From: Planctomycetota bacterium
Lineage (GTDB): Bacteria; Planctomycetota; UBA8108; UBA1146
Direction: 5' to 3'
Assembly (NCBI GenBank): GCA_018694835.1
Contig: JABHOG010000007.1
Location: 37,501-101,500, forward strand
DNA length: 64,000 bases
Each line of letters begins with the position of its first letter. Position 1 is the stretch's first letter. This document shows positions 1 through 64,000 of the stretch, piece after piece. A program made the translations under genes and the position numbers. Below the pieces are notes generated by a model that was not told the DNA's origin, did not search any database, and saw nothing but the letters and a program-made list of their open reading frames with translations.

Positions 1-279
1 TGTTTGTGCCCGCTGACGGGCCAGCCCGATTTCGCCCACTTCGAGTTCGAATACATCCCCGATGTCAGTTGCCTCGAGACCAAATCGTTGAAGTTGTACC
101 TCTGGTCCTACCGCAACGAGGGCGCATTTCACGAGGCGGTGACCAACCAGATCCTCGACGACCTGGTGGCCGCCTGTCAGCCGAGATGGATGAAGGTGAC
201 TGGTCGCTTCTTTGTCCGCGGGGGAATCACCCCGACCATCATCGTCGAACACCGCGCCCACGCCACTGAAGAGGCTTGA
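1..279 (+). CDS. queF: NADPH-dependent 7-cyano-7-deazaguanine reductase, C-terminal part (5' truncated by window edge)
   Basis: CPLTGQPDF...[25 protein letters not shown]....P.W..V.G.F..RGGI is the characteristic QueF sequence; frame open to the window start. Confidence 0.93.
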
Positions 280-304
280 CCCGCGAACATCTGTTCACCA
301 TCCT
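276..304 (+). promoter_or_regulatory. Putative LexA-repressed promoter of lexA: TTGACC-17 nt-CATCCT with GAACATCTGTTC (285-296) in the spacer
   Basis: Perfect GAAC-N4-GTTC palindrome between -35-like and -10-like elements; near-identical boxes precede dinB and the dnaE2-like gene. Confidence 0.75.
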
Positions 305-357
305 GATCCACGGCTCTGGACCCGAAGATCGGTTCCAGGTTCTCCTGTGGAGGTGAT

Positions 358-1098
358 TTGATTCCCCCGACCGCTGATTCGTCCGATCAGAATCGTACCG
401 ATCCCACTTCTGCGGGATCCCAATCCGCCCATCCACCGCTCACTGGCAATCGCCTGCAGGTACTGGAATTGCTGCGCCAGAGCGTGCGCCAGAACCGTCC
501 CGCCACGGTGCGAGAGATCGCCCGGCAACTGGGGCTCTCCTCCCCCGCTTCGGTGCATCGACATCTGCGTCGCCTCGAACAGATGGGGCTGATCGAGCGA
601 GACCCAGCAGCCGGGTCTCGCAACTGGCAACCGATCCAGCAGCAACAACACGCCACTTCCTCATCGATCCCGGTGGTGGGACGCATCGCCGCAGGAGAGC
701 CGATCGAAAGTGCTGGTGACGCGACATCGAGGGCGGATGCCACCATCCCGATCGACCCCAAGACCTTTGGATCCGCTGCCACCATCGTCGCACTCCAGAT
801 CGAAGGGATGAGCATGAGAGATGCCGGCATCTTGTCGGGAGATCTCGCCATCGTGAGAAGACAGCCGACGGTAGAAAATGGTGAGATCGCCGCGGTCTCC
901 ATCGACGGCGAGGGCACTCTCAAGATCTGGCGCGGGCCACATGAGGGTGAAGGAGTCGGTCCACAGAAAACGGTCCGCTCGGTTCGACTTGAGGCTGCGA
1001 ACTGCGGATTCGAGACGATGGAGATCGATCCTGGCCAGCATCAGGTGGAAGTGTTTGGCAAGTTGGTCGGCATCATCCGTCGCTTCGAACGACACTGA
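358..1098 (+). CDS. lexA: LexA repressor (winged HTH + S24 peptidase), TTG start
   Basis: N-terminal HTH (TVREIARQLGLSSPASVHRHLRRLEQMGLIER), IPVVGRIAAGEPI, EGMSMRDAGILSGD (Ser) and GTLKIWR (Lys). Confidence 0.9.
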   Translation: MIPPTADSSDQNRTDPTSAGSQSAHPPLTGNRLQVLELLRQSVRQNRPATVREIARQLGLSSPASVHRHLRRLEQMGLIERDPAAGSRNWQPIQQQQHATSSSIPVVGRIAAGEPIESAGDATSRADATIPIDPKTFGSAATIVALQIEGMSMRDAGILSGDLAIVRRQPTVENGEIAAVSIDGEGTLKIWRGPHEGEGVGPQKTVRSVRLEAANCGFETMEIDPGQHQVEVFGKLVGIIRRFERH

Positions 1099-1111
1099 GC
1101 GGAGCCACAGA

Positions 1112-1372
1112 ATGGAAATTCGAGAAGAAGAGATTCACGAGGCCCTCGATGAAGTGGTGGCCGCCTTTCGCGGAGGAGCCATCGAGATCCGCTCGCTGGT
1201 ATGGCGTGGCCGATCTTTTGCCGTCCAGCAGATGCACGCCAGTTGGATCGACCGCTCGATTCAGCCACCGGTCCACGGTTTCACCGTCACTCTGGAAACC
1301 GACGACCTGCTGGAACTGGCCTACCAGGAGGGCGACCTGGTCTGGCGTGTCGAGCGCTTATTCCTGCAGTGA
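1112..1372 (+). CDS. Small conserved protein, DUF6504-like
   Basis: 86-aa ORF starting 13 nt after lexA; VWRGRSFAVQQMHASWID...GDLVWRVERLFLQ resembles the WRGR..V....W....RV pattern I recall for DUF6504; family assignment tentative. Confidence 0.45.
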   Translation: MEIREEEIHEALDEVVAAFRGGAIEIRSLVWRGRSFAVQQMHASWIDRSIQPPVHGFTVTLETDDLLELAYQEGDLVWRVERLFLQ

Positions 1373-1395
1373 CCCGCATCTCGCTCCAGTCGCAT

Positions 1396-3105
1396 CTAAC
1401 GAGTGGCCCCTGCCCCTCGGAAAGATGATTCCGCCTTACCAAAAGAATCGTCCAGGTCGTGAAACTGTCCTCCCCCATCGCGAGCCACCCCTTGCAGGAA
1501 CTCGCGGTTTTTGCCGTGGATCTGGCCGACCGAGAGCACATGAATGCGCGCCTGTCCCCACCGATTCCAGCGTCGGATGTGCCAGCGAAGCCGATCCCCT
1601 TGCTGGACCCGCCCCTCGGTGGGAGCACCCTCGGTGAGTAACATCACCGTATCGGTGCCCGCTTCGAGAACTGCACGGCGCAGCGGCCCGTAAAGGTTTC
1701 CTCGCGCCTCCCCGCGCCCCGAGGGAACCTCCTGTGATCCGATCTTTTTCTCCAGTGCCTTGCGGCTGCGCACCAGCGGCTGAACTCTTGGCAGTGCCGG
1801 AATACTATGACTACCGAAGTGCACGACCTGGACCATCGCCTCACGAGGTAACTCTCCCAGCACTCGCAGTAATTCGTTCCGCGCAACATCGATGCGCCTG
1901 GCACCATCCCCACCAAAACGACCATCCACAGTTCGCGACATCCCACCGGAGACATCGGAAAGGAAGACGATTCGAGTCGAGTCGAGCGGCACACCGTGAT
2001 ATCGAATCACCCGGGTGCCCTGGGTCGGGTCATCGGTATCCTCCGCTCGATCGCCGGCTCCGGTCTGCTCCTCGGCAGCGCCCCCCTCCACCCAGCTCTT
2101 ACGATGGGCCTTCCACCATGAATCCCACGAACTGAAACTCGAGCCGATGGGAGAACCCTGATCTGGCATCTCGGTGATGAGTTGCAAGGTCGGCCAGAGT
2201 CGTGCCAGGGTCGAGCCCTCCAACGTGGAGGCCAAAGGGATCAGCCCGTCGATCAATTCCGCTCGACGACCACGAGGCAAAGCCCGCCCCTCCACTGCCA
2301 GGATCTCGAGGCCAGCCCGACGAATCCGTTCGCCCCAGATCCCTTGCCGATCCTTCCAACGATCGGTCACCGCCTCATAGGCCGCGCGACATCCCCGTTC
2401 GAGGTCCACCACCACCAGTCCCTGCAGGGCGGCGATGCGCAGTGCTGGCAACTTCTTCTCGGTCAATCGCCGTTCCAGTAGTGCCCTGGCGGCCTCGCCA
2501 TCGATGACCGCCAACGTGCGCAGCGCTTCTCCCTGGACAAACCATGGAGACCCCCTCTTCGCCTGCTGCGTCACCAACTCGATCATTTTCTTGTCGTGTG
2601 CTGAACTCGGTAGTGCTGCCAGTGCACCGAGGGCCATCTCCCGTGCATCGGCGGAGGAAGATCGGCGGACCACCGCCAGTAACTCGCTCTTCAACTCGGC
2701 ATCGGGCTGCTGGAGGAAGATTTCCGCCAGGATCTCATCGAGCCCCAGCGCTGTTCGATCGTTCGGCTTCGTCTGACCAAAGCCTACTCTCAAGGCTCGG
2801 CGCTGCTCGACACTCCACTGCTCGACGATCTGGCCAAAGACCTGATCGCGGACGGTTCCAGAAGGATCGCGCAGCAGTTCCAGCACCTGCTCCACGTCGC
2901 CGGGCCCCTGATCCACCCGAAGCCGTGCATCTCGAGCGGCATTTCGTTGTTTCTCGACCGATCGCTGGAGATCGACCCGTTCGGTCGGAGGTTGTGGAAT
3001 CTGCGCTGCGACTGCGCTGGTCCAGCAGAGCGCCACGATCGTCAGAGCCGTCGACCATCTGGGGCTCCCCCCGAGGCACCCACCGAGGCACCCGCCGATG
3101 CCCAT
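1396..3105 (-). CDS. HEAT-repeat / von Willebrand factor A domain protein
   Basis: VIRYHGVPLDSTRIVFLSDVSGGMSR (VWA MIDAS-like) plus N-terminal HEAT-like Ala/Leu repeats; ATG at 3105 precedes a signal-like segment; ORF track extends upstream into a tandem repeat. Confidence 0.7.
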   Translation of the reverse strand: MGIGGCLGGCLGGSPRWSTALTIVALCWTSAVAAQIPQPPTERVDLQRSVEKQRNAARDARLRVDQGPGDVEQVLELLRDPSGTVRDQVFGQIVEQWSVEQRRALRVGFGQTKPNDRTALGLDEILAEIFLQQPDAELKSELLAVVRRSSSADAREMALGALAALPSSAHDKKMIELVTQQAKRGSPWFVQGEALRTLAVIDGEAARALLERRLTEKKLPALRIAALQGLVVVDLERGCRAAYEAVTDRWKDRQGIWGERIRRAGLEILAVEGRALPRGRRAELIDGLIPLASTLEGSTLARLWPTLQLITEMPDQGSPIGSSFSSWDSWWKAHRKSWVEGGAAEEQTGAGDRAEDTDDPTQGTRVIRYHGVPLDSTRIVFLSDVSGGMSRTVDGRFGGDGARRIDVARNELLRVLGELPREAMVQVVHFGSHSIPALPRVQPLVRSRKALEKKIGSQEVPSGRGEARGNLYGPLRRAVLEAGTDTVMLLTEGAPTEGRVQQGDRLRWHIRRWNRWGQARIHVLSVGQIHGKNREFLQGVARDGGGQFHDLDDSFGKAESSFRGAGATR

Positions 3106-3197
3106 CCGGCGGATCCAGCACCAGAGTTGTGGCGAACATCTGCTCGAGAGAGGCTTGGTTACCATCGAGGGCACCCTTTCAATACAGACCCTGCAAA

Positions 3198-3267
3198 TCG
3201 ACAAGGCTCGACAAGGCTCGACAAGGATCGACAAGGATCGACAAGGATCGACAAGGATCGACAAGGC
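3198..3267. repeat. Tandem array, 7 copies of 10-bp TCGACAAGG(M)
   Basis: Directly read: tcgacaaggc x2, tcgacaagga x4, tcgacaaggc. Confidence 0.97.
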
Positions 3268-3425
3268 ACTGCAATTCGTCGAGGAACTGCTCTACCGAAC
3301 CGAATGATAAATGGATCTTGCGGCGGTGCCAGTACTACAGAATCCGTTACCGGACACCTTCAAGAGGAGGGCTCGATGGTCCATGCTGCAGCCATGGGTC
3401 GAAAGCGACCCGGAAGGAGCGGTCG

Positions 3426-4106
3426 ATGAGAGTCTGGTCGAATCGTTGCGCAATCGTCCTACTGGTACTGCTGAGCCTCCTGCCATGCGGCTGCACTGCT
3501 CTCGACCTGAGCGCCAGAATCGACGATCTGACCGACACGGTGCGCGGTCGCGTCGGTGCCGGGTTGGGACTCTACGGCGAGATCGAAGCCACCTGCTGGT
3601 TGCACCCGGCGATCGGCTTCGTCGATGCGAACCTTGCTCCACGTTTCACCATCGGCCACGACCCACGACCGGGACAGCCCGCCGGAGTGCTACGCTCGGC
3701 CTCTTTTCCGACGATGCTGTTCGCGTTCCCCTTCGCCAAGGCAGCGCCAGGAACGACCGACGACTCGGCCATCTCCGCTCCGCTCAAGGGCTGGCTCAAC
3801 GCCTGCATCCTCAGAGGAGATCACCATGTCGAGGGGGAATCGTGCTCACTGCTGCAGTGGCACCGAGAACTTCATCATGACTGGCTGATCCCGGCTCCCT
3901 CACTGGCTCAACTGTCGCAGGCTCAGCGCAGCAGCAGGAACACCTGGTTCGCCATTTCGGGTACACTGGGTGTGGTAACCATCGATGGAGGCATCAACCC
4001 GCTGGAACTGCTCGATGCCTTGCTCGGCTGGTTCGGAGTCGACCTGATGGAAGATGATCTGCGCCGCCTGGTGCCCTCACCCACCGCCAGAGAAGAGGAA
4101 TCCTGA
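3426..4106 (+). CDS. Hypothetical lipoprotein
   Basis: MRVWSNRCAIVLLVLLSLLPCGCTALDL signal/lipobox; stop overlaps the fadE ATG. Confidence 0.6.
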   Translation: MRVWSNRCAIVLLVLLSLLPCGCTALDLSARIDDLTDTVRGRVGAGLGLYGEIEATCWLHPAIGFVDANLAPRFTIGHDPRPGQPAGVLRSASFPTMLFAFPFAKAAPGTTDDSAISAPLKGWLNACILRGDHHVEGESCSLLQWHRELHHDWLIPAPSLAQLSQAQRSSRNTWFAISGTLGVVTIDGGINPLELLDALLGWFGVDLMEDDLRRLVPSPTAREEES

Positions 4107-6571
4107 TGTTCGAAGATGTTCCACTACCTCTCTTCTGCTTGCTGATCGGAGTCCCGGCGCTATGGCTACTGCTGGCGGGCAAGGTGCGCTGGGCCTGGAC
4201 CGTCGCCGGAGCAATCTTATCTGCTCTCCCGTTACTCTCCCCCGAACCACCGACCATCACCGATCGGATCATCTGGATCGGCTTTGCCGTGTTGCTGGTG
4301 ATCGGCTTCATCGCACCCCTGCGGCGCTGGTGGATCACCTCGATGGTGATGGGAATCGTCAAGAAAGTTCTCCCCGCCATCAGTGATACGGAGCGAGAGG
4401 CACTGGAGGGGGGCACGGTCTGGTGGGACGGTGAAATCTTCTCAGGAGCTCCGGACTGGAAGCACTGGTTTTCCCTCGGGCCGGCACAACTGACCGCAAG
4501 AGAACGAGAGTTCATCGATGGCCCGGTCGCAGAGTTGACTCAATTTGTCGATAACTGGAAGGATCGCCAGGACGGTTCCATCTCCGATGAAGCGTTCGAC
4601 TTCCTCGCCTCGCGCGGATTCTTCGGCATGATCATCCCCGAGAGTTATGGCGGACTCGGATTCTCCGCGGCCGCCATGTCCGCAGTGATCTCTCACGTGG
4701 CCACACTGAGCAACGCACTGGCGATCACCGTGATGGTTCCCAACTCCCTGGGGCCAGGCGAGTTGTTACTGCACTACGGAACCGACGCACAAAAAGATCG
4801 CCTGTTGCCACTGCTGGCGAACGGTCAGGAAATTCCCTGCTTCGCACTCACCGAACCGGGAGCCGGTTCGGATGCGGCAGGATCGATGACGAGTGATGGC
4901 GTGGTGGTCGAGCAAGAAGTCGACGGACAGAAAGTACTCGGAATCCGACTCAACTGGGACAAGCGCTACATCACATTGGCGCCGCGCGCGACGCTGGTCG
5001 GAGTCGCTTTCCGCCTCCATGACCCCGATCATCTGCTCGGCCAGGTGGATGACCTGGGGATCACCTGTGCACTCGTCTCTGCAGACCTGGATGGAGTCGA
5101 GATCGGCGAACGACACGACCCCCTCGGAGTTCCCTTCCTCAACGGCCCGACCCGCGGTCGTGATGTGTGGGTTCCCATCGATGCGGTGATCGGCGGCGAA
5201 GGGGGCTGTGGCAAGGGCTGGCGGATGTTGATGCAATGCCTCTCGGCAGGACGCGGCATCTCGCTGCCCTCCAGTTCTGCGGGCGGTTGCCAGTTATGCC
5301 TGCGAGTCGCCGCGACTCACGCCTCGGTGCGAGAGCAGTTTGGTCTACCGATCGGACGCTTCGAAGGAGTCCAGGAACCGCTGGTCCGATGCGCCTCCAG
5401 CAGTTACGCCCTCGATGCACTCCGAGGTATCACCACCCTGGCGGTCGACCGTGGCGAAAAGCCCGCAGTCATCAGTGCCATCGCCAAGGCGTTCGCCACC
5501 GAACGATTGCGTGAGGTGGTCAATGACTCGATGGACATCGTCGCTGGAAATGCCATCTGCCGCGGTCCCCGAAACGAGCTCGCCAATGCCTACTCGGCAG
5601 TTCCGGTCGGAATCACCGTCGAGGGCGCCAATATCCTGACTCGCACCATGATCATCTTTGGCCAGGGCGCAGTTCGCTGCCATCCTTTCGTCACCGCCGA
5701 ACTGGAAGCGGTGGAAAAGGCAGACCTGGCCGCCTTCGATCGTGCCTTCTGGGGACATGTCGGTTTCGTCGTGTCCAATGGAACCCGCTCACTGTTCCAC
5801 AGAATCAGCGGCTACCGCCTGACCGGGCGCGACTTCGACGGAATCATCGGTCGCTGCCAGCAGCGGCTGACCGGCTTGTCGGCTCACTTCGCACTCAGTT
5901 CCGACATTGCGATGGCCAGTCTCGGCGGATCGCTCAAGCGCAAGGAACACCTGACCGGTCGACTCGCCGATGCCCTCTCCTGGATCGCCGTCGGCTCGGC
6001 AGCGCTGAAGAAGTTTCACGACGACGGTCGTCCCGATCGAGATGCTGAGCTGGTCCAGTACCTGATGGAAACCTGTGTTCTACGGACCGAGGAAGCACTG
6101 GCGGGGTTCGTCCAGAATCTTCCACACCGTCCAGCGGCGTGGGCTCTTCGTTTGCTGGGAGTACCCGGTCGAGCGATCACGCTCGGTCCCTCCGATCGGC
6201 TGGCGGATCGGATCGCATCCGACCTGCTCGATGGATCGGCGCTGATCCGAAGCCTCACCGAGGATGTGATCTCACGGCCCGCCGGCAGCCCTGGCCTGGC
6301 GACCCTCGAAGCCGCTCTGGAAAAGATCGTCGCGTCCCGTGGCGACACGGAAGCGTTGAAGGATGCCATCCGGGCCAAGCGTCTAGAAAAGCATCCGGCC
6401 TCGACGCTGGTCGAGAGAGGGCGCGCAGCAGGAGTCATCGATGAAGAGGGTGAGCGGCGCCTCCGCGAGGCGGATCTGGCCCGTCGCGAGGCGATTACCG
6501 TCGATTCCTTTGCCGCAGGAAGTTGCCCTGCGACCGAGCAATACCCGACCGATTCTACTGCGACTCAGTGA
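4106..6571 (+). CDS. fadE: Acyl-CoA dehydrogenase, FadE-type (821 aa)
   Basis: ALTEPGAGSDA, PESYGGLGFS, GRGISLP, FADE-length with C-terminal DUF1974-like region; N-terminal TM segment. Confidence 0.9.
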   Translation: MFEDVPLPLFCLLIGVPALWLLLAGKVRWAWTVAGAILSALPLLSPEPPTITDRIIWIGFAVLLVIGFIAPLRRWWITSMVMGIVKKVLPAISDTEREALEGGTVWWDGEIFSGAPDWKHWFSLGPAQLTAREREFIDGPVAELTQFVDNWKDRQDGSISDEAFDFLASRGFFGMIIPESYGGLGFSAAAMSAVISHVATLSNALAITVMVPNSLGPGELLLHYGTDAQKDRLLPLLANGQEIPCFALTEPGAGSDAAGSMTSDGVVVEQEVDGQKVLGIRLNWDKRYITLAPRATLVGVAFRLHDPDHLLGQVDDLGITCALVSADLDGVEIGERHDPLGVPFLNGPTRGRDVWVPIDAVIGGEGGCGKGWRMLMQCLSAGRGISLPSSSAGGCQLCLRVAATHASVREQFGLPIGRFEGVQEPLVRCASSSYALDALRGITTLAVDRGEKPAVISAIAKAFATERLREVVNDSMDIVAGNAICRGPRNELANAYSAVPVGITVEGANILTRTMIIFGQGAVRCHPFVTAELEAVEKADLAAFDRAFWGHVGFVVSNGTRSLFHRISGYRLTGRDFDGIIGRCQQRLTGLSAHFALSSDIAMASLGGSLKRKEHLTGRLADALSWIAVGSAALKKFHDDGRPDRDAELVQYLMETCVLRTEEALAGFVQNLPHRPAAWALRLLGVPGRAITLGPSDRLADRIASDLLDGSALIRSLTEDVISRPAGSPGLATLEAALEKIVASRGDTEALKDAIRAKRLEKHPASTLVERGRAAGVIDEEGERRLREADLARREAITVDSFAAGSCPATEQYPTDSTATQ

Positions 6572-6669
6572 TGCCTGAGGGTCACGAAGAGTCCACCGCC
6601 TGACCCGGAAACGGCGCTACGGCACGACAGCCAGAATCACTGCATCCAGAATCACTACACTGAAGCGGA

Positions 6670-9000
6670 TTACTCCTTGGCGGCACTCTTCGCGGCACCG
6701 TCTCCTCCTCCGGGGAGGACCCTCTGCAGTGCCGGCAATAGCACCAGCGCTCCAATCATGTTTCCGGCAAACATGAAGCAAAGCAACAATCCCATGTCCG
6801 CCTGCAATTTCAGGTCGGAGTAGATCCAGGTGGCGACTCCCAGGGCCAGCGTCAACCCGGTCACCAGAACCGCATTGCCGGTGCGCTTCAGAGAGACCAG
6901 ATAGGCCTTCTCCAGATCCGCTCCAGCGCGCCGTGACCGCATCAACTGGGTGGTGATGTAGATGCCGTAATCGACTCCGATTCCGACCCCCAGTGCGGCC
7001 ACCGGCAAGGTCGAGACCTTCAAGCCGATGTCGAAGATCACCATCAGGGCGTAGCACAGAATACTCACCAGGATCAACGGCAAGATCACACACAGCGTCG
7101 CCCGGATGCTGCGAAATGCCAGCAGTCCCAGGGCGATCACGACCAGGTAGATGGTGACGAGCATCTCCATCTGGGCGGCGGCCACCACCTGATTGGTAGC
7201 GGCCATCACACCGACATTTCCAGTCGCCAGGCGAAAATTGACCTTCTCTGAGTTCAGTTCTGCACCGTATTTCTCGACTGCCGCGGTCACTCGATTGATC
7301 GTCTCCGCCTTGTGATCCTCGGTGAAGATCAACACCGGTAACACGCTCGCATCCGAGTTCAACAAGCCGGTGGAGGTCTCGATACTGCTCAGTGCTTGCG
7401 CCAGGATCTCGCTATTTCTTGGCAGCTCCCGCCACTTGGGCGATCCTTCGCTCCAGGCGGCGGCAAGAATCCTGGCGGCCATCGGCAAGGAGATGGCCGA
7501 GCGGACTCCATCGATGTTGGAGATCCTCCAGTGGAACTCGTCGATCCGGTCCATCACGTCATGATCGATACTGGCGTTGGGGACCGTTTCGACGATCACG
7601 GTGATCAGGTCGACCCCGATGGAAAATGAGTGTGCGATGTTGCGGGTATCGACGTTGTAGCGCGATTGGGAGTGCAACTCCGGTAAACCTTCGTTGGCAT
7701 CGCCAATGATGACCTCATCGGCACGGCTCCAGCCCCAGTACACCGCAGCGATGGAGACCAATACCAGTACCACCGCCACCGGTCCTCGAGTGCAAGCAGC
7801 CAGTCGTTGCCACAGGGAATCTCGTAACGGCGTCGGTTTTGCCATCCGCTCGGCGAAGGAGTTCTCTACCTTCATCCCGCCCAGCAATAACGGAAGCAGC
7901 ACGAAGCCGGTGGCAAAGATCAGCACCACCCCCACCGCGGACATCACCGCCAGGTGCTGGATCACACCGATCTCGATGAAGAGCAGGGTCAGAAACCCGA
8001 CGGAATCACTACAAAGCGCCACGCCGCCAGGAAGGAGTAATTGACGAAAGGCGACCCGTGCGGCGGTCCTTGCATCGGCGCCCTCGACGATGGCTCCGGA
8101 GAAAGCACCTGTCATCTGCACCCCGTGGGACATTCCGATGGCAAAGATGAGGAATGGCACCAGGATCGACATCGGATCGAGTCCGTAACCGAGGGTCGTG
8201 ATGGTTCCAAGGGTCCAGATCACTGCCAGCAAGGAGCAGGCCATCGGGAGCAGTGTCAATCGCCAGGAACCGGAGAAGGAGCGCACCAGGAATGCCGTCA
8301 CCAGCAAGGCGATGGCAAAGAACCCGACCACCAGAACCGCGCCGCCGGCGATATCTGAAATCGCTTTCGCGAAACCGATGATGTGAATAGCGATGACGTC
8401 GTCTTCGTGGGGTAAACGGACCATCTCCTCGAGCAGGTTCCCCACCACGATGGGATCCGGTTTCAGCTTGGTGATGGGATCCTGCTCGACCAGCGTTGCG
8501 GTGACCATCGCTGCCGAGAAATCGTTGGCCACCAGTCTGCCCACCTGGCCCGAGTAGAGAACATTCTCCCTGACCTGCTCGGCCATCTCTGCAGTCGGTT
8601 GCCATTCCGCAGGCACCACATTACCGCCCTCGAATCCACCCTCGACGATGCGCACGAATCGAACGTTGGGAGTGAAGATGGATTTGACCGAGGTGCGATC
8701 GACGCCAGGAACTTCCATCAGAGCGTAGGTCACTTCACGGACCCGCTCCAGCGCAGCAGGATCGAACAGGTCTCCGTCCTTGGCCCGAACCGAGATCAAC
8801 AATCGATTCGCCCCGCCGAATTGCTCTCGATGCTTGACGAAGGTCTCCATGTAAGGGTGGCTGAGCGGAAGTTGCTTCTCGAATCCCGCGTCGATGGCCA
8901 ACCGACCGGCCTGTACCGTCAGCAGTACAGATACGACCGCGAGCAGCCACAGCATCCTTCGTCGGTGATCGAAGATCAGTTTTTCAAGCCAAGTTGTCAT
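6670..9000 (-). CDS. MMPL/RND-superfamily transporter
   Basis: Two internal TM repeats, GVGVDYGIY, PFLIFAIGMSHGVQ; 776 aa. Confidence 0.88.
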   Translation of the reverse strand: MTTWLEKLIFDHRRRMLWLLAVVSVLLTVQAGRLAIDAGFEKQLPLSHPYMETFVKHREQFGGANRLLISVRAKDGDLFDPAALERVREVTYALMEVPGVDRTSVKSIFTPNVRFVRIVEGGFEGGNVVPAEWQPTAEMAEQVRENVLYSGQVGRLVANDFSAAMVTATLVEQDPITKLKPDPIVVGNLLEEMVRLPHEDDVIAIHIIGFAKAISDIAGGAVLVVGFFAIALLVTAFLVRSFSGSWRLTLLPMACSLLAVIWTLGTITTLGYGLDPMSILVPFLIFAIGMSHGVQMTGAFSGAIVEGADARTAARVAFRQLLLPGGVALCSDSVGFLTLLFIEIGVIQHLAVMSAVGVVLIFATGFVLLPLLLGGMKVENSFAERMAKPTPLRDSLWQRLAACTRGPVAVVLVLVSIAAVYWGWSRADEVIIGDANEGLPELHSQSRYNVDTRNIAHSFSIGVDLITVIVETVPNASIDHDVMDRIDEFHWRISNIDGVRSAISLPMAARILAAAWSEGSPKWRELPRNSEILAQALSSIETSTGLLNSDASVLPVLIFTEDHKAETINRVTAAVEKYGAELNSEKVNFRLATGNVGVMAATNQVVAAAQMEMLVTIYLVVIALGLLAFRSIRATLCVILPLILVSILCYALMVIFDIGLKVSTLPVAALGVGIGVDYGIYITTQLMRSRRAGADLEKAYLVSLKRTGNAVLVTGLTLALGVATWIYSDLKLQADMGLLLCFMFAGNMIGALVLLPALQRVLPGGGDGAAKSAAKE

Positions 9001-10022
9001 TGGCCAGCCTTCCCCGAGCCTTGCGACTTCACGGGAGAGGGCCGATCGAAGTTGCGGTATCCCTTATCGCCTAGAAACTGGAGATTCCCATCCGGTAAAA
9101 GGATGGCAGTGCTGATGATTCTTCGCTCCTCTGGTGAGACATCGGACCAGTTTCCGTCCGCTGAACGATGAAGGGCGCGCCCCTCATCACCAACCACGAT
9201 CACTTCATCCGTGCCGACCCTGCAGCCGCCGAAGAGTGCCGCCTCCGATCCGGAATCGATACGCTTCCAGCGACCAGGATGTCCCTCCCACAGGTTGCCA
9301 CGCAAACCCATCACGATGATGGAATCGGGGCTGTCGATCATCACGTGGAAGAAAGTGCCGTCGTAAGGGCTCTCCAGTACAGTCCACTCGTCTCCTCCAT
9401 CTCGACTCTCGAAGATGGAACCAAACTCTCCGGTGACGACCAGCCGTTCAGCGGATTTCTGAAGTGAATAGAGGTGCGGGCCATCTTCCGAGATCAGCTC
9501 TTGCTTCCAGTGATCCCCGCCATCATCGCTGATCAGCAGCGTGCCGAAAGCGCCCACCGCAACTACACGTGAATCCCCGATGGCCTGAATCGAGAAGAGC
9601 CCCAGATCCGCTTCGGGATCGCAGTACACCGATTGCCAGCTGAGACCGGAGTCGCGCGATCGCAACACGGTGGTGTCGTGGCCCACGGCAAAGGCGGTCC
9701 CCTGAGAATCGAGGATAATCGCCGTCAGCATGCGCCGAGTCGGAGCTTCGATCTGCTGATACGTTTTGCCACCATCGGCGGAACGGAGAATCAAACCGTG
9801 ATTCCCCGAAACCAGCACCACATCACCGACGCAGGTCGCTCCGACCAGCAAGGCAGATTCCGCCTTGTCCGCCATATGCGAGCGATCAGCGACGGTGGGA
9901 TCATCCTCTACCCTCGCTTCAGCCGGGTCGATGCAGAAGGAGAGGAGGAAAGCTCCTACCAGTGCCAGAGACAGCACCAGCGTGCGCCAATCAGTCAGGA
10001 TCACCACCACCGCTCGATTCAT
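8997..10022 (-). CDS. Ycf48-like / BNR beta-propeller protein, secreted
   Basis: Repeated S.DGG..W motifs, signal peptide; overlaps MMPL start. Confidence 0.8.
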   Translation of the reverse strand: MNRAVVVILTDWRTLVLSLALVGAFLLSFCIDPAEARVEDDPTVADRSHMADKAESALLVGATCVGDVVLVSGNHGLILRSADGGKTYQQIEAPTRRMLTAIILDSQGTAFAVGHDTTVLRSRDSGLSWQSVYCDPEADLGLFSIQAIGDSRVVAVGAFGTLLISDDGGDHWKQELISEDGPHLYSLQKSAERLVVTGEFGSIFESRDGGDEWTVLESPYDGTFFHVMIDSPDSIIVMGLRGNLWEGHPGRWKRIDSGSEAALFGGCRVGTDEVIVVGDEGRALHRSADGNWSDVSPEERRIISTAILLPDGNLQFLGDKGYRNFDRPSPVKSQGSGKAGQ

Positions 10023-10047
10023 GATGCACCTTCCATGATGAAAAGAA

Positions 10048-10083
10048 GCCGGGCGGGTGGGGTCTGTTCCCCGCCCGCCCGGC
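10048..10083 (-). terminator. GC-rich hairpin with T-rich tail between the DUF1329 and Ycf48-like genes
   Basis: gccgggcgggtgggg-tctgtt-ccccgcccgcccggc; minus-strand tail TTCTTTTC. Confidence 0.65.
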
Positions 10084-10113
10084 AGCTGATCTGCACCTGG
10101 GGGTCAGATGCGA

Positions 10114-11481
10114 CTATCTTCGTCCACGTCGCGAAAGTGCTGCAGGAGAAAAGTCCTTGTCTCGTAGGGTCACATCAAATCGTTCCACCTGACCGGGAGC
10201 ATTGAATCCAATGGCGAGATAGCGGCCATTCTGCAGATCATAGTGCGCCAGCAGGGAATCGTAGAGGATGGGAATGTCGTAATAGACGATGGGATACGCC
10301 TCGGACACTCGCCAGATCTTGCCTGAGTTGTCGTACTGATCGACCACCAGCGGCTGCCATGAATCTTCATCGAAGTGCATGACGCGCTTGGCGTAGAGAT
10401 GACTGGTGCCCGACTTGACCGTGGCCTCCACCTTCCAGACCCGGTGATGCTCATAGCGAAGCAGATCCGGGTTCAGGTGTCCTGCCCGGATCATCTGATC
10501 CGGATCGACCTCGGCATTGTGAGACTTGTAGCAGTTGTAGGGGACGATCATCTCCTGGCGACCGATCAACTTCCAGTCGTAGCGCTCGGGACTGCCATTG
10601 AACATGTCGAACTGGTCATTGGTCCGCTGACCATCGCTGGCGGTTCCAGGATTGTCGAAGGCCACCTGTGGCGCACGGCGTACGCGTCGCAGTCCAGCGC
10701 TGTAAACCCAGGCCTTACGAGGTTCCTGAGCCTGATCCAGCGACTCGTGGACATGCAACTTGGTGCCCGCCAGTCGCGGTGGGGAAATCACTCCCTGGTA
10801 GAACTTGGCCAGAATATTGTCCGAATTCGCCGAACTCATTCCCTCACGGTTGTAACGCCACATCACCTGCTCTTCGATGCGCACCATCACGAAACTCCCA
10901 TCGGGAGTGGGAGCCACCTGACCGATGGTGCGGGCCATCACTTCGCCGCGGTAGCGCAGCATGTGATTCCACAGCACTTCCAGTCCACTCTTGGGCATCG
11001 GGAAGGGAGAGGTACGGCGGCAGTCCTTGACGCCATTGCCGTCGGCGGTCAATGAAGCAGTTTCTGCGTTCTCGAGGGCAGCCTTGTAGATGTCTTCCGG
11101 ATAACAAGCACTGCGTCGCGAAGGGTACACATTCATGTACCAGCTGTCGGGGTAGCGCTCGAACATCGCGACCTGCCCGGCAGAGAGGAACTTGGAGTAT
11201 TTCTGGTAGTTCTCACCATCGATCTTGTACAGCGGTTTGTCGCTGGCAAACGGATCGACATAGTGATCCCCAGGCTTCCAGCCGGCAGGAATGGTGTTGT
11301 ATCCGCCGGTCCAGGGAGGAATCGTTCCCGCCTTAGATCCGCTTCCATTGCCCGCCTGGATGGCGCCCATTGCGGTGAGTTCCTTGCCCAGTTCAGGGCC
11401 GTCCGCCGCAGATGGTACCGTTGCAACCAGGCCAATGGCTCCCAGTAGCAACAAGCCGAGGACGATCTTTCGATTCAACAT
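10114..11481 (-). CDS. DUF1329 family outer-membrane/lipid-associated protein
   Basis: 455 aa, signal peptide, GKELTAMGAIQAGN..G.IPPWTGG pattern of DUF1329; adjacent DUF1302. Confidence 0.85.
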   Translation of the reverse strand: MLNRKIVLGLLLLGAIGLVATVPSAADGPELGKELTAMGAIQAGNGSGSKAGTIPPWTGGYNTIPAGWKPGDHYVDPFASDKPLYKIDGENYQKYSKFLSAGQVAMFERYPDSWYMNVYPSRRSACYPEDIYKAALENAETASLTADGNGVKDCRRTSPFPMPKSGLEVLWNHMLRYRGEVMARTIGQVAPTPDGSFVMVRIEEQVMWRYNREGMSSANSDNILAKFYQGVISPPRLAGTKLHVHESLDQAQEPRKAWVYSAGLRRVRRAPQVAFDNPGTASDGQRTNDQFDMFNGSPERYDWKLIGRQEMIVPYNCYKSHNAEVDPDQMIRAGHLNPDLLRYEHHRVWKVEATVKSGTSHLYAKRVMHFDEDSWQPLVVDQYDNSGKIWRVSEAYPIVYYDIPILYDSLLAHYDLQNGRYLAIGFNAPGQVERFDVTLRDKDFSPAALSRRGRR

Positions 11482-11493
11482 TGAGGTCTCCTC

Positions 11494-13308
11494 CTAGAAT
11501 GAGTAACTGGCGGTGAGGGACATGAAATCTCGGTCGTTACGCAGGTTGTATCGACTACCGCCGAACGAGTTGGTGTAACCGAGTTTGACATCCCACAATC
11601 CGAGGGCTCCGACCGCTACCGAGGTGCTGAGGCCCTTGCGCCCCTCGATGAAGTTCGCCACGGGTACCGGTGAGGTCCCCTCGACGTCATGAGAAAATGC
11701 GACGATTGGCGAGACCGCCAGCGAACCGATGGCGTTGTAATAGGTCAACTTGATCAGCGCCTTGTACCCCATCGAAAGGGCGTCCGGGAACGCAGACAGC
11801 GGCTCAGTTCCAGGCTGGATTCCCAGGCCGGTGAAGAGGTCGGTTCCACTGGTGTAGGTTCCTGTCGCCTCGTAGCGGAAGTTCGCCTGGTCTTCCATTT
11901 CGTTGACGTAGGTCGCTGCGAATTCACCGACCATTGCAGCCTGGTCGGCACCGAGCAGACCCGCCATCACCTTGGTCAGACTGAACTGAGCCTGGGCGAC
12001 ATCCTTGCGATTGAAACCATGAATCGTCTCACCGTAATCAAATGCACCGATGGTGCTCTGACCGAACACCCCATTGAGGGGGGACAGTGCAGCAAAGAGG
12101 ATCTCCACATCATCGACCTGCAACGGCTGGTCGATGTGAAGGGAGGCTTCCCCCTGCAGAGCGATCCCGGTATTTCCAAGGTCAGAGTTGAAACTGATCC
12201 CGAAGGTATCGATATCTTCAGGGTACTCGAGGAAGTACTCGGCAGAGCCGCCGTAGTCGCCGGCTGCGACCCCTGCTGGAGTTCCGGTGATGGCACTGAT
12301 GATGGGCAGTCGACTGTGTAGATGAGTGTAGAACAGGCCGACCTCGGTACCGCCCAGTTCCTCGATGAACCAGCGAGCGGAGAGACCGTACTGGCCGAGG
12401 TCATCGGGAGTCCTGTCGCCGGTGCGATGTACTCCCACTCCTATCGGTGAGTTGTAAGTGGGATTGGTACCAATCGGTCCTGGAACCGGAGTATCGACGA
12501 TCTGGTCGTCGACACCGAAGCCCAGCAACACGTGGTTTCCACCCGGACTGGCGATATCAGTGACCGAGAAGTAGGTGCCGAGCGGTTCGAGTCGAGTCGG
12601 GCGCCAGCCGAGCTGGTAAAAGCCCTGCAACACGACGGTATCGGAGAGATCGTAGTCGAACTTGGCAGCCGGAATCGGTACCAGTGCTTCCTTGATCTCT
12701 GAACCGGCGGCTCGCAGTTTCGACAGATCGACCGGGTTGATGGTGTTGAGACCATTCTGGATGAAGGTACTCTCCCCCCAGTTGATCACCTGGCTTCCCA
12801 GGGTCACCGTCAACGGATTGTCGATGTTGCCAAAATCTCCGCGGATCCACGCATCGAGCAGGATCGCATTCTGGCCCGCAAACCGCTCTGCAGTGCCATT
12901 CAATGCGGGGCGGCCTTCAGCGAGAACATCGCCTTCACGGACGGCAAAGTCGGTGAAGTAAAATCCTCTCACAAAAACAAAGTAATCGTCGACATCGAAG
13001 GAGATCTCGTGCAGCACCTTGAGGTTTTGCGAGAAGATATCCCCTACATCGTAATTGAGGTTTCCGTCATCCCCGTTGAGGGAGTGTCCGGTACCGCCAT
13101 TGGTGGTTCCGACGATACTGGGATCTCGATCCGAGACTCTCCAGGAAAGCCCAGCGGAGACGGTGGTATCGAAGTGTCCCGTGACCTTTCCATGGATCAG
13201 GTCGAACTCGATGGCTCCGGCGATGACTGGTGCCAGGGTAAAGATGGTCACGAAGAGAGCGGCTTGTAACCGTGCTCGTGATCCAAGCGGGGAACGAGAT
13301 CCTCGCAT
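11494..13308 (-). CDS. DUF1302 family outer-membrane protein
   Basis: Signal peptide, FDTTVSAGLSWRVSDRD...INWGESTFIQNGLNTINPVDLSKLRAAGSE, C-terminal aromatic. Confidence 0.88.
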   Translation of the reverse strand: MRGSRSPLGSRARLQAALFVTIFTLAPVIAGAIEFDLIHGKVTGHFDTTVSAGLSWRVSDRDPSIVGTTNGGTGHSLNGDDGNLNYDVGDIFSQNLKVLHEISFDVDDYFVFVRGFYFTDFAVREGDVLAEGRPALNGTAERFAGQNAILLDAWIRGDFGNIDNPLTVTLGSQVINWGESTFIQNGLNTINPVDLSKLRAAGSEIKEALVPIPAAKFDYDLSDTVVLQGFYQLGWRPTRLEPLGTYFSVTDIASPGGNHVLLGFGVDDQIVDTPVPGPIGTNPTYNSPIGVGVHRTGDRTPDDLGQYGLSARWFIEELGGTEVGLFYTHLHSRLPIISAITGTPAGVAAGDYGGSAEYFLEYPEDIDTFGISFNSDLGNTGIALQGEASLHIDQPLQVDDVEILFAALSPLNGVFGQSTIGAFDYGETIHGFNRKDVAQAQFSLTKVMAGLLGADQAAMVGEFAATYVNEMEDQANFRYEATGTYTSGTDLFTGLGIQPGTEPLSAFPDALSMGYKALIKLTYYNAIGSLAVSPIVAFSHDVEGTSPVPVANFIEGRKGLSTSVAVGALGLWDVKLGYTNSFGGSRYNLRNDRDFMSLTASYSF

Positions 13309-13664
13309 GCTGGTGTACCTCCTTGCTGAGATGAACGCTTCGATGACTCCCGGGGAGTGGTGCCAGACATCCGGCGGGCCTCCGACGAGATCATCCGGAC
13401 TCTCGAGAGATGAGTTTGATAGGTGTCGTCATGACAGAGTGGTCATAACCGCAAGAGAAAGGTCCCACCTCTCCCTCATCACACACACACCTCGACTGCT
13501 CACTTCTCGCCATTTCCTCCGGAACAAAGCGTCTACGAGCAGGGAAGATACGGGATTGACAGGGCATCAGACAAGCATCATCTGCTCTGGCAATCTCAAC
13601 TCTTCTGGTTCAAAGTGTCCGGGAAGTGCAAATAGACTGCAAATCTGCCGACAGGGAGCCCAAG

Positions 13665-14111
13665 ATGACCGATGGAAATCACCAAAATCAGCCAACTGCG
13701 CAAGATTACTGGCCCTTACAACTTCCCATCGTGGTGGCCTGGGGTGACATGGATGCCCTCGGCCATGTCAATAACACCCGATTCTTGCGCTGGTTCGAGG
13801 ATGCCCGTTTCGAGGTGTTTCAGCGCATCGGATCGAGAGAACTGGGTCCTCACACCGGCAGCGGGCCGATCCTCGCCCGGGTCGAGTGCATCTTTCGCAG
13901 CCCGGTCCAGCATCCCGACACCGTCACCTCGATGATCCGGGCCTCCGACATCGGCACCGATCGGTACACCCTGGAACATCGCCTCGAGTCGCAACAACAG
14001 GGCAAGGTGGTCGCTCTGGGCACTTCCCGCATCGTCGAGATCGATTATCGAACAGGCGAAAAGGTCGCCCTCAGTGATGAGGTGCGGGCCCAACTCGCAG
14101 AACTGCGCTGA
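13665..14111 (+). CDS. Acyl-CoA thioesterase (4HBT/YbgC-like)
   Basis: VAWGDMDALGHVNNTRFLRWFEDARFEVF hotdog motif. Confidence 0.88.
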   Translation: MTDGNHQNQPTAQDYWPLQLPIVVAWGDMDALGHVNNTRFLRWFEDARFEVFQRIGSRELGPHTGSGPILARVECIFRSPVQHPDTVTSMIRASDIGTDRYTLEHRLESQQQGKVVALGTSRIVEIDYRTGEKVALSDEVRAQLAELR

Positions 14112-14975
14112 TCAACAGTCCGGGAACATCGATCCGGGACCATCCAAGAATAGATCTGGCAGTGGTGCGACCCCCTCGACAGTGGCATAGGAATCGGGAT
14201 CGACTCCCCGCTCTCGCAGCACATCCTCGTCGATGAAGAAGTTACCGGTGACCTCTGCTGGATCTCGCTCGACGATGGCGTGCAGGGCATCGGCGACGAT
14301 TTCGGGCCTGCGCGTCGCTCTGCGATCCATTCCCGGAATCAACCGTAGTGCTTCGGTGTCGATGACGGTACGGGGCCAAAGACCGTTGACCGCGATACCG
14401 AGCGGTTTCAGTTCTTCACTCATCCCGAGCACGCACAGACTCATCCCATACTTGGAGATGGTGTAGGCGGTATGCCGCGCAAACCAGACCGGTCGCAGCG
14501 AGAGCGGCGGCGAGAGATTCACCACGTGTGCTCCATCGCCATGACTCATCGCTTCGATGGCGGCCCGGGTGAAGGTGTAGGTTCCTCTCACATTGACATC
14601 GAACATCAGATCGACTCGCTTCATCGGAGTCTGGCTCACCGGAGTCAGGGAGATGGCGCTGGCATTGTTGACCAGGATGTCGATTCTGCCGAAGCGATCC
14701 ACCGCCGCGGCGACCGCTGCCTCGACCAGTTCATCGTCGCGAATATCCATCTTGACGGCGAGCGCTTCACCGCCAGCATCCTCGACCATCTTCGCCGTCT
14801 CGTGAATCGTTCCAGGCAGTTGTGGATGAGGCTGGTCCGTCTTCGCCGCGATCACCACCTTGGCCCCGTCTCGCGCGGCACGCAGGGCGATCGCACGGCC
14901 GATTCCACGACTTCCTCCCGAGATCATCATCACCTTGCCCGCCAGCGGCGTGGCTGGAGAAGATTGAGGATTCAA
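14112..14975 (-). CDS. SDR family oxidoreductase (HSDL2-like); TTG start overlapping the upstream TGA
   Basis: SGGSRGIGRAIALRAARDGAKVVIAAK, NNASAI, YTISKYGMS. Confidence 0.85.
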   Translation of the reverse strand: MNPQSSPATPLAGKVMMISGGSRGIGRAIALRAARDGAKVVIAAKTDQPHPQLPGTIHETAKMVEDAGGEALAVKMDIRDDELVEAAVAAAVDRFGRIDILVNNASAISLTPVSQTPMKRVDLMFDVNVRGTYTFTRAAIEAMSHGDGAHVVNLSPPLSLRPVWFARHTAYTISKYGMSLCVLGMSEELKPLGIAVNGLWPRTVIDTEALRLIPGMDRRATRRPEIVADALHAIVERDPAEVTGNFFIDEDVLRERGVDPDSYATVEGVAPLPDLFLDGPGSMFPDC

Positions 14976-15790
14976 GACGCACCTCCTGTCGCTGATCTGT
15001 AATTGGGCGGTCGCTTCTCGATGAAAGCCTGTACCCCCTCGGAAAACTCGGTTCCTGCGGCACATTCTCCGAAGGAGAGTGCCTCCGCTTCCAGTACTTG
15101 CTCCAGCGTACCGCTGTCGTCACGAAGAAGCTTGCGCGTACGACCGAGAGCCTCTGTCGGTCCATTGGCCAGTTGCGTGCAAACTCGCATCGTTTCTTCC
15201 TCCAGTTGGTCCCGATCGACCGCACGAGCGAAGAGTCCCCAGGAACAGGCGGTGTCTCCATCGATGCGCTCGTTGAGCAGTGCCAGTTGCATCGCTCGCT
15301 GACGACCGATCAAGCGCTGCAGTTGATAGGTCGATCCTCCGTCGGGACTGGTGCCGATGCCGGTGTAGGCGAGGGTGATCTTGCTGTCGCTGGCGCAGAT
15401 CACCAGGTCGCACGCCAGCGCCAGACTCAAGCCGAATCCAGCACACGCACCGTGTACCTGAGCCACCACCGGAATCGCCAGCCGATCGATGGCGAGGATG
15501 GTGCGATGTACCGAGCGAATCTCCTCGGCGACCACCTCACGCCGCTGATCCGGATCGGTACAACTGGCAAACATGCCGGCAAACCATCGTAGATCGCCGC
15601 CAGCCATGAAGCCGCGCCCCGCTCCCGTCAGTCGAAGCACCCGGATCGCCCGATTCTCAGCGGCCTCGGTGAGCACTGCCTCCAGTTCCTCGACCATCGT
15701 CCCGTCGAGGGAGTTCAAATGACCGGGCCGTTGCAGTGTCAGGGTGGCCAGGCCGCTGGCGTCTGGGCCTTCCCACTGGAGCGTTTCCAT
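14972..15790 (-). CDS. Enoyl-CoA hydratase/isomerase
   Basis: LTGAGRGFMAGGDL, VAQVHGACAGFGLSLALACDLVICASDSKITLAYTGIGTSPDGG. Confidence 0.88.
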   Translation of the reverse strand: METLQWEGPDASGLATLTLQRPGHLNSLDGTMVEELEAVLTEAAENRAIRVLRLTGAGRGFMAGGDLRWFAGMFASCTDPDQRREVVAEEIRSVHRTILAIDRLAIPVVAQVHGACAGFGLSLALACDLVICASDSKITLAYTGIGTSPDGGSTYQLQRLIGRQRAMQLALLNERIDGDTACSWGLFARAVDRDQLEEETMRVCTQLANGPTEALGRTRKLLRDDSGTLEQVLEAEALSFGECAAGTEFSEGVQAFIEKRPPNYRSATGGAS

Positions 15791-15912
15791 CTATTTCTTC
15801 CTCTCACCGGTGCACTTCATCCGACTTCAAAGCTCCTCATCGGACCTCATCCGCCTCATGGGGGCGCATGGTGCTGTCCAGGATCCCACAGCACAAGACA
15901 AGGGTAGATGGC

Positions 15913-15932
15913 GAACAGATGTTCGCTATCCT
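15913..15932 (+). promoter_or_regulatory. LexA (SOS) box GAACAGATGTTC followed by TATCCT -10-like element, upstream of dinB
   Basis: GAAC-N4-GTTC; 25-nt TGGCGAACAGATGTTCGCTATCCTG identical to that upstream of the dnaE2-like gene. Confidence 0.8.
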
Positions 15933-15986
15933 GTCCCACCCCGCTTGTCGCCCAGAAAGAAAAGAGCAAGAAAAGAAAGGACGCCC

Positions 15987-17312
15987 GTGTCGACCCCGTT
16001 CTCTCCCTCCATCTCTCCCTCCATCTCTCCCTCGATGACTCCTCGCCCGCTGATCCTCCACCTCGACATCGATGCCTTCTTCGCCTCGGTCGAACAGTTG
16101 CGGAATCCGCGACTCGCCGGACAGCCGGTGGCCGTCGGCAGTGGAGTCATCGCTTCCTGTTCGTACGAAGCGAGGGAGCACGGGTTGAAGGCGGGGATGC
16201 CACTCGGCCAGGCGCTCCGAAAATGTCCACCACTGGTGATCGTACGTGGTCACGAATCGATCTACCGCTGTTACGCCACTCGAATGTTCGAGATCTGCCA
16301 CAACTGGTCGCCACTGGTGGAAGAGCACCTCGACGAAGCGTACTGCGATCTGACTGGAACCGAACGAATCTATCCGGACCCCGCCAAAGAAATCGCCCGG
16401 CTACGCGCCCAGATTCATTCCACGACCGGACTGACCGTCACGGCGGGACTCGGTCGTAACCGGATGTTCGCTCGACTCATCGGCAAGTTTCATAAACCGG
16501 ACGGGCTCGGCTATCTGGAGCCGGAACAAGAGGAAGCCTTGCTCCTACGATTACCGGTGGAGAACTTACCCGGGGTGGGTCCTCGTACCGTAGAGATCCT
16601 CGCGAATCTCGGCATCGAGAAGGTTGAACAATTGCGCGAGCTCTCGCGCTCGGCTCTCGCCGGACTCCTCGGGCGAAACGGTGAGGCCCTGTACGAGCGC
16701 TGCCGAGGCGAAGATCATCGGCCCCTCGGTGGTCGCGAGATTCCACGATCGATCCAGCGTGGGACCTCCTTCGACGAGGACGTCTCCTGCCCTCGCACTC
16801 TCGATGCGATGATCGAATATCTGGCAGAACGAGCCGCCAGGAACCTGCGTCAGAGAGGCCTGGAAGCGGGAGGGATTTCGCTCCAGATTGCTCATAGTGA
16901 TCACCGCCGCGATCGTCGCCGCATCGTGCTGTCCCCTCCCACCGCCCTCGACCCTTCCATCATCCGGACCGCTCTGGCACTGCGCCGCTCGATGGAGGGG
17001 CGTCGCACCGCCATCCGCTTCGTCGGGATCCAGCTCGACCGCATCCGCCTCGCCGCCACATTTCAGCAGGGAGACCTGTTCGCCACCGATCTCGACACCC
17101 CACAGACAGATCCACAGACAAATCAGCGCTGGAAACGGATCCTCGAGCAAGTCGATCAAATCCGCATGCGCCACGGCCATGGAGCCTTACTTCGAGGCAG
17201 CGCCCTGGCGCTACAGTGCGGCGACAACAGTGACGCCGAGAAAAGGGGCCGTGTCGGTCTCGAACGAGATCGACACGGACTCATCCTGCGCACCTCGTGC
17301 CTGACCCGCTGA
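15987..17312 (+). CDS. dinB: DNA polymerase IV (Y family)
   Basis: LHLDIDAFFASVEQLRNP, SPLVEEHLDEAYCDLTG, LPGVGP; catalytic D and DE retained; start GTG 15987 or ATG 16035. Confidence 0.88.
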   Translation: MSTPFSPSISPSISPSMTPRPLILHLDIDAFFASVEQLRNPRLAGQPVAVGSGVIASCSYEAREHGLKAGMPLGQALRKCPPLVIVRGHESIYRCYATRMFEICHNWSPLVEEHLDEAYCDLTGTERIYPDPAKEIARLRAQIHSTTGLTVTAGLGRNRMFARLIGKFHKPDGLGYLEPEQEEALLLRLPVENLPGVGPRTVEILANLGIEKVEQLRELSRSALAGLLGRNGEALYERCRGEDHRPLGGREIPRSIQRGTSFDEDVSCPRTLDAMIEYLAERAARNLRQRGLEAGGISLQIAHSDHRRDRRRIVLSPPTALDPSIIRTALALRRSMEGRRTAIRFVGIQLDRIRLAATFQQGDLFATDLDTPQTDPQTNQRWKRILEQVDQIRMRHGHGALLRGSALALQCGDNSDAEKRGRVGLERDRHGLILRTSCLTR

Positions 17313-17442
17313 CAACGGTTACCATGCGGCACTCGACACTCGACACTCGAACCATCTTCGCTGGAACCCACTGCGCTGCGACCATCGGGCTCCAGCAGCA
17401 TCGGACTCCAGCAGTAGGAGTACCCGTCACCGGAGGAACTCG

Positions 17443-18462
17443 ATGACCTACTATGCTGCGTGCTGCCAGACCGATCAGCCAAACCCGCGCGATCGGGAAC
17501 AGATGGCCGACAACACGACTCGTATCATCGAGCAACTGGAACAGGCCGTGATCGGCTACCGCCCCTTTCATGATGTGAAACTGGTGGTCTTTCCCGAGTT
17601 CGCTCATGCGGCACCGATCTACGAGAGTGCCGAGGAGTTGAGCGAGAAGTTAGCGGTCGAGTTCCCCAATCGCCACACCGATCGTCTCGCCGACGCTGCC
17701 CGCAAGCATGGCGTGTGGATCCAGAGCGGTTCCTTCCTCGAGGTCGATCCGCGCTGGACCGATGCCCTCTTCAACTCCACCGTACTGATCTCGCCCGAGG
17801 GTGAAATCGTCAGTCGCTATCGAAAGGTCAATCCGTGGATCCCGTGGGAGGTTCACACCAGCCCCCACGACATCGAGGGATACGATGAGGATCTCTTTCC
17901 CGTCACCGAGACGGAGATCGGAAAACTCGGTGTCGCCACCTGCTACGACTGGCTCTTTCCAGAGACCTGCAGAGAACTGACCCTCGGCGGTGCCGAGGTA
18001 CTGATTCGCATCAGCGCCTACATGGATCCGTGGGGAGCTTCCGAGCCGATGGACTGGTGGACGGTGATCAATCGTTGCCGTGCCATCGAAAACCTGGCAG
18101 CGGTGGTCGCCTGTAACCAGGGAGCCTCAGCGAGTCATTACCCACCTTTCTCCTGGCCCGGTGCCAGCATGATCATCGATCCAGACGGTCGAATCCTGGC
18201 CCAGGCTCCCACCGGACCGGGACAGGCGACGGTGGTCGCTCCCGTTTCCCTCGACAACATCCGGCAACAGCGGCGGAGACGCTCCGGCCATGCGATGCCT
18301 GCACATCTGAGGTCCTCGGCCTACCCGCTCCAGCGGCAGGAAATCTTCCCACCGCAGATCTTCCCACCGCAGATCTTCCCCCCGCAATCTTCCCATCGAT
18401 CTCCCTCGATCGAATCTCTCGAGCAAAGTATCGAGGAGGCGAAGAAGCGGATCGGCTGGTAG
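17443..18462 (+). CDS. Carbon-nitrogen hydrolase (nitrilase superfamily)
   Basis: VVFPEFAHAAP (E), YRKVNPW (K), LGVATCYDWLFPE (C). Confidence 0.85.
   Translation: MTYYAACCQTDQPNPRDREQMADNTTRIIEQLEQAVIGYRPFHDVKLVVFPEFAHAAPIYESAEELSEKLAVEFPNRHTDRLADAARKHGVWIQSGSFLEVDPRWTDALFNSTVLISPEGEIVSRYRKVNPWIPWEVHTSPHDIEGYDEDLFPVTETEIGKLGVATCYDWLFPETCRELTLGGAEVLIRISAYMDPWGASEPMDWWTVINRCRAIENLAAVVACNQGASASHYPPFSWPGASMIIDPDGRILAQAPTGPGQATVVAPVSLDNIRQQRRRRSGHAMPAHLRSSAYPLQRQEIFPPQIFPPQIFPPQSSHRSPSIESLEQSIEEAKKRIGW
18343..18387. repeat. 3 x 15-bp in-frame repeat (atcttcccaccgcag) encoding IFPPQ
   Basis: Directly read, third copy diverged. Confidence 0.9.
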
Positions 18463-18537
18463 AAATGCTGGAAAGTGCTCCTCGCTCTGGCATCCTGCCC
18501 CTTCATTCTCCAGTCCCCCTCACACTATGAGGTTGTG

Positions 18538-19740
18538 ATGACCGACCCTGACACCACACCCGCCGCCGGCGGTGAATCACCCAGGCATGATCTTTCTCGA
18601 CTGAAGATCGATCGAACCCCCCGTACCCCAAGTTCTCGCTGGCCGATCCTGCTGCCGTTGATGCTGATCGTCGGTTACATCGCCTGGAAAGAGATCCCTT
18701 CCCGCGTCCCATCACAGGACCCGGAGGTGATCACCAGTCGAGTGCAACGACGAGGTGGAGCCAGCGACCGCACGGGAGTCGCATCGAATGGTTACATCGT
18801 GCCGCGAAGGCGAGCATCCCTCTCCACCGATATTCCCGGCAGACTCATCGAGATGAATGTCGAGGAGGGTACCCGGGTCCAGCGAGGAGATGTTGTGGCG
18901 CGCCTCGACAGTCGAGAGTTGCAGGCTTCGCTGGCCCGGCTCGAGGCAGAGCGCGACGGCGGCCTGGCCGAGGAGGAGCGGGCTCGCCTCGCTCTCGAGC
19001 GGCAGCAGTCTCTCTCCAGTACCGATGATCTGTCGCGCTCTGAACTCGATACGGCCCGGGCCACCGCACGAGCCGCCAGTGCGAGGGTCGCTTCACTGGA
19101 GGCTTCCATCTCCGAGATCGAGACCCGCATCGACAAGTCGACCGTCTATGCACCCTTCTCCGGGGTGGTGGTCGAAAAGAACGCCGAGGTGGGTGAGGTG
19201 GTTTCCTCCATCGGCGGAGGGGCCAACGCACGTGGCTCGGTCGCCACGCTGGTCGATTTCGACACTCTCGAGGTACAGATCGAACTGGCCCAGACCACCC
19301 TCGATGCCGCTCGTATCGGTGCGCCGGTTCTGATCTACCTCGACGCCTATCCTCAACAGGGATACCGCGGTCGAATTCGTCAGGTCTGGCCCACTGCGAA
19401 CCGCTCGAAGGCGACGGTCGAACTGCGGGCAGAGTTCATCGATCGGGATGAAAAACTGATCCCAGAACTGGGAGTTCGAGTCGTCTTCGTTCCAGAATCG
19501 GAAGCGAACCCGACCCCACCACAGGTACTGCTCCCGAAGAAAGCGCTGCTCCAGTCGGAGTCACCTACTGTCATGGTCGTTCGCAATGGAATCATCGAAG
19601 TCCGGACCATCACATTGAGGGATGATCTCGGAGATGACCTCATCGAGGTGGGATCTGGCCTCATCGGAGGCGAAACGGTGGTGATCGATCCCGATCCCAC
19701 ACTGAAATCTGGCGACCGCGTTCAGGTGAGGAGACCCTAG
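18538..19740 (+). CDS. Efflux RND/ABC periplasmic adaptor (HlyD family)
   Basis: N-terminal TM, GTRVQRGDVVARLDSRELQASL, STVYAPFSGVVVEKNAEVGEVV. Confidence 0.85.
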   Translation: MTDPDTTPAAGGESPRHDLSRLKIDRTPRTPSSRWPILLPLMLIVGYIAWKEIPSRVPSQDPEVITSRVQRRGGASDRTGVASNGYIVPRRRASLSTDIPGRLIEMNVEEGTRVQRGDVVARLDSRELQASLARLEAERDGGLAEEERARLALERQQSLSSTDDLSRSELDTARATARAASARVASLEASISEIETRIDKSTVYAPFSGVVVEKNAEVGEVVSSIGGGANARGSVATLVDFDTLEVQIELAQTTLDAARIGAPVLIYLDAYPQQGYRGRIRQVWPTANRSKATVELRAEFIDRDEKLIPELGVRVVFVPESEANPTPPQVLLPKKALLQSESPTVMVVRNGIIEVRTITLRDDLGDDLIEVGSGLIGGETVVIDPDPTLKSGDRVQVRRP

Positions 19741-20436
19741 ATGCCCGACAAATTCATCACCCTGAACAATGTCAGCAAGAGTTACACCCGTGGAGGAGAA
19801 ACCCTCAAGGTTCTCGATCAACTCCAGCTGTCGATCGCTCGTGGCGATTTCGTGGCCCTGATGGGACCCAGCGGTTCGGGCAAGACCACCATCTTGAACC
19901 TGGTCGGAGGCCTCGATTCCTGCGACTCCGGATCGGTCCATGTCGCCGACTCGGAGGTCAGTGCGATGTCTCGCAGTGAACTCCCAGCCTGGCGATCTCG
20001 CCATGTCGGTTTCGTCTTCCAGTCCTTCAACTTGCTGCCGGTCCTGACCGCCCTCGAAAATGTCATGCTACCGCTACAACTGACCCCACTGTCCGCCGCC
20101 GAGCGGAAGAAACAGGCCGCATTTGCCCTCGACATCGTCGGCCTCTCGGATCGAGCATCGCATCGCCCCACTCAACTCTCCGGTGGGCAGGAGCAAAGGG
20201 TCGCCATCGCCAGGGCGATCGCCACCGACCCCGCCGTGATCATCGCCGATGAACCGACAGGAGATCTCGATCGCAGTAGTGCGGATGAAGTGCTGCAGAT
20301 TCTCAGCCGTCTCAACAGTGAACTGGACAAGACCATCCTGATGGTGACCCACGACCTGGTAGCGGCGAAGAAGGCCAAGAGATTGCTCGAACTGGACAAG
20401 GGGCTGCTGGTGGAAGACCAGCAGCAGGAGGCCTGA
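19741..20436 (+). CDS. ABC transporter ATP-binding protein (MacB/LolD type)
   Basis: GPSGSGKTT, LSGGQEQRVAIARAIATDPAVIIADEPTGDLD. Confidence 0.93.
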   Translation: MPDKFITLNNVSKSYTRGGETLKVLDQLQLSIARGDFVALMGPSGSGKTTILNLVGGLDSCDSGSVHVADSEVSAMSRSELPAWRSRHVGFVFQSFNLLPVLTALENVMLPLQLTPLSAAERKKQAAFALDIVGLSDRASHRPTQLSGGQEQRVAIARAIATDPAVIIADEPTGDLDRSSADEVLQILSRLNSELDKTILMVTHDLVAAKKAKRLLELDKGLLVEDQQQEA

Positions 20437-21654
20437 GTGCAATTCCCCTTCCGACTGGCGATGCGCCACCTGATGGCGAGAAAGGCGCGAAATGGCCTGA
20501 CCGTCCTGGCCATCTCCATCGCCGTGTTCTTGCTTTGCTTCCTCATCGCCGTGGTGCAAGGGATGGAGGAGGGTATTCGGAGCGCGTCATCCCATCGCCT
20601 GGTGACCCAGTCTGCAGTCAGTCTATTTGTCGATCTTCCGACCTCATACCAGCAAAAGATCGACACCATCGATGGCGTGCACCTGACCACGAAGTTTCGC
20701 TGGTTTGGCGCCTACTACCAGGAACGGAAGAACTTCTTCGCCCAGTTCGCGGTAGATCATCCACGATTCCTCGACATGTACACCAAGGACATCGAGATCA
20801 TCGAAGCCGTGGGAGGAACGACCGGTCCGGCGGCAAGGGCTGCGGTACAGAAGGCGTTCTCCAGCGATCGCCGGGCGGCGATCATCGGGGTTGGCCTGCG
20901 AGATGGTGAACGATTCGGATTCCAGCTGGGAGACACGGTTCCATTGATTCCTTCCATCTACCCCCGTGCAGATGGAAACGCCTGGGAGTTCGTCATCGTC
21001 GGCATCTATCGGCCGCTCAAAGCTCGAATCCCCGACACCACGATGTACATCCGTGCGGACTACATCAACGAGGCTTTTGATAGCGGCGAGGCCCTCGGAA
21101 GTCGCGGAGCCGGAGTCTACTACGTCAACACTGAAGAGAGTGTCCCCATCGACCAGGTCGCCAAGGATATCGACGCGCTCTTTGCCAATGGTCCCCAGCG
21201 AACCCAGACCATCACCGAGGCTGCCTTTGCTTCTTTCTTTGTCTCCGCCATCGGCAACTTGCCGCTCTTTCTCGGCACCATCGGGGGAGCCGTTCTCTTC
21301 TCCATCTTCTTCTCGGTGGTCAACACCATGATGATCAGTGGAAGACAACGTCTCCAGGAATCTGGAATCTTGCAGGCTCTCGGATTCCGTCCCATCGTCA
21401 GCACCATGTTGCTGATCTGGGAAGGGTTGCTCATCTCCCTGCTCGGAGGAGGCATCGGCATCCTGCTGGCGTTGGCCACCGAAGGGAGTCTGATCCGGAT
21501 CTTCGCCCAGAACATCCAGAACTATCAGATCTCGGTACCGCTGATGTTGCTGGCGCTGGGCATCTCTGCGCTGCTGGGCATCGTTGCTGGATTAGCGGCG
21601 GGAATTCCGTTCCTCAGGTCGAGTCCGACCGATGCGTTGAGGAGTAGCGGATAA
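20437..21654 (+). CDS. ABC transporter permease (FtsX/MacB-like)
   Basis: N-terminal TM, periplasmic domain, C-terminal 3-TM FtsX-like region; GTG start. Confidence 0.85.
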   Translation: MQFPFRLAMRHLMARKARNGLTVLAISIAVFLLCFLIAVVQGMEEGIRSASSHRLVTQSAVSLFVDLPTSYQQKIDTIDGVHLTTKFRWFGAYYQERKNFFAQFAVDHPRFLDMYTKDIEIIEAVGGTTGPAARAAVQKAFSSDRRAAIIGVGLRDGERFGFQLGDTVPLIPSIYPRADGNAWEFVIVGIYRPLKARIPDTTMYIRADYINEAFDSGEALGSRGAGVYYVNTEESVPIDQVAKDIDALFANGPQRTQTITEAAFASFFVSAIGNLPLFLGTIGGAVLFSIFFSVVNTMMISGRQRLQESGILQALGFRPIVSTMLLIWEGLLISLLGGGIGILLALATEGSLIRIFAQNIQNYQISVPLMLLALGISALLGIVAGLAAGIPFLRSSPTDALRSSG

Positions 21655-21655
21655 G

Positions 21656-22819
21656 ATGGCTTTACCCACCGGATACACGACCAGGAACCTGATGAGACGC
21701 CGTTCCCAGGTGCTCTTCACCGCCCTCGGCATCGCCTTCACCACTGCAGTGCTGTGCGGGATTCTGTCACTTCGAAATGGCTTCGAGCAGTTGTTCAGAC
21801 CTCTCGGAGCGGAAGAAGTGGCGGTCTACCTGAGGATCGGGGCCACCTCCGAGGGAGACTCTGGCATCCCGCGAGAGTCCGCCCGCATCATCATCAAGGA
21901 ACGCCCCGAGATCTTGCGAGATGATCAGGGGAATCCACTGGCAGCCGCCGAGTGTTTCCTCGCCTTGTACATGGAGAAGATGAATGGTGGCCTGGTCAAT
22001 GCTCCCCTGCGAGGCATCGAAGAAGCATCGCTGAAGCTCCACCCGACACCACCTCGATTACTCGAAGGACGATGGCCCGACTGGGGCAGCGACGAGGTCG
22101 TGGTCGGTAGACCACTGGTCTCGCGATTGAAGAACTGCTCGCTCGGAGACACCCTGACCCTCAACACCACGCCCTTCGCTGTCGTTGGTGTCTACGAGTT
22201 CGACAACTCCCAGGGGAGCGAGATCTGGGGACCGGTCGAACGGATGCTCGAAGCTCTCGATCGCCCGGTCTACAACCGGGTCATCGCACGAGTCCACCCC
22301 GACCTCGATTTCGCAATGGCGACCGAGCAATTGGAGGAGGATCCCCGCCTCAGTTTCTCCATCACACGCCAGAGTGAATACCTCGCCGCCCAGACCACCG
22401 GACTCAGCACCTCACTACTGTTGCTGTCGATCTTTCTCACCATCATCATGGGGTCCGCTGCGGTGATCGGAACGATGAATACGATGCTGGCCACCGTCGC
22501 CTCCCGTACTCACGAGATCGGAATCTTGCTGGCCATCGGCTACAGTCGGATCGAGGTGTTCCTCGCATTCTTGCTAGAATCTGCCCAGGTGGGTCTGATC
22601 GGCGGCATGATCGGCCTGCTGATGGTCGCACCCTTTCACGGCATCGAGACGGGCGCGGCCAATTTCAACACCTTCACCGACATCAGTTTTTCATTCCAGT
22701 TGTCCCCGACCATCGCCCTCACCTCGGTGCTACTCTCTTTCCTGCTCGGACTGATCGGTGGAGCGATTCCTGCGTGGATCGCCGCCAATCGCTCGGTCGT
22801 CGATGCCATCCGTCGCTAA
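21656..22819 (+). CDS. ABC transporter permease (FtsX/MacB-like)
   Basis: Same architecture as preceding gene; MNTMLATVASRTHEIGILLAIGYSRIEV. Confidence 0.85.
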   Translation: MALPTGYTTRNLMRRRSQVLFTALGIAFTTAVLCGILSLRNGFEQLFRPLGAEEVAVYLRIGATSEGDSGIPRESARIIIKERPEILRDDQGNPLAAAECFLALYMEKMNGGLVNAPLRGIEEASLKLHPTPPRLLEGRWPDWGSDEVVVGRPLVSRLKNCSLGDTLTLNTTPFAVVGVYEFDNSQGSEIWGPVERMLEALDRPVYNRVIARVHPDLDFAMATEQLEEDPRLSFSITRQSEYLAAQTTGLSTSLLLLSIFLTIIMGSAAVIGTMNTMLATVASRTHEIGILLAIGYSRIEVFLAFLLESAQVGLIGGMIGLLMVAPFHGIETGAANFNTFTDISFSFQLSPTIALTSVLLSFLLGLIGGAIPAWIAANRSVVDAIRR

Positions 22820-22840
22820 CCCTCTCCTTTTTCGGTTCCA

Positions 22841-23689
22841 TTGCAGCCATCGACGCATCTTCTACAATGGTCCGCGTACCCAGGATCCGTTGAACGCGAC
22901 TCATTACCCACCGGGGGCTGCTTGACCGCCAACCATGCTGACGATCGATCTTCATCGCCAGACCCACTGATCTCAGTGGTGATTCCTGCGTACAACGAAG
23001 AGGAAGCACTGGGCCCACTGCTCGAGGAAGTCTTCGCCAGTCTCAGTGAACTGAGTGGAAGCCAGGAATTGAGTGGCGGGCAAGAGGTGATCGTCGTCAA
23101 CGATGGTTCGACCGATGGCACCGAAGCGTTGCTGCGAAGGTACAAGGAAACTCAACCCACCTTGCGGATCCTCAATCTGATCCCCAACAGTGGACAGAGC
23201 GCCGCCTTCGAGGCTGGATTCAGAGCTGCGCGTGGCGAACTGATCATCACCATGGATGCCGACGGTCAAAATGATCCTGCCGACATGGGGTTGCTGATCG
23301 AAGCGAGCCCGGGTCTGGATGCAGTTCTGGGAGTGCGCGCAGATCGGCAGGACCCGTGGATCCGCAAGTTTGCCCAGCGCATCGCCAACTCGGTACGCAA
23401 CACCTTGCTCGGCACTCGATTCCAGGATGTAGGTTGTTCACTGAAACTGTTCCGCCGCGAGATCATCCAGGACCTCACCCTCTATAACGGACTCCATCGC
23501 TTCTTCCCCTATCTCGTCGAGATGCGAGGAGGTCGAACGGTGGAGGTCAATGTCAGTCATCGAGCGCGTCAGTTGGGTACCAGCAAGTACTCTCCCCTCG
23601 GCCGTGGCATTCCGGCATTCCTCGACCTGATGATGGTGCGACGGATGAAGAAGCGAGCGCTGCGCTACCATGTAGACGAGGTGCAATGA
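22841..23689 (+). CDS. Glycosyltransferase family 2 (dolichol-phosphate mannosyltransferase-like)
   Basis: SVVIPAYNEEEAL, VVNDGSTDGTE, ITMDADGQNDPADM. Confidence 0.88.
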   Translation: MQPSTHLLQWSAYPGSVERDSLPTGGCLTANHADDRSSSPDPLISVVIPAYNEEEALGPLLEEVFASLSELSGSQELSGGQEVIVVNDGSTDGTEALLRRYKETQPTLRILNLIPNSGQSAAFEAGFRAARGELIITMDADGQNDPADMGLLIEASPGLDAVLGVRADRQDPWIRKFAQRIANSVRNTLLGTRFQDVGCSLKLFRREIIQDLTLYNGLHRFFPYLVEMRGGRTVEVNVSHRARQLGTSKYSPLGRGIPAFLDLMMVRRMKKRALRYHVDEVQ

Positions 23690-24090
23690 TGGAACTATCG
23701 GATCTCGCCCTGACGATATCACTGCTGGGGTCGATGGTGGCAGATGGATGGTGCGGGATCCTCGACCTGCTGGCACTCCACGATCCTCAGTCCGGCCGCG
23801 ATTTCTTCGAGGAGTTCTGGCACAAGCTGAGCACTGATCGCTGGGTACTGGTCGGATACGGCGGGCAGGCGATCTTCTTCATGCGCTGGATCGTCCAGTG
23901 GTGGATCAGCGAAAAGGCCGGAAAGTCGGAGATCCCCGTCGCCTTCTGGTGGATCAGTATCACCGGCGGCTGCATCACCTTTGCCTATGCCATCGCCAGG
24001 ATCGAACCGGTGCTCTTGCTGGGTCAATCACTGGCTCTGGTGATGTATTCGAGAAACCTGGCCCTCGTCTACCGGGAGAAATCGAAGTAG
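23686..24090 (+). CDS. Lipid-A-disaccharide synthase N-terminal domain (LABN) protein
   Basis: GGQAIFFMRWIVQWWISEKAGKSEIPVAFWWISITGG. Confidence 0.82.
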   Translation: MMELSDLALTISLLGSMVADGWCGILDLLALHDPQSGRDFFEEFWHKLSTDRWVLVGYGGQAIFFMRWIVQWWISEKAGKSEIPVAFWWISITGGCITFAYAIARIEPVLLLGQSLALVMYSRNLALVYREKSK

Positions 24091-24133
24091 TCAGTTCTAC
24101 GGATGCTGTCGCGGCCGAATACTCGAGCGGACG

Positions 24134-25045
24134 TCAGAAGTTCCAACCGGTCGGTTGCATCAGGATCGCCACCCCCACGATGGCCAGAACCATCCCCAGA
24201 AATGCTGTCATCGAGATCTTTTTCCGCAGGAAGATCCCGACCAATAGCACCATGAAGATGGGTGTTGTCGACATCTGGGTGGTGGCGATGGCGAGGGAGT
24301 AATACTCGGCAGAAATGTGACTGAGCCAGATGCCGATGTAGGTTCCCAACACACTGGCGACGAAGATGCGCCCAGGAACTCCTCTCTGCATCAGTTTATT
24401 CTTCCAGCCGGGTAACGCACCACTGACTACTGCCACCAATAATCCTCCAACTACCGCGACTCCGATCCGAACCGCGGAGACCTCGAGGGCGGGAAACGAC
24501 GACTTCATCACCACCTTCGACAGCGCGATCCCCAGCGACTGGCACGAGGCGGCAAAGATGCCCAGCAAGATTCCATCGCGAAGCGTTCCCTGGTGATGGC
24601 CCGATCGATCGCTCGCCAGATTGCGATCACGGATCACCATACTGATCCCTGCCAGTGTCACACCCATCGCCAGCAGGTGGACCGTCTCCAGCGATTCCGC
24701 CAGCCAGAACCAACCCAGCAGAGCAGAGATGGGAGGAGTCAGGGTGGTCAGCACCAGCGCCTTGCGCGGTCCGAGGATCTGGATGCTGCGGAAATAGGCG
24801 GAATCTCCGATGAGGATCCCCACCAATCCGCTCAGAATCAGCCACAGGTAATCGCTCCAGGGAGCCAGCGCCCAGACCTCCAGGCCGGCTCCGAAGAAGG
24901 GCACGCTGACCAGTAACAGAACTCCTGCGATGACATTTTTCCCCAGGTTCAGCGCTGCTGCCGGGGCATCAAGACGGCTGTAGATGAAACTTCCGCTGGC
25001 CCAGCAGGCCGCCGCAGTCAATCCCGCGATTTCTTCGAATTGCAT
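24134..25045 (-). CDS. EamA/DMT family transporter
   Basis: 10-TM-like, two internal EamA repeats (LTTLTPPISALLGWFWLAESL; ATTQMSTTPIFMVLLVGIFLRKKIS). Confidence 0.82.
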   Translation of the reverse strand: MQFEEIAGLTAAACWASGSFIYSRLDAPAAALNLGKNVIAGVLLLVSVPFFGAGLEVWALAPWSDYLWLILSGLVGILIGDSAYFRSIQILGPRKALVLTTLTPPISALLGWFWLAESLETVHLLAMGVTLAGISMVIRDRNLASDRSGHHQGTLRDGILLGIFAASCQSLGIALSKVVMKSSFPALEVSAVRIGVAVVGGLLVAVVSGALPGWKNKLMQRGVPGRIFVASVLGTYIGIWLSHISAEYYSLAIATTQMSTTPIFMVLLVGIFLRKKISMTAFLGMVLAIVGVAILMQPTGWNF

Positions 25046-25245
25046 CCGTTGGCCCCCCGTCTCCCCTGCCAAGGCTACCTGTCGCCGACAGGGGGAGCGA
25101 GCCGCTTTGGTACTTTGCTTAGAATTGAGCTAGACCTCCCACGACACACTCACGGTAGTCGCTTCCAACGGTGGACACCCGCACCTGTGCGTGCCATCTT
25201 CTGGCGGTGGAATCGTCAGTTGGTCGGGGTATCGGGGGAAATCGG

Positions 25246-25761
25246 TTGCGTTCTTTCTGGCTATTTCTGGCGTTGTTCGGTTTCTGGCTGCTCCTCTCCG
25301 GACAGTTCGAATCCCCATTCCTGATCGGCTCCGGCATGGTGGCCAGTGCCGTGACGGTGCTGATCTGCCAACGACTCGATCTGATCAGCCCCCAATTCCA
25401 GCCACTGAGCTCGTTTCTGCGCTTCCTCCTCTACCTGCCATGGCTACTGCTGCAGATCGTGCGGGCCAGTTTCGATGTGATCATCCTGGCATGGTCTCCT
25501 CGCCCCAACATCTCCCCCAGGCTGGTCGAGGTCAGAACTCACCTCACTCATCCCCTCGCCCTGACACTGCTGGCCAACTCCATCACCCTGACTCCGGGAA
25601 CGGTGACGGTCGACATCGACGACAAATCACTGCTGGTCCACGCCCTCGGCGAGAAGTCTGCCCGGGGCGTGCTCGACGGCTCGATGGAGAAGAGGATCAG
25701 CCCGATGATTCCACAGCGATGGGACGGCGACGATGAGAGAGAAGAGGAGGTCTCCCGGTGA
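25246..25761 (+). CDS. Na+/H+ antiporter subunit E (MnhE/MrpE); TTG start
   Basis: LLANSITLTPGTVTVDID motif; first gene of Mrp-like cluster. Confidence 0.85.
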   Translation: MRSFWLFLALFGFWLLLSGQFESPFLIGSGMVASAVTVLICQRLDLISPQFQPLSSFLRFLLYLPWLLLQIVRASFDVIILAWSPRPNISPRLVEVRTHLTHPLALTLLANSITLTPGTVTVDIDDKSLLVHALGEKSARGVLDGSMEKRISPMIPQRWDGDDEREEEVSR

Positions 25762-26021
25762 ATGCGGAACTTCTGGCAGCACTGCTAGTACTCGGAGGAG
25801 CACTCCTCGCCGGCATCCGATCGGTGCTCGGGCCGACCTTCTACGACCGGGTACTGGCGGTTAACGTATTCGGAACCAAGGCCGTGATGTTGCTGGCCAT
25901 CATCGGATTCATCGGAGACCGCAGCGGGTTCCTCGACATCGCCATCCTTTACGGATTGATCAATTTCATCGCCACCGTAGCCCTGCTGCGATTCGTTGAA
26001 TCAGGGAGGTACAGTTCCTGA
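25758..26021 (+). CDS. MnhF/MrpF-like subunit
   Basis: RSVLGPTFYDRVLAVNVFGTKAV; 3 TM. Confidence 0.85.
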   Translation: MNAELLAALLVLGGALLAGIRSVLGPTFYDRVLAVNVFGTKAVMLLAIIGFIGDRSGFLDIAILYGLINFIATVALLRFVESGRYSS

Positions 26022-26362
26022 TGGAGATGATCAGTGATGGGCTGCTCCTACTCGGTGGATTCGTCGCCTTCAGCGGTGCACTCGGTGTGCTACGAATGCC
26101 AGACTTCTACTCGCGGCTCCATCCTGCAGGGACAGCGGACACGCTGGCTCAACTGCTCGTGATTGGTGGCCTGGTACTACGACATCTCGATAGCACCGGG
26201 GATAGCCTGCTGGTGGTGGGAAAACTGATCGCCATCTCGGTGCTGCTGATGGTGACCACCCCCACCGCAACACACGCCATCTCGCGGGCCGCTCACCTGA
26301 GCGGGCTGGCTCCTTGGACCCGAAGATCTACCGATCTCGAAGAACAAGAGGAGAGCCCCTGA
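26021..26362 (+). CDS. MnhG/MrpG-like subunit
   Basis: LGVLRMPDFYSRLHPAGTADTLAQLL. Confidence 0.9.
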   Translation: MEMISDGLLLLGGFVAFSGALGVLRMPDFYSRLHPAGTADTLAQLLVIGGLVLRHLDSTGDSLLVVGKLIAISVLLMVTTPTATHAISRAAHLSGLAPWTRRSTDLEEQEESP

Positions 26363-27414
26363 TGGACCCGGTGCTGCTCCTCGATGTTCTGTTATTGATC
26401 CTGGCGGTGCTCGCTGCGGTCGCCGCCATGCTGCAGCGCGATCTGCTCGGATCGGTGATGCTGATGGGGATATACAGCCTGTTGATGGCGGTGATCTGGG
26501 CCAACCTCTTCGCCATGGATGTTTCCTTTACCGAGGCCAGCGTCGGAGCGGGCGCAGCGACGGTGCTGCTGCTGATGGCACTGACCCGGATCGGCACCCG
26601 AGAGCGTTCCGGTGGAGATCATTCACTGCCGGCACTGGTACTGGTGGTGCTCACCGGGGTGGTATTGCTGTACGGCACCTCGGAGTTACCCCGCTTCGGC
26701 GACCCACAGGCACCCGCCCAGCTTCACATCGCTCCACACTACCTCGCCCAGGACATCGGAAAGGTGTCCGACAGCGCAACGCCGCCGAACTCGCCTCACG
26801 GGGAAGGCGACTTTGGCCACCACGTTCCCAACACCGTCACCGCAGTACTCGCCTCCTACCGTGGCTACGACACGATGTTCGAGACCGCGGTGATCTTTTC
26901 GGCGGGGATGTGTCTGTTGTTGCTGCTCCGTCCCATCCCGCGCCGTTCGCCCGAGACAGTGACCATCGATGAGTCTGGCAGTACCTCCCACCAGAAGAGT
27001 GAGAGCGTGGTGCTTCGCACCATCGGCGGAATGCTGATCCCTTACATCCTGGTCTTTGGCTTCTACGTGCAGATGCACGGCGAGATCGGACCGGGGGGTG
27101 GATTCCAGGCGGGTGTGCTGGTGGCTGCGGCCTTCATCCTGCACAGCCTCCTCTTCGGTCGCACCGCAACTGATCGCTGGCTACCGCGCTGGCTGGTCGA
27201 CCTCGCGATGAGCCTCGGGGTGTTGCTCTATGCCGGCACCGGAGTGGCGTGCATGGCGATGGGAGGACACTTCCTCGATTACTCCGCCCTCGATCGGGTC
27301 CACCCTGCCGAAGCAGAAGCGCTTGGCATGACGCTGGTCGAGGCGGGTGTCGGACTCACCGTCGCCTCGGTGGTGCTGACCATCGTCCGCAAGGTTCAGG
27401 GAGGTACCCGATGA
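26362..27414 (+). CDS. Fused DUF4040 (MrpA C-terminal/MbhD-like) + MbhE-like + MnhB domain protein
   Basis: DLLGSVMLMGIYSLLMAVIWANLFAMDVSFTEASVGAGAATVLLLMAL; then GGMLIPYILVFGFYVQMHGEIGPGGGFQAGVLVAAAFIL (MnhB). Confidence 0.85.
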   Translation: MDPVLLLDVLLLILAVLAAVAAMLQRDLLGSVMLMGIYSLLMAVIWANLFAMDVSFTEASVGAGAATVLLLMALTRIGTRERSGGDHSLPALVLVVLTGVVLLYGTSELPRFGDPQAPAQLHIAPHYLAQDIGKVSDSATPPNSPHGEGDFGHHVPNTVTAVLASYRGYDTMFETAVIFSAGMCLLLLLRPIPRRSPETVTIDESGSTSHQKSESVVLRTIGGMLIPYILVFGFYVQMHGEIGPGGGFQAGVLVAAAFILHSLLFGRTATDRWLPRWLVDLAMSLGVLLYAGTGVACMAMGGHFLDYSALDRVHPAEAEALGMTLVEAGVGLTVASVVLTIVRKVQGGTR

Positions 27415-27782
27415 CCTTGCTGGGACTCTTCAACCACTGGGCCTTCGTGATCATCATGATGGTCGGTCTCTATGCCATCATCGCTCGCAACAACATGGTC
27501 AAGAAGATACTCGGGCTGGGATTGTTCCAGACCGGCATCTTTCTGATGTACATCACCTTGGGGGTCCGTGATGGCGCGGCCGCTCCGATCCTGCAAGATG
27601 ACCCTGCAGTCATCTATGCCAACCCTCTGCCCCACGTGCTGATCCTCACCGCCATCGTCGTCTCGGTCAGCACCATGGCGGTGGCTCTGGCTCTCGCCAT
27701 CGGAATCCGCGAGAGTTACGGCACCGTCGAGGCGGATGAAGTGGCCGCGCTCGACCAACAGTCGCAGGAGGTCGGATGCTGA
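27411..27782 (+). CDS. MnhC/MrpC-like (NuoK-like) subunit
   Basis: GLYAIIARNNMVKKILGLGLFQTGIFL...DPLPHVLILTAIVVSVS-type motif. Confidence 0.88.
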   Translation: MTLLGLFNHWAFVIIMMVGLYAIIARNNMVKKILGLGLFQTGIFLMYITLGVRDGAAAPILQDDPAVIYANPLPHVLILTAIVVSVSTMAVALALAIGIRESYGTVEADEVAALDQQSQEVGC

Positions 27783-29281
27783 ACTTCCTCCAACCCTGGG
27801 CCAACCACTTCCCGGTGCTACTGGTGCTGATCCCGCTGCTGGGTGGCGTGCTGGCGCCGATCTTTGGTCGTGGATCGAGGGGCTGGGCGTGGGCGGTACT
27901 GACCACCGGAATCGCCACCATCATCTCCATCGAGATGCTGCTGGTGGTCCGATCCGGGGGCGCGATCTCCTATCCACTGGGAGGATGGCCCGCCCCCTTC
28001 GGCATCGAACTGAAGGTCGACCTGCTCAGCGCCATCGTGGCACTGGTGGTCACCTCGGTCGGCTGGATCGTCACCATCCATTCGCGCCGTAGCGTCCAGG
28101 TGGAGATCCCAGCGGATCGACTCGGTCCCTTCTGGTCGGTGTGGTTGCTCGCCATCACTGGACTGCTCGGCATCATCGTCACCGGCGACGCCTTCAACAT
28201 GTACGTGTTGCTGGAGATCTCTGCACTGACCATCTATGGGCTGATCGCCATGGGTCGATCGCGCGATCGAAAAGCGCTCGTTTCCGCCTTCAACTACCTG
28301 ATCCTGGGATCGATCGGCGCATCTTTCATCCTCATCGCCATCGGACTGCTGTACGCCCACACCGGCACCCTCAACATGAGTGATCTACACCAGCGCCTCC
28401 AGGCGAGTGACGGCGGAGCGACCGTCATGACCGCTCGCGCCTTCCTGCTGGTCGGACTCTCGCTCAAGATGGCACTCTTTCCCCTGCACTTCTGGATGCC
28501 AGCGGCCTACTCCACTGCGCCATCTGCGGTGGCGAGTCTGCTCTCTGCTACCGCCACCAAGGTCGGGATCTACATGGCGATGCGCTTCCTCTACACGGTC
28601 CTTCCGACCGAGGGAGGAGTCCTCACCGATCCCAACGTCTGGTTATTGGGAGGGTGTGCGGGGGCGGCTATTTTCTACGGTTCGATCCAGGCGAGCCGAC
28701 AGCCTTCGCTGTCGTTGCTACTGGCCTATTCGAGCGTCGCCCAGGTCGGCTACATCGTCATGGGACTGGCAGTGGGTCACATCGATGCCATGACCGGCTC
28801 GATCCTCCACCTGATGTTCCACGCCCTGATGAAGGGTGGATTGTTTCTCTGTGCTGGAATCTTCATCTACAGACTCGGCAGCAATGACTTCACCCAGTTG
28901 GCGGGAATCGGCCGACGGATGCCATGGACCAGTGCGGCGGTGGTTCTCGGTGGACTGGGAATGATCGGCGTCCCGGGCACCGCCGGATTCATCAGCAAAC
29001 TACACCTGCTGCGGGGACTGTTGCTGGCGGACCATCCCATCCTGGCGATGCTGGTGCTGCTCGGTTCGGCGATGGCGGCGATCTACACCTGGAAGTTTGT
29101 CGAGATCGCCTATCTGAAACCGGCCGCTGAAGATGCCGAGGAAATTCGCGAGGCACCCTTCGAAATGCTGTGGCCAGTGTGGCTGCTGATCGGCTCGAGC
29201 ATCTGGCTCGGACTGAATCCCGCCCCGGTGGTGGAACTCGCCACCGACGCTGCACGAGCCTTGCTGGGAGGCGGCGGATGA
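27776..29281 (+). CDS. Proton-conducting antiporter subunit D-like #1
   Basis: NuoM/MrpD fold: LKMALFPLHFWMPAAYSTAPSAVASLLSATATKVG. Confidence 0.9.
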   Translation: MLNFLQPWANHFPVLLVLIPLLGGVLAPIFGRGSRGWAWAVLTTGIATIISIEMLLVVRSGGAISYPLGGWPAPFGIELKVDLLSAIVALVVTSVGWIVTIHSRRSVQVEIPADRLGPFWSVWLLAITGLLGIIVTGDAFNMYVLLEISALTIYGLIAMGRSRDRKALVSAFNYLILGSIGASFILIAIGLLYAHTGTLNMSDLHQRLQASDGGATVMTARAFLLVGLSLKMALFPLHFWMPAAYSTAPSAVASLLSATATKVGIYMAMRFLYTVLPTEGGVLTDPNVWLLGGCAGAAIFYGSIQASRQPSLSLLLAYSSVAQVGYIVMGLAVGHIDAMTGSILHLMFHALMKGGLFLCAGIFIYRLGSNDFTQLAGIGRRMPWTSAAVVLGGLGMIGVPGTAGFISKLHLLRGLLLADHPILAMLVLLGSAMAAIYTWKFVEIAYLKPAAEDAEEIREAPFEMLWPVWLLIGSSIWLGLNPAPVVELATDAARALLGGGG

Positions 29282-30771
29282 TCCCCCTCGAGATTCTGGC
29301 ACTGACTCTTCCGCTGCTCGGGGCGGTGCTTCCGTGGCTACTGCGACGGCAACATACCCTGCGCAACGGCTGCACCGTGCTGCTGTCGATGGCACTGCTG
29401 GCCACCGTCATCCAGTTGCTACCGGCGGCGCTCCAGGGTGAATCTTCCACCGAAGATAACTCCGTGGTGTTGGGATCGATCGCCCCGGGGCTCGATTTCA
29501 TGCTGGAGGTCGATGCACTCGGGCTCATCTTTGCCCTGGTCGCTTCGAGCCTGTGGATCCTCAACAGCATCTACTCGGTAGGGTACATGTATCGACTCTA
29601 CGGAGCCGACTTCGAGGGGCAAGAACGCTACTGGTCCTGCTTTGCCCTGGCCATCCTGGCAGCGATGGGGATCGCATTCAGTGGTAACTTGCTGACACTG
29701 TTTCTCTTCTACGAGTTGATGACCTTCAGTACCTGGCCTCTCATCACTCACCATCGATCCGCCGCATCGAAACGCTCCGGGCGGATCTATCTGTTCATCC
29801 TGGTCGGCTCGTCGACACTTCTGCTACTGACCGCCATCGTGTGGACCTGGGTACTCACCGGCACGGTTCGATTCGAGGCCGGCGGCATCCTCGCCGACTC
29901 CGCATCCCCGACGCAGATCTCACTGCTGATCCTGCTCTTCTTCTTCGGAACCGCCAAAACTGCCATCTTCCCGTTTCACCAGTGGTTGCCCAACGCGATG
30001 GTCGCCCCGACCCCGGTCAGCGCCCTGTTGCATGCGGTGGCGGTGGTCAAGGCGGGCGTCTTCACGGTGCTGAAACTTTCGACGATGGTCATCGGCCCGG
30101 CGGCGATGCAAGCGAGTTGGGGCGCCGAAGTGGTCGCATGGTTTGCCGCAGGCACCATCCTGCTGACATCGGTGATCGCATTGTCAAAACCGGAGTTAAA
30201 GGCGCGCCTCGCCTACTCGACCATCGGCCAGTTGAACTACATCGTGCTCGGAGCTGCGGTCGCTTTCCCCGCCGCCCTCCAGGGCGGGGCACTCCACATC
30301 GCCATGCACGCCTACGGCAAGATCACCCTCTTCTTCGCCGCTGGAGCGATCTATGTCGTCAGCCAGAAGACCCGGGTCGACCAACTCGATGGCATCGGCC
30401 GGCGCATGCCGTGGACGATGACTGCGTTTTTCATCGGCACCATCAGTACCCTGGGGCTGCCCCCGATGGGCGGAACCTGGAGCAAGTGGCTGCTGTGCGT
30501 TGGCATGATCGAGGCGCACCAGTGGGCCTTCCTCGGCACCCTGCTCATCTCCACCCTGCTCGGCCTCGGCTACCTGTTACCGATCCCGATCCGCGCCTTC
30601 TTCGCCAAGGAGAATGCGGCGGCCGCAGTCAAGGGATATGAGGATCACGGCGAGGCGCCGTGGGCCTGTCGCATCCCGTTGATCATCAGCGCCCTCGCCT
30701 GCCTGGTGCTCTTCTTCTGGCCCGGTATCTACGCCCAGCTGGCAGCGATGGTCGAAGGGAGTGCGCCGTGA
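29278..30771 (+). CDS. Proton-conducting antiporter subunit D-like #2
   Basis: TAKTAIFPFHQWLPNAMVAPTPVSALLHAVAVVKAGVF. Confidence 0.9.
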   Translation: MIPLEILALTLPLLGAVLPWLLRRQHTLRNGCTVLLSMALLATVIQLLPAALQGESSTEDNSVVLGSIAPGLDFMLEVDALGLIFALVASSLWILNSIYSVGYMYRLYGADFEGQERYWSCFALAILAAMGIAFSGNLLTLFLFYELMTFSTWPLITHHRSAASKRSGRIYLFILVGSSTLLLLTAIVWTWVLTGTVRFEAGGILADSASPTQISLLILLFFFGTAKTAIFPFHQWLPNAMVAPTPVSALLHAVAVVKAGVFTVLKLSTMVIGPAAMQASWGAEVVAWFAAGTILLTSVIALSKPELKARLAYSTIGQLNYIVLGAAVAFPAALQGGALHIAMHAYGKITLFFAAGAIYVVSQKTRVDQLDGIGRRMPWTMTAFFIGTISTLGLPPMGGTWSKWLLCVGMIEAHQWAFLGTLLISTLLGLGYLLPIPIRAFFAKENAAAAVKGYEDHGEAPWACRIPLIISALACLVLFFWPGIYAQLAAMVEGSAP

Positions 30772-31007
30772 GCGATCCCGACCACTCCTCTCCCTCTCGT
30801 ATTCACTGGTGGCTGGTGATCGCCTGCGCCATCGTCTTTGCCGCCGATTTCTTCTACCACCGCCACCTCGAACCGGCGGTAGAACAGGTCGAAGGGATCC
30901 CCGGCTTCTATCCCATCTACGGTTTCCTCGGAATCGTACTGCTGGTGATGTTGTCTCGTGGCCTGCGGGCGGCGGTGTCGCGCAAGGAAGGGTACTACGA
31001 TGATTGA
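30768..31007 (+). CDS. Small 2-TM membrane protein embedded in Mrp-like cluster (GTG start)
   Basis: 79 aa, overlaps stop of preceding and start of following gene. Confidence 0.65.
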   Translation: MSDPDHSSPSRIHWWLVIACAIVFAADFFYHRHLEPAVEQVEGIPGFYPIYGFLGIVLLVMLSRGLRAAVSRKEGYYDD

Positions 31008-32697
31008 GGGGCTCTATCCAGTCCTGCCCTTCATCGTGGGGGCCATCCTCTGTTCGATCTTGCGCGGGATCCCTCGTAAGATCATCGCTCTGGCGACCCC
31101 CGTCGTCGGCTTGCTCGGGTTGCTCGGCCTGCCCGACGGAGCCTCCTTCACCATCTCCTTCCTCGGCTTCGAACTGATCCTCGCCCAGGTCGACCGGCTC
31201 TCCTTCCTCTTTGCACTGCTCTTTCATATCGCCGGACTGATCGGCGTCATCTACGCCCTCCATGTCAAGAACCGGCTGGAGATCGGCTCGGCACTGCTCT
31301 ATGTCGGCAGTGCCATCGGCACGGTGCTGGCCGGCGATCTGGTGACGCTGTTTGTCGGCTGGGAACTGCTGGCGCTGACCTCTGCGTTCATCGTCTGGTC
31401 CCGAAACGATGATCGCTCGCGGGCGACCGGTTCGCGGTACCTCATCTTCCAGGTGCTGTCGGGACTGTCGCTGCTGGTCGGCATCCTGATCCACCACCAG
31501 GCGGGCGGCTCGCTGACCATCGCCGAGTTGGGTGTGCTCGATCTCTCATCACCAGGGGTGCCGTGGATCTTTCTCGCCTTCGGTATCAAGGCGGGCTTCC
31601 CGCTGCTCCATACCTGGATCATCGATACCTATCCGGCAGCGAGTGCCACCGGCACCGTGTTCCTGTCGGCGTTCACCACCAAGACGGCGGTCTACGCACT
31701 GGCGCGCTTCTTCCCCGGCACCGAAGAACTGATCCTCATCGGTGCGGCGATGACCATCTTTCCCATCTTCTATGCAGTGATCGAGAATGATCTGCGCAAG
31801 GTGCTCTCTTACAGCATGATCAACCAGATCGGTTTCATGGTGGTCGGCATCGGGATCGGTACCGAACTGGCGATCAATGGTGCGATCTCTCACGCCTTCA
31901 ACGACGTGCTGTTCAAGGGACTGCTGTTCATGTCGATGGGGGCGGTGCTGCATGTCACCGGCACGACCCGAGGCACCGACCTCGGGGGCCTGTGGAAGAA
32001 GATGCCGATCACCACGGTGTTGTGCCTGGTCGGAGCCGCCTCGATCTCCGCGGTGCCGCTCTTCAGCGGTTTCGTCAGCAAGTCGATGGTGATGGCTGCG
32101 GCGCTGCAAGAAGGGCACAGTTGGCTGTGGTTCCTGCTGCTCTTTGCTTCTGCTGGAGTACTCGAACACGCCGGCATCAAGATTCCCTACTTTGCCTTCT
32201 TCGCTCACGATTCGAAGCTGGAAGCCAAGGAACCACCGATCAACATGCTACTGGCGATGACCATCGGTGCGGCGCTGTGCATCTTCATCGGCTGTCGCCC
32301 CGATCTGCTCTACAACCTGCTGCCCTACCCCGTCGACTACCTGCCCTACACCACCACTCATGTGCTGACGCAGATGCAGTTGCTGCTGTTTGCCTCGCTG
32401 TCGGTGGTGGTGCTGATGAAGAGCGGCATCTACCCGCCAGAGTTGGTGCGCGAAAACCTCGACTTCGACGTGGTCTATCGCAAGGGCGGACGCATCCTCG
32501 GTTGGATCGTCAATAACCCGATCGCTCAGGGTATGACCGCACTCTCACAAACGGTGCTCGACCAGATCCCGGCGAAGATCCGCCAACTGGTCCAGAAGAT
32601 CCCCTCTTCCACGACGGTCCAGTGGCAGATGATACTGCCCGGACTGATGCTACTGCTGGCGCTGCTGGTGTTCCTGCTGGCGAACCTGTTTCAATAA
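31000..32697 (+). CDS. Proton-conducting antiporter subunit D-like #3
   Basis: IKAGFPLLHTWIIDTYPAASATGTVFLSAFTTKTAVYALARFF. Confidence 0.88.
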   Translation: MIEGLYPVLPFIVGAILCSILRGIPRKIIALATPVVGLLGLLGLPDGASFTISFLGFELILAQVDRLSFLFALLFHIAGLIGVIYALHVKNRLEIGSALLYVGSAIGTVLAGDLVTLFVGWELLALTSAFIVWSRNDDRSRATGSRYLIFQVLSGLSLLVGILIHHQAGGSLTIAELGVLDLSSPGVPWIFLAFGIKAGFPLLHTWIIDTYPAASATGTVFLSAFTTKTAVYALARFFPGTEELILIGAAMTIFPIFYAVIENDLRKVLSYSMINQIGFMVVGIGIGTELAINGAISHAFNDVLFKGLLFMSMGAVLHVTGTTRGTDLGGLWKKMPITTVLCLVGAASISAVPLFSGFVSKSMVMAAALQEGHSWLWFLLLFASAGVLEHAGIKIPYFAFFAHDSKLEAKEPPINMLLAMTIGAALCIFIGCRPDLLYNLLPYPVDYLPYTTTHVLTQMQLLLFASLSVVVLMKSGIYPPELVRENLDFDVVYRKGGRILGWIVNNPIAQGMTALSQTVLDQIPAKIRQLVQKIPSSTTVQWQMILPGLMLLLALLVFLLANLFQ

Positions 32698-32769
32698 TCC
32701 ACAGTGGTCGGCATCCCCATCGAACGGCTTGTGATCCCAGTTCGAAATCCAAATTCAAAATCGAACTTC

Positions 32770-33078
32770 TTACTTCGGGTCCTGGAACAGTTGGATCGTC
32801 AATACGATGGTGGCGATCAGGATCCACGGCTGAGGCAGGAAGTAGAGCGCAAAGATCCAGCGTCCATGATCAGAAAAGATGGCGTTATAGAGGATGGTGC
32901 TCAAGTTGACGTCGAATATAAAATCCAGCAGCGGATCGCTGATCCAGAAGATGGGTGCCACCGATTCGATCCCCAGCCACTTCGAAACTGTTGGCATCCA
33001 GACATCCACCCACAGATAGAGATCGCTGAGCGCACACGGGATCAGCCAGCCAAGGATATCCTGTTGACGTGGAGTCAC
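32770..33078 (-). CDS. Small membrane protein, start uncertain
   Basis: TPRQQDILGWLIPCALSDLYLWVDVWMPTVSK...DHGRWIFALYFLPQPWILIATIVLTIQLF; the longer ORF is out of frame across hemH. Confidence 0.5.
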   Translation of the reverse strand: MTPRQQDILGWLIPCALSDLYLWVDVWMPTVSKWLGIESVAPIFWISDPLLDFIFDVNLSTILYNAIFSDHGRWIFALYFLPQPWILIATIVLTIQLFQDPK

Positions 33079-33107
33079 TCCGTGTGCCGTCTTTCCAGTC
33101 TCTGCCG

Positions 33108-34172
33108 TTACTGCGGAACTACCCCATCGGAGGCGGCAGCGGCTTTCCTTTGCAGCGCTTCCGGGGCCATCTCGACGATGGCCTGCGCCCAGCGCGGATC
33201 GGCGTTGAGGCACGGGATCACCTCGAACTGTTTTCCGCCCGCTTTCATGAAGACCTCGCGCGCTGCCATGTCGATCTCCTCGATCGTCTCGAGGCAATCG
33301 GCGACGAAGGCGGGGCAGATGATCTTGAGGTTTTCGATGCCCTGCTGGGCGAGGCGCACGGCGGTCGGCTCGGTGGCCGGCTCGAGCCACGGGTCGTTGC
33401 CGAGGCGCGACTGGAACGCCACCGACCACTTCTCTTCGGGTAGGCCGAGATCCTCGGCGAGGTAACGGGCAGTGCGGCGGCAATGGGCGCGGTAGCACAT
33501 CGGGGTCGCCGGATGATCGGTGAAGCAGCAGTCTTCGGTCTTCAGACAGTAACAACCACTCGGGTCGCGCTTCTCGATGTGACGCACCGGCACACCGTGG
33601 AAGGAAATCAGCAGGTGATCCCACTGCCCCTCCAGATGTGGCGCCGTCACCTCTGCCAGGACCTTGCGGTAAAGGGGGTGATCATAGAAAGGTGGCAGGA
33701 AGTGAACCCGGATCGGATCGGCCATCTTTGACAGTTCTTCGAGTACCTGGGCCACCACCGTCTCGTAGGAACTCATCGAGTAGTGGGGATAGAGTGGTAC
33801 TACGATGGCTTCATCCGCTCCCGCCTGACCGATCTCATCGAGGGCACTGGCGATCGACGGGTTGCCGTAGCGCATTCCCAGCGCCACCGGCCCGCCCCAC
33901 CGTTCACCGACCTCCTCAGCCAGTTTCTGTGAGGTGACGATCAGCGGAGAGCCTTCATCGGTCCACACCTTGCGGTACGCCTCCGCGGACTTCTTCGGAC
34001 GGGTGTTGAGGATGATTCCCTTGACCAGCAATGCCCTCAGCAGGTAGGGAAGATCGATGACCCGCTCGTCCATCAGGAACTGATCGAGATACCTCCGCAC
34101 CGCCGGCACGGTCGGTTCATCGGGAGAACCCAGGTTGATGAGCAACAAGGCCGGGGTACTGGTGGATGACAT
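33108..34172 (-). CDS. hemH: Ferrochelatase
   Basis: ALLLINLGSPDEPTVPAVRRYLDQFLMDERVIDLP; ISFHGVPVRHIEK; FQSRLGNDPWLEP. Confidence 0.93.
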   Translation of the reverse strand: MSSTSTPALLLINLGSPDEPTVPAVRRYLDQFLMDERVIDLPYLLRALLVKGIILNTRPKKSAEAYRKVWTDEGSPLIVTSQKLAEEVGERWGGPVALGMRYGNPSIASALDEIGQAGADEAIVVPLYPHYSMSSYETVVAQVLEELSKMADPIRVHFLPPFYDHPLYRKVLAEVTAPHLEGQWDHLLISFHGVPVRHIEKRDPSGCYCLKTEDCCFTDHPATPMCYRAHCRRTARYLAEDLGLPEEKWSVAFQSRLGNDPWLEPATEPTAVRLAQQGIENLKIICPAFVADCLETIEEIDMAAREVFMKAGGKQFEVIPCLNADPRWAQAIVEMAPEALQRKAAAASDGVVPQ

Positions 34173-34190
34173 CCTGCTCCTCGTCGAGTT

Positions 34191-34778
34191 CTAGTAGCTG
34201 TAGCCCAGTCCGACATGGACCGATTCGCTGAAGGTGCCATAACCGGCATCGATGACCCAGCCATCGCCGATTCGGATCAGCGACCCGAAAGTCAGGTGCA
34301 GATCGGAAGAAGTCCCGGCATCGTTGTGATAGTAACCGGTCGGACTCAGGAGCAGGTCTCCATCGAACCTCTCCTCCCAGCGCGACACACTGCCGACTCC
34401 AAGGCCTCCGTAGACCGCCACGTGCTCGTTGAATTTCCAGGTCGGTCCCACCGCGATGGTCAGTCCGTGCTGCTCTCGCGCTGTGACCGGATCTCCGGTA
34501 GAAGAGACCGGAAGGCTCTGGTATTCGACTCCAGAGACTGTTCCGCTGAAGGCGGCTTGCAACTGCAAGAAGACTCCCAGTTGCTGATCTCGAAACCAGT
34601 ACCCCGAGAGCCCGATCCCGGTGTCCTCGACACGGGACTTCGGTTCGAAGACCTGAAAGACCGCCGCCTGCTCACCACCCGGAACAGGAAGTACCATGCA
34701 ACCCGGCAGTCCTACGCTGGCGATCAGCAGGAAATACACCCAGCAGGGGACTAATGGTGTGGATTTCCTCGCTGCCAT
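34191..34778 (-). CDS. Hypothetical lipoprotein / outer-membrane beta-barrel-like
   Basis: Lipobox VGLPGC; alternating aromatic beta-strand pattern, C-terminal GLGYSY. Confidence 0.6.
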   Translation of the reverse strand: MAARKSTPLVPCWVYFLLIASVGLPGCMVLPVPGGEQAAVFQVFEPKSRVEDTGIGLSGYWFRDQQLGVFLQLQAAFSGTVSGVEYQSLPVSSTGDPVTAREQHGLTIAVGPTWKFNEHVAVYGGLGVGSVSRWEERFDGDLLLSPTGYYHNDAGTSSDLHLTFGSLIRIGDGWVIDAGYGTFSESVHVGLGYSY

Positions 34779-34968
34779 GACGGCTCTCCTTCGGGAACGT
34801 GCCCATCTAGAACGAACTCTTGGCCAGGATCGTGCCCCGACTGGAGCAGGGTCGCAAGAGCAGTATCCCGGTTCCTCTTCGCCACTCGACCCGGGAATGC
34901 CCCGTAGTCGTCAGTCTCCCGTTCCAACCTCCATTTCCTCGGGTATCCTCTTTCGCTGGAGGGGTGAG

Positions 34969-35895
34969 ATGTCGATTCTCGATACCGATGTCGGACAGTG
35001 CTGGAATCGAGGGCGGCAACGACTCGGTCTTCCCGAGAGCGCCACTCCATTACTCGATCAACTCCACCTCCCCTTCGTCAAATCGCTACAGCAATGGCAC
35101 CAGCGAAAATCTGCGCCAGTAGTGGTCGGCCTGCAGGGATGTCAGGGAGCGGGCAAGAGCACCCTGTGTGAACTGGTGGTGCCGCTGGCCCAGGATCTGT
35201 TCGATCTGAAGGTCGCCATCGTTGCGCTCGATGATGTTTATCTTCCGCTCCAGCAAAGACAGCAACTGGCACAGCAAAGACACCCCCTGTGGATCACACG
35301 AGGAGTCCCGGGAACCCACGACACCGAGCTCGCCTGCGAGATCATCGGTGCACTGGCCGATCCGGCCGGCGCAGCGGCCACTATTCCCCACTTCGACAAG
35401 GGAATCGATGACCGACTGCCGACGACCCAGTCGAGCCGGATCACCGGCCCCTACGATGTGGTGATCTTCGAGGGATGGTGTACCGGGCTCGGTGCCTGCG
35501 CCGAGTTTGACTGGGAAACCCCCATCAATGATCTCGAAAGATCTGAAGATGCCGACATGGTGTGGCGGAAGCGGATCCGCGATCAACTGGCCGGCCCCTA
35601 CCAGCAGTTGTTTGGTCTCTTCGACCACCTGGCAATCCTCAAGGTCCCCTCTTGGGAAACGGTTTCCCTCTGGCGTGGCCAGCAGGAGGCTCGCCTGAGA
35701 GCAGACCGGGGCCACGACGCCAGCCGCTCGATGGATGCTGCTGCACTACAGAGATTTCTCGATCACTACGAAAGATTGACCCGTTGGACCATCGAGACCC
35801 TGCCTGCGGTGGCGGATTTCGTGGCCGACATCGCCGAGGATCGATCGATCGTATCGATCCAGACCAACCAGAAAACTCCTGGATGGAACCTTTGA
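34969..35895 (+). CDS. P-loop kinase, D-glycerate 3-kinase-like
   Basis: GLQGCQGAGKSTLCELV (Walker A), ALDDVYLPLQQRQQLAQQRHPLWITRGVPGTHD, FEGWCTGLG. Confidence 0.8.
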   Translation: MSILDTDVGQCWNRGRQRLGLPESATPLLDQLHLPFVKSLQQWHQRKSAPVVVGLQGCQGAGKSTLCELVVPLAQDLFDLKVAIVALDDVYLPLQQRQQLAQQRHPLWITRGVPGTHDTELACEIIGALADPAGAAATIPHFDKGIDDRLPTTQSSRITGPYDVVIFEGWCTGLGACAEFDWETPINDLERSEDADMVWRKRIRDQLAGPYQQLFGLFDHLAILKVPSWETVSLWRGQQEARLRADRGHDASRSMDAAALQRFLDHYERLTRWTIETLPAVADFVADIAEDRSIVSIQTNQKTPGWNL

Positions 35896-35921
35896 ATCCA
35901 TCTCTGAAAAGAGCAGAGCCG

Positions 35922-38900
35922 ATGAATGAGAAGCGCACCACTGATCCGATCGTTGCCGTGAATTCGTTGGCCATCTCGTTGCGTGGCCTGCTGTGGCTGG
36001 CGATTTCGTGGTCGATCACGACCGGAGCATCGGCCCAGGAACTGACATGGACCGAGTTGTTTGATGGCCACAGCCTGGCGGGCTGGAGTGGCGATTCGAA
36101 GTTGTGGCAAGTCGAAGATGGAGTGATCGTCGGCGAGGGCCCGGCAGGAGGTCCGGTGCCCCGGAGCGACTACTTGTGGCACGAGTCGACCTGGAATGAC
36201 TTCGTACTGGAGGCTCACTTTCGCCTCCAGGGCGGCAACAGCGGCATCCAGTACCGCAGCCGGCGCGCTGCCGATGGCGAGGCGATCGGATACCAGGCAG
36301 ACCTCGACGCCGCCAATCAATACTCGGGGATGCTCTACGAATCGCGCGGTCGAGGGATTGCAGTGCCGCGCGGTGAAGTGGCCACCTTGGCGGCGGATGG
36401 CACTCGCGATGTGATCGGTTTCCATCCCGATGCCGAGAGCGCCATCGAACGCCTCTCCGATGGCAACTGGCACCAGATGCGGATCATCGCCCACGGCTCA
36501 TCGATTCGACATGAGATCGATGGTACCCCCGTCTGTGCCTTCACCGATGGATCCACCGAGGCGGTGACCGGCGGCCAGATCGGACTGCAGATTCATGGCG
36601 GTGGACCGATGAAGGTCGAATGGAAATCGATCCGGGCGCGCCAATGGCAGCCGCTGGACGGCGACCCGGTGCTCGATTGTGCTCGAATCACCCGACCGCT
36701 GGAGGCTCAACCGCCCCGCTGGATCTGGGCCGAGGGCAAGAGAGACGACGATGTACAGGTCGAACTGGTCCGCAGTTTTGTCGTCGAGCAGCCGGTCGAG
36801 GCGTCGCTGACGATGAGTGGCGATAACCACTTCGTCGCATTCCTCGACGGGGTTCAGATCCTCAAGGGCGATGACTGGGCGAAGCCTGCTCGCACCATCA
36901 TCGAGAAGTTGATCGAGGGAACTCACCAGTTGCGGATCCTCTGCACCAATGATGGGGGTCCTGCAGCACTGGCGGGAGTGCTCGCCTGGACCCGAGATGA
37001 TGGAACCGTGGTCTCCATCGTCACCGACTCGCAGTGGCGTCACCTCGAGGATGGAACCGAGAAGCCGGTGCGAATCCTCGGAGATGTGGGCGCCGGCACC
37101 GCTCCCTGGGGAGATATCGGCCTCACCCCCGGCGGATCGGTCACTCGCTGGAGCCTTCCCCAGGGGTTTCAAGCGGAGATTCTCCACCATGTCGACAAGG
37201 CCGATGGCTCCTGGGTGTGTATCGCCAGCGAAGGTCCGGGGAAGTTCATCGCATCTCCGCAACGGGGGGTGCTGAAGCGAGTGGTCATCGACGAAGCGGG
37301 AGTGACCGTCACCGATTGTGCGGCCCTTGGCGATGCCCAGGGATTGTTGCTGGTCGATGGAGATCTGTGGGTTCATGTCCACGGTCACCGCAAGGATCGG
37401 GGTGGATTATGGATCCTCTCCGATCCCGATGGAGACGGCTTCTACGATCAGGAGAAGCGCCTGTCGGCGATGGGGCCCGGTGGCGAACATGGCGTTCACG
37501 CGCTGGTGCGCGGTCCCGATGGAGATGTCTGGACCGTGGTCGGCAATCACATCGATGTACCGGAGTCGCTGTTGACTCGCGATCGCTACCGTCACTGGCA
37601 AGAGGATCTGATCCTGCCGCGACTGTGGGATCCCAATGGTCATGCCGTCGGGCACCTCGCTCCTGCCGGACAGGTGCTTCGCATCGATCCAAAGACCCTC
37701 GAGTGGGAGCGCGTCGCGGGAGGCTTTCGCAACTCCTATGACCTGGCGTTCCACCACGACGGATCGCTCTTCACCTACGATGCCGACATGGAATGGGATG
37801 TGGGCACTCCCTGGTACCGTTCACCGAGAGTGGTCGAGGTGGTCTCCGGTGGTGAGGCGGGCTGGCGCGGCGGCGACGGCAAGTGGCCCGATGGTATTCC
37901 CGACGCGGTGATGCCATCGGTCGAGACCGACCTCTCCTCCCCGACTGGAGTCTCCTCCGGACTCGAAGGGAACTTTCCCGGCCGCTGGCGCCATGCCATC
38001 TACATCGCAGACTGGGCCTACGGTCGCATCCTGGCCTACTTCCCACAGGAGCACGGCGCCGGCTGGCGAGGCCGCGCAGAACCGTTCGCCGCGGCTGCCG
38101 CATTCAATGTCGCCGACATGGTGTTCGGTGACGACGGCGCCCTCTACGGAGTCACCGGTGGACGCGGCACCGCCAGCACCCTCTTTCGTATCCGGGCGGA
38201 AGGTGACGATCGTGATCCGATGGCACCCCCCACCACCGATCGGGGTCGCCAGGCCAGGGCACTCAAGAAACAGCTGGAAGCGGGACATCTACAACCGGAC
38301 GAGGATCTGTTGACCCTCAGCTGGAGTCACCTGTCGCATCGAGACGTGGCGATCGGATATGCCGCTCGCGTGGCCATCGAACAGTTCCCCCCCTCTCGCT
38401 GGAGAGAGTGGGCTCTCGACCCCGCATCCAGTGCCGGATCGATCGGTCTGTTGACGCTGGCTCGAGTCGGGGAGGAGATCGACCGAGACCCCCTGCTCGA
38501 ACGATTGTGCGACCTCCCTCCGGCGAATGACCGACGCCAACTACTCGAAGAGCTGCGCGTCGTCACCGTCGCCATCGCCCGTCTGGGTGACCCTGCAGGA
38601 GCGACCCGCCAGCGACTGCTGGCGCGCTTTGACAACAACTTCCCCAGTCCAGATCTGGCCGAAAATCGCCTCCGAGGAGATCTGCTGGTGCGCCTTTCCG
38701 CGCCCGCTTTGACCGCGCGCATCCTCGACTGGATGGACGCCGAAGCGGATGCGGCAGAGGGACTGGCGGCCCTGCGGCTGCTGCGATTCATGAAGCCGGA
38801 CGAAGCCCAGCAACTACGCATCTCCGCGGCGTTGAAGCGAATCCGCGGCCGCAGCGGAGGCAACAGTTTGCGTGGCTTTGCCGATCAGATGGTACGACAA

Positions 38901-39476
38901 CTCGATGATGGTTCTGGAGTGCTGTCGCCCCCCCCACAGGAAGCACCGGTTCTTCCCGATCCAGTGACCCACTGGACCGAAACCACGCTGCTCGCTGCAG
39001 TGCGCCAGCCGGGCGGCGATGCCAAGCGTGGTCAACTCGCCTTCGAGAAGGCGCTCTGTAGCCGCTGCCATCGTTTTCAACAGCTGGGCGGTGGTGCCGG
39101 CCCCGATCTGACCGGAGTCCGTGCACGCTTCTCCGACCTCGACCTGATCCGGTCGATTCTCACCCCATCTCGTGACATCTCCGACCAGTACCACTGGAGC
39201 ATCGTCACCACCGAGGACGATCTGGCCGTGGGCCGCATCCTGCGACGAGATCCAGATTCTCTGGTGCTCAATACCGATCCGTTTGGATACCAACCGCTGA
39301 CCCTGAGCGGGAAGGTGATCTCTATCGAGGCGTCTCCCGACTCGCCGATGCCCAACGGATTGATCGACACCCTTGATGAAGGTCAGGTACGAGATCTTTG
39401 GCTGTATCTCGGCAACTCCTCCCGGCCGGGTTCAGGGAATAGCCACCTGCGCAAAAATGGCCAGCAAGGACAATAG
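35922..39476 (+). CDS. Secreted DUF1080 + PVC-type dehydrogenase-like + haem-binding (CxxCH) protein
   Basis: LTWTELFDGHSLAGW (DUF1080); LPQGFQAEILH; C-terminal CSRCHRFQQLGGGAGPDLTGV. Confidence 0.85.
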   Translation: MNEKRTTDPIVAVNSLAISLRGLLWLAISWSITTGASAQELTWTELFDGHSLAGWSGDSKLWQVEDGVIVGEGPAGGPVPRSDYLWHESTWNDFVLEAHFRLQGGNSGIQYRSRRAADGEAIGYQADLDAANQYSGMLYESRGRGIAVPRGEVATLAADGTRDVIGFHPDAESAIERLSDGNWHQMRIIAHGSSIRHEIDGTPVCAFTDGSTEAVTGGQIGLQIHGGGPMKVEWKSIRARQWQPLDGDPVLDCARITRPLEAQPPRWIWAEGKRDDDVQVELVRSFVVEQPVEASLTMSGDNHFVAFLDGVQILKGDDWAKPARTIIEKLIEGTHQLRILCTNDGGPAALAGVLAWTRDDGTVVSIVTDSQWRHLEDGTEKPVRILGDVGAGTAPWGDIGLTPGGSVTRWSLPQGFQAEILHHVDKADGSWVCIASEGPGKFIASPQRGVLKRVVIDEAGVTVTDCAALGDAQGLLLVDGDLWVHVHGHRKDRGGLWILSDPDGDGFYDQEKRLSAMGPGGEHGVHALVRGPDGDVWTVVGNHIDVPESLLTRDRYRHWQEDLILPRLWDPNGHAVGHLAPAGQVLRIDPKTLEWERVAGGFRNSYDLAFHHDGSLFTYDADMEWDVGTPWYRSPRVVEVVSGGEAGWRGGDGKWPDGIPDAVMPSVETDLSSPTGVSSGLEGNFPGRWRHAIYIADWAYGRILAYFPQEHGAGWRGRAEPFAAAAAFNVADMVFGDDGALYGVTGGRGTASTLFRIRAEGDDRDPMAPPTTDRGRQARALKKQLEAGHLQPDEDLLTLSWSHLSHRDVAIGYAARVAIEQFPPSRWREWALDPASSAGSIGLLTLARVGEEIDRDPLLERLCDLPPANDRRQLLEELRVVTVAIARLGDPAGATRQRLLARFDNNFPSPDLAENRLRGDLLVRLSAPALTARILDWMDAEADAAEGLAALRLLRFMKPDEAQQLRISAALKRIRGRSGGNSLRGFADQMVRQLDDGSGVLSPPPQEAPVLPDPVTHWTETTLLAAVRQPGGDAKRGQLAFEKALCSRCHRFQQLGGGAGPDLTGVRARFSDLDLIRSILTPSRDISDQYHWSIVTTEDDLAVGRILRRDPDSLVLNTDPFGYQPLTLSGKVISIEASPDSPMPNGLIDTLDEGQVRDLWLYLGNSSRPGSGNSHLRKNGQQGQ

Positions 39477-39514
39477 AAGCGGCTTTATTATCCAGTAATT
39501 ACAGATAACACACC
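39228..39514. repeat. Direct repeat copy A (3' end of the DUF1080/haem gene plus downstream)
   Basis: Aligns base by base to 41345-41631, about 19 mismatches by hand count. Confidence 0.93.
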
Positions 39515-39630
39515 TGCTTGTCAGGCCAGAATTAGGATGGCAGGCTTCGATACACGATAGAATCGCCCCCCCCCTGCACACCCGGTTCCAGTGGGGGAAT
39601 ACGATCCACCACCCTTCGAAAAGGAACGAA

Positions 39631-40986
39631 ATGATTCGCACCTCCATCCTCTGCGGCGTCCTGATTGCCGCCTTCAACACCACATCAGTTCTCGGCCAGG
39701 ATACCCAAGAGGGGATTGAGACCGAAGCCCGCACCCTCATTCAGAAGATGACCGACTTCTACAAGACCCTGGATGGCGCTCAGTTCAAGAGCGTGATGAC
39801 GATGAAGGCCCCGCAGTTGCCGGGACCGATGGAGCAGACCTCGACGGTCAAGCTGCAAAGACCCAACAAGTTCGCGAGCATGTCGGAGGAATCAATGATG
39901 ATGGGCGGCGTGGATGCCGCCAGCGACGGTTCGGAAATGACCGTCGGCATCTCGATGTTCAAGATCTACACGCGGACACCCGCGCTCAAGAGCTTTGACG
40001 CCATGATCAAGGCGATGAATCCCGAACAAGGCGGACAACCCGACCATACCGCCATGATGCTCGGCCAGGACCCGGGACTCTCATTCGGCATCATGCTCTT
40101 CTCATCGAATGCCCTCGAGAAGATGATGGATGACGCCAGTGCCGTCTCGATCGCCGGCGAGGAGAAGTTCGATGGCATCGATTCAACCAGGATCAAGTTC
40201 CGGTTGACCGAGGAGCAGGTGGCGGAAGACACCATGAACCCGCTGGCAAACGTCGATCTCTGGATTGCCAAGGGTGACAAGCCCTGGATCCTGGGTATCC
40301 GACCCGACAATTCGATGATGGCCAACGACCCCATGATGGCCGGCATGGAGATGACCATCGCCTTCCAGGGGTGGGCGCAGGGCAAACAAGACAACGCTGC
40401 ATTCGACTTTGTTCCTGGCGAGGACTGGAAGAAGGTCGACAACCTGATGGAAGCCGCGATGGGTGAAACCGGCGACATGGGCGAGGGTTTCATGGAAATC
40501 CCCGAGGACATGGAGTTTGAAGAGCCTGAGCACCCCACCCTGGGAATGGCCGCCCCCGACTTCAGCCTCAAGACCCTGCGGACCGACAAGACCGTCACCC
40601 TCGAATCACTTCGAGGCAAGGTCGTCGTTCTCGACTTCTGGGCCACCTGGTGCGGCCCCTGCGTGGCGGGCCTGCCCACCATGCAGAAGGTGACCGACGC
40701 CTTCAAGGACCGAGGTGTGGTCTTCTACGGCATCAACCTGCTCGAACCCGCGGCCCGGGTGCAGAGCTTCGTCGACAAGAAGAAGTGGACCTTCTCCGTC
40801 CTTCTCGACGAGAAGGGCGAAGTCGCCAAACAGTACAAGGTCAACGGTATTCCCCACTCGATCGTGATCGGCAAGGACGGGAAGATCCTCAACGTCCACG
40901 TCGGCTTCGGTGGGGCTGAAGTGCTTGAAAAGCAGCTGACCGAGGAACTCAAAGCCGCCCTCGAGGCGACGCCCTCGACCGGCTGA
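39631..40986 (+). CDS. Redoxin/TlpA-like protein with N-terminal DUF2092-like domain
   Basis: FWATWCGPCVAGLPTMQKV; GIPHSIVIGKDGKI; signal peptide. Confidence 0.85.
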   Translation: MIRTSILCGVLIAAFNTTSVLGQDTQEGIETEARTLIQKMTDFYKTLDGAQFKSVMTMKAPQLPGPMEQTSTVKLQRPNKFASMSEESMMMGGVDAASDGSEMTVGISMFKIYTRTPALKSFDAMIKAMNPEQGGQPDHTAMMLGQDPGLSFGIMLFSSNALEKMMDDASAVSIAGEEKFDGIDSTRIKFRLTEEQVAEDTMNPLANVDLWIAKGDKPWILGIRPDNSMMANDPMMAGMEMTIAFQGWAQGKQDNAAFDFVPGEDWKKVDNLMEAAMGETGDMGEGFMEIPEDMEFEEPEHPTLGMAAPDFSLKTLRTDKTVTLESLRGKVVVLDFWATWCGPCVAGLPTMQKVTDAFKDRGVVFYGINLLEPAARVQSFVDKKKWTFSVLLDEKGEVAKQYKVNGIPHSIVIGKDGKILNVHVGFGGAEVLEKQLTEELKAALEATPSTG

Positions 40987-41018
40987 ACCCCGAACACGGC
41001 TGATACTGAATCCACATG

Positions 41019-41053
41019 AAGACGCGCGTCCCATTCGGGCGCGCGTCTTTTTC
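41019..41053. terminator. Intrinsic (bidirectional) terminator after the TlpA-like gene
   Basis: aagacgcgcg-tcccattcggg-cgcgcgtctt followed by ttt. Confidence 0.8.
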
Positions 41054-41310
41054 ATGAACATGAACTCGGCAACGTCCAGCGACCACCAGATCGGCAGCAG
41101 GACCCGCGCCAGAAGTTGCATGAGCACCAGCGCCATCAGGCCGGTGATCAGATCGTCCACCAGGATGCCGAAACCACCGCGAAGCCTTTCGAGGCTCCGT
41201 GCCGGTGGCGGTTTCAGAATGTCGAAGAACCGAAAGGCGAGGAAAGCGATCACGGCAAGCGTGAGATTCCAGGCGAAGGGCCCCATCGGTGCCGGGAGCA
41301 CGCCATGGCA
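41054..41310 (-). pseudogene. Phosphatidylglycerophosphatase A (PgpA) C-terminal fragment
   Basis: LAFRFFDILKPPPARSLERLRGGFGILVDDLITGLMALVLMQLL matches the PgpA FR.FDI.KP...GG.GI..DD...G pattern; no N-terminus, abuts repeat copy B. Confidence 0.65.
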
Positions 41311-41344
41311 GTGCGACCAGAGCCACGCACTGACCGGCAACCTC

Positions 41345-41631
41345 GTGGGCCGCATCCTGCGCCGAGATCCAGATTCTCTGGTGCTCAATACCGATCCGTT
41401 TGGATACCAATCGATGACCCTGAGCGGGAAGATGATCTCCATCGAGGCGTCTCCCGACTCGCCGATGCCCAACGGATTGATCAATACCCTCGATGAAGGT
41501 CAGGTTGGAGATCTTTGGGCGTATCTCGGCAACTCCTCCCGGCCGGGTTCAGAGAATAGCCACTTGCGCAAAAATGGTCAGCAAGGACAATAGAATCGGC
41601 TTTATCATCCAGTAATTACAGATGGCACACC
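41345..41631. repeat. Direct repeat copy B (remnant of the 3' end of the 35922-39476 gene)
   Basis: Encodes VGRILRRDPDSLVLNTDPFGYQSMTLSGKMISIEASPDSPMPNGLINTLDEGQVGDLWAYLGNSSRPGSENSHLRKNGQQGQ, same tail as copy A. Confidence 0.93.
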
Positions 41632-41691
41632 TCTTGAACCCCGCCGATCGAATCGAAATCCGCAAGGATGATCCGGAGTTGAAGAGGTGTG
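41626..41691. repeat. Inverted repeat (cacacctcttgaac / gttgaagaggtgtg, 1 mismatch, ~38-nt spacer)
   Basis: Directly read; left arm overlaps the end of repeat copy B. Confidence 0.7.
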
Positions 41692-41798
41692 TTGTCGTCC
41701 AATTTGATCTCCCTCGATCGGATAGATCTGTGGGAGATGGTTGTTCGGGTCATGGTCACCATGGCCGGTTCCACCCAAAACATGTCCTGAGGAGGACC

Positions 41799-44700
41799 AT
41801 GATGTTAGTTCGATCGTTGACCACTATTGCTTTGGTTCTGTCCCATCTGTTCCTCGGCTCGACCTTGGCCAACGCTGACATCTCCTTGAAGGAGGTGCCC
41901 GTTGTCGAGATCCCCGCCCTCGATATCGAGTCTCTGACTCTGGAAGACATCGATCGCGACCGAGCCGGAATGGCTCCACGCTATGCCGTTCCTCAGTCGG
42001 TCGACATCCGTCCTTCGACCCACGGGCAATGGAGCAAGTTGGATGACCAGACGGCAGTGTGGCGTCTACGAGCCCATTGCAAGAATGCCATCAGCATGAA
42101 CTTCGGCTTCAGCCGCTGGCTCGTACCGGTCGAGGGTCAGATGAAACTCTACAACATCGATCGAACCCACCGGATTCGTCCCTTCACCGTCGACGACATC
42201 CAGGACTCCGGCGTACTCTGGACTCCCGCCGTCGCCGGCAACGACGTGGTCATCGAGATCACCTGCGCTCTCGAGGATCGCTGGATGATCAACCAAGAGG
42301 TGGAACTGGCTTCCATCAACCCCGGCTATCGCGGATTTCATCAGAACTTTGGCGTGCCCGCCTCGACCAACACCGGCCCGTCGATGTCTGGATCCTGCAA
42401 TGTCGATGTGGTGTGCCCACAATCGGCGGGCTGGGAGAACGAGATCGACTGTGTCGGTGTCATCTCCAGCGGAGGGTCGCTCTTCTGCACCGGGTTCATG
42501 GTCAATAACACCGCCCAGGACGGAACTCCTTTCTTCATGACTGCCGATCACTGCGGAGTCACCGGCGGCAATGCTGGATCGCTGGTGGTGTACTGGAATT
42601 ACGAGAATTCGACCTGTCGTCCGCCCGGATCCGCCTCCAGTGGAGGACCCGGCAACGGCACCTTGAACCAGTTCAGTAGCGGTGCCATCTTCCGTTCCGG
42701 TTCCAGCACCTCCGACTACACCCTGGTCGAGTTGACCAGCCCACCCAATCCCACCTACGGTGTCTCCTTCTGCGGCTGGAATGCCTCGACCTCGCAACCC
42801 ACCAGTGCCGCCGGCATTCACCACCCCGGTGTCGATGAAAAGAGAATCTCCTTCGAGAATCAGGCTCCTTCCCTCTCGACCAACTTCGTCACGGTCAACG
42901 ACTGGGATCTGGGAACCACCGAGCCTGGATCATCCGGCTCACCGCTGTTCGATCAAAATCACCGCGTCATCGGTCAGTTGTGCTGCGGCGCTGCGGCTTG
43001 CGGCAACAACTTCTCTGACGACTACGGGCGATTCTCTCGTTCCTGGGGACTGGGTCTGGGCGCCTGGCTCGACTCCGCCGGTACCGGTCAGTTGACCATC
43101 GATACTCTTCCCGCTGGCGGCGGCGGCAACGTGGAACTCTGTTCCAACGGAGTCGACGATGACGGCGACGGAATGATCGACTGCAATGACCCCGACTGCT
43201 TCACCAGTCCCGCCTGCCTTCCGGCAGGTGCCGGAGATGAGTGCAGTACCGCCATCGCCGTGGTCGAAGGGGCCAATGCGGTCGACAACACGACGATGAC
43301 CACCGGAACAGACCCGATCAGTGATGCCCAGTGCCCCGGTACGGCGATCGGCATCTTCGGTCAAGATGCCTGGTATTCCTTCACCCCCACCTCCAGTGGA
43401 TCGATGGATGTGAGTACCTGTGACACCATCAACTTCGATTCCGACCTTGCGGTCTATGTCGGTGCTTGTGGCACCCTCGACCAGATCGCCTGCAACGGCG
43501 ATGGAACCGGCTGCGGCGGATTCACTTCGCTGATCAGCGGGGTTCCCGTCACTGCGGGGGTCGAATACTTGATCCGTATGGGCACCTGGGATGGCACACC
43601 GGGAAGCGGCACCTTGACCATCACCGTCGGTGGTGGCGGACCTGCCACCGAGAACTGCACCAACGGAACCGATGATGACGGCGACGGAATGATCGATTGC
43701 GCCGACTCCGATTGCATCAACAATCCTGCCTGTGGCGGCGGTGGCGGATCCGGCGACGAGTGCATCGATGCGATCCTCGTCACTGAAGGTGCCAATGCCT
43801 TTGATACGACCGGAATGACGGACAGTGCTGAGCCGGATCCGACCGGATGCACCAACACCTATGGCGAGAACGCCAACGATGGGTGGTTCTTGTACATTGC
43901 TAACTTCTCCGGCAACGTCACCTTCGAGACCTGCGACATCAATAGTTTTGATACTGACCTCTCCGCATACTCTGGCAGCTGTGGAAACCTGAACCTTATC
44001 GCCTGTGACGGCGATGGTGGCGCGGCTGCTGGTTGTCAGGGTTTTGATTCGATGCTCACCATTCCTGGAGTCCAGGCGGGCGATAGCATCATCCTTCGCA
44101 TCGGCGGCTGGGGTACCGCTGATCAAGGGCCTGGCACCCTCACCATCACCGTTGGTGGTGGCGGTGGTGGTGGCGGAGCCGGTGATGAATGTGCCGATCC
44201 TCTGACCGTGGTGGAGGGTGCCAACCCGATCAACACCACCGCGATGACCACCAGTGCCGACCCCTACAGCGATGCTCAGTGTGTCGGTACCTTCCTCGGC
44301 GACATGGCGTCCGATGGGTGGTATCAGTTCACGGCAACCACCACCGGTCTCACCACGGTCTCCACTTGCGACGCCATCGATTTCGACAGTGACGTCGTTG
44401 TCTACGAGGGCACCTGTGGCGCTCTGACCCAGATCGCCTGCAACGGCGATGGGCCCGCCTGTACCGCATACACCTCCTCGCTCGATGTGGGCATGACCGC
44501 TGGTAACACCTACCTGATCCGGGTGGGTAGCTGGTTGATCGGTACTTCCGGAACCGGAATCCTCACCATCAGTGTCGGGGGCGGCGGACCGGTGACTGAA
44601 AACTGTACCAACGGAACCGACGATGACGGCGATGGGCTGATCGATTGCGCAGATCCCGATTGTACGGCCAACCCCGCCTGTGGCGGTAGCGGCGGAATCG

Positions 44701-46094
44701 GCGACGAATGCACCGATCCTCTTGTGGCGGTCGTCGGAGCGAATGCGGTCGACACCACTGCGATGACCGCCAGTGCTGATCCTTATAACGATGCACAGTG
44801 TGTGGGTAGCGCACTCGGCGACATGGGATCGGATGCCTGGTACCAGTTCACCGCTCCCACCTCGGGGACCGCGACCATCTCGACCTGTGACCTCATCGAT
44901 TTCGATAGCGACGTCGTCGTCTACCAGGGCGCTTGCGGAGCGCTGACCCAGATCGCCTGCAACGGCGATGGCATCGGCTGCGGCGGATTCACCTCGAGCC
45001 TCGATGTCAGCATGACTGCTGGGTCGAGCTACTGGATTCGACTCGGTAGTTGGGCCAATGGAGACTCCGGAACCGGAGTTCTCGAAATCACCCTCGGTGG
45101 TGCCCCGACCGCGGAGAACTGCACCAATGGAGTGGATGACGACGGTGACGGCCTGATCGATTGCGAAGATGCCGATTGCGACCTCGACCCGGCCTGTGCC
45201 GGTCCCCCACCGGAGAACTGCACCAATGGTACAGACGATGATGGCGACGGACTGATCGACTGCGACGATCCGGACTGCTCGGCCATACCGACCTGTCAGG
45301 TGCCGCTCGATGGGTTCACCTTCATCGCTTCCGATGTGCTGGCCAGTTACTCTCCTGCGACAGGAAATGGCAGTTTCTCGGCGATCGTGTCGATCGAGGA
45401 AGATGCCACCGCTCCCGGATTCCCCAACCAGACCCAGGGCTTCTCTTTTGGCCTCGCCAACAATCCGAGTTTGATCAGCGCCACCACCTGGAATGCTGCT
45501 GCTTCCCTCGACGGGCTCAACGGCAATAGCGGACCCGACTTCATCGATATTAACTTCTACGTCGATGGTCTCACTGTGGGCTGTGTCTACAGTTTCGCCA
45601 ACACCGCCTTCCTGCTCTTCTCCAGCAGTACTTCGGTGGGAAGCGTCGATTACGACACGGTTCCCTCTGGCCTCATCGGCAACAGTGCCGGAACCACCAC
45701 CCCTCTGAGCTGGAGCAGTTCGCTCGGTTCTCCCTCGGTGGTCAACATCATCGTCGTCGATGGACAGGCGAATCCCGCCGCTCTGACCAACGGTACCGTC
45801 ACCCTTCAGCCCTCGACCGGTGGCTTCATGCGCGGTGACACCAACGGCGACGGTGCGATCAACATCGCCGATGCCGTTTCACTGCTGGCGGGTCTCTTCA
45901 CCGGTGGCGCTCTCAACTGCGAAGATGCAGCAGACTGTAATGATGACGGCCTGGTCAACATCGCCGATGCGGTGTACGAGTTGTCGAACCTGTTCTCGGG
46001 TGGGCCCAACATGCCCGCCCCGACCGCTCCCGTGTGCGGTGCAGATCCGACCACGGATGCTCTCGACTGCGCCACCTACGACGCCTGCCCCTGA
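41799..46094 (+). CDS. Large secreted trypsin-like peptidase with four ~150-aa repeats, five ENCTNG.DDDGDG.IDC..DC motifs, a cohesin-like region and a dockerin-like tail
   Basis: Signal peptide; FCTGFMVNNTAQDGTPFFMTADHCG...GSSGSPLFDQNHRVIGQL; repeats read directly; GDTNGDGAINIADAVSLLAGLF / DCNDDGLVNIADAVYELSNLF. Confidence 0.85.
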   Translation: MMLVRSLTTIALVLSHLFLGSTLANADISLKEVPVVEIPALDIESLTLEDIDRDRAGMAPRYAVPQSVDIRPSTHGQWSKLDDQTAVWRLRAHCKNAISMNFGFSRWLVPVEGQMKLYNIDRTHRIRPFTVDDIQDSGVLWTPAVAGNDVVIEITCALEDRWMINQEVELASINPGYRGFHQNFGVPASTNTGPSMSGSCNVDVVCPQSAGWENEIDCVGVISSGGSLFCTGFMVNNTAQDGTPFFMTADHCGVTGGNAGSLVVYWNYENSTCRPPGSASSGGPGNGTLNQFSSGAIFRSGSSTSDYTLVELTSPPNPTYGVSFCGWNASTSQPTSAAGIHHPGVDEKRISFENQAPSLSTNFVTVNDWDLGTTEPGSSGSPLFDQNHRVIGQLCCGAAACGNNFSDDYGRFSRSWGLGLGAWLDSAGTGQLTIDTLPAGGGGNVELCSNGVDDDGDGMIDCNDPDCFTSPACLPAGAGDECSTAIAVVEGANAVDNTTMTTGTDPISDAQCPGTAIGIFGQDAWYSFTPTSSGSMDVSTCDTINFDSDLAVYVGACGTLDQIACNGDGTGCGGFTSLISGVPVTAGVEYLIRMGTWDGTPGSGTLTITVGGGGPATENCTNGTDDDGDGMIDCADSDCINNPACGGGGGSGDECIDAILVTEGANAFDTTGMTDSAEPDPTGCTNTYGENANDGWFLYIANFSGNVTFETCDINSFDTDLSAYSGSCGNLNLIACDGDGGAAAGCQGFDSMLTIPGVQAGDSIILRIGGWGTADQGPGTLTITVGGGGGGGGAGDECADPLTVVEGANPINTTAMTTSADPYSDAQCVGTFLGDMASDGWYQFTATTTGLTTVSTCDAIDFDSDVVVYEGTCGALTQIACNGDGPACTAYTSSLDVGMTAGNTYLIRVGSWLIGTSGTGILTISVGGGGPVTENCTNGTDDDGDGLIDCADPDCTANPACGGSGGIGDECTDPLVAVVGANAVDTTAMTASADPYNDAQCVGSALGDMGSDAWYQFTAPTSGTATISTCDLIDFDSDVVVYQGACGALTQIACNGDGIGCGGFTSSLDVSMTAGSSYWIRLGSWANGDSGTGVLEITLGGAPTAENCTNGVDDDGDGLIDCEDADCDLDPACAGPPPENCTNGTDDDGDGLIDCDDPDCSAIPTCQVPLDGFTFIASDVLASYSPATGNGSFSAIVSIEEDATAPGFPNQTQGFSFGLANNPSLISATTWNAAASLDGLNGNSGPDFIDINFYVDGLTVGCVYSFANTAFLLFSSSTSVGSVDYDTVPSGLIGNSAGTTTPLSWSSSLGSPSVVNIIVVDGQANPAALTNGTVTLQPSTGGFMRGDTNGDGAINIADAVSLLAGLFTGGALNCEDAADCNDDGLVNIADAVYELSNLFSGGPNMPAPTAPVCGADPTTDALDCATYDACP

Positions 46095-46123
46095 TCTTTC
46101 ATCGGGTGAGCATCGCAGTTCCT

Positions 46124-46163
46124 GGGGCCGAGAAGGAAACTCCTTCTCGGCCCCTCGTTCTTT
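46124..46163 (+). terminator. Intrinsic terminator, 14-bp perfect stem
   Basis: ggggccgagaagga-aac-tccttctcggcccc then tcgttcttt. Confidence 0.85.
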
Positions 46164-46230
46164 CCGCCCTCGTTCTTTCCGCCCTCGTTCTTTCCGCCCT
46201 CGTTCTTTCCGCCCTCGTTCTTTCCGCCCC
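46156..46230. repeat. 5 x 15-bp tandem repeat (cgttctttccgccct)
   Basis: Directly read; last copy ends cccc. Confidence 0.97.
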
Positions 46231-46280
46231 TCTTCCTGCCGGGGCATCCGGTCGATCAGACCTCTCTCTGCAATAGCCTC

Positions 46281-46309
46281 TTGGCTGGCGAACAGATGTT
46301 CGCTATCCT
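46281..46309 (+). promoter_or_regulatory. Putative LexA-repressed promoter of the dnaE2-like gene: TTGGCT-17 nt-TATCCT with GAACAGATGTTC (46290-46301) in the spacer
   Basis: Same box and 25-nt context as upstream of dinB. Confidence 0.8.
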
Positions 46310-46344
46310 GCGATCGCTCCGTTCCCACCGATCCGAGGTTATCC

Positions 46345-49300
46345 GTGACTGCTGACTCTCCATTGCTTCTCTCACTGCTTCTCTCACTGCGCTCCTGGGG
46401 CTCTCTGCTCAGGGGACTGGAGCCGATCTCCACTCTCATCGAGGAAGCGGCCCGGCTTGGATGGCGCAGTGTCGTGGTCGCCGAAGATAGCGACCTCGGA
46501 ACCATCATCGAGGCGACCCGGGCAGCTCGAACGGTCGATCTGAAACTGCTGGCCGCCGCCGAAGTCGATGGGAGTTGCGGTCGATCAGTGGTCGCCATCG
46601 CCAGGGACCCGGCAAGCCGCAAACAGTTGCACTCACTGGTCAGCGGTCGGCGTCTCTCCGAACCCACCGGAACGGACCAGATAGTGGCTCCCTTTGATCT
46701 GGTCGATGAAGTTTGCAATGCCCCCTCCCTGATGATCCTGGTGCGCGACCTGTCGCTGGCACGGCAACTGGTCGACCAACTCGGCCCGCTGGCACGAAAG
46801 CGGGTACTGATCGAGATCGACCGCCTGCGCGATCCCATCGCACGGGAACATCGTGCCCTCGATGCGGCAGATCAGCTGGGGCTCGGGGTGATCGCCTCAT
46901 CGCGGATCGGCATGCAACAACCGGTGACACAATCGAGGCTTGATCTGCTCGAAGCGGTGCGCCGTGTCTCGACCATCGACCGGGTCGCTCGTGATCGGAA
47001 AGATCAGCGCGATCCGGAAATCTCTCCCCTACTCGCGCCAATTCCCACTCCAGTCCGGTGGCAACAGTTGTACCGCGACCTACCCGCCGCCCTCGAATCC
47101 GCCGCGCGCATCGAGGAGCAGGCCTGCAGGACCGCTCCAACCGCGACTCCGACCATCTTCCCACCCTTTCCTATCGCACCGGGGCAGACCCCTTTCGGGC
47201 TCCTGTACGAACAGTGCCATCGAGGGCTAGTGAAACGCTACGGAAGCATCACCCGAGCCGCCCTGGAACGCCTCGCCACCGAACTACATGTCATCGACTC
47301 GATGGGATTCGTTCCCTACTTCCTGGTGGTCGGCGACATCGTTTCGGAGGCACACCGGCTCGGGATTGAATGTGCAGGGCGCGGTTCGGGAGCCGCTTCC
47401 ATCGTCTCCTATGCCCTCGGCATCACCCAGGTCGATCCCCTCTCCCACGGCCTTCGCTTCGAACGGTTCCTCCATCCGGACCGCAAGGACCTCCCCGACA
47501 TCGATATCGACCTGTGCTGGCAGGGAAGAGATCGCATCATCGATCATGTCTACCAGCGTTACGGTAAGGACCGAACGGCGATGATCTGTACCCGGACCAC
47601 GCTACAGCCTCGCTCTGCCATGCGCGAAGCGGCGCGGGCTCACGGTCTCTCTCCAACTGATGTCGATGGTATCTCTCGGCGACTGCCCCATCGTCTAGAT
47701 GAATCCAGTGGCGAATCCAGTGGCGGACCCAGTGGCCCTTCAACGATCCCGAAATTCCTCCGCAACGACCCCGTCGTCGCAGCGATCGGAATCTCTGCAA
47801 CGGCTCGCCAGGAGCTGCTCGAAGATGCCCAGTGGTTACTGGGACGACCGCATCATCGGTCGGTACACCCGGGTGGAATCTGTATCGCCGATCGCCCCAT
47901 CCAGCAGATCGCTTCGGTCGAAAGAGCGGCTCGTGGAATCATCATCACCCAGCTCGACATGTACTCCATCGAGGAGACCGGGTTGATCAAGATCGACCTG
48001 CTCGGCAACCGTTGTGTCTCGGAGATCGGAACGGTTCGCGATCTGATCGAACAGCGCAGCGGCAAGCGCCCCGACATTGCGGCCATCCCCGAACGATGTG
48101 AACAAACCGCACGGCTGTTGCAAAGTGGTGACACCCTCGGTTGCTTCCAGCTGGAGAGTCCGGCGATGCGATCGCTGTTGATCCAGATGAAGGCGAGCAC
48201 TGCGCAGGAGACGATCCAGGCGGTCGCTCTGATTCGCCCGGGCCCCTCCGCCGGCGGTTTGAAGGACGCTTTCTGCCGCCGGGCGAGAGGACTGGAAGCC
48301 CCTGATCCGCCGCATCCAGCCCTCACTTCACTGCTGGAACAGCAACGGGGTCTGCTCCTCTACGAAGAGAACCTGATGGAACTGGTCGCCCTCATCACCG
48401 GCCAGAGCCTCGCCGCCGGAGACCTGCTGCGAAGAGCGCTGGCCCGCGCAACACGCAGCGATTCCCAGGCACAATTGCAACGACTGGAAGACCAGTTCAT
48501 CGCCGACGCCATCGGCAACGGTTTCGGAGCCGGAGAAGCGCGCCAGTTATGGCAACAGTTGCAACGCTTCGGCCGCTACTCCTTCAACAAGGCGCACGCC
48601 GCCTCCTACGGTTTGCTCGCCTGGCGCAGTGCCTGGCTCAAGGCCCACTACCCCGCCGAGTTCCTGTGCGCACTGTTTCGCCACCACGCTGGCATGTATC
48701 CCTTCGCCGCCTTCGTCGCCGAGGCGAGGAGACGAGGGGTACCGCTGCGTTTACCTTGTGTCGAGCGTTCAACCGAGACTTTCACCCTGGAGTCGGATGG
48801 TTCGATACGCATGCCGTTGACGATGATCCTCGGCTCACGCCAGTCCAGTATCGAATCGGTCTTCGCCGGTCGCCCCTTCGATTCTCCCGAGGACCTGATG
48901 CGGCGGACCCGGATCGGAATGGCAGAACTGGAAGAGTGGATCCTGGTCGGCGCACTCGACCACTTCGAGATTCCCCGCACCCGCTTGCTGTGGCGTACAC
49001 GGACCCGATATCGACACCTCAGTGCGACCAGGAACCAGCTGACCACCGGCGACCTGGCAGGCATCGTCGACGAGGGACCTGACCTCGTTGAACTTTCACC
49101 GCAAAAGCTTCTCGAACACGAGATCCGGTTGCTAGGAGCAGGAGTCAGTGCTCATCCGATGCAGTTTCACCGTGACATTCAACGGCGGCTCGGATGCATC
49201 TCGTTGAGCGAAGTCCCGAGAAAAGCAGGGGACAGGGTCCGGATCAGCGGGATCCGCATCGCCTCTCGACATCACCCCAGTGCCCGCGGTGCGATGGGTT

Positions 49301-49494
49301 TCATCACCCTCGAAGATGAACATGGCACCTGTGAGGTGACCTGCTTCAGTTCGATATGGCCCTCGGTACGGCGCACCCTACTCGATGGAAGTGGTCCTCT
49401 ACTGGTCGAGGGAAAGGTCGAAGAACGGCTGGGAGCCGTCTCGGTGATCGCCCACAGGGTCACGCGACTGGTGCCACAACAACAGACATCCTGA
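46345..49494 (+). CDS. dnaE2: DNA polymerase III alpha subunit, DnaE2/ImuC-like error-prone type; GTG start
   Basis: GRGSGAASIVSYALGITQVDPLSHGLRFERFLHPDRKDLPDIDIDLCWQGRD; FNKAHAASYGLLAWRSAWLKAHYPAEF; OB domain. Confidence 0.82.
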   Translation: MTADSPLLLSLLLSLRSWGSLLRGLEPISTLIEEAARLGWRSVVVAEDSDLGTIIEATRAARTVDLKLLAAAEVDGSCGRSVVAIARDPASRKQLHSLVSGRRLSEPTGTDQIVAPFDLVDEVCNAPSLMILVRDLSLARQLVDQLGPLARKRVLIEIDRLRDPIAREHRALDAADQLGLGVIASSRIGMQQPVTQSRLDLLEAVRRVSTIDRVARDRKDQRDPEISPLLAPIPTPVRWQQLYRDLPAALESAARIEEQACRTAPTATPTIFPPFPIAPGQTPFGLLYEQCHRGLVKRYGSITRAALERLATELHVIDSMGFVPYFLVVGDIVSEAHRLGIECAGRGSGAASIVSYALGITQVDPLSHGLRFERFLHPDRKDLPDIDIDLCWQGRDRIIDHVYQRYGKDRTAMICTRTTLQPRSAMREAARAHGLSPTDVDGISRRLPHRLDESSGESSGGPSGPSTIPKFLRNDPVVAAIGISATARQELLEDAQWLLGRPHHRSVHPGGICIADRPIQQIASVERAARGIIITQLDMYSIEETGLIKIDLLGNRCVSEIGTVRDLIEQRSGKRPDIAAIPERCEQTARLLQSGDTLGCFQLESPAMRSLLIQMKASTAQETIQAVALIRPGPSAGGLKDAFCRRARGLEAPDPPHPALTSLLEQQRGLLLYEENLMELVALITGQSLAAGDLLRRALARATRSDSQAQLQRLEDQFIADAIGNGFGAGEARQLWQQLQRFGRYSFNKAHAASYGLLAWRSAWLKAHYPAEFLCALFRHHAGMYPFAAFVAEARRRGVPLRLPCVERSTETFTLESDGSIRMPLTMILGSRQSSIESVFAGRPFDSPEDLMRRTRIGMAELEEWILVGALDHFEIPRTRLLWRTRTRYRHLSATRNQLTTGDLAGIVDEGPDLVELSPQKLLEHEIRLLGAGVSAHPMQFHRDIQRRLGCISLSEVPRKAGDRVRISGIRIASRHHPSARGAMGFITLEDEHGTCEVTCFSSIWPSVRRTLLDGSGPLLVEGKVEERLGAVSVIAHRVTRLVPQQQTS

Positions 49495-49506
49495 GATGAA
49501 AACGGG

Positions 49507-50685
49507 TCAGTAGAGCAAGATCTGCTGGCGCAGGTCGAGGAACTGACGCCGCTCCCCCTCTCGCGCCTCGATCAGGTCGCGCGGCGAGAGCCCCTCTTCC
49601 AACCCCAGACGAAGATCGGAACCTCCCCACAGCAAGTCGATGGCGATCGGATCATCGATGAACTCGTAGGTTTCGGTGCGCCAGCGAAACCGCTCGGGAT
49701 CCTGAGCGCGCATCTGCTCCAGCACGATCACTCCCAGCAACAGTGCATCGACTGCCGAGGGATCGATCACCTCGAGTTCGATTCCGTGACACTGTTGAGA
49801 GGAAAACTTCTGAAATTTTGGAACGAAGTGTACCGGCGAGAAACTCACTCCTTGCAGTTCCATCTGCCTCGATCGAACTTCGATGGCATGTGCGAGACGA
49901 TCGGCATCGAGCCATGGGGCTCCCACTCTGTGGAAGGGACGCCGGGTACCGCGCCCCTCGGACAGGTCGGTGCCCTCGACCAGGCACAGGCCAGGATAGA
50001 TGAGAGCCGTATCCGGTGTCGGCATGTTCGGTGAAGGGGCTACCCAGGGAAGCGAACCATCTTGCTGCAACATCTGGCGCGACCATCCCTGGCAGGGAAT
50101 CACCGTCAGGTCGGCAGCGATTCCCAGCGGCCCGACCAGCAGTTGTGCGATCTCCCCCATCGTCAGACCATGACGGATACTGATGGGCGAGGCTCCGACA
50201 AAACTCTCGAATCCTGGATGGATGGTTCCCCCCTCGACGGCAACCCCGCCGATTGGATTGGGGCGATCGAGCACCATTACCCGGGTGCCGGTGAGCGCAG
50301 CCACCTCCAGGATGTATCTGAGGGTCGCGGCGAAGGTGTAGTAGCGACAGCCGATATCCTGGATGTCAAAGAGCAGTAGATCGAGATCCTCCAGGGCATT
50401 CGGATCGGGTCGCAGGGATGCCTCGTCATCGCCGTAGAGGCTGATCACCTCGGGTCGATTCGAGACCACCGTCTCCATGTCCTGGGCGGTCGCCTCGATT
50501 CCGTGTTCCGGTTCAAACCAGCGAACCACATCGATGGCCGCCTCCTGGAACAGGTCTTCGAGGTGAGTTCCGTGACCATCGATGGCGGACCGATTGCAGC
50601 AGACTCCGATCCGGCTGCCACGAAGCGCAAGAAAACTCTCATCCCGCAATCGATCAAGGCCACATTGAAGCGCTGAAGTCATCAT
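49507..50685 (-). CDS. DUF1343 / NamZ-like exo-beta-N-acetylmuramidase
   Basis: GVCCNRSAID...WFEPEHGIEA...DLLLFDIQDIGCRYYTFAATL...VLDRPNPIGG. Confidence 0.88.
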   Translation of the reverse strand: MMTSALQCGLDRLRDESFLALRGSRIGVCCNRSAIDGHGTHLEDLFQEAAIDVVRWFEPEHGIEATAQDMETVVSNRPEVISLYGDDEASLRPDPNALEDLDLLLFDIQDIGCRYYTFAATLRYILEVAALTGTRVMVLDRPNPIGGVAVEGGTIHPGFESFVGASPISIRHGLTMGEIAQLLVGPLGIAADLTVIPCQGWSRQMLQQDGSLPWVAPSPNMPTPDTALIYPGLCLVEGTDLSEGRGTRRPFHRVGAPWLDADRLAHAIEVRSRQMELQGVSFSPVHFVPKFQKFSSQQCHGIELEVIDPSAVDALLLGVIVLEQMRAQDPERFRWRTETYEFIDDPIAIDLLWGGSDLRLGLEEGLSPRDLIEAREGERRQFLDLRQQILLY

Positions 50686-51011
50686 CAGCAGATCCTATCG
50701 TCGAGCCCCTGCTCCGGCTCCCTGAGGATCAGCATCCATCCCGCACCTGCGATGATCAGGGCCAACACGCCGCCAGCGAAACTGAGGTTCAACAGCAAGT
50801 TCCAGTCGTAATTTTTGCTCCACGATCGATCGGTGGGCTCAGCGGAGACCTGGAAGATCACGCGGGTCGGCAGCGAGAGCGTGCTCGGATGCGGCTGCGG
50901 AGAAAAGAAGAGGAGAAAGTTGTTCGAGACATCCCGCCCGGTCAGGAACACGACCACCCCCATACCGATGGCGAACAAGAGCAGTGCAACACCTGTGATC
51001 TTGGTCAACAC
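50685..51011 (-). CDS. Small two-TM membrane protein (1 of 3)
   Basis: 108 aa; TM-periplasmic loop-TM. Confidence 0.6.
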   Translation of the reverse strand: MLTKITGVALLLFAIGMGVVVFLTGRDVSNNFLLFFSPQPHPSTLSLPTRVIFQVSAEPTDRSWSKNYDWNLLLNLSFAGGVLALIIAGAGWMLILREPEQGLDDRIC

Positions 51012-51091
51012 ATACCTCTCCAGTTACTGACGTGAGGTTCAACCTCTTCCCCGGATCCCTCGGTAGGGCCTGGATCGCCTCGAATCAGCAT

Positions 51092-51445
51092 TCAGGACTC
51101 ACCCTCCATGGTGCTCTCCTTGCGACTGTTCAGCAGCAGGAAGACGCCATAGGCCGCACAAACCAGAGTCGCCACGCCATACCCCAGGAAGGCGCTATTG
51201 GCCAAACTGATCACCTGAGGGAAAGTGATCTCATCTGAAGCTGCCATGGAAGCATCTTGAAAGACGCTCAGAGCGATCCTGGTCGAGATCGAGAGAGTCT
51301 CCCTGGGGACCTGATCACTCTTCATCACTAAATCGATGTCGGCCAGGACCATCATGAACGAGCCGACGATCAGCGCGGCAAGAAGCAGGAACAGTACGCC
51401 CATTATCTTGATCAACTCATCCACCTTCCAACGATCACACCCCAC
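51092..51445 (-). CDS. Small two-TM membrane protein (2 of 3), start uncertain
   Basis: KIMGVLFLLLAALIVGSFMMV ... GYGVATLVCAAYGVFLLL. Confidence 0.6.
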   Translation of the reverse strand: MGCDRWKVDELIKIMGVLFLLLAALIVGSFMMVLADIDLVMKSDQVPRETLSISTRIALSVFQDASMAASDEITFPQVISLANSAFLGYGVATLVCAAYGVFLLLNSRKESTMEGES

Positions 51446-51502
51446 CTCATCCGTGTCAGAATAACAGCGGCCACCTGACGGAGCAGAGCCTCCACGGACT
51501 CC

Positions 51503-51793
51503 TCAGTTCCTGGAGCGTTCCCCTGTGAGATCACGCCACAACAGGGATATTCCGCAACCGCCGACGAAGAGGGCCACCAGGAAGCATCCTACAAGAGCGT
51601 ACATCATCCGGGTAGCGACCACCTGCGGTGGAGGAGCAGGGGTCGAAATCGTCATCACGACCAGATGAAGCCACTGCTCGGTAAAAAACGAGAGATCGTC
51701 CTCGGAAACAGGACCCGGTGCAGCGGCCAGTTCGGTGAGTTCGATGTATGCCTGAACCGACAGGATGCTGATCGAGAGAGCCACCACCAGCAA
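51503..51793 (-). CDS. Small two-TM membrane protein (3 of 3), start uncertain
   Basis: LLVVALSISILSVQAYIEL ... MYALVGCFLVALFVGGCGISLLW. Confidence 0.6.
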   Translation of the reverse strand: MLVVALSISILSVQAYIELTELAAAPGPVSEDDLSFFTEQWLHLVVMTISTPAPPPQVVATRMMYALVGCFLVALFVGGCGISLLWRDLTGERSRN

Positions 51794-51820
51794 ACCTATG
51801 CCGACGACCCGGGCCCCCGT

Positions 51821-52975
51821 CTACATCTCCCCCGCAGTCTCGAATCGATCCTCCAGTTGCTGGATGATATCTCTCGCGCAGGCCTCGATCCCCTCCTTCG
51901 CGGTGAGCAATGCCCCCCCCATCAACATCATCGTGTCGCAGCCAAAGTCATCGATCATCTCCGGTAGTCGCTCGGGACTCATTCCGCCGGCGGGGACTAC
52001 CCACCCTGGTTTCAGAGTCGCCAGCGGTTGACGAAGAGCATCGGCGATGCTTCGCCCTTCAGATCTGGTCACGGAAAAGCGGCCACCGCTGTTGACGAAC
52101 ACCGAGCCATCGAGTCCCGCCAGCCGCGCCAGGGTGCCGTGAACGATCGGCCCTGCGATACCGGAGCCTCCGGTGAGGACACCACTCATCGAAGGATGAC
52201 CAAGGTATACGCCAGGCCAGTTACGTGTCAGTTCCCTCACGCGATCGAGCCCGATCACCCAGGGTGCCAGCAATGCTCCATCGGCTCCCGCCTCGAGTGC
52301 GATCTCCATCCGTGCATCCAGTTGTTCGGAGGGACCCAGCAGGTTGACCAGGTAGATGCGGTGCCGATCTCCCTGCTGTTGCCGGATGGCTTCGGTGCAA
52401 CGCTGGACCCGATCGCGAAACTGGTTCAGATCATCATCGATCAGGTTGTGATCATCCTTGATCAGATCCCCACCACCGCTGGTGAACTCTCTACAGATCT
52501 GTACCAGATCTGAAACCGGCGCACCTCTTGGCTTCAGAGCGGTCGCCAACAGTGGCCGACCCGTCACCCCGACCAGTTCTCTAACGCCCTCGATGCCGTA
52601 ACTCGGTCCCTGATATCGAGCGAGGACTTCATCCGGTAGGACCATCCGGGTGAGCTGAATAGATGGCAACATCGAACAGTTTCCCAGCACCAGGTTGAGC
52701 AGCTGATTCAAGTTGGATCGAGCGAGATCTCCGTTCAAGCCCAGGGTCACCTGCTGAACCCCTGCTTCCAGTTCCTCGACCTGCCGCACCTCGGCGACGA
52801 TTTCCGAAGCGATCCGCGGATATCGATCGATCAACGACTGAGGAACCTCGACCGTCAATTCGACCGCCATCTCCCTGGCCAGTTGGGCGGAGTGTGCGCG
52901 ATCACCCTCGACCCTGTAGGTCGCCTCGATGCTGTTCAAAGAGACCTCGCTGTTCAAAGAGACCTCGCTGTTCAA
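51821..52975 (-). CDS. RuBisCO-like protein (form IV-type), TTG start ambiguous (52975/52957/52939)
   Basis: GVTGRPLLATALKPRGAPVSDLVQICREFTSGGGDLIKDDHNLIDD; YLGHPSMSG; VPAGGMSPERLPEMIDDFGCDTMMLMGGAL. Confidence 0.85.
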   Translation of the reverse strand: MNSEVSLNSEVSLNSIEATYRVEGDRAHSAQLAREMAVELTVEVPQSLIDRYPRIASEIVAEVRQVEELEAGVQQVTLGLNGDLARSNLNQLLNLVLGNCSMLPSIQLTRMVLPDEVLARYQGPSYGIEGVRELVGVTGRPLLATALKPRGAPVSDLVQICREFTSGGGDLIKDDHNLIDDDLNQFRDRVQRCTEAIRQQQGDRHRIYLVNLLGPSEQLDARMEIALEAGADGALLAPWVIGLDRVRELTRNWPGVYLGHPSMSGVLTGGSGIAGPIVHGTLARLAGLDGSVFVNSGGRFSVTRSEGRSIADALRQPLATLKPGWVVPAGGMSPERLPEMIDDFGCDTMMLMGGALLTAKEGIEACARDIIQQLEDRFETAGEM

Positions 52976-52984
52976 AGAGACCTC
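52933..52984. repeat. ~3 x 18-bp repeat at the 5' end of the RuBisCO-like gene (each unit: GAGGTCTCTTTGAACAGC on minus strand)
   Basis: tgttcaaagagacctcgc repeated, third copy partial. Confidence 0.95.
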
Positions 52985-53167
52985 AAGTCCTATTTTCCGG
53001 GTGAATGGCCAGAGGATTGCCCCATCGGATGCTGGCAGATCCCTCGACCTTTTTTTTGTTGACGCTATTCTGTCTGGGGATCGTTACTACCGCTACCGGG
53101 AACCCACAGGTGCCTGCGACTGAGCAGAAACAACTGGGACTCCGGATGTCCGGACAGGAGTTTCGCA

Positions 53168-54202
53168 ATGAGCGTTCGAATTGGATTGATGGGATTCGGT
53201 CGAATCGGTCGGAATGTGTTCAGAGCGGTCTATGGCCGTGAGGACATCGAGATCGTGGCGATCAACGAACTGGCGGAAACCCATGCGATGGAGTACCTGC
53301 TCCGGTTCGATTCCCTGCGAGGCCCCTTCGAGGAGCCGATCAGGATCCTCGATGACTCGATCTACGCCGGAGGCAAACAGATCCAGGTCTTGCACCACCG
53401 AGAGCCCGGTGAGATTCCCTGGTATGACCATGGCGTCGATGTGGTGGTAGAAGCCACTGGCAAGTATCGGGCGCGTCACGAACTCCAGCAACATCTGGAT
53501 CAAGGGGCGGATCGAGTGATCCTTTCCACCCCACCGACCGACGATATCGACCACCTTCACATCCAGGGGGTGACGCCCTCGGATGTCGACCGATCGAATC
53601 GGATCATCTCGTGCGGATCATCGACGGCCAATGCCACCGCACTGCTGGTCAAGGTTCTCGAAGATGCGTTCGGAGTCGAGGAGGGTTCCTTCACCTCGGT
53701 CCATGCGTACACCTCCGATCAAAGCCTTACCGATGTTCCTGCTCGGGGAGATCTACGAAGTTCCCGCGCAGCGATGCAAAATATCGTCCCTCAGACCACC
53801 TGGACCGACGAGGCCATCGAACAATTATTCCCTCACCTGCGGGGGAAGTTCAAGGGGATCAAGTTGAACGTGCCGGTTCCCGGCGTCTCCTGCACCGACC
53901 TGACCTTGCAGATGAAGAGGCCTGTAGTCGCAGCAGAGGTGAACGAGGTGTTCCGCAGCGCTGCCGCCAGTATTCACAAGGGGTATCTCTCCTACACCGA
54001 CCAACCGATCGTCTCCAGCGACATCGGAGGGAACCCGGCCTCCTGCGTCTTTGACAGCCTCGGAACTCTGGTCACGGATGGAGTTCTCCTCAAGGTCCTC
54101 GGCTGGTACGAGCAGGGCGGCGGAATCTCCCACAGGATCGTCGAACTTGCCGCTCGTATCGGATCGAAGAGCCCCGCCGCAGGAGAGAGGAGAGAATCAT
54201 GA
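53168..54202 (+). CDS. GAPDH-like protein with catalytic Cys replaced by Ser
   Basis: GFGRIGRNVFRAVYG Rossmann; IISCGSSTANATAL in place of IISNASCTTNCLAP; SVHAYTSDQSL retained. Confidence 0.9.
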   Translation: MSVRIGLMGFGRIGRNVFRAVYGREDIEIVAINELAETHAMEYLLRFDSLRGPFEEPIRILDDSIYAGGKQIQVLHHREPGEIPWYDHGVDVVVEATGKYRARHELQQHLDQGADRVILSTPPTDDIDHLHIQGVTPSDVDRSNRIISCGSSTANATALLVKVLEDAFGVEEGSFTSVHAYTSDQSLTDVPARGDLRSSRAAMQNIVPQTTWTDEAIEQLFPHLRGKFKGIKLNVPVPGVSCTDLTLQMKRPVVAAEVNEVFRSAAASIHKGYLSYTDQPIVSSDIGGNPASCVFDSLGTLVTDGVLLKVLGWYEQGGGISHRIVELAARIGSKSPAAGERRES

Positions 54203-55191
54203 AAATCGCCATCAATGGATTTGGTCGCATCGGAAGAAGTGTTTTCAGAATCGCAGCGAGTCGCAAAGACATCGATGTCGTTGCGATCAATGACATCTCT
54301 GATCCCGACTCCCTGACCTACTTGCTGCGATACGATTCGGTGATGGGTCCCTATCCTGAAACGGTGACGCTGGATTCAGGGGTCCTCTCTGCCGGACGCC
54401 AGCGCTGCCAGTTGCTGGCACAGAGGGACCCGACCCAACTGCCCTGGAAAGACCTCGGAGTCGATGTGGTCGTCGAATCCACCGGACGCTTCCGCACCCG
54501 TGAAGAGTGCCAGATGCACATCGGTGCAGGTGCAAAAAAGGTCGTCCTCACCGTCCCTCCCAAGGACGACATCGATGCATTGCTGGTACTCGGAGTGAAC
54601 GACGAGATTCTCAAACCTGAACATCAAATCATCTCGAATGCCTCCTGTACAACCAACTGCTTGGCACCGATAGCCAAGATTCTGGATGATACTTTCGGCC
54701 TGATCCGTGGAGTGATGACCACCGTTCATGCCTATACCAATGATCAGAGTCTGGCGGACTGGTATCACCAGGATCTTCGTCGAAGTCGTGCTGCCGGTGA
54801 GAACATCATTCCCACCTCGACAGGAGCAGCCCGTGCCGTGGGAAAAGTACTTCCTCAGTTGGAGGGAAAACTCGACGGTATGGCGATGCGCGTTCCCGTG
54901 ATCGATGGTTCAGTGGTGGACCTCGTGGCCACCTTCGAGAATCCGGTGTCGGTCGAGGCGATCAACTCTGCGATGCAAACAGCTGCCGAGGGCCCGATGA
55001 AGGGGATACTCCAGTATTGCACCGACCCAGTGGTCTCCTCTGACATCATCGGAAACCCTCATTCTTCCATCTTCGATTCAAGGCTAACGACCACCATCGG
55101 AACTCACTCCGCCAAGATCCTCTCCTGGTACGACAATGAATGGGGATATTCGAGCCGCGTGGTGGACCTGATCGATCGGCTGCGGGACTGA
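54199..55191 (+). CDS. gap: Glyceraldehyde-3-phosphate dehydrogenase
   Basis: INGFGRIGRSVFR; IISNASCTTNCLAP; TVHAYTNDQ; WYDNEWGYSSRVVDL; ATGA overlap with preceding gene. Confidence 0.95.
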   Translation: MKIAINGFGRIGRSVFRIAASRKDIDVVAINDISDPDSLTYLLRYDSVMGPYPETVTLDSGVLSAGRQRCQLLAQRDPTQLPWKDLGVDVVVESTGRFRTREECQMHIGAGAKKVVLTVPPKDDIDALLVLGVNDEILKPEHQIISNASCTTNCLAPIAKILDDTFGLIRGVMTTVHAYTNDQSLADWYHQDLRRSRAAGENIIPTSTGAARAVGKVLPQLEGKLDGMAMRVPVIDGSVVDLVATFENPVSVEAINSAMQTAAEGPMKGILQYCTDPVVSSDIIGNPHSSIFDSRLTTTIGTHSAKILSWYDNEWGYSSRVVDLIDRLRD

Positions 55192-55343
55192 AGCCGTTGC
55201 ACGAGAAACGAGAACGTGCACAACGCGCAGGTCAAGAAGTCGAGTTGACGGCGACCCCGGGTAGGCAAGGCGGGTCTGCCAAGCCGAAGCCGAAACCTGC
55301 GCGCCGAGCACGATTCTGATCGGCACACGGGAGAAGCATCACC

Positions 55344-56312
55344 CTATGGACACGATCCATAGCTCGCGCATTCGAGGGTGTCGATGGTGGGGTCGACACC
55401 GCAGCCGCCGGTGGGGTCTGGGAAACCAGAACCGCCGTTGAATAGCTGCACGAGTATGTTGATTGCATCTGAGATGTCATGATTGCCGTCGTCGTTGGTA
55501 TCGCAGGCGTCGGCGCAAATCATGGTGCCACCGTTAAAGAGGATGTCGAGCGAGCCGACAGCGTCAGCGATGTCGACTGTTTGATCGGCGTTGCAATCGC
55601 CGCGCTCGAACTCAGTCAGCGCAATGCTGGACTCAATCCACAAGTCTGAGGTAGAGATGAACACTTCGCCAACCGGATCATCCCGCTGCCACGCGACCCA
55701 CAGCACGTGATGGCCGCTACGATTGGACGGGATCTCCACTTCGAAGTAGAAGTGACCGGCGTCCAGTTCAACTGACGGCCGTCCGAGGAATTCCATCTGC
55801 GCCCAATTGAGGGGCGTGCTCGGATCCCAGTCTGGTGTCGTCATCCAAACATCCCAAACACTCGGTTGATGTGGAGCCGTCGCGTAGAAGTCAGCTTCGA
55901 TGGTTTCGCCAGCGGTTACTGTTGTTGTCGGCCAATCTGCGCTTACTTGATCGAGTCCCGCGTAGGTGCGTGGATACTCCGAGGACGCGGGGTCGGTGCG
56001 GCCGGCGCTCGCGAGCTGGCCATCGGGCATCCATGGGGAGTAGTCGAATCCTTCGGGTAGGCCCGCGCTGACGGTCTCGGCGATGTTTCGCGAGACCTCG
56101 TTCCACGTGTAGTATGAGGTGGTGCCGTCGATAGCGACCGCGTTGGCTGCGAGTTCGAAGGCCGGGTTGTCGGGATTCGCCTGGTAGACCTGGTACACAC
56201 GACTGATCGGGAACACCATCGTTCCATGTCCATATGCGACCAAGCCCAACGATATCGTCATGCCCAAGGAAAGCAGTGCCGCTAACGCGCCCGGACTTTT
56301 CAATCGCTGCAT
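55344..56312 (-). CDS. AA10 lytic polysaccharide monooxygenase-like protein with dockerin-like C-terminus
   Basis: Signal peptide then HGTMVFPISRVYQ (N-terminal His), WDVWMTTPDWDPSTPLNWAQ, HHVLWVAWQRDDPVGEVFISTSDL; tail GDCNADQTVDIADAVGSLDILF / DTNDDGNHDISDAINILVQLF. Confidence 0.82.
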   Translation of the reverse strand: MQRLKSPGALAALLSLGMTISLGLVAYGHGTMVFPISRVYQVYQANPDNPAFELAANAVAIDGTTSYYTWNEVSRNIAETVSAGLPEGFDYSPWMPDGQLASAGRTDPASSEYPRTYAGLDQVSADWPTTTVTAGETIEADFYATAPHQPSVWDVWMTTPDWDPSTPLNWAQMEFLGRPSVELDAGHFYFEVEIPSNRSGHHVLWVAWQRDDPVGEVFISTSDLWIESSIALTEFERGDCNADQTVDIADAVGSLDILFNGGTMICADACDTNDDGNHDISDAINILVQLFNGGSGFPDPTGGCGVDPTIDTLECASYGSCP

Positions 56313-56332
56313 GGTAAACCCAATCCGAATAA

Positions 56333-56367
56333 AAGGGGTGCGGCGGGTGTTACCCGCCGCACCCCTT
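56333..56367 (-). terminator. Intrinsic terminator downstream of the UGA-containing TlpA gene
   Basis: aaggggtgcggcgggt-gtt-acccgccgcacccctt; minus-strand tail TTTTATTC. Confidence 0.8.
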
Positions 56368-56394
56368 CTTCACTGACCAGACCTCGCCCCGCTT

Positions 56395-57390
56395 CTACAG
56401 GTACTTCTTGATCTCCTGGAGGCGGATTTCCGCTTCCTTCTGGGCTGCCGATCCTGCGTATTTCTTGCTCTTGGCCAGAGCCGCGTAAATCTTGGCTGCT
56501 TTTTCGTACTTGCCTCGTTTGACCAGGTCCTTGGCTTCATCGAGCATCGCGCTTCCGGCCATCTCCGCCTGGATCGACTTGTCCTTCTTCCACGCCTTCA
56601 GTTCCTTTTCGAACTCCTTGGCAATCGTCATCCCCTTGAAGGAGACCGCACCACGCTGTAGCGCCTGCAAGCCCGCCGAATACTTGTGCTCCTTCTTGAA
56701 CTGAGCCACCCGGGCAAGATCGACCGATGCGAACTCGGCGATCTTTTGCATCGCCTCACGAGCGGCCTTTTCCACTGCTGGATCCTTGGCCCGGCCCGCC
56801 TGCTTCTCCAGATCTTTGTAGGCCTTACCAAACTGGCCCGCCTTGAGATACTTCTCACTCTTCACCAGTTGCGGGGGCAGACTGATCTTCGGGCCCATGC
56901 GGGCACCTTCGATGTGTTTCTCGATGATGGACGCATTGAGACCTCCCGGATGACCCTTCCAGACGATCTTTCCGCCCGGACCGACTAACCAGGAGTGGGG
57001 AATCCCACGGGTCTTGTACTCTTTCGCGCCACCACCAAAAGCAACCGGGTACTGCATCTTGTTGCGCTCGATGTAGGGCTTCGCCTTGGATTCAGGTTCA
57101 TCGGTGACCCCGATGACAACCAGTCCGCGATCCTTGAACTCCTTATGGAATTGATTCAAGTGCGGAATCTGGCCCTTGCAAGGTCCTCACCAGGTGGCCC
57201 ATTTTTCGATCAGGATTAATTTCCCCTGGAGCGAATCCCAGGAGGTGTTGGTATCGATATTAATCCAACCTCCTGCGTTCAGAGCAGGAGCGACATCTCC
57301 CACCTCGGAACCTGCATCCGCAGGAATACTCGAGAGCAACAGGATGGCGATCGCCAGCGCGCTGCTTCGAGTCATGATTCTCTTTAACAT
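56395..57390 (-). CDS. TlpA/thioredoxin-like selenoprotein candidate (WATW-U-GPC), Sec codon at complement(57187..57189); TPR-like C-terminus
   Basis: ORFs 57187-57390 and 56395-57159 share one frame separated by a single TGA exactly at the first Cys of WCGPC (WATW-TGA-GPCKGQIPHLNQFHKEFKDRG); RBS AAGGAG and signal peptide upstream. Confidence 0.88.
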
Positions 57391-57600
57391 TGGTCTCCTT
57401 TCGAGCCCATCAGTGCTCTGCCTGCCAAAATAGCGTCAAATGGACTTCAAAGCAACTTCCTCCGCAACGGTCCTGGGCTGCCATTCGTTCCAGAATCCAT
57501 GAATTCGAAGGTAGGGTTGCCAATTCAACATTGCACTCCTAGCATCGAAGTCCGCTCGTAGTGGCCCGCACTGCGAGTTGAATCAGGAGTATTCAAGACC

Positions 57601-58791
57601 ATGACTTCCAGAACCGCCAATTCTCGTCAAGTCCCGCAGATCCGTGCTTCCTCGAGCTCGAATCCAGATCCGATCCTCCAGAAATCGAGTCCTCCATCGG
57701 GGTGGTGGAACGCTGCCCCGCTACTGCTGCTTCTTCTGCTTCTTCTGCGGCTGCCGATCACCCCGATTGCCGCTCAAGATCCACCACCGCCAGTTCCGTT
57801 CCCGATCGGCCCTGCGCCGGTGATTCACCTCGGCGAGACGGAGCATGACTGGGGCACCGTGCTCCAGGGGAGCCTGGTCAAGCACTCCTTCGAGGTCGAG
57901 AACCATGGCAAGGCACCGCTCAGAATCCTCAAGGTGACTTCCACCTGTGGCTGTACCTCGACTCGCTTCGATGAGTGGATCGAGGTGGGTGCGGTCGGCA
58001 TCATCGAACTGCAAGTCGACACCACCGATTTCAGCGGGGGAAGGCCACGAAAAAATGCTCTGGTCCAGACCAGTGATCCGGAGTCTCCACAGGTTCAACT
58101 TTGGATGACAGGACTGGTCGATCCATTGCTCCACTTCGAGAAAAAGGTCCTGAAACTCGAGGGGCTCTCCTTCGAATCGAAGCGACTGACCACCACGATC
58201 CTTCCCGCCACCGAACTTCCACTGGAGGTGACCGGTGCGCGCTCCAAGAACGGCTCCTTTTCGGTGGTCTCGATCGACCCCCTCGAGGATGGCGAGAAGG
58301 GCTGGAGTCTGACCCTGGAAGCGGGACCTTCCGAGACGATGGGAAGCCTCAGAGATGATCTGGAACTGTCGCTGCTGCTGGAAGACCAGAAAGAGCTGAA
58401 GATTCCATTGCCGGTGGTGGTCATTCACCAGGATCGGGTCCAGATGATCCCCAATGGCAATGTCGTGTTCTATCGCAGACATACCGCACCGCTCGACGGA
58501 CCGGTACGGCGAGAGGTGAAGCAAGAGGTGCAGATCCGCTCGGTTCGCGACGACCTCCCCTTCGAGACCTTCTCGGCAGAGATCATCGATGCCCCCGAGG
58601 GGCTCTTTGGCCTCATCATCACCGAGGTCTTGCCCGGACATCACTACAAGTTGCGCATCGATGTGCTGAAGGTCCACCCCCTCTCCACCGCCAGGGGCAC
58701 ACTTCGGATTCGCATCGGTGAGGGAAAAGATCAGTTGAGGGAAAAGCCGATCATCGCTCAATTTCGGCTCAGAAAGCCCGATTCGCCCTGA
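57601..58791 (+). CDS. DUF1573 domain protein (Cys form)
   Basis: HLGETEHDWGTVLQGSLVKHSFEVENHGKAPLRILKVTSTCGCTS. Confidence 0.85.
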   Translation: MTSRTANSRQVPQIRASSSSNPDPILQKSSPPSGWWNAAPLLLLLLLLLRLPITPIAAQDPPPPVPFPIGPAPVIHLGETEHDWGTVLQGSLVKHSFEVENHGKAPLRILKVTSTCGCTSTRFDEWIEVGAVGIIELQVDTTDFSGGRPRKNALVQTSDPESPQVQLWMTGLVDPLLHFEKKVLKLEGLSFESKRLTTTILPATELPLEVTGARSKNGSFSVVSIDPLEDGEKGWSLTLEAGPSETMGSLRDDLELSLLLEDQKELKIPLPVVVIHQDRVQMIPNGNVVFYRRHTAPLDGPVRREVKQEVQIRSVRDDLPFETFSAEIIDAPEGLFGLIITEVLPGHHYKLRIDVLKVHPLSTARGTLRIRIGEGKDQLREKPIIAQFRLRKPDSP

Positions 58792-58932
58792 TCCGGACTC
58801 CCTGATCACTTGACCAGAAGCGCCTTCTCCCGTTATCTTTAGGGGTGATCGTCCACTGTTGCCTGACGGCTGGGTCCACGTCGAGTTCGGTCATCCAGTG
58901 CAGGAAATCGGATCCAGTTGGCGATCCAGTAA

Positions 58933-60276
58933 ATGAGAGGCAGATTTTCGGTGAAAAATGCAATCCTGGGAGTTCTCCTGACCATCGCAGCGGGCTTACC
59001 CCTTTCTGCCTTCCAACTGAGCGATGATGACCTCGGTCCTCCACCTCCCCCGGCGGAGGTGGGTCCACGCATCTCCTTCGACCAACTGACCCATGACTGG
59101 GGCACCGTGCTCCAAGGCGCCAAGGTGGAACACACCTACCGCTTCAGTAATACCGGATCCTCGGTACTGCGCATCACCAATGTGAAGCCTGGCTGAGGCT
59201 GCAGTCGCGGGACCTTCACCCGCGAAGTCCTCCCCGGTGGGGAAGGCGAAATCACCCTCAGCGTCGACACCTCCAAGTTGCGCACCGAAACGGTACGGAA
59301 GTACGCTACCGTCAGTTGTAACGATCCTCGGCAGCCCAGTATCCGCCTCAACATCAATGGCATCCTGCGCCAGGTGATCAAGTCGACTCCCAATGCTCTG
59401 ATCCTCAAGGGTCCGGTGGGAGAGACTCTCTCCGGTATGTTCGAGGTGTCCAGGGGTACCGAACTGGGAATCACGGTCACCGAGGTGACCGTCAACAAGA
59501 ACCAGGCCGATCTCTATCAGATCGTCGAGGTCGTGGAAGGTGAGAAGTACGAGATCCACCTCACCGCACCGCCGGCGCTAGTCGCTGGAATGACCCGCGA
59601 TATCGTCAATGTAGAGGTGGTTTGTAGTGACGGAGAAATCCGTACCACCACCGTCCCCTTGACCCTTAACCACCAGTCTCCCATCACCATCGTTCCTCGC
59701 GGCAACATCGTGTTCCAGCGCAAGGAGACGGAGCGACTCTCGGTACCCGGTGCCGCAGTGGTGAAGAAAGACATCCAGGTCTTCGCCACCACCCCCGGAA
59801 CCCGCTTCAATATCAAGAGTATCTCCATCGATGATGTGCCCGAGGGCGTGTTCGGTGTCACTCAACGGGTGATTCGCGAATCCGAACGTTACGTGATCTC
59901 GGTCGAAGTGCTGCAGAGCCGCCCCGAGCGATCGATTCGAGGCACCTTGAGGATTCAAACCGATCTCGAAGGGATGCCAGAGCTCACCGCACGCCTGTAT
60001 GCACAGTTTGCCCCCCCTCCGACTCGTGGTGGCGGCGCTCGCCTACCGCAGACACCGAGGCGCAAGGTGGCTCCGACGGCCAAGCCTGCCCCTCCGGGCA
60101 GGAAGCCTGCGCCCACGGCCAATCCGTCTCCCTCGGCCAAGCCGTGGCCAGGATTGAAGACGGGACAGCCGCAGGTGGGAGTCCTGAAACCTGTGCCGCA
60201 GAAACCTGTGCCGCAGAAACCTGTTGTGCCGCAGAAACCTGTTGTGCTGCAGAAGCCTGTGCCGCAGAAACCCTGA
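58933..60276 (+). CDS. DUF1573 domain selenoprotein candidate (VKPG-U-GCS), Sec codon 59194..59196; Pro-rich tail
   Basis: ORFs 58933-59196 and 59278-60276 are in one frame with no other stop between; TGA falls at the first Cys of the DUF1573 C-G-C motif seen intact in the adjacent paralog. Confidence 0.88.
59206..59224 (+). promoter_or_regulatory. Candidate bacterial SECIS hairpin after the DUF1573 UGA
   Basis: CGCGGG-ACCTTCA-CCCGCG starting 9 nt after the TGA. Confidence 0.55.
60186..60276. repeat. 15-18 bp repeats encoding KPVPQ/KPVVPQ at the end of the DUF1573 gene
   Basis: cctgtgccgcagaaa and variants. Confidence 0.9.
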
Positions 60277-60309
60277 AATCAGAAAGTTTCCGATTTTTCA
60301 GGGCCAAAT

Positions 60310-60377
60310 ACCTTGTTCAGAAGGCTATCAGTATACGGCACAGTTCCTCAGGGGGCTGTGCCTTTTTCGTATCCCGT
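60310..60377 (+). ncRNA. Terminator-bearing repeated RNA-like element, copy 1 (terminator 60337-60367)
   Basis: ACCTTGTTCaGAaGGC...TACGGCAcaG...GGGCtGTGCcTTTTT; hairpin GGCACAG/CTGTGCC then T5. Confidence 0.5.
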
Positions 60378-60623
60378 TTGTTTCACTACACTTAGGGCAA
60401 ATCCAGAGGGTGTCCAGGGGTCCGTCCGGAACCGGGATGTGGCGTCATTGCGACTGCAGACCCCGATCCGTCAGCTGGGAGTGAAAGCGGACGCGCCGCC
60501 ACGGTTGAAGAGACCGCTGCCAGACGGGATGAACCCGCGAGGAGCGAGGAAAACCGCCAAAAGCGAGCGGAGGAGGGCTCCATCCGAGGCTTTTTGGCTA
60601 TTTTCAGAAAAAATCCTCGAGAA

Positions 60624-60687
60624 ACCTTGTTCCGAGGGCATGAGATGTACGGCATCGCTTTTGGGCGGTGCTTTTTTTTTGTGCCCG
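60624..60687 (+). ncRNA. Terminator-bearing repeated RNA-like element, copy 2
   Basis: ACCTTGTTCcGAgGGC...TACGGCAtcG...GGGCgGTGCtTTTTTTTT; hairpin GCATCGC/GCGGTGC then T-run. Confidence 0.5.
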
Positions 60688-60891
60688 ATCTGGCAGATCT
60701 GCCAGACCGACCGGCTCGATCGTCCGATCCCCGGGGAAGAATCGGCCTCCTGAGCCTGCCTCCTGGCTTCACACGCCTCCTGGCTCCGCAGTTCATCGCG
60801 AGCGCACCCTGTTCATACCCCAGTTTCCCACTCGGTTTCACGCTTGCGGGACCGCACGCTCCTCACGCTCCCTCTATCCTTCACTTGTCCC

Positions 60892-62661
60892 TCACTCTTT
60901 CTGATCGTTTCGGGGGAACTCTCCCGCCTTCAGCTTGCGGTCGTACTCTCGCAGTGAAGCCACCGCCAGGCCGCCGAGCAGGATCACGATGGGGATGTTG
61001 ACCACCAGCATCGTGCCGGTGCCAAGATCAGCCAGTAATAGCATTTGCGTGGTGTCATCGATGCTGGTGGCTCCGACGATGGCGAGGATCAGGAATGCGA
61101 TCTTGTAGGGAAGTACACCGGCATTTCCGAACAGATAAGTGACTCCCTTCTCGCCGTAATAGGACCAGGAGATCATCGTCGAGATGGCAAAGAGCCACGC
61201 CGCCAGGGTCACCAGGTATTTGCCGAGACCATCGAAGACACGGTCAAAGGCGATCGCCGTCAACTGCGCTCCTTCATGCTCCTTGAAGACCCCCGCACCG
61301 CCACCTTCGACCTGCTGGATGTGGATCTCTCCGGGAACTCCATCCCAGATACTCTTGGTCAGTTCCACGGCCTTCCACTCGATGACCAGAATTTCTGCAG
61401 CATCCGGTTTGGCCTCATTCGCAACGATCTTGCCCTGGATCTTGAGCGTCGATCCTCCGGTATTTTGACTCTTGAGCCCGGTCACGTCGGCGAGCAGGAA
61501 GACCTTGTCTCCCTTCGACCAGGGACCATGCAACGGCTCGGGGAGATCACTGATCGATGCGTTGGTGTTCACATCATAGTGAAATGCGTCATCACTCTCG
61601 GCCGCCACGACGAGTTTCACTTCGGCGCCGAGCGGTCCGATCGCCTCTCGATTCCAGGTTCCGGTGGTGAGGATCACCAGTGCGGTGAGGGTGCAGATAC
61701 AGATGGTGTCGATAAAGGGGCCGATGCCGCCGACGATCCCCTCCCGGGCGGGCTCCCCCGTCTTGGCTGCTGCGTGGGCGATGGGGGCCGATCCCTGCCC
61801 CGCCTCGTTGGAGAAGAGTGCCCGCTTCATGCCGACCATGAAGGCAAAGCCCAGCGTCCCCCCGACAAAGGCACCCTGCGATTCGAGCGGTGCGAAGGCA
61901 CTCTGGAAGATCAAGGCAAAGGTCGCCGGAATCTCGCCCGCCTTCACCACCAGCACCGCAAGGCCAGCCAACAGATACAGCAGGCACATCAGCGGCACCA
62001 GTTTCCCGGCCACCGTACCGATGCGTCGAATGCCTCCGATGATCACCATCCCCACGACCAGTGCGAGGATGATGCCGGTGGCGATCTTCGGCACTCCGAA
62101 GTAACTCTGGGTCAGAAGGGCGACATTCCACGACTGGAACATGTTGCCGCCGGTGATGGTGGAGATGATCAGGGTGACACAGAAGATGCCTCCGATGACG
62201 CTTCCCATCGTCGCCCACATACCACCCTTCTTACCCATCACATGGCGTACCACATGCATGGCGCCACCGCTGGGGTTGTCAGGATCGGAGGTGTCTCGAA
62301 ACATCATCGCCAGGGTGATCTCGATGGTCTTGAGCGCCATGCCGAAGAAACCGACCACCCACATCCAGAAGAGAGCGCCCGGCCCACCGAGCGAGATCGC
62401 CAGTGCCACGCCACCGATGTTACCGAGACCGACCGTCGCCGACAGAGCCGCCGACAGCGCCTGGAAGTGGCTGATCGCTCCCGGATCATCGGGATCGTCG
62501 TAGATCCCTCGAATCACATCGATGCCGTGAGTCATCACCCGATACTGGGTAAATCGACTCCACACGGTGAAGAGCACCCCTGCCCCCAGCAATCCGATGA
62601 AGGTCGGAGGACTCCAGATCAACGCGCCAATCTCTTCGATGAAATTCCAGAACTGGTCCAA
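60892..62661 (-). CDS. Sodium:alanine/glycine symporter (AGCS family), likely TTG start
   Basis: ALSATVGLGNIGGVALAISLGGPGALFWMW; FSNEAGQGSAPIAHAAAKTGEPAREG. Confidence 0.9.
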   Translation of the reverse strand: MDQFWNFIEEIGALIWSPPTFIGLLGAGVLFTVWSRFTQYRVMTHGIDVIRGIYDDPDDPGAISHFQALSAALSATVGLGNIGGVALAISLGGPGALFWMWVVGFFGMALKTIEITLAMMFRDTSDPDNPSGGAMHVVRHVMGKKGGMWATMGSVIGGIFCVTLIISTITGGNMFQSWNVALLTQSYFGVPKIATGIILALVVGMVIIGGIRRIGTVAGKLVPLMCLLYLLAGLAVLVVKAGEIPATFALIFQSAFAPLESQGAFVGGTLGFAFMVGMKRALFSNEAGQGSAPIAHAAAKTGEPAREGIVGGIGPFIDTICICTLTALVILTTGTWNREAIGPLGAEVKLVVAAESDDAFHYDVNTNASISDLPEPLHGPWSKGDKVFLLADVTGLKSQNTGGSTLKIQGKIVANEAKPDAAEILVIEWKAVELTKSIWDGVPGEIHIQQVEGGGAGVFKEHEGAQLTAIAFDRVFDGLGKYLVTLAAWLFAISTMISWSYYGEKGVTYLFGNAGVLPYKIAFLILAIVGATSIDDTTQMLLLADLGTGTMLVVNIPIVILLGGLAVASLREYDRKLKAGEFPRNDQKE

Positions 62662-62799
62662 GGTGCTGTTCCTTCCCGGGAAATGTTCAACGGCTGGATC
62701 GAGCTCCCGCCGAAGTCGAACCCTAGGCAATCCGCGGCTTCGATACAAGGGTCGAGAAGATCTCGTCGCGGCAGGTCGCCTCGAAAGCAGTCGGTCGAG

Positions 62800-63786
62800 T
62801 CACCTCGAAAGCAGTCGATCGAGCCGCTGGGGCGAGACATTACCACCACTTACCACAGCCACGTGGGTCCCCCCGGCCAGCACCGTTCCCGGTGGACTGG
62901 CCAGCAGTGGCGCCGACGAGCAGGCGCCACTCGGCTCCGCCCCGATCCCGCAGTCCTGCTGCAAGATCCTCAGGGTGGAGATCAGCTGCTCCTCGCAGAT
63001 CTGGTGCGGCTCCACTCCTGCGGCGCGTAACAGCTGCCAGTTGAGTTCCCCCACCGTCAGCGGCAGTAATCCGTCCGCCTCCGATCGAGTTTCTTCCAGA
63101 TGGAGCCTTTGATCGCTCGCGAGCGATCTCGCCAGCGCCGCCGATCCCTCCGGTTCGACGGTGTGAACCGTGCATTCCGGCATCTCGATCGCTGCCGTGG
63201 CGGCACAGCCCGCCGACAATCCTCCCCCACCCACGGGAACCCACAGATGGTCGGGAGCGCCTCCCAGTTGCTCGATCAGTTCCAGTACCAAGGTACCCTG
63301 CCCCGAGATGATCCACTCGTGATCAAAGGGGGGCACGATCACCCAGCCGCGCTCCGCTGCGATCTGCTCGGCACGTAGCTTGCGCTCGTCGGTGGTCGGG
63401 CCGACCTGCACCAGTTCCGCCCCCGCCTCGATGATGGCGCCCGCCTTGACCGGGTCGATGCTGTCGGGAGCCACCACCAGGGCGGCGATCCCCATCGCAG
63501 ACGCCACCTCGGAAACTGCCCGACCATGATTGCCGCTGGAATAGGTCAACACCCCCGCAGGATCGTGCTCGGCGACCAGACGAGCCATGAAATGAGCCGC
63601 CCCCCTCGCCTTGAAGGACCCGGAGATCTGCTGATTCTCCAGTTTCAACAGCAGTCGATCAGGGCCCGCAGCCACCAGCTCCCGGGGCACTGGCTGCAGC
63701 GGGGTGGGAACCACTCGAGGTTTGATCCACTCCCTCGCTTCGCCAGCCAGCTGAGCGATCGACTTCAATCGGGGGTCCGTCTTCAT
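62800..63786 (-). CDS. PLP-dependent serine/threonine dehydratase-like
   Basis: GSFKARGA, SSGNHGRAVS, VPVGGGGLSAG. Confidence 0.9.
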   Translation of the reverse strand: MKTDPRLKSIAQLAGEAREWIKPRVVPTPLQPVPRELVAAGPDRLLLKLENQQISGSFKARGAAHFMARLVAEHDPAGVLTYSSGNHGRAVSEVASAMGIAALVVAPDSIDPVKAGAIIEAGAELVQVGPTTDERKLRAEQIAAERGWVIVPPFDHEWIISGQGTLVLELIEQLGGAPDHLWVPVGGGGLSAGCAATAAIEMPECTVHTVEPEGSAALARSLASDQRLHLEETRSEADGLLPLTVGELNWQLLRAAGVEPHQICEEQLISTLRILQQDCGIGAEPSGACSSAPLLASPPGTVLAGGTHVAVVSGGNVSPQRLDRLLSR

Positions 63787-64000
63787 CGGTCGATTCCTTC
63801 CAGGTCACGGGATCGCTCCACAGCAAGAACCGCCACGATTTCAAAGACGCAGATCCAATGATCCGCACCGGCAACCTTGATGGTGCCCGATTCGCTGCCT
63901 ATCTTACGCAGCGTTGTGCAGGGGAAGCAGCAGAATCACCCACCTCCCGCCAGTGGAACCACGGTGACTGCTCCATCTACACACCCTTGACAGTGTAACC

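Follow-up and report, generated by a model that had tools for sequence, protein, structure and literature searches.

The gene at 58933-60276 on the plus strand of the window (the whole stretch of 64,000 nucleotides of planctomycete DNA that was analysed) almost certainly encodes, judging from comparison with its relatives, a SelB-dependent bacterial selenoprotein that belongs to a known family, the DUF1573 selenoproteins. Its in-frame UGA at 59194-59196 (plus strand) occupies, by comparison of TGA- and Cys-carrying sequences, the first position of the C/U-G-C motif and would specify selenocysteine (Sec) as residue 88 of the product (...ITNVKPG-U-GCSRG...), with the cysteine at residue 90 as its candidate partner. 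DUF1573 proteins with a UGC motif (PF07610) are already catalogued among the prokaryotic selenoproteins (PMC9312934, PMC13188914); the family is credited to Zhang and Gladyshev 2007, from the delta symbiont of Olavius algarvensis (see PMC13188914). Redoxin family selenoproteins with a UxxC motif have also been catalogued (PMC9312934), and planctomycete selenoproteins in general were reported earlier (PMC4807772). Since the UGC form of DUF1573 is a listed selenoprotein family, what is new here is no more than a planctomycete branch of it, with a possible SECIS variant made up of two hairpins.

The window gene shares with the catalogued DUF1573 selenoproteins both the domain and the position of Sec (first Cys of CGC), but it belongs to the Planctomycetota and not to the Deltaproteobacteria, and its product is unlike the catalogued protein in its length of ~450 aa, its tandem Ig-like domains and its Pro-rich tail. 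The NCBIfam model NF041425 (OS_HP2 family (seleno)protein) matches it across the Sec site (E=1.8e-26) with 92.3 bits, below the curated cut-off of 100, and the window protein is a relative just outside this curated subfamily.

Reading frame and conservation of the UGA codon

The frame comprises 448 codons including the stop and is interrupted once, by the TGA at 59194-59196; as the initial annotation had described, its read-through translation is otherwise open to the final stop. It had also anticipated that automated callers would split the gene, and ORF finders indeed cut the frame at the UGA, the downstream part being called from TTG 59278. The true start may be GTG 58951, which is preceded by GAGAGG and opens the signal-peptide-like VKNAILGVLLTIAAGLPLSA (judged by eye); from this signal-like N-terminus the protein is probably exported. 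At the opposite end (60150-60273) lies a Pro-rich PQKPV repeat whose length is apparently variable among relatives. The Pfam domain PF07610 is matched across the TGA (E=1.1e-18, 67.5 bits against a cut-off of 26.1) at residues 47-143, a range that includes the TGA position, so that the domain itself spans the stop. Among informative pairs of close relatives dN/dS is ~0.14-0.25 before and after the TGA (one upstream comparison, with a dS of only 0.015, is uninformative), and by this measure purifying selection is similar on both sides.

At the Sec codon TGA is found in 12/12 members of the clade recovered across the family, the window gene included, and at the same codon in all 13 members (13/13) of a second Sec paralogue family; it is retained in independent assemblies of relatives. 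Three further Sec-DUF1573 genes occur in genomes G007, G009 and G016, while two other DUF1573 paralogue families are uniformly Cys at this column. The tandem paralogue with a CGC motif at 57601-58791 (plus strand; Pfam E=1.9e-15) reads TSTCGCTS at the UGA column, as first reported, and has Cys in all 12 clade members used. Homologues at this column thus show a strict Cys/UGA alternation and no random disruption. The tree needs at least two Sec/Cys changes; in it the Sec clade to which the window gene belongs has a Cys gene of G007 next to it, albeit one with a long branch. Among 42 aligned members, just two cysteine columns are invariant, that of the Sec/Cys site itself and the one two residues after it.

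The same genome (G000) carries a second Sec-DUF1573 gene at C59:26935-27978 (L138, L181), its copy of the second Sec paralogue family, with the motif NGTUGC and the same GG-loop hairpin as described below; the genes on either side of it encode large proteins of secreted type with FG-GAP/dockerin and cadherin-like repeats. Distant DUF1573 homologues from Bacteroidota, Zixibacteria and others comprise 54 matches with the Cys motif, 27 without the motif and none with U, so this set supplied no Sec form outside Planctomycetota for comparison; the class of the source organism itself contains only 29 genomes.

Sec-decoding genes and a neighbouring Sec-redoxin

The planctomycete assembly to which the window belongs (3.13 Mb in 149 contigs, 95% complete) contains all four of selA, selB, selC and selD. 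A tRNA-Sec with anticodon tca (ARAGORN SeC; Infernal 67.5 bits) is found immediately downstream of selA (C79:61391-62749) and selD (C79:62848-63771), the order on this contig being selA-selD-selC in a row, and selB is located at C45:2051-3940 (392 bits against a cut-off of 242). The selD gene has an in-frame TGA of its own (YASCAGUAAKL) and is itself a Sec gene. Some relatives that bear Sec genes are without a detected machinery gene (no selB above cut-off in G001, no selA or selD in G005 and G009), plausibly owing to incomplete assemblies. The machinery, the Cys/UGA alternation and the TGA of the relatives agree with the proposal, made from the window alone, of a Sec-containing DUF1573 protein.

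A second gene of the window, overlooked in the initial annotation, is by its read-through translation also that of a selenoprotein: a TlpA/ResA-like redoxin at 56395-57390 on the minus strand, with the motif WATW-U-GPC and a TGA at 57187-57189. The Pfam domain AhpC-TSA spans this TGA (E=3.7e-15), the catalytic CxxC reads UGPC, and the TGA is kept in 10/10 loci compared; synonymous freezing in the redoxin gene is not significant (p=0.11). The redoxin, too, has a signal-like N-terminus and is probably exported. Like the catalogued UxxC redoxins it has U at the CxxC site, but it lies below the NCBIfam selenoprotein cut-offs tried (37.4 of 300 bits for WAxxUGC_long) and differs in being syntenic with the DUF1573 pair, from which it is divergently oriented, across the family. 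A scan of the window for in-frame TGAs flanked on each side by sequence that looks coding yielded 19 candidates, two of which (57189 and 59194) were judged real. At the top-scoring candidate, 20434, two transporter genes overlap by ATGA, and the others were dismissed by eye as chance.

The gene order RuBisCO-like protein, two GAPDH, Sec-redoxin, Cys-DUF1573, Sec-DUF1573, Na/Ala symporter and PLP enzyme is kept across genera. Within this block, the RuBisCO-like gene (PF00016) adjoins two tandem overlapping GAPDH genes, 43% identical to each other, at 51821-55191, an arrangement conserved across the family. An LPMO_10 gene (PF03067, lytic polysaccharide monooxygenase), whose product has a dockerin-like tail, found on the minus strand at 55344-56312 and also at L182:4640-5629, lies between GAPDH and Sec-redoxin in G000, G004 and G006 and is missing at that place in G001, G002, G003, G008, G011 and G014. 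The G006 copy of LPMO_10 is 97% identical, against ~60-84% for the neighbouring genes, which suggests a recent horizontal transfer or exchange.

RNA structures downstream of the UGA

Codons +1 to +17 after Sec (59197-59247, plus strand) form a region of frozen synonymous choice. Excess codon identity is 0.65 here and 0.23 elsewhere in the gene for the Sec family of the window gene, and 0.75 and 0.18 for the second Sec family (0/20000 permutations in either case), whereas the same region of two Cys families has no synonymous-codon excess (p=0.37 and 0.17). This freezing, present in Sec genes and absent from their Cys paralogues, indicates a signal at the RNA level. In the Sec families the region following the TGA also exceeds its codon-shuffled versions in stability; in the Cys families the excess is slight. 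The selD gene of the same genome served as a positive control: its codons are similarly frozen, ending after a hairpin whose loop GGUCG lies ~26 nt from the UGA.

Two hairpins are predicted in this region. Hairpin 1 (59205-59225, plus strand; UCGCGGG / CCCGCGA, loop ACCUUCA) is the perfect hairpin CGCGGG/CCCGCG of the initial annotation, which was recovered at 59206-59211/59219-59224 and extended by one U-A pair. It begins 8 nt after the UGA, is more stable than codon shuffles (mean z -2.0 in the window Sec family and -1.6 in the second), and occurs in each Sec family, but with differing sequence and register. Hairpin 2 (59227-59247, plus strand) has a stem around CUCCCC-GGU-GGGGAA and carries GGU as its apical loop (59236-59238), at a distance of 39 nt from the UGA. 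In an RNAalifold consensus of 21 Sec genes it is the single shared helix (59229-59246), in which columns 36-42 and 46-53 form 7 pairs around a GGN loop and the base at 50 is bulged; the majority of base pairs are without covariation, and the pairing therefore rests on energy and codon constraint and not on compensatory change. Against codon shuffles, hairpin 2 has mean z values of -2.9 and -2.6 in the two Sec families and of about -0.4 in the Cys families, and its Pro CCC and Gly GGG codons are used by every member of both Sec families (backgrounds 0.28 and 0.16).

The published model of the bacterial SECIS element asks for a G in the first two loop positions, 16-37 nt from the UGA, while some elements fall outside it (PMC13188914). 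In its 3-nt GGN loop and its stem, which has 7 pairs and one bulged base, hairpin 2 agrees with this model; the window gene departs from it in its spacing of 39 nt and in having a second conserved hairpin ahead of the one with the GG loop. Hairpin 1 is close to the UGA, but its loop lacks the required G and begins at 15 nt. The hairpin named in the initial annotation makes up only half of the signal, and hairpin 2, under stronger selection and with a fitting loop, is the better SECIS candidate. The loop rule, the selection on its codons and the selD control make hairpin 2 the probable SelB-binding element, and hairpin 1 would absorb the extra distance. An Rfam scan of 50-64 kb of the window gave no match to a SECIS family (matches to CsrC and mir-2071 were far below the gathering score). 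When the same genome was searched with R1, a covariance model of the SECIS region, only the two DUF1573 Sec genes reached E<0.01; as just this known pair was retrieved, the model revealed no further selenoproteins.

Alternative explanations

In a metagenome-assembled genome, nonsense mutation or the miscalling of a TGC or TGT can produce a lone in-frame stop, and ORF finders divide the frame as if a short secreted protein ended at the UGA and another began at TTG 59278. The clade-wide TGA and the purifying selection on its two sides argue strongly against both decay and two genes. Decay or error would have to have struck the same codon throughout separate assemblies and again in the second family, in a genome with a complete Sec machinery, and we consider it to have virtually no chance of being correct. 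The division into two genes is only marginally less improbable: it conflicts with a DUF1573 domain that runs across the TGA, with the conservation as protein, among relatives, of the codons between the TGA and 59278, and with the freezing of synonymous codons right after the TGA. UGA reassignment occurs in some bacteria, and in this lineage the codon might be subject to general readthrough or be assigned to another amino acid. TGA, however, is an ordinary stop here, the 58933-60276 frame itself ending in TGA 60274-60276; the in-frame TGAs of the window judged real are only at redox-type Cys positions, and dedicated tRNA-Sec, SelA, SelB and SelD are present, so that readthrough or reassignment of this kind is exceedingly improbable.

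A more serious alternative accepts the insertion of Sec and takes hairpin 1 alone as the SECIS element, as initially proposed, hairpin 2 serving another purpose. The nearness of hairpin 1 to the UGA, its excess stability and the presence of a hairpin at the same place in the second Sec family, if of different sequence and register, speak for it. Hairpin 2, however, shows the stronger excess stability together with strong codon constraint, has the GGN loop demanded by the published model where hairpin 1 is without the required G, and resembles the GGUC-loop hairpin of the organism's own selD. We regard hairpin 1 alone as unlikely, though still to be reckoned with.

Predicted structure and proposed role

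The predicted structure of the Sec-DUF1573 protein (pLDDT 87.7) is all-beta and made up of tandem Ig-like domains; in it the U-x-C pair lies at the edge of a strand. A fold search returned generic tandem Ig-like matches alone, with low TM-scores, and a PDB sequence search found no credible relative. Another Sec-DUF1573 gene, in G007 and G009, is preceded on the same strand by a gene of SCO1/SenC type (thiol-redox-type). In two relatives (L187:5023-7771 and L193:6130-8802) a third type of Sec-DUF1573 gene has a double SCO1/SenC gene directly before it, an arrangement that hints at a connection with copper or thiol handling.

In the mechanism that we propose, the UGA at 59194-59196 would be decoded as Sec by tRNA-Sec and SelB in translation, SelB being recruited by a compact tandem-hairpin element at codons +3 to +17. 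The GG-containing loop of hairpin 2 would probably be the part bound by SelB, and hairpin 1 would fold up the intervening RNA, bringing a loop 39 nt off to a normal effective distance. In the protein, the U-x-C pair at the beta-strand edge would probably serve in thiol/selenol redox chemistry, and electrons may pass between it and the UGPC of the neighbouring Sec-redoxin. From the motif, the N-terminus, the fold prediction and synteny, the most likely role is thus an extracytoplasmic thiol/selenol redox one, with the redoxin as a possible partner. The combination of a bipartite SECIS (a spacer hairpin followed by a GG-loop SelB hairpin 39 nt off) with an extracytoplasmic redox pair of Sec-DUF1573 and Sec-redoxin is put forward tentatively, as a reading whose chances we rate somewhat short of even.

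Conclusions

The window gene extends the DUF1573 selenoprotein family to the Planctomycetota, with several conserved Sec lineages, in genes that ORF calling splits. With two hairpins, one of them just past the accepted spacing, it offers a clean test case for the reach of the bacterial SECIS rules; a bipartite SECIS, if true, would lie beyond that spacing and so be overlooked or wrongly assigned by the SECIS finders now in use. Finally, the Sec-redoxin beside Sec-DUF1573 gives this domain of unknown function a specific candidate partner.
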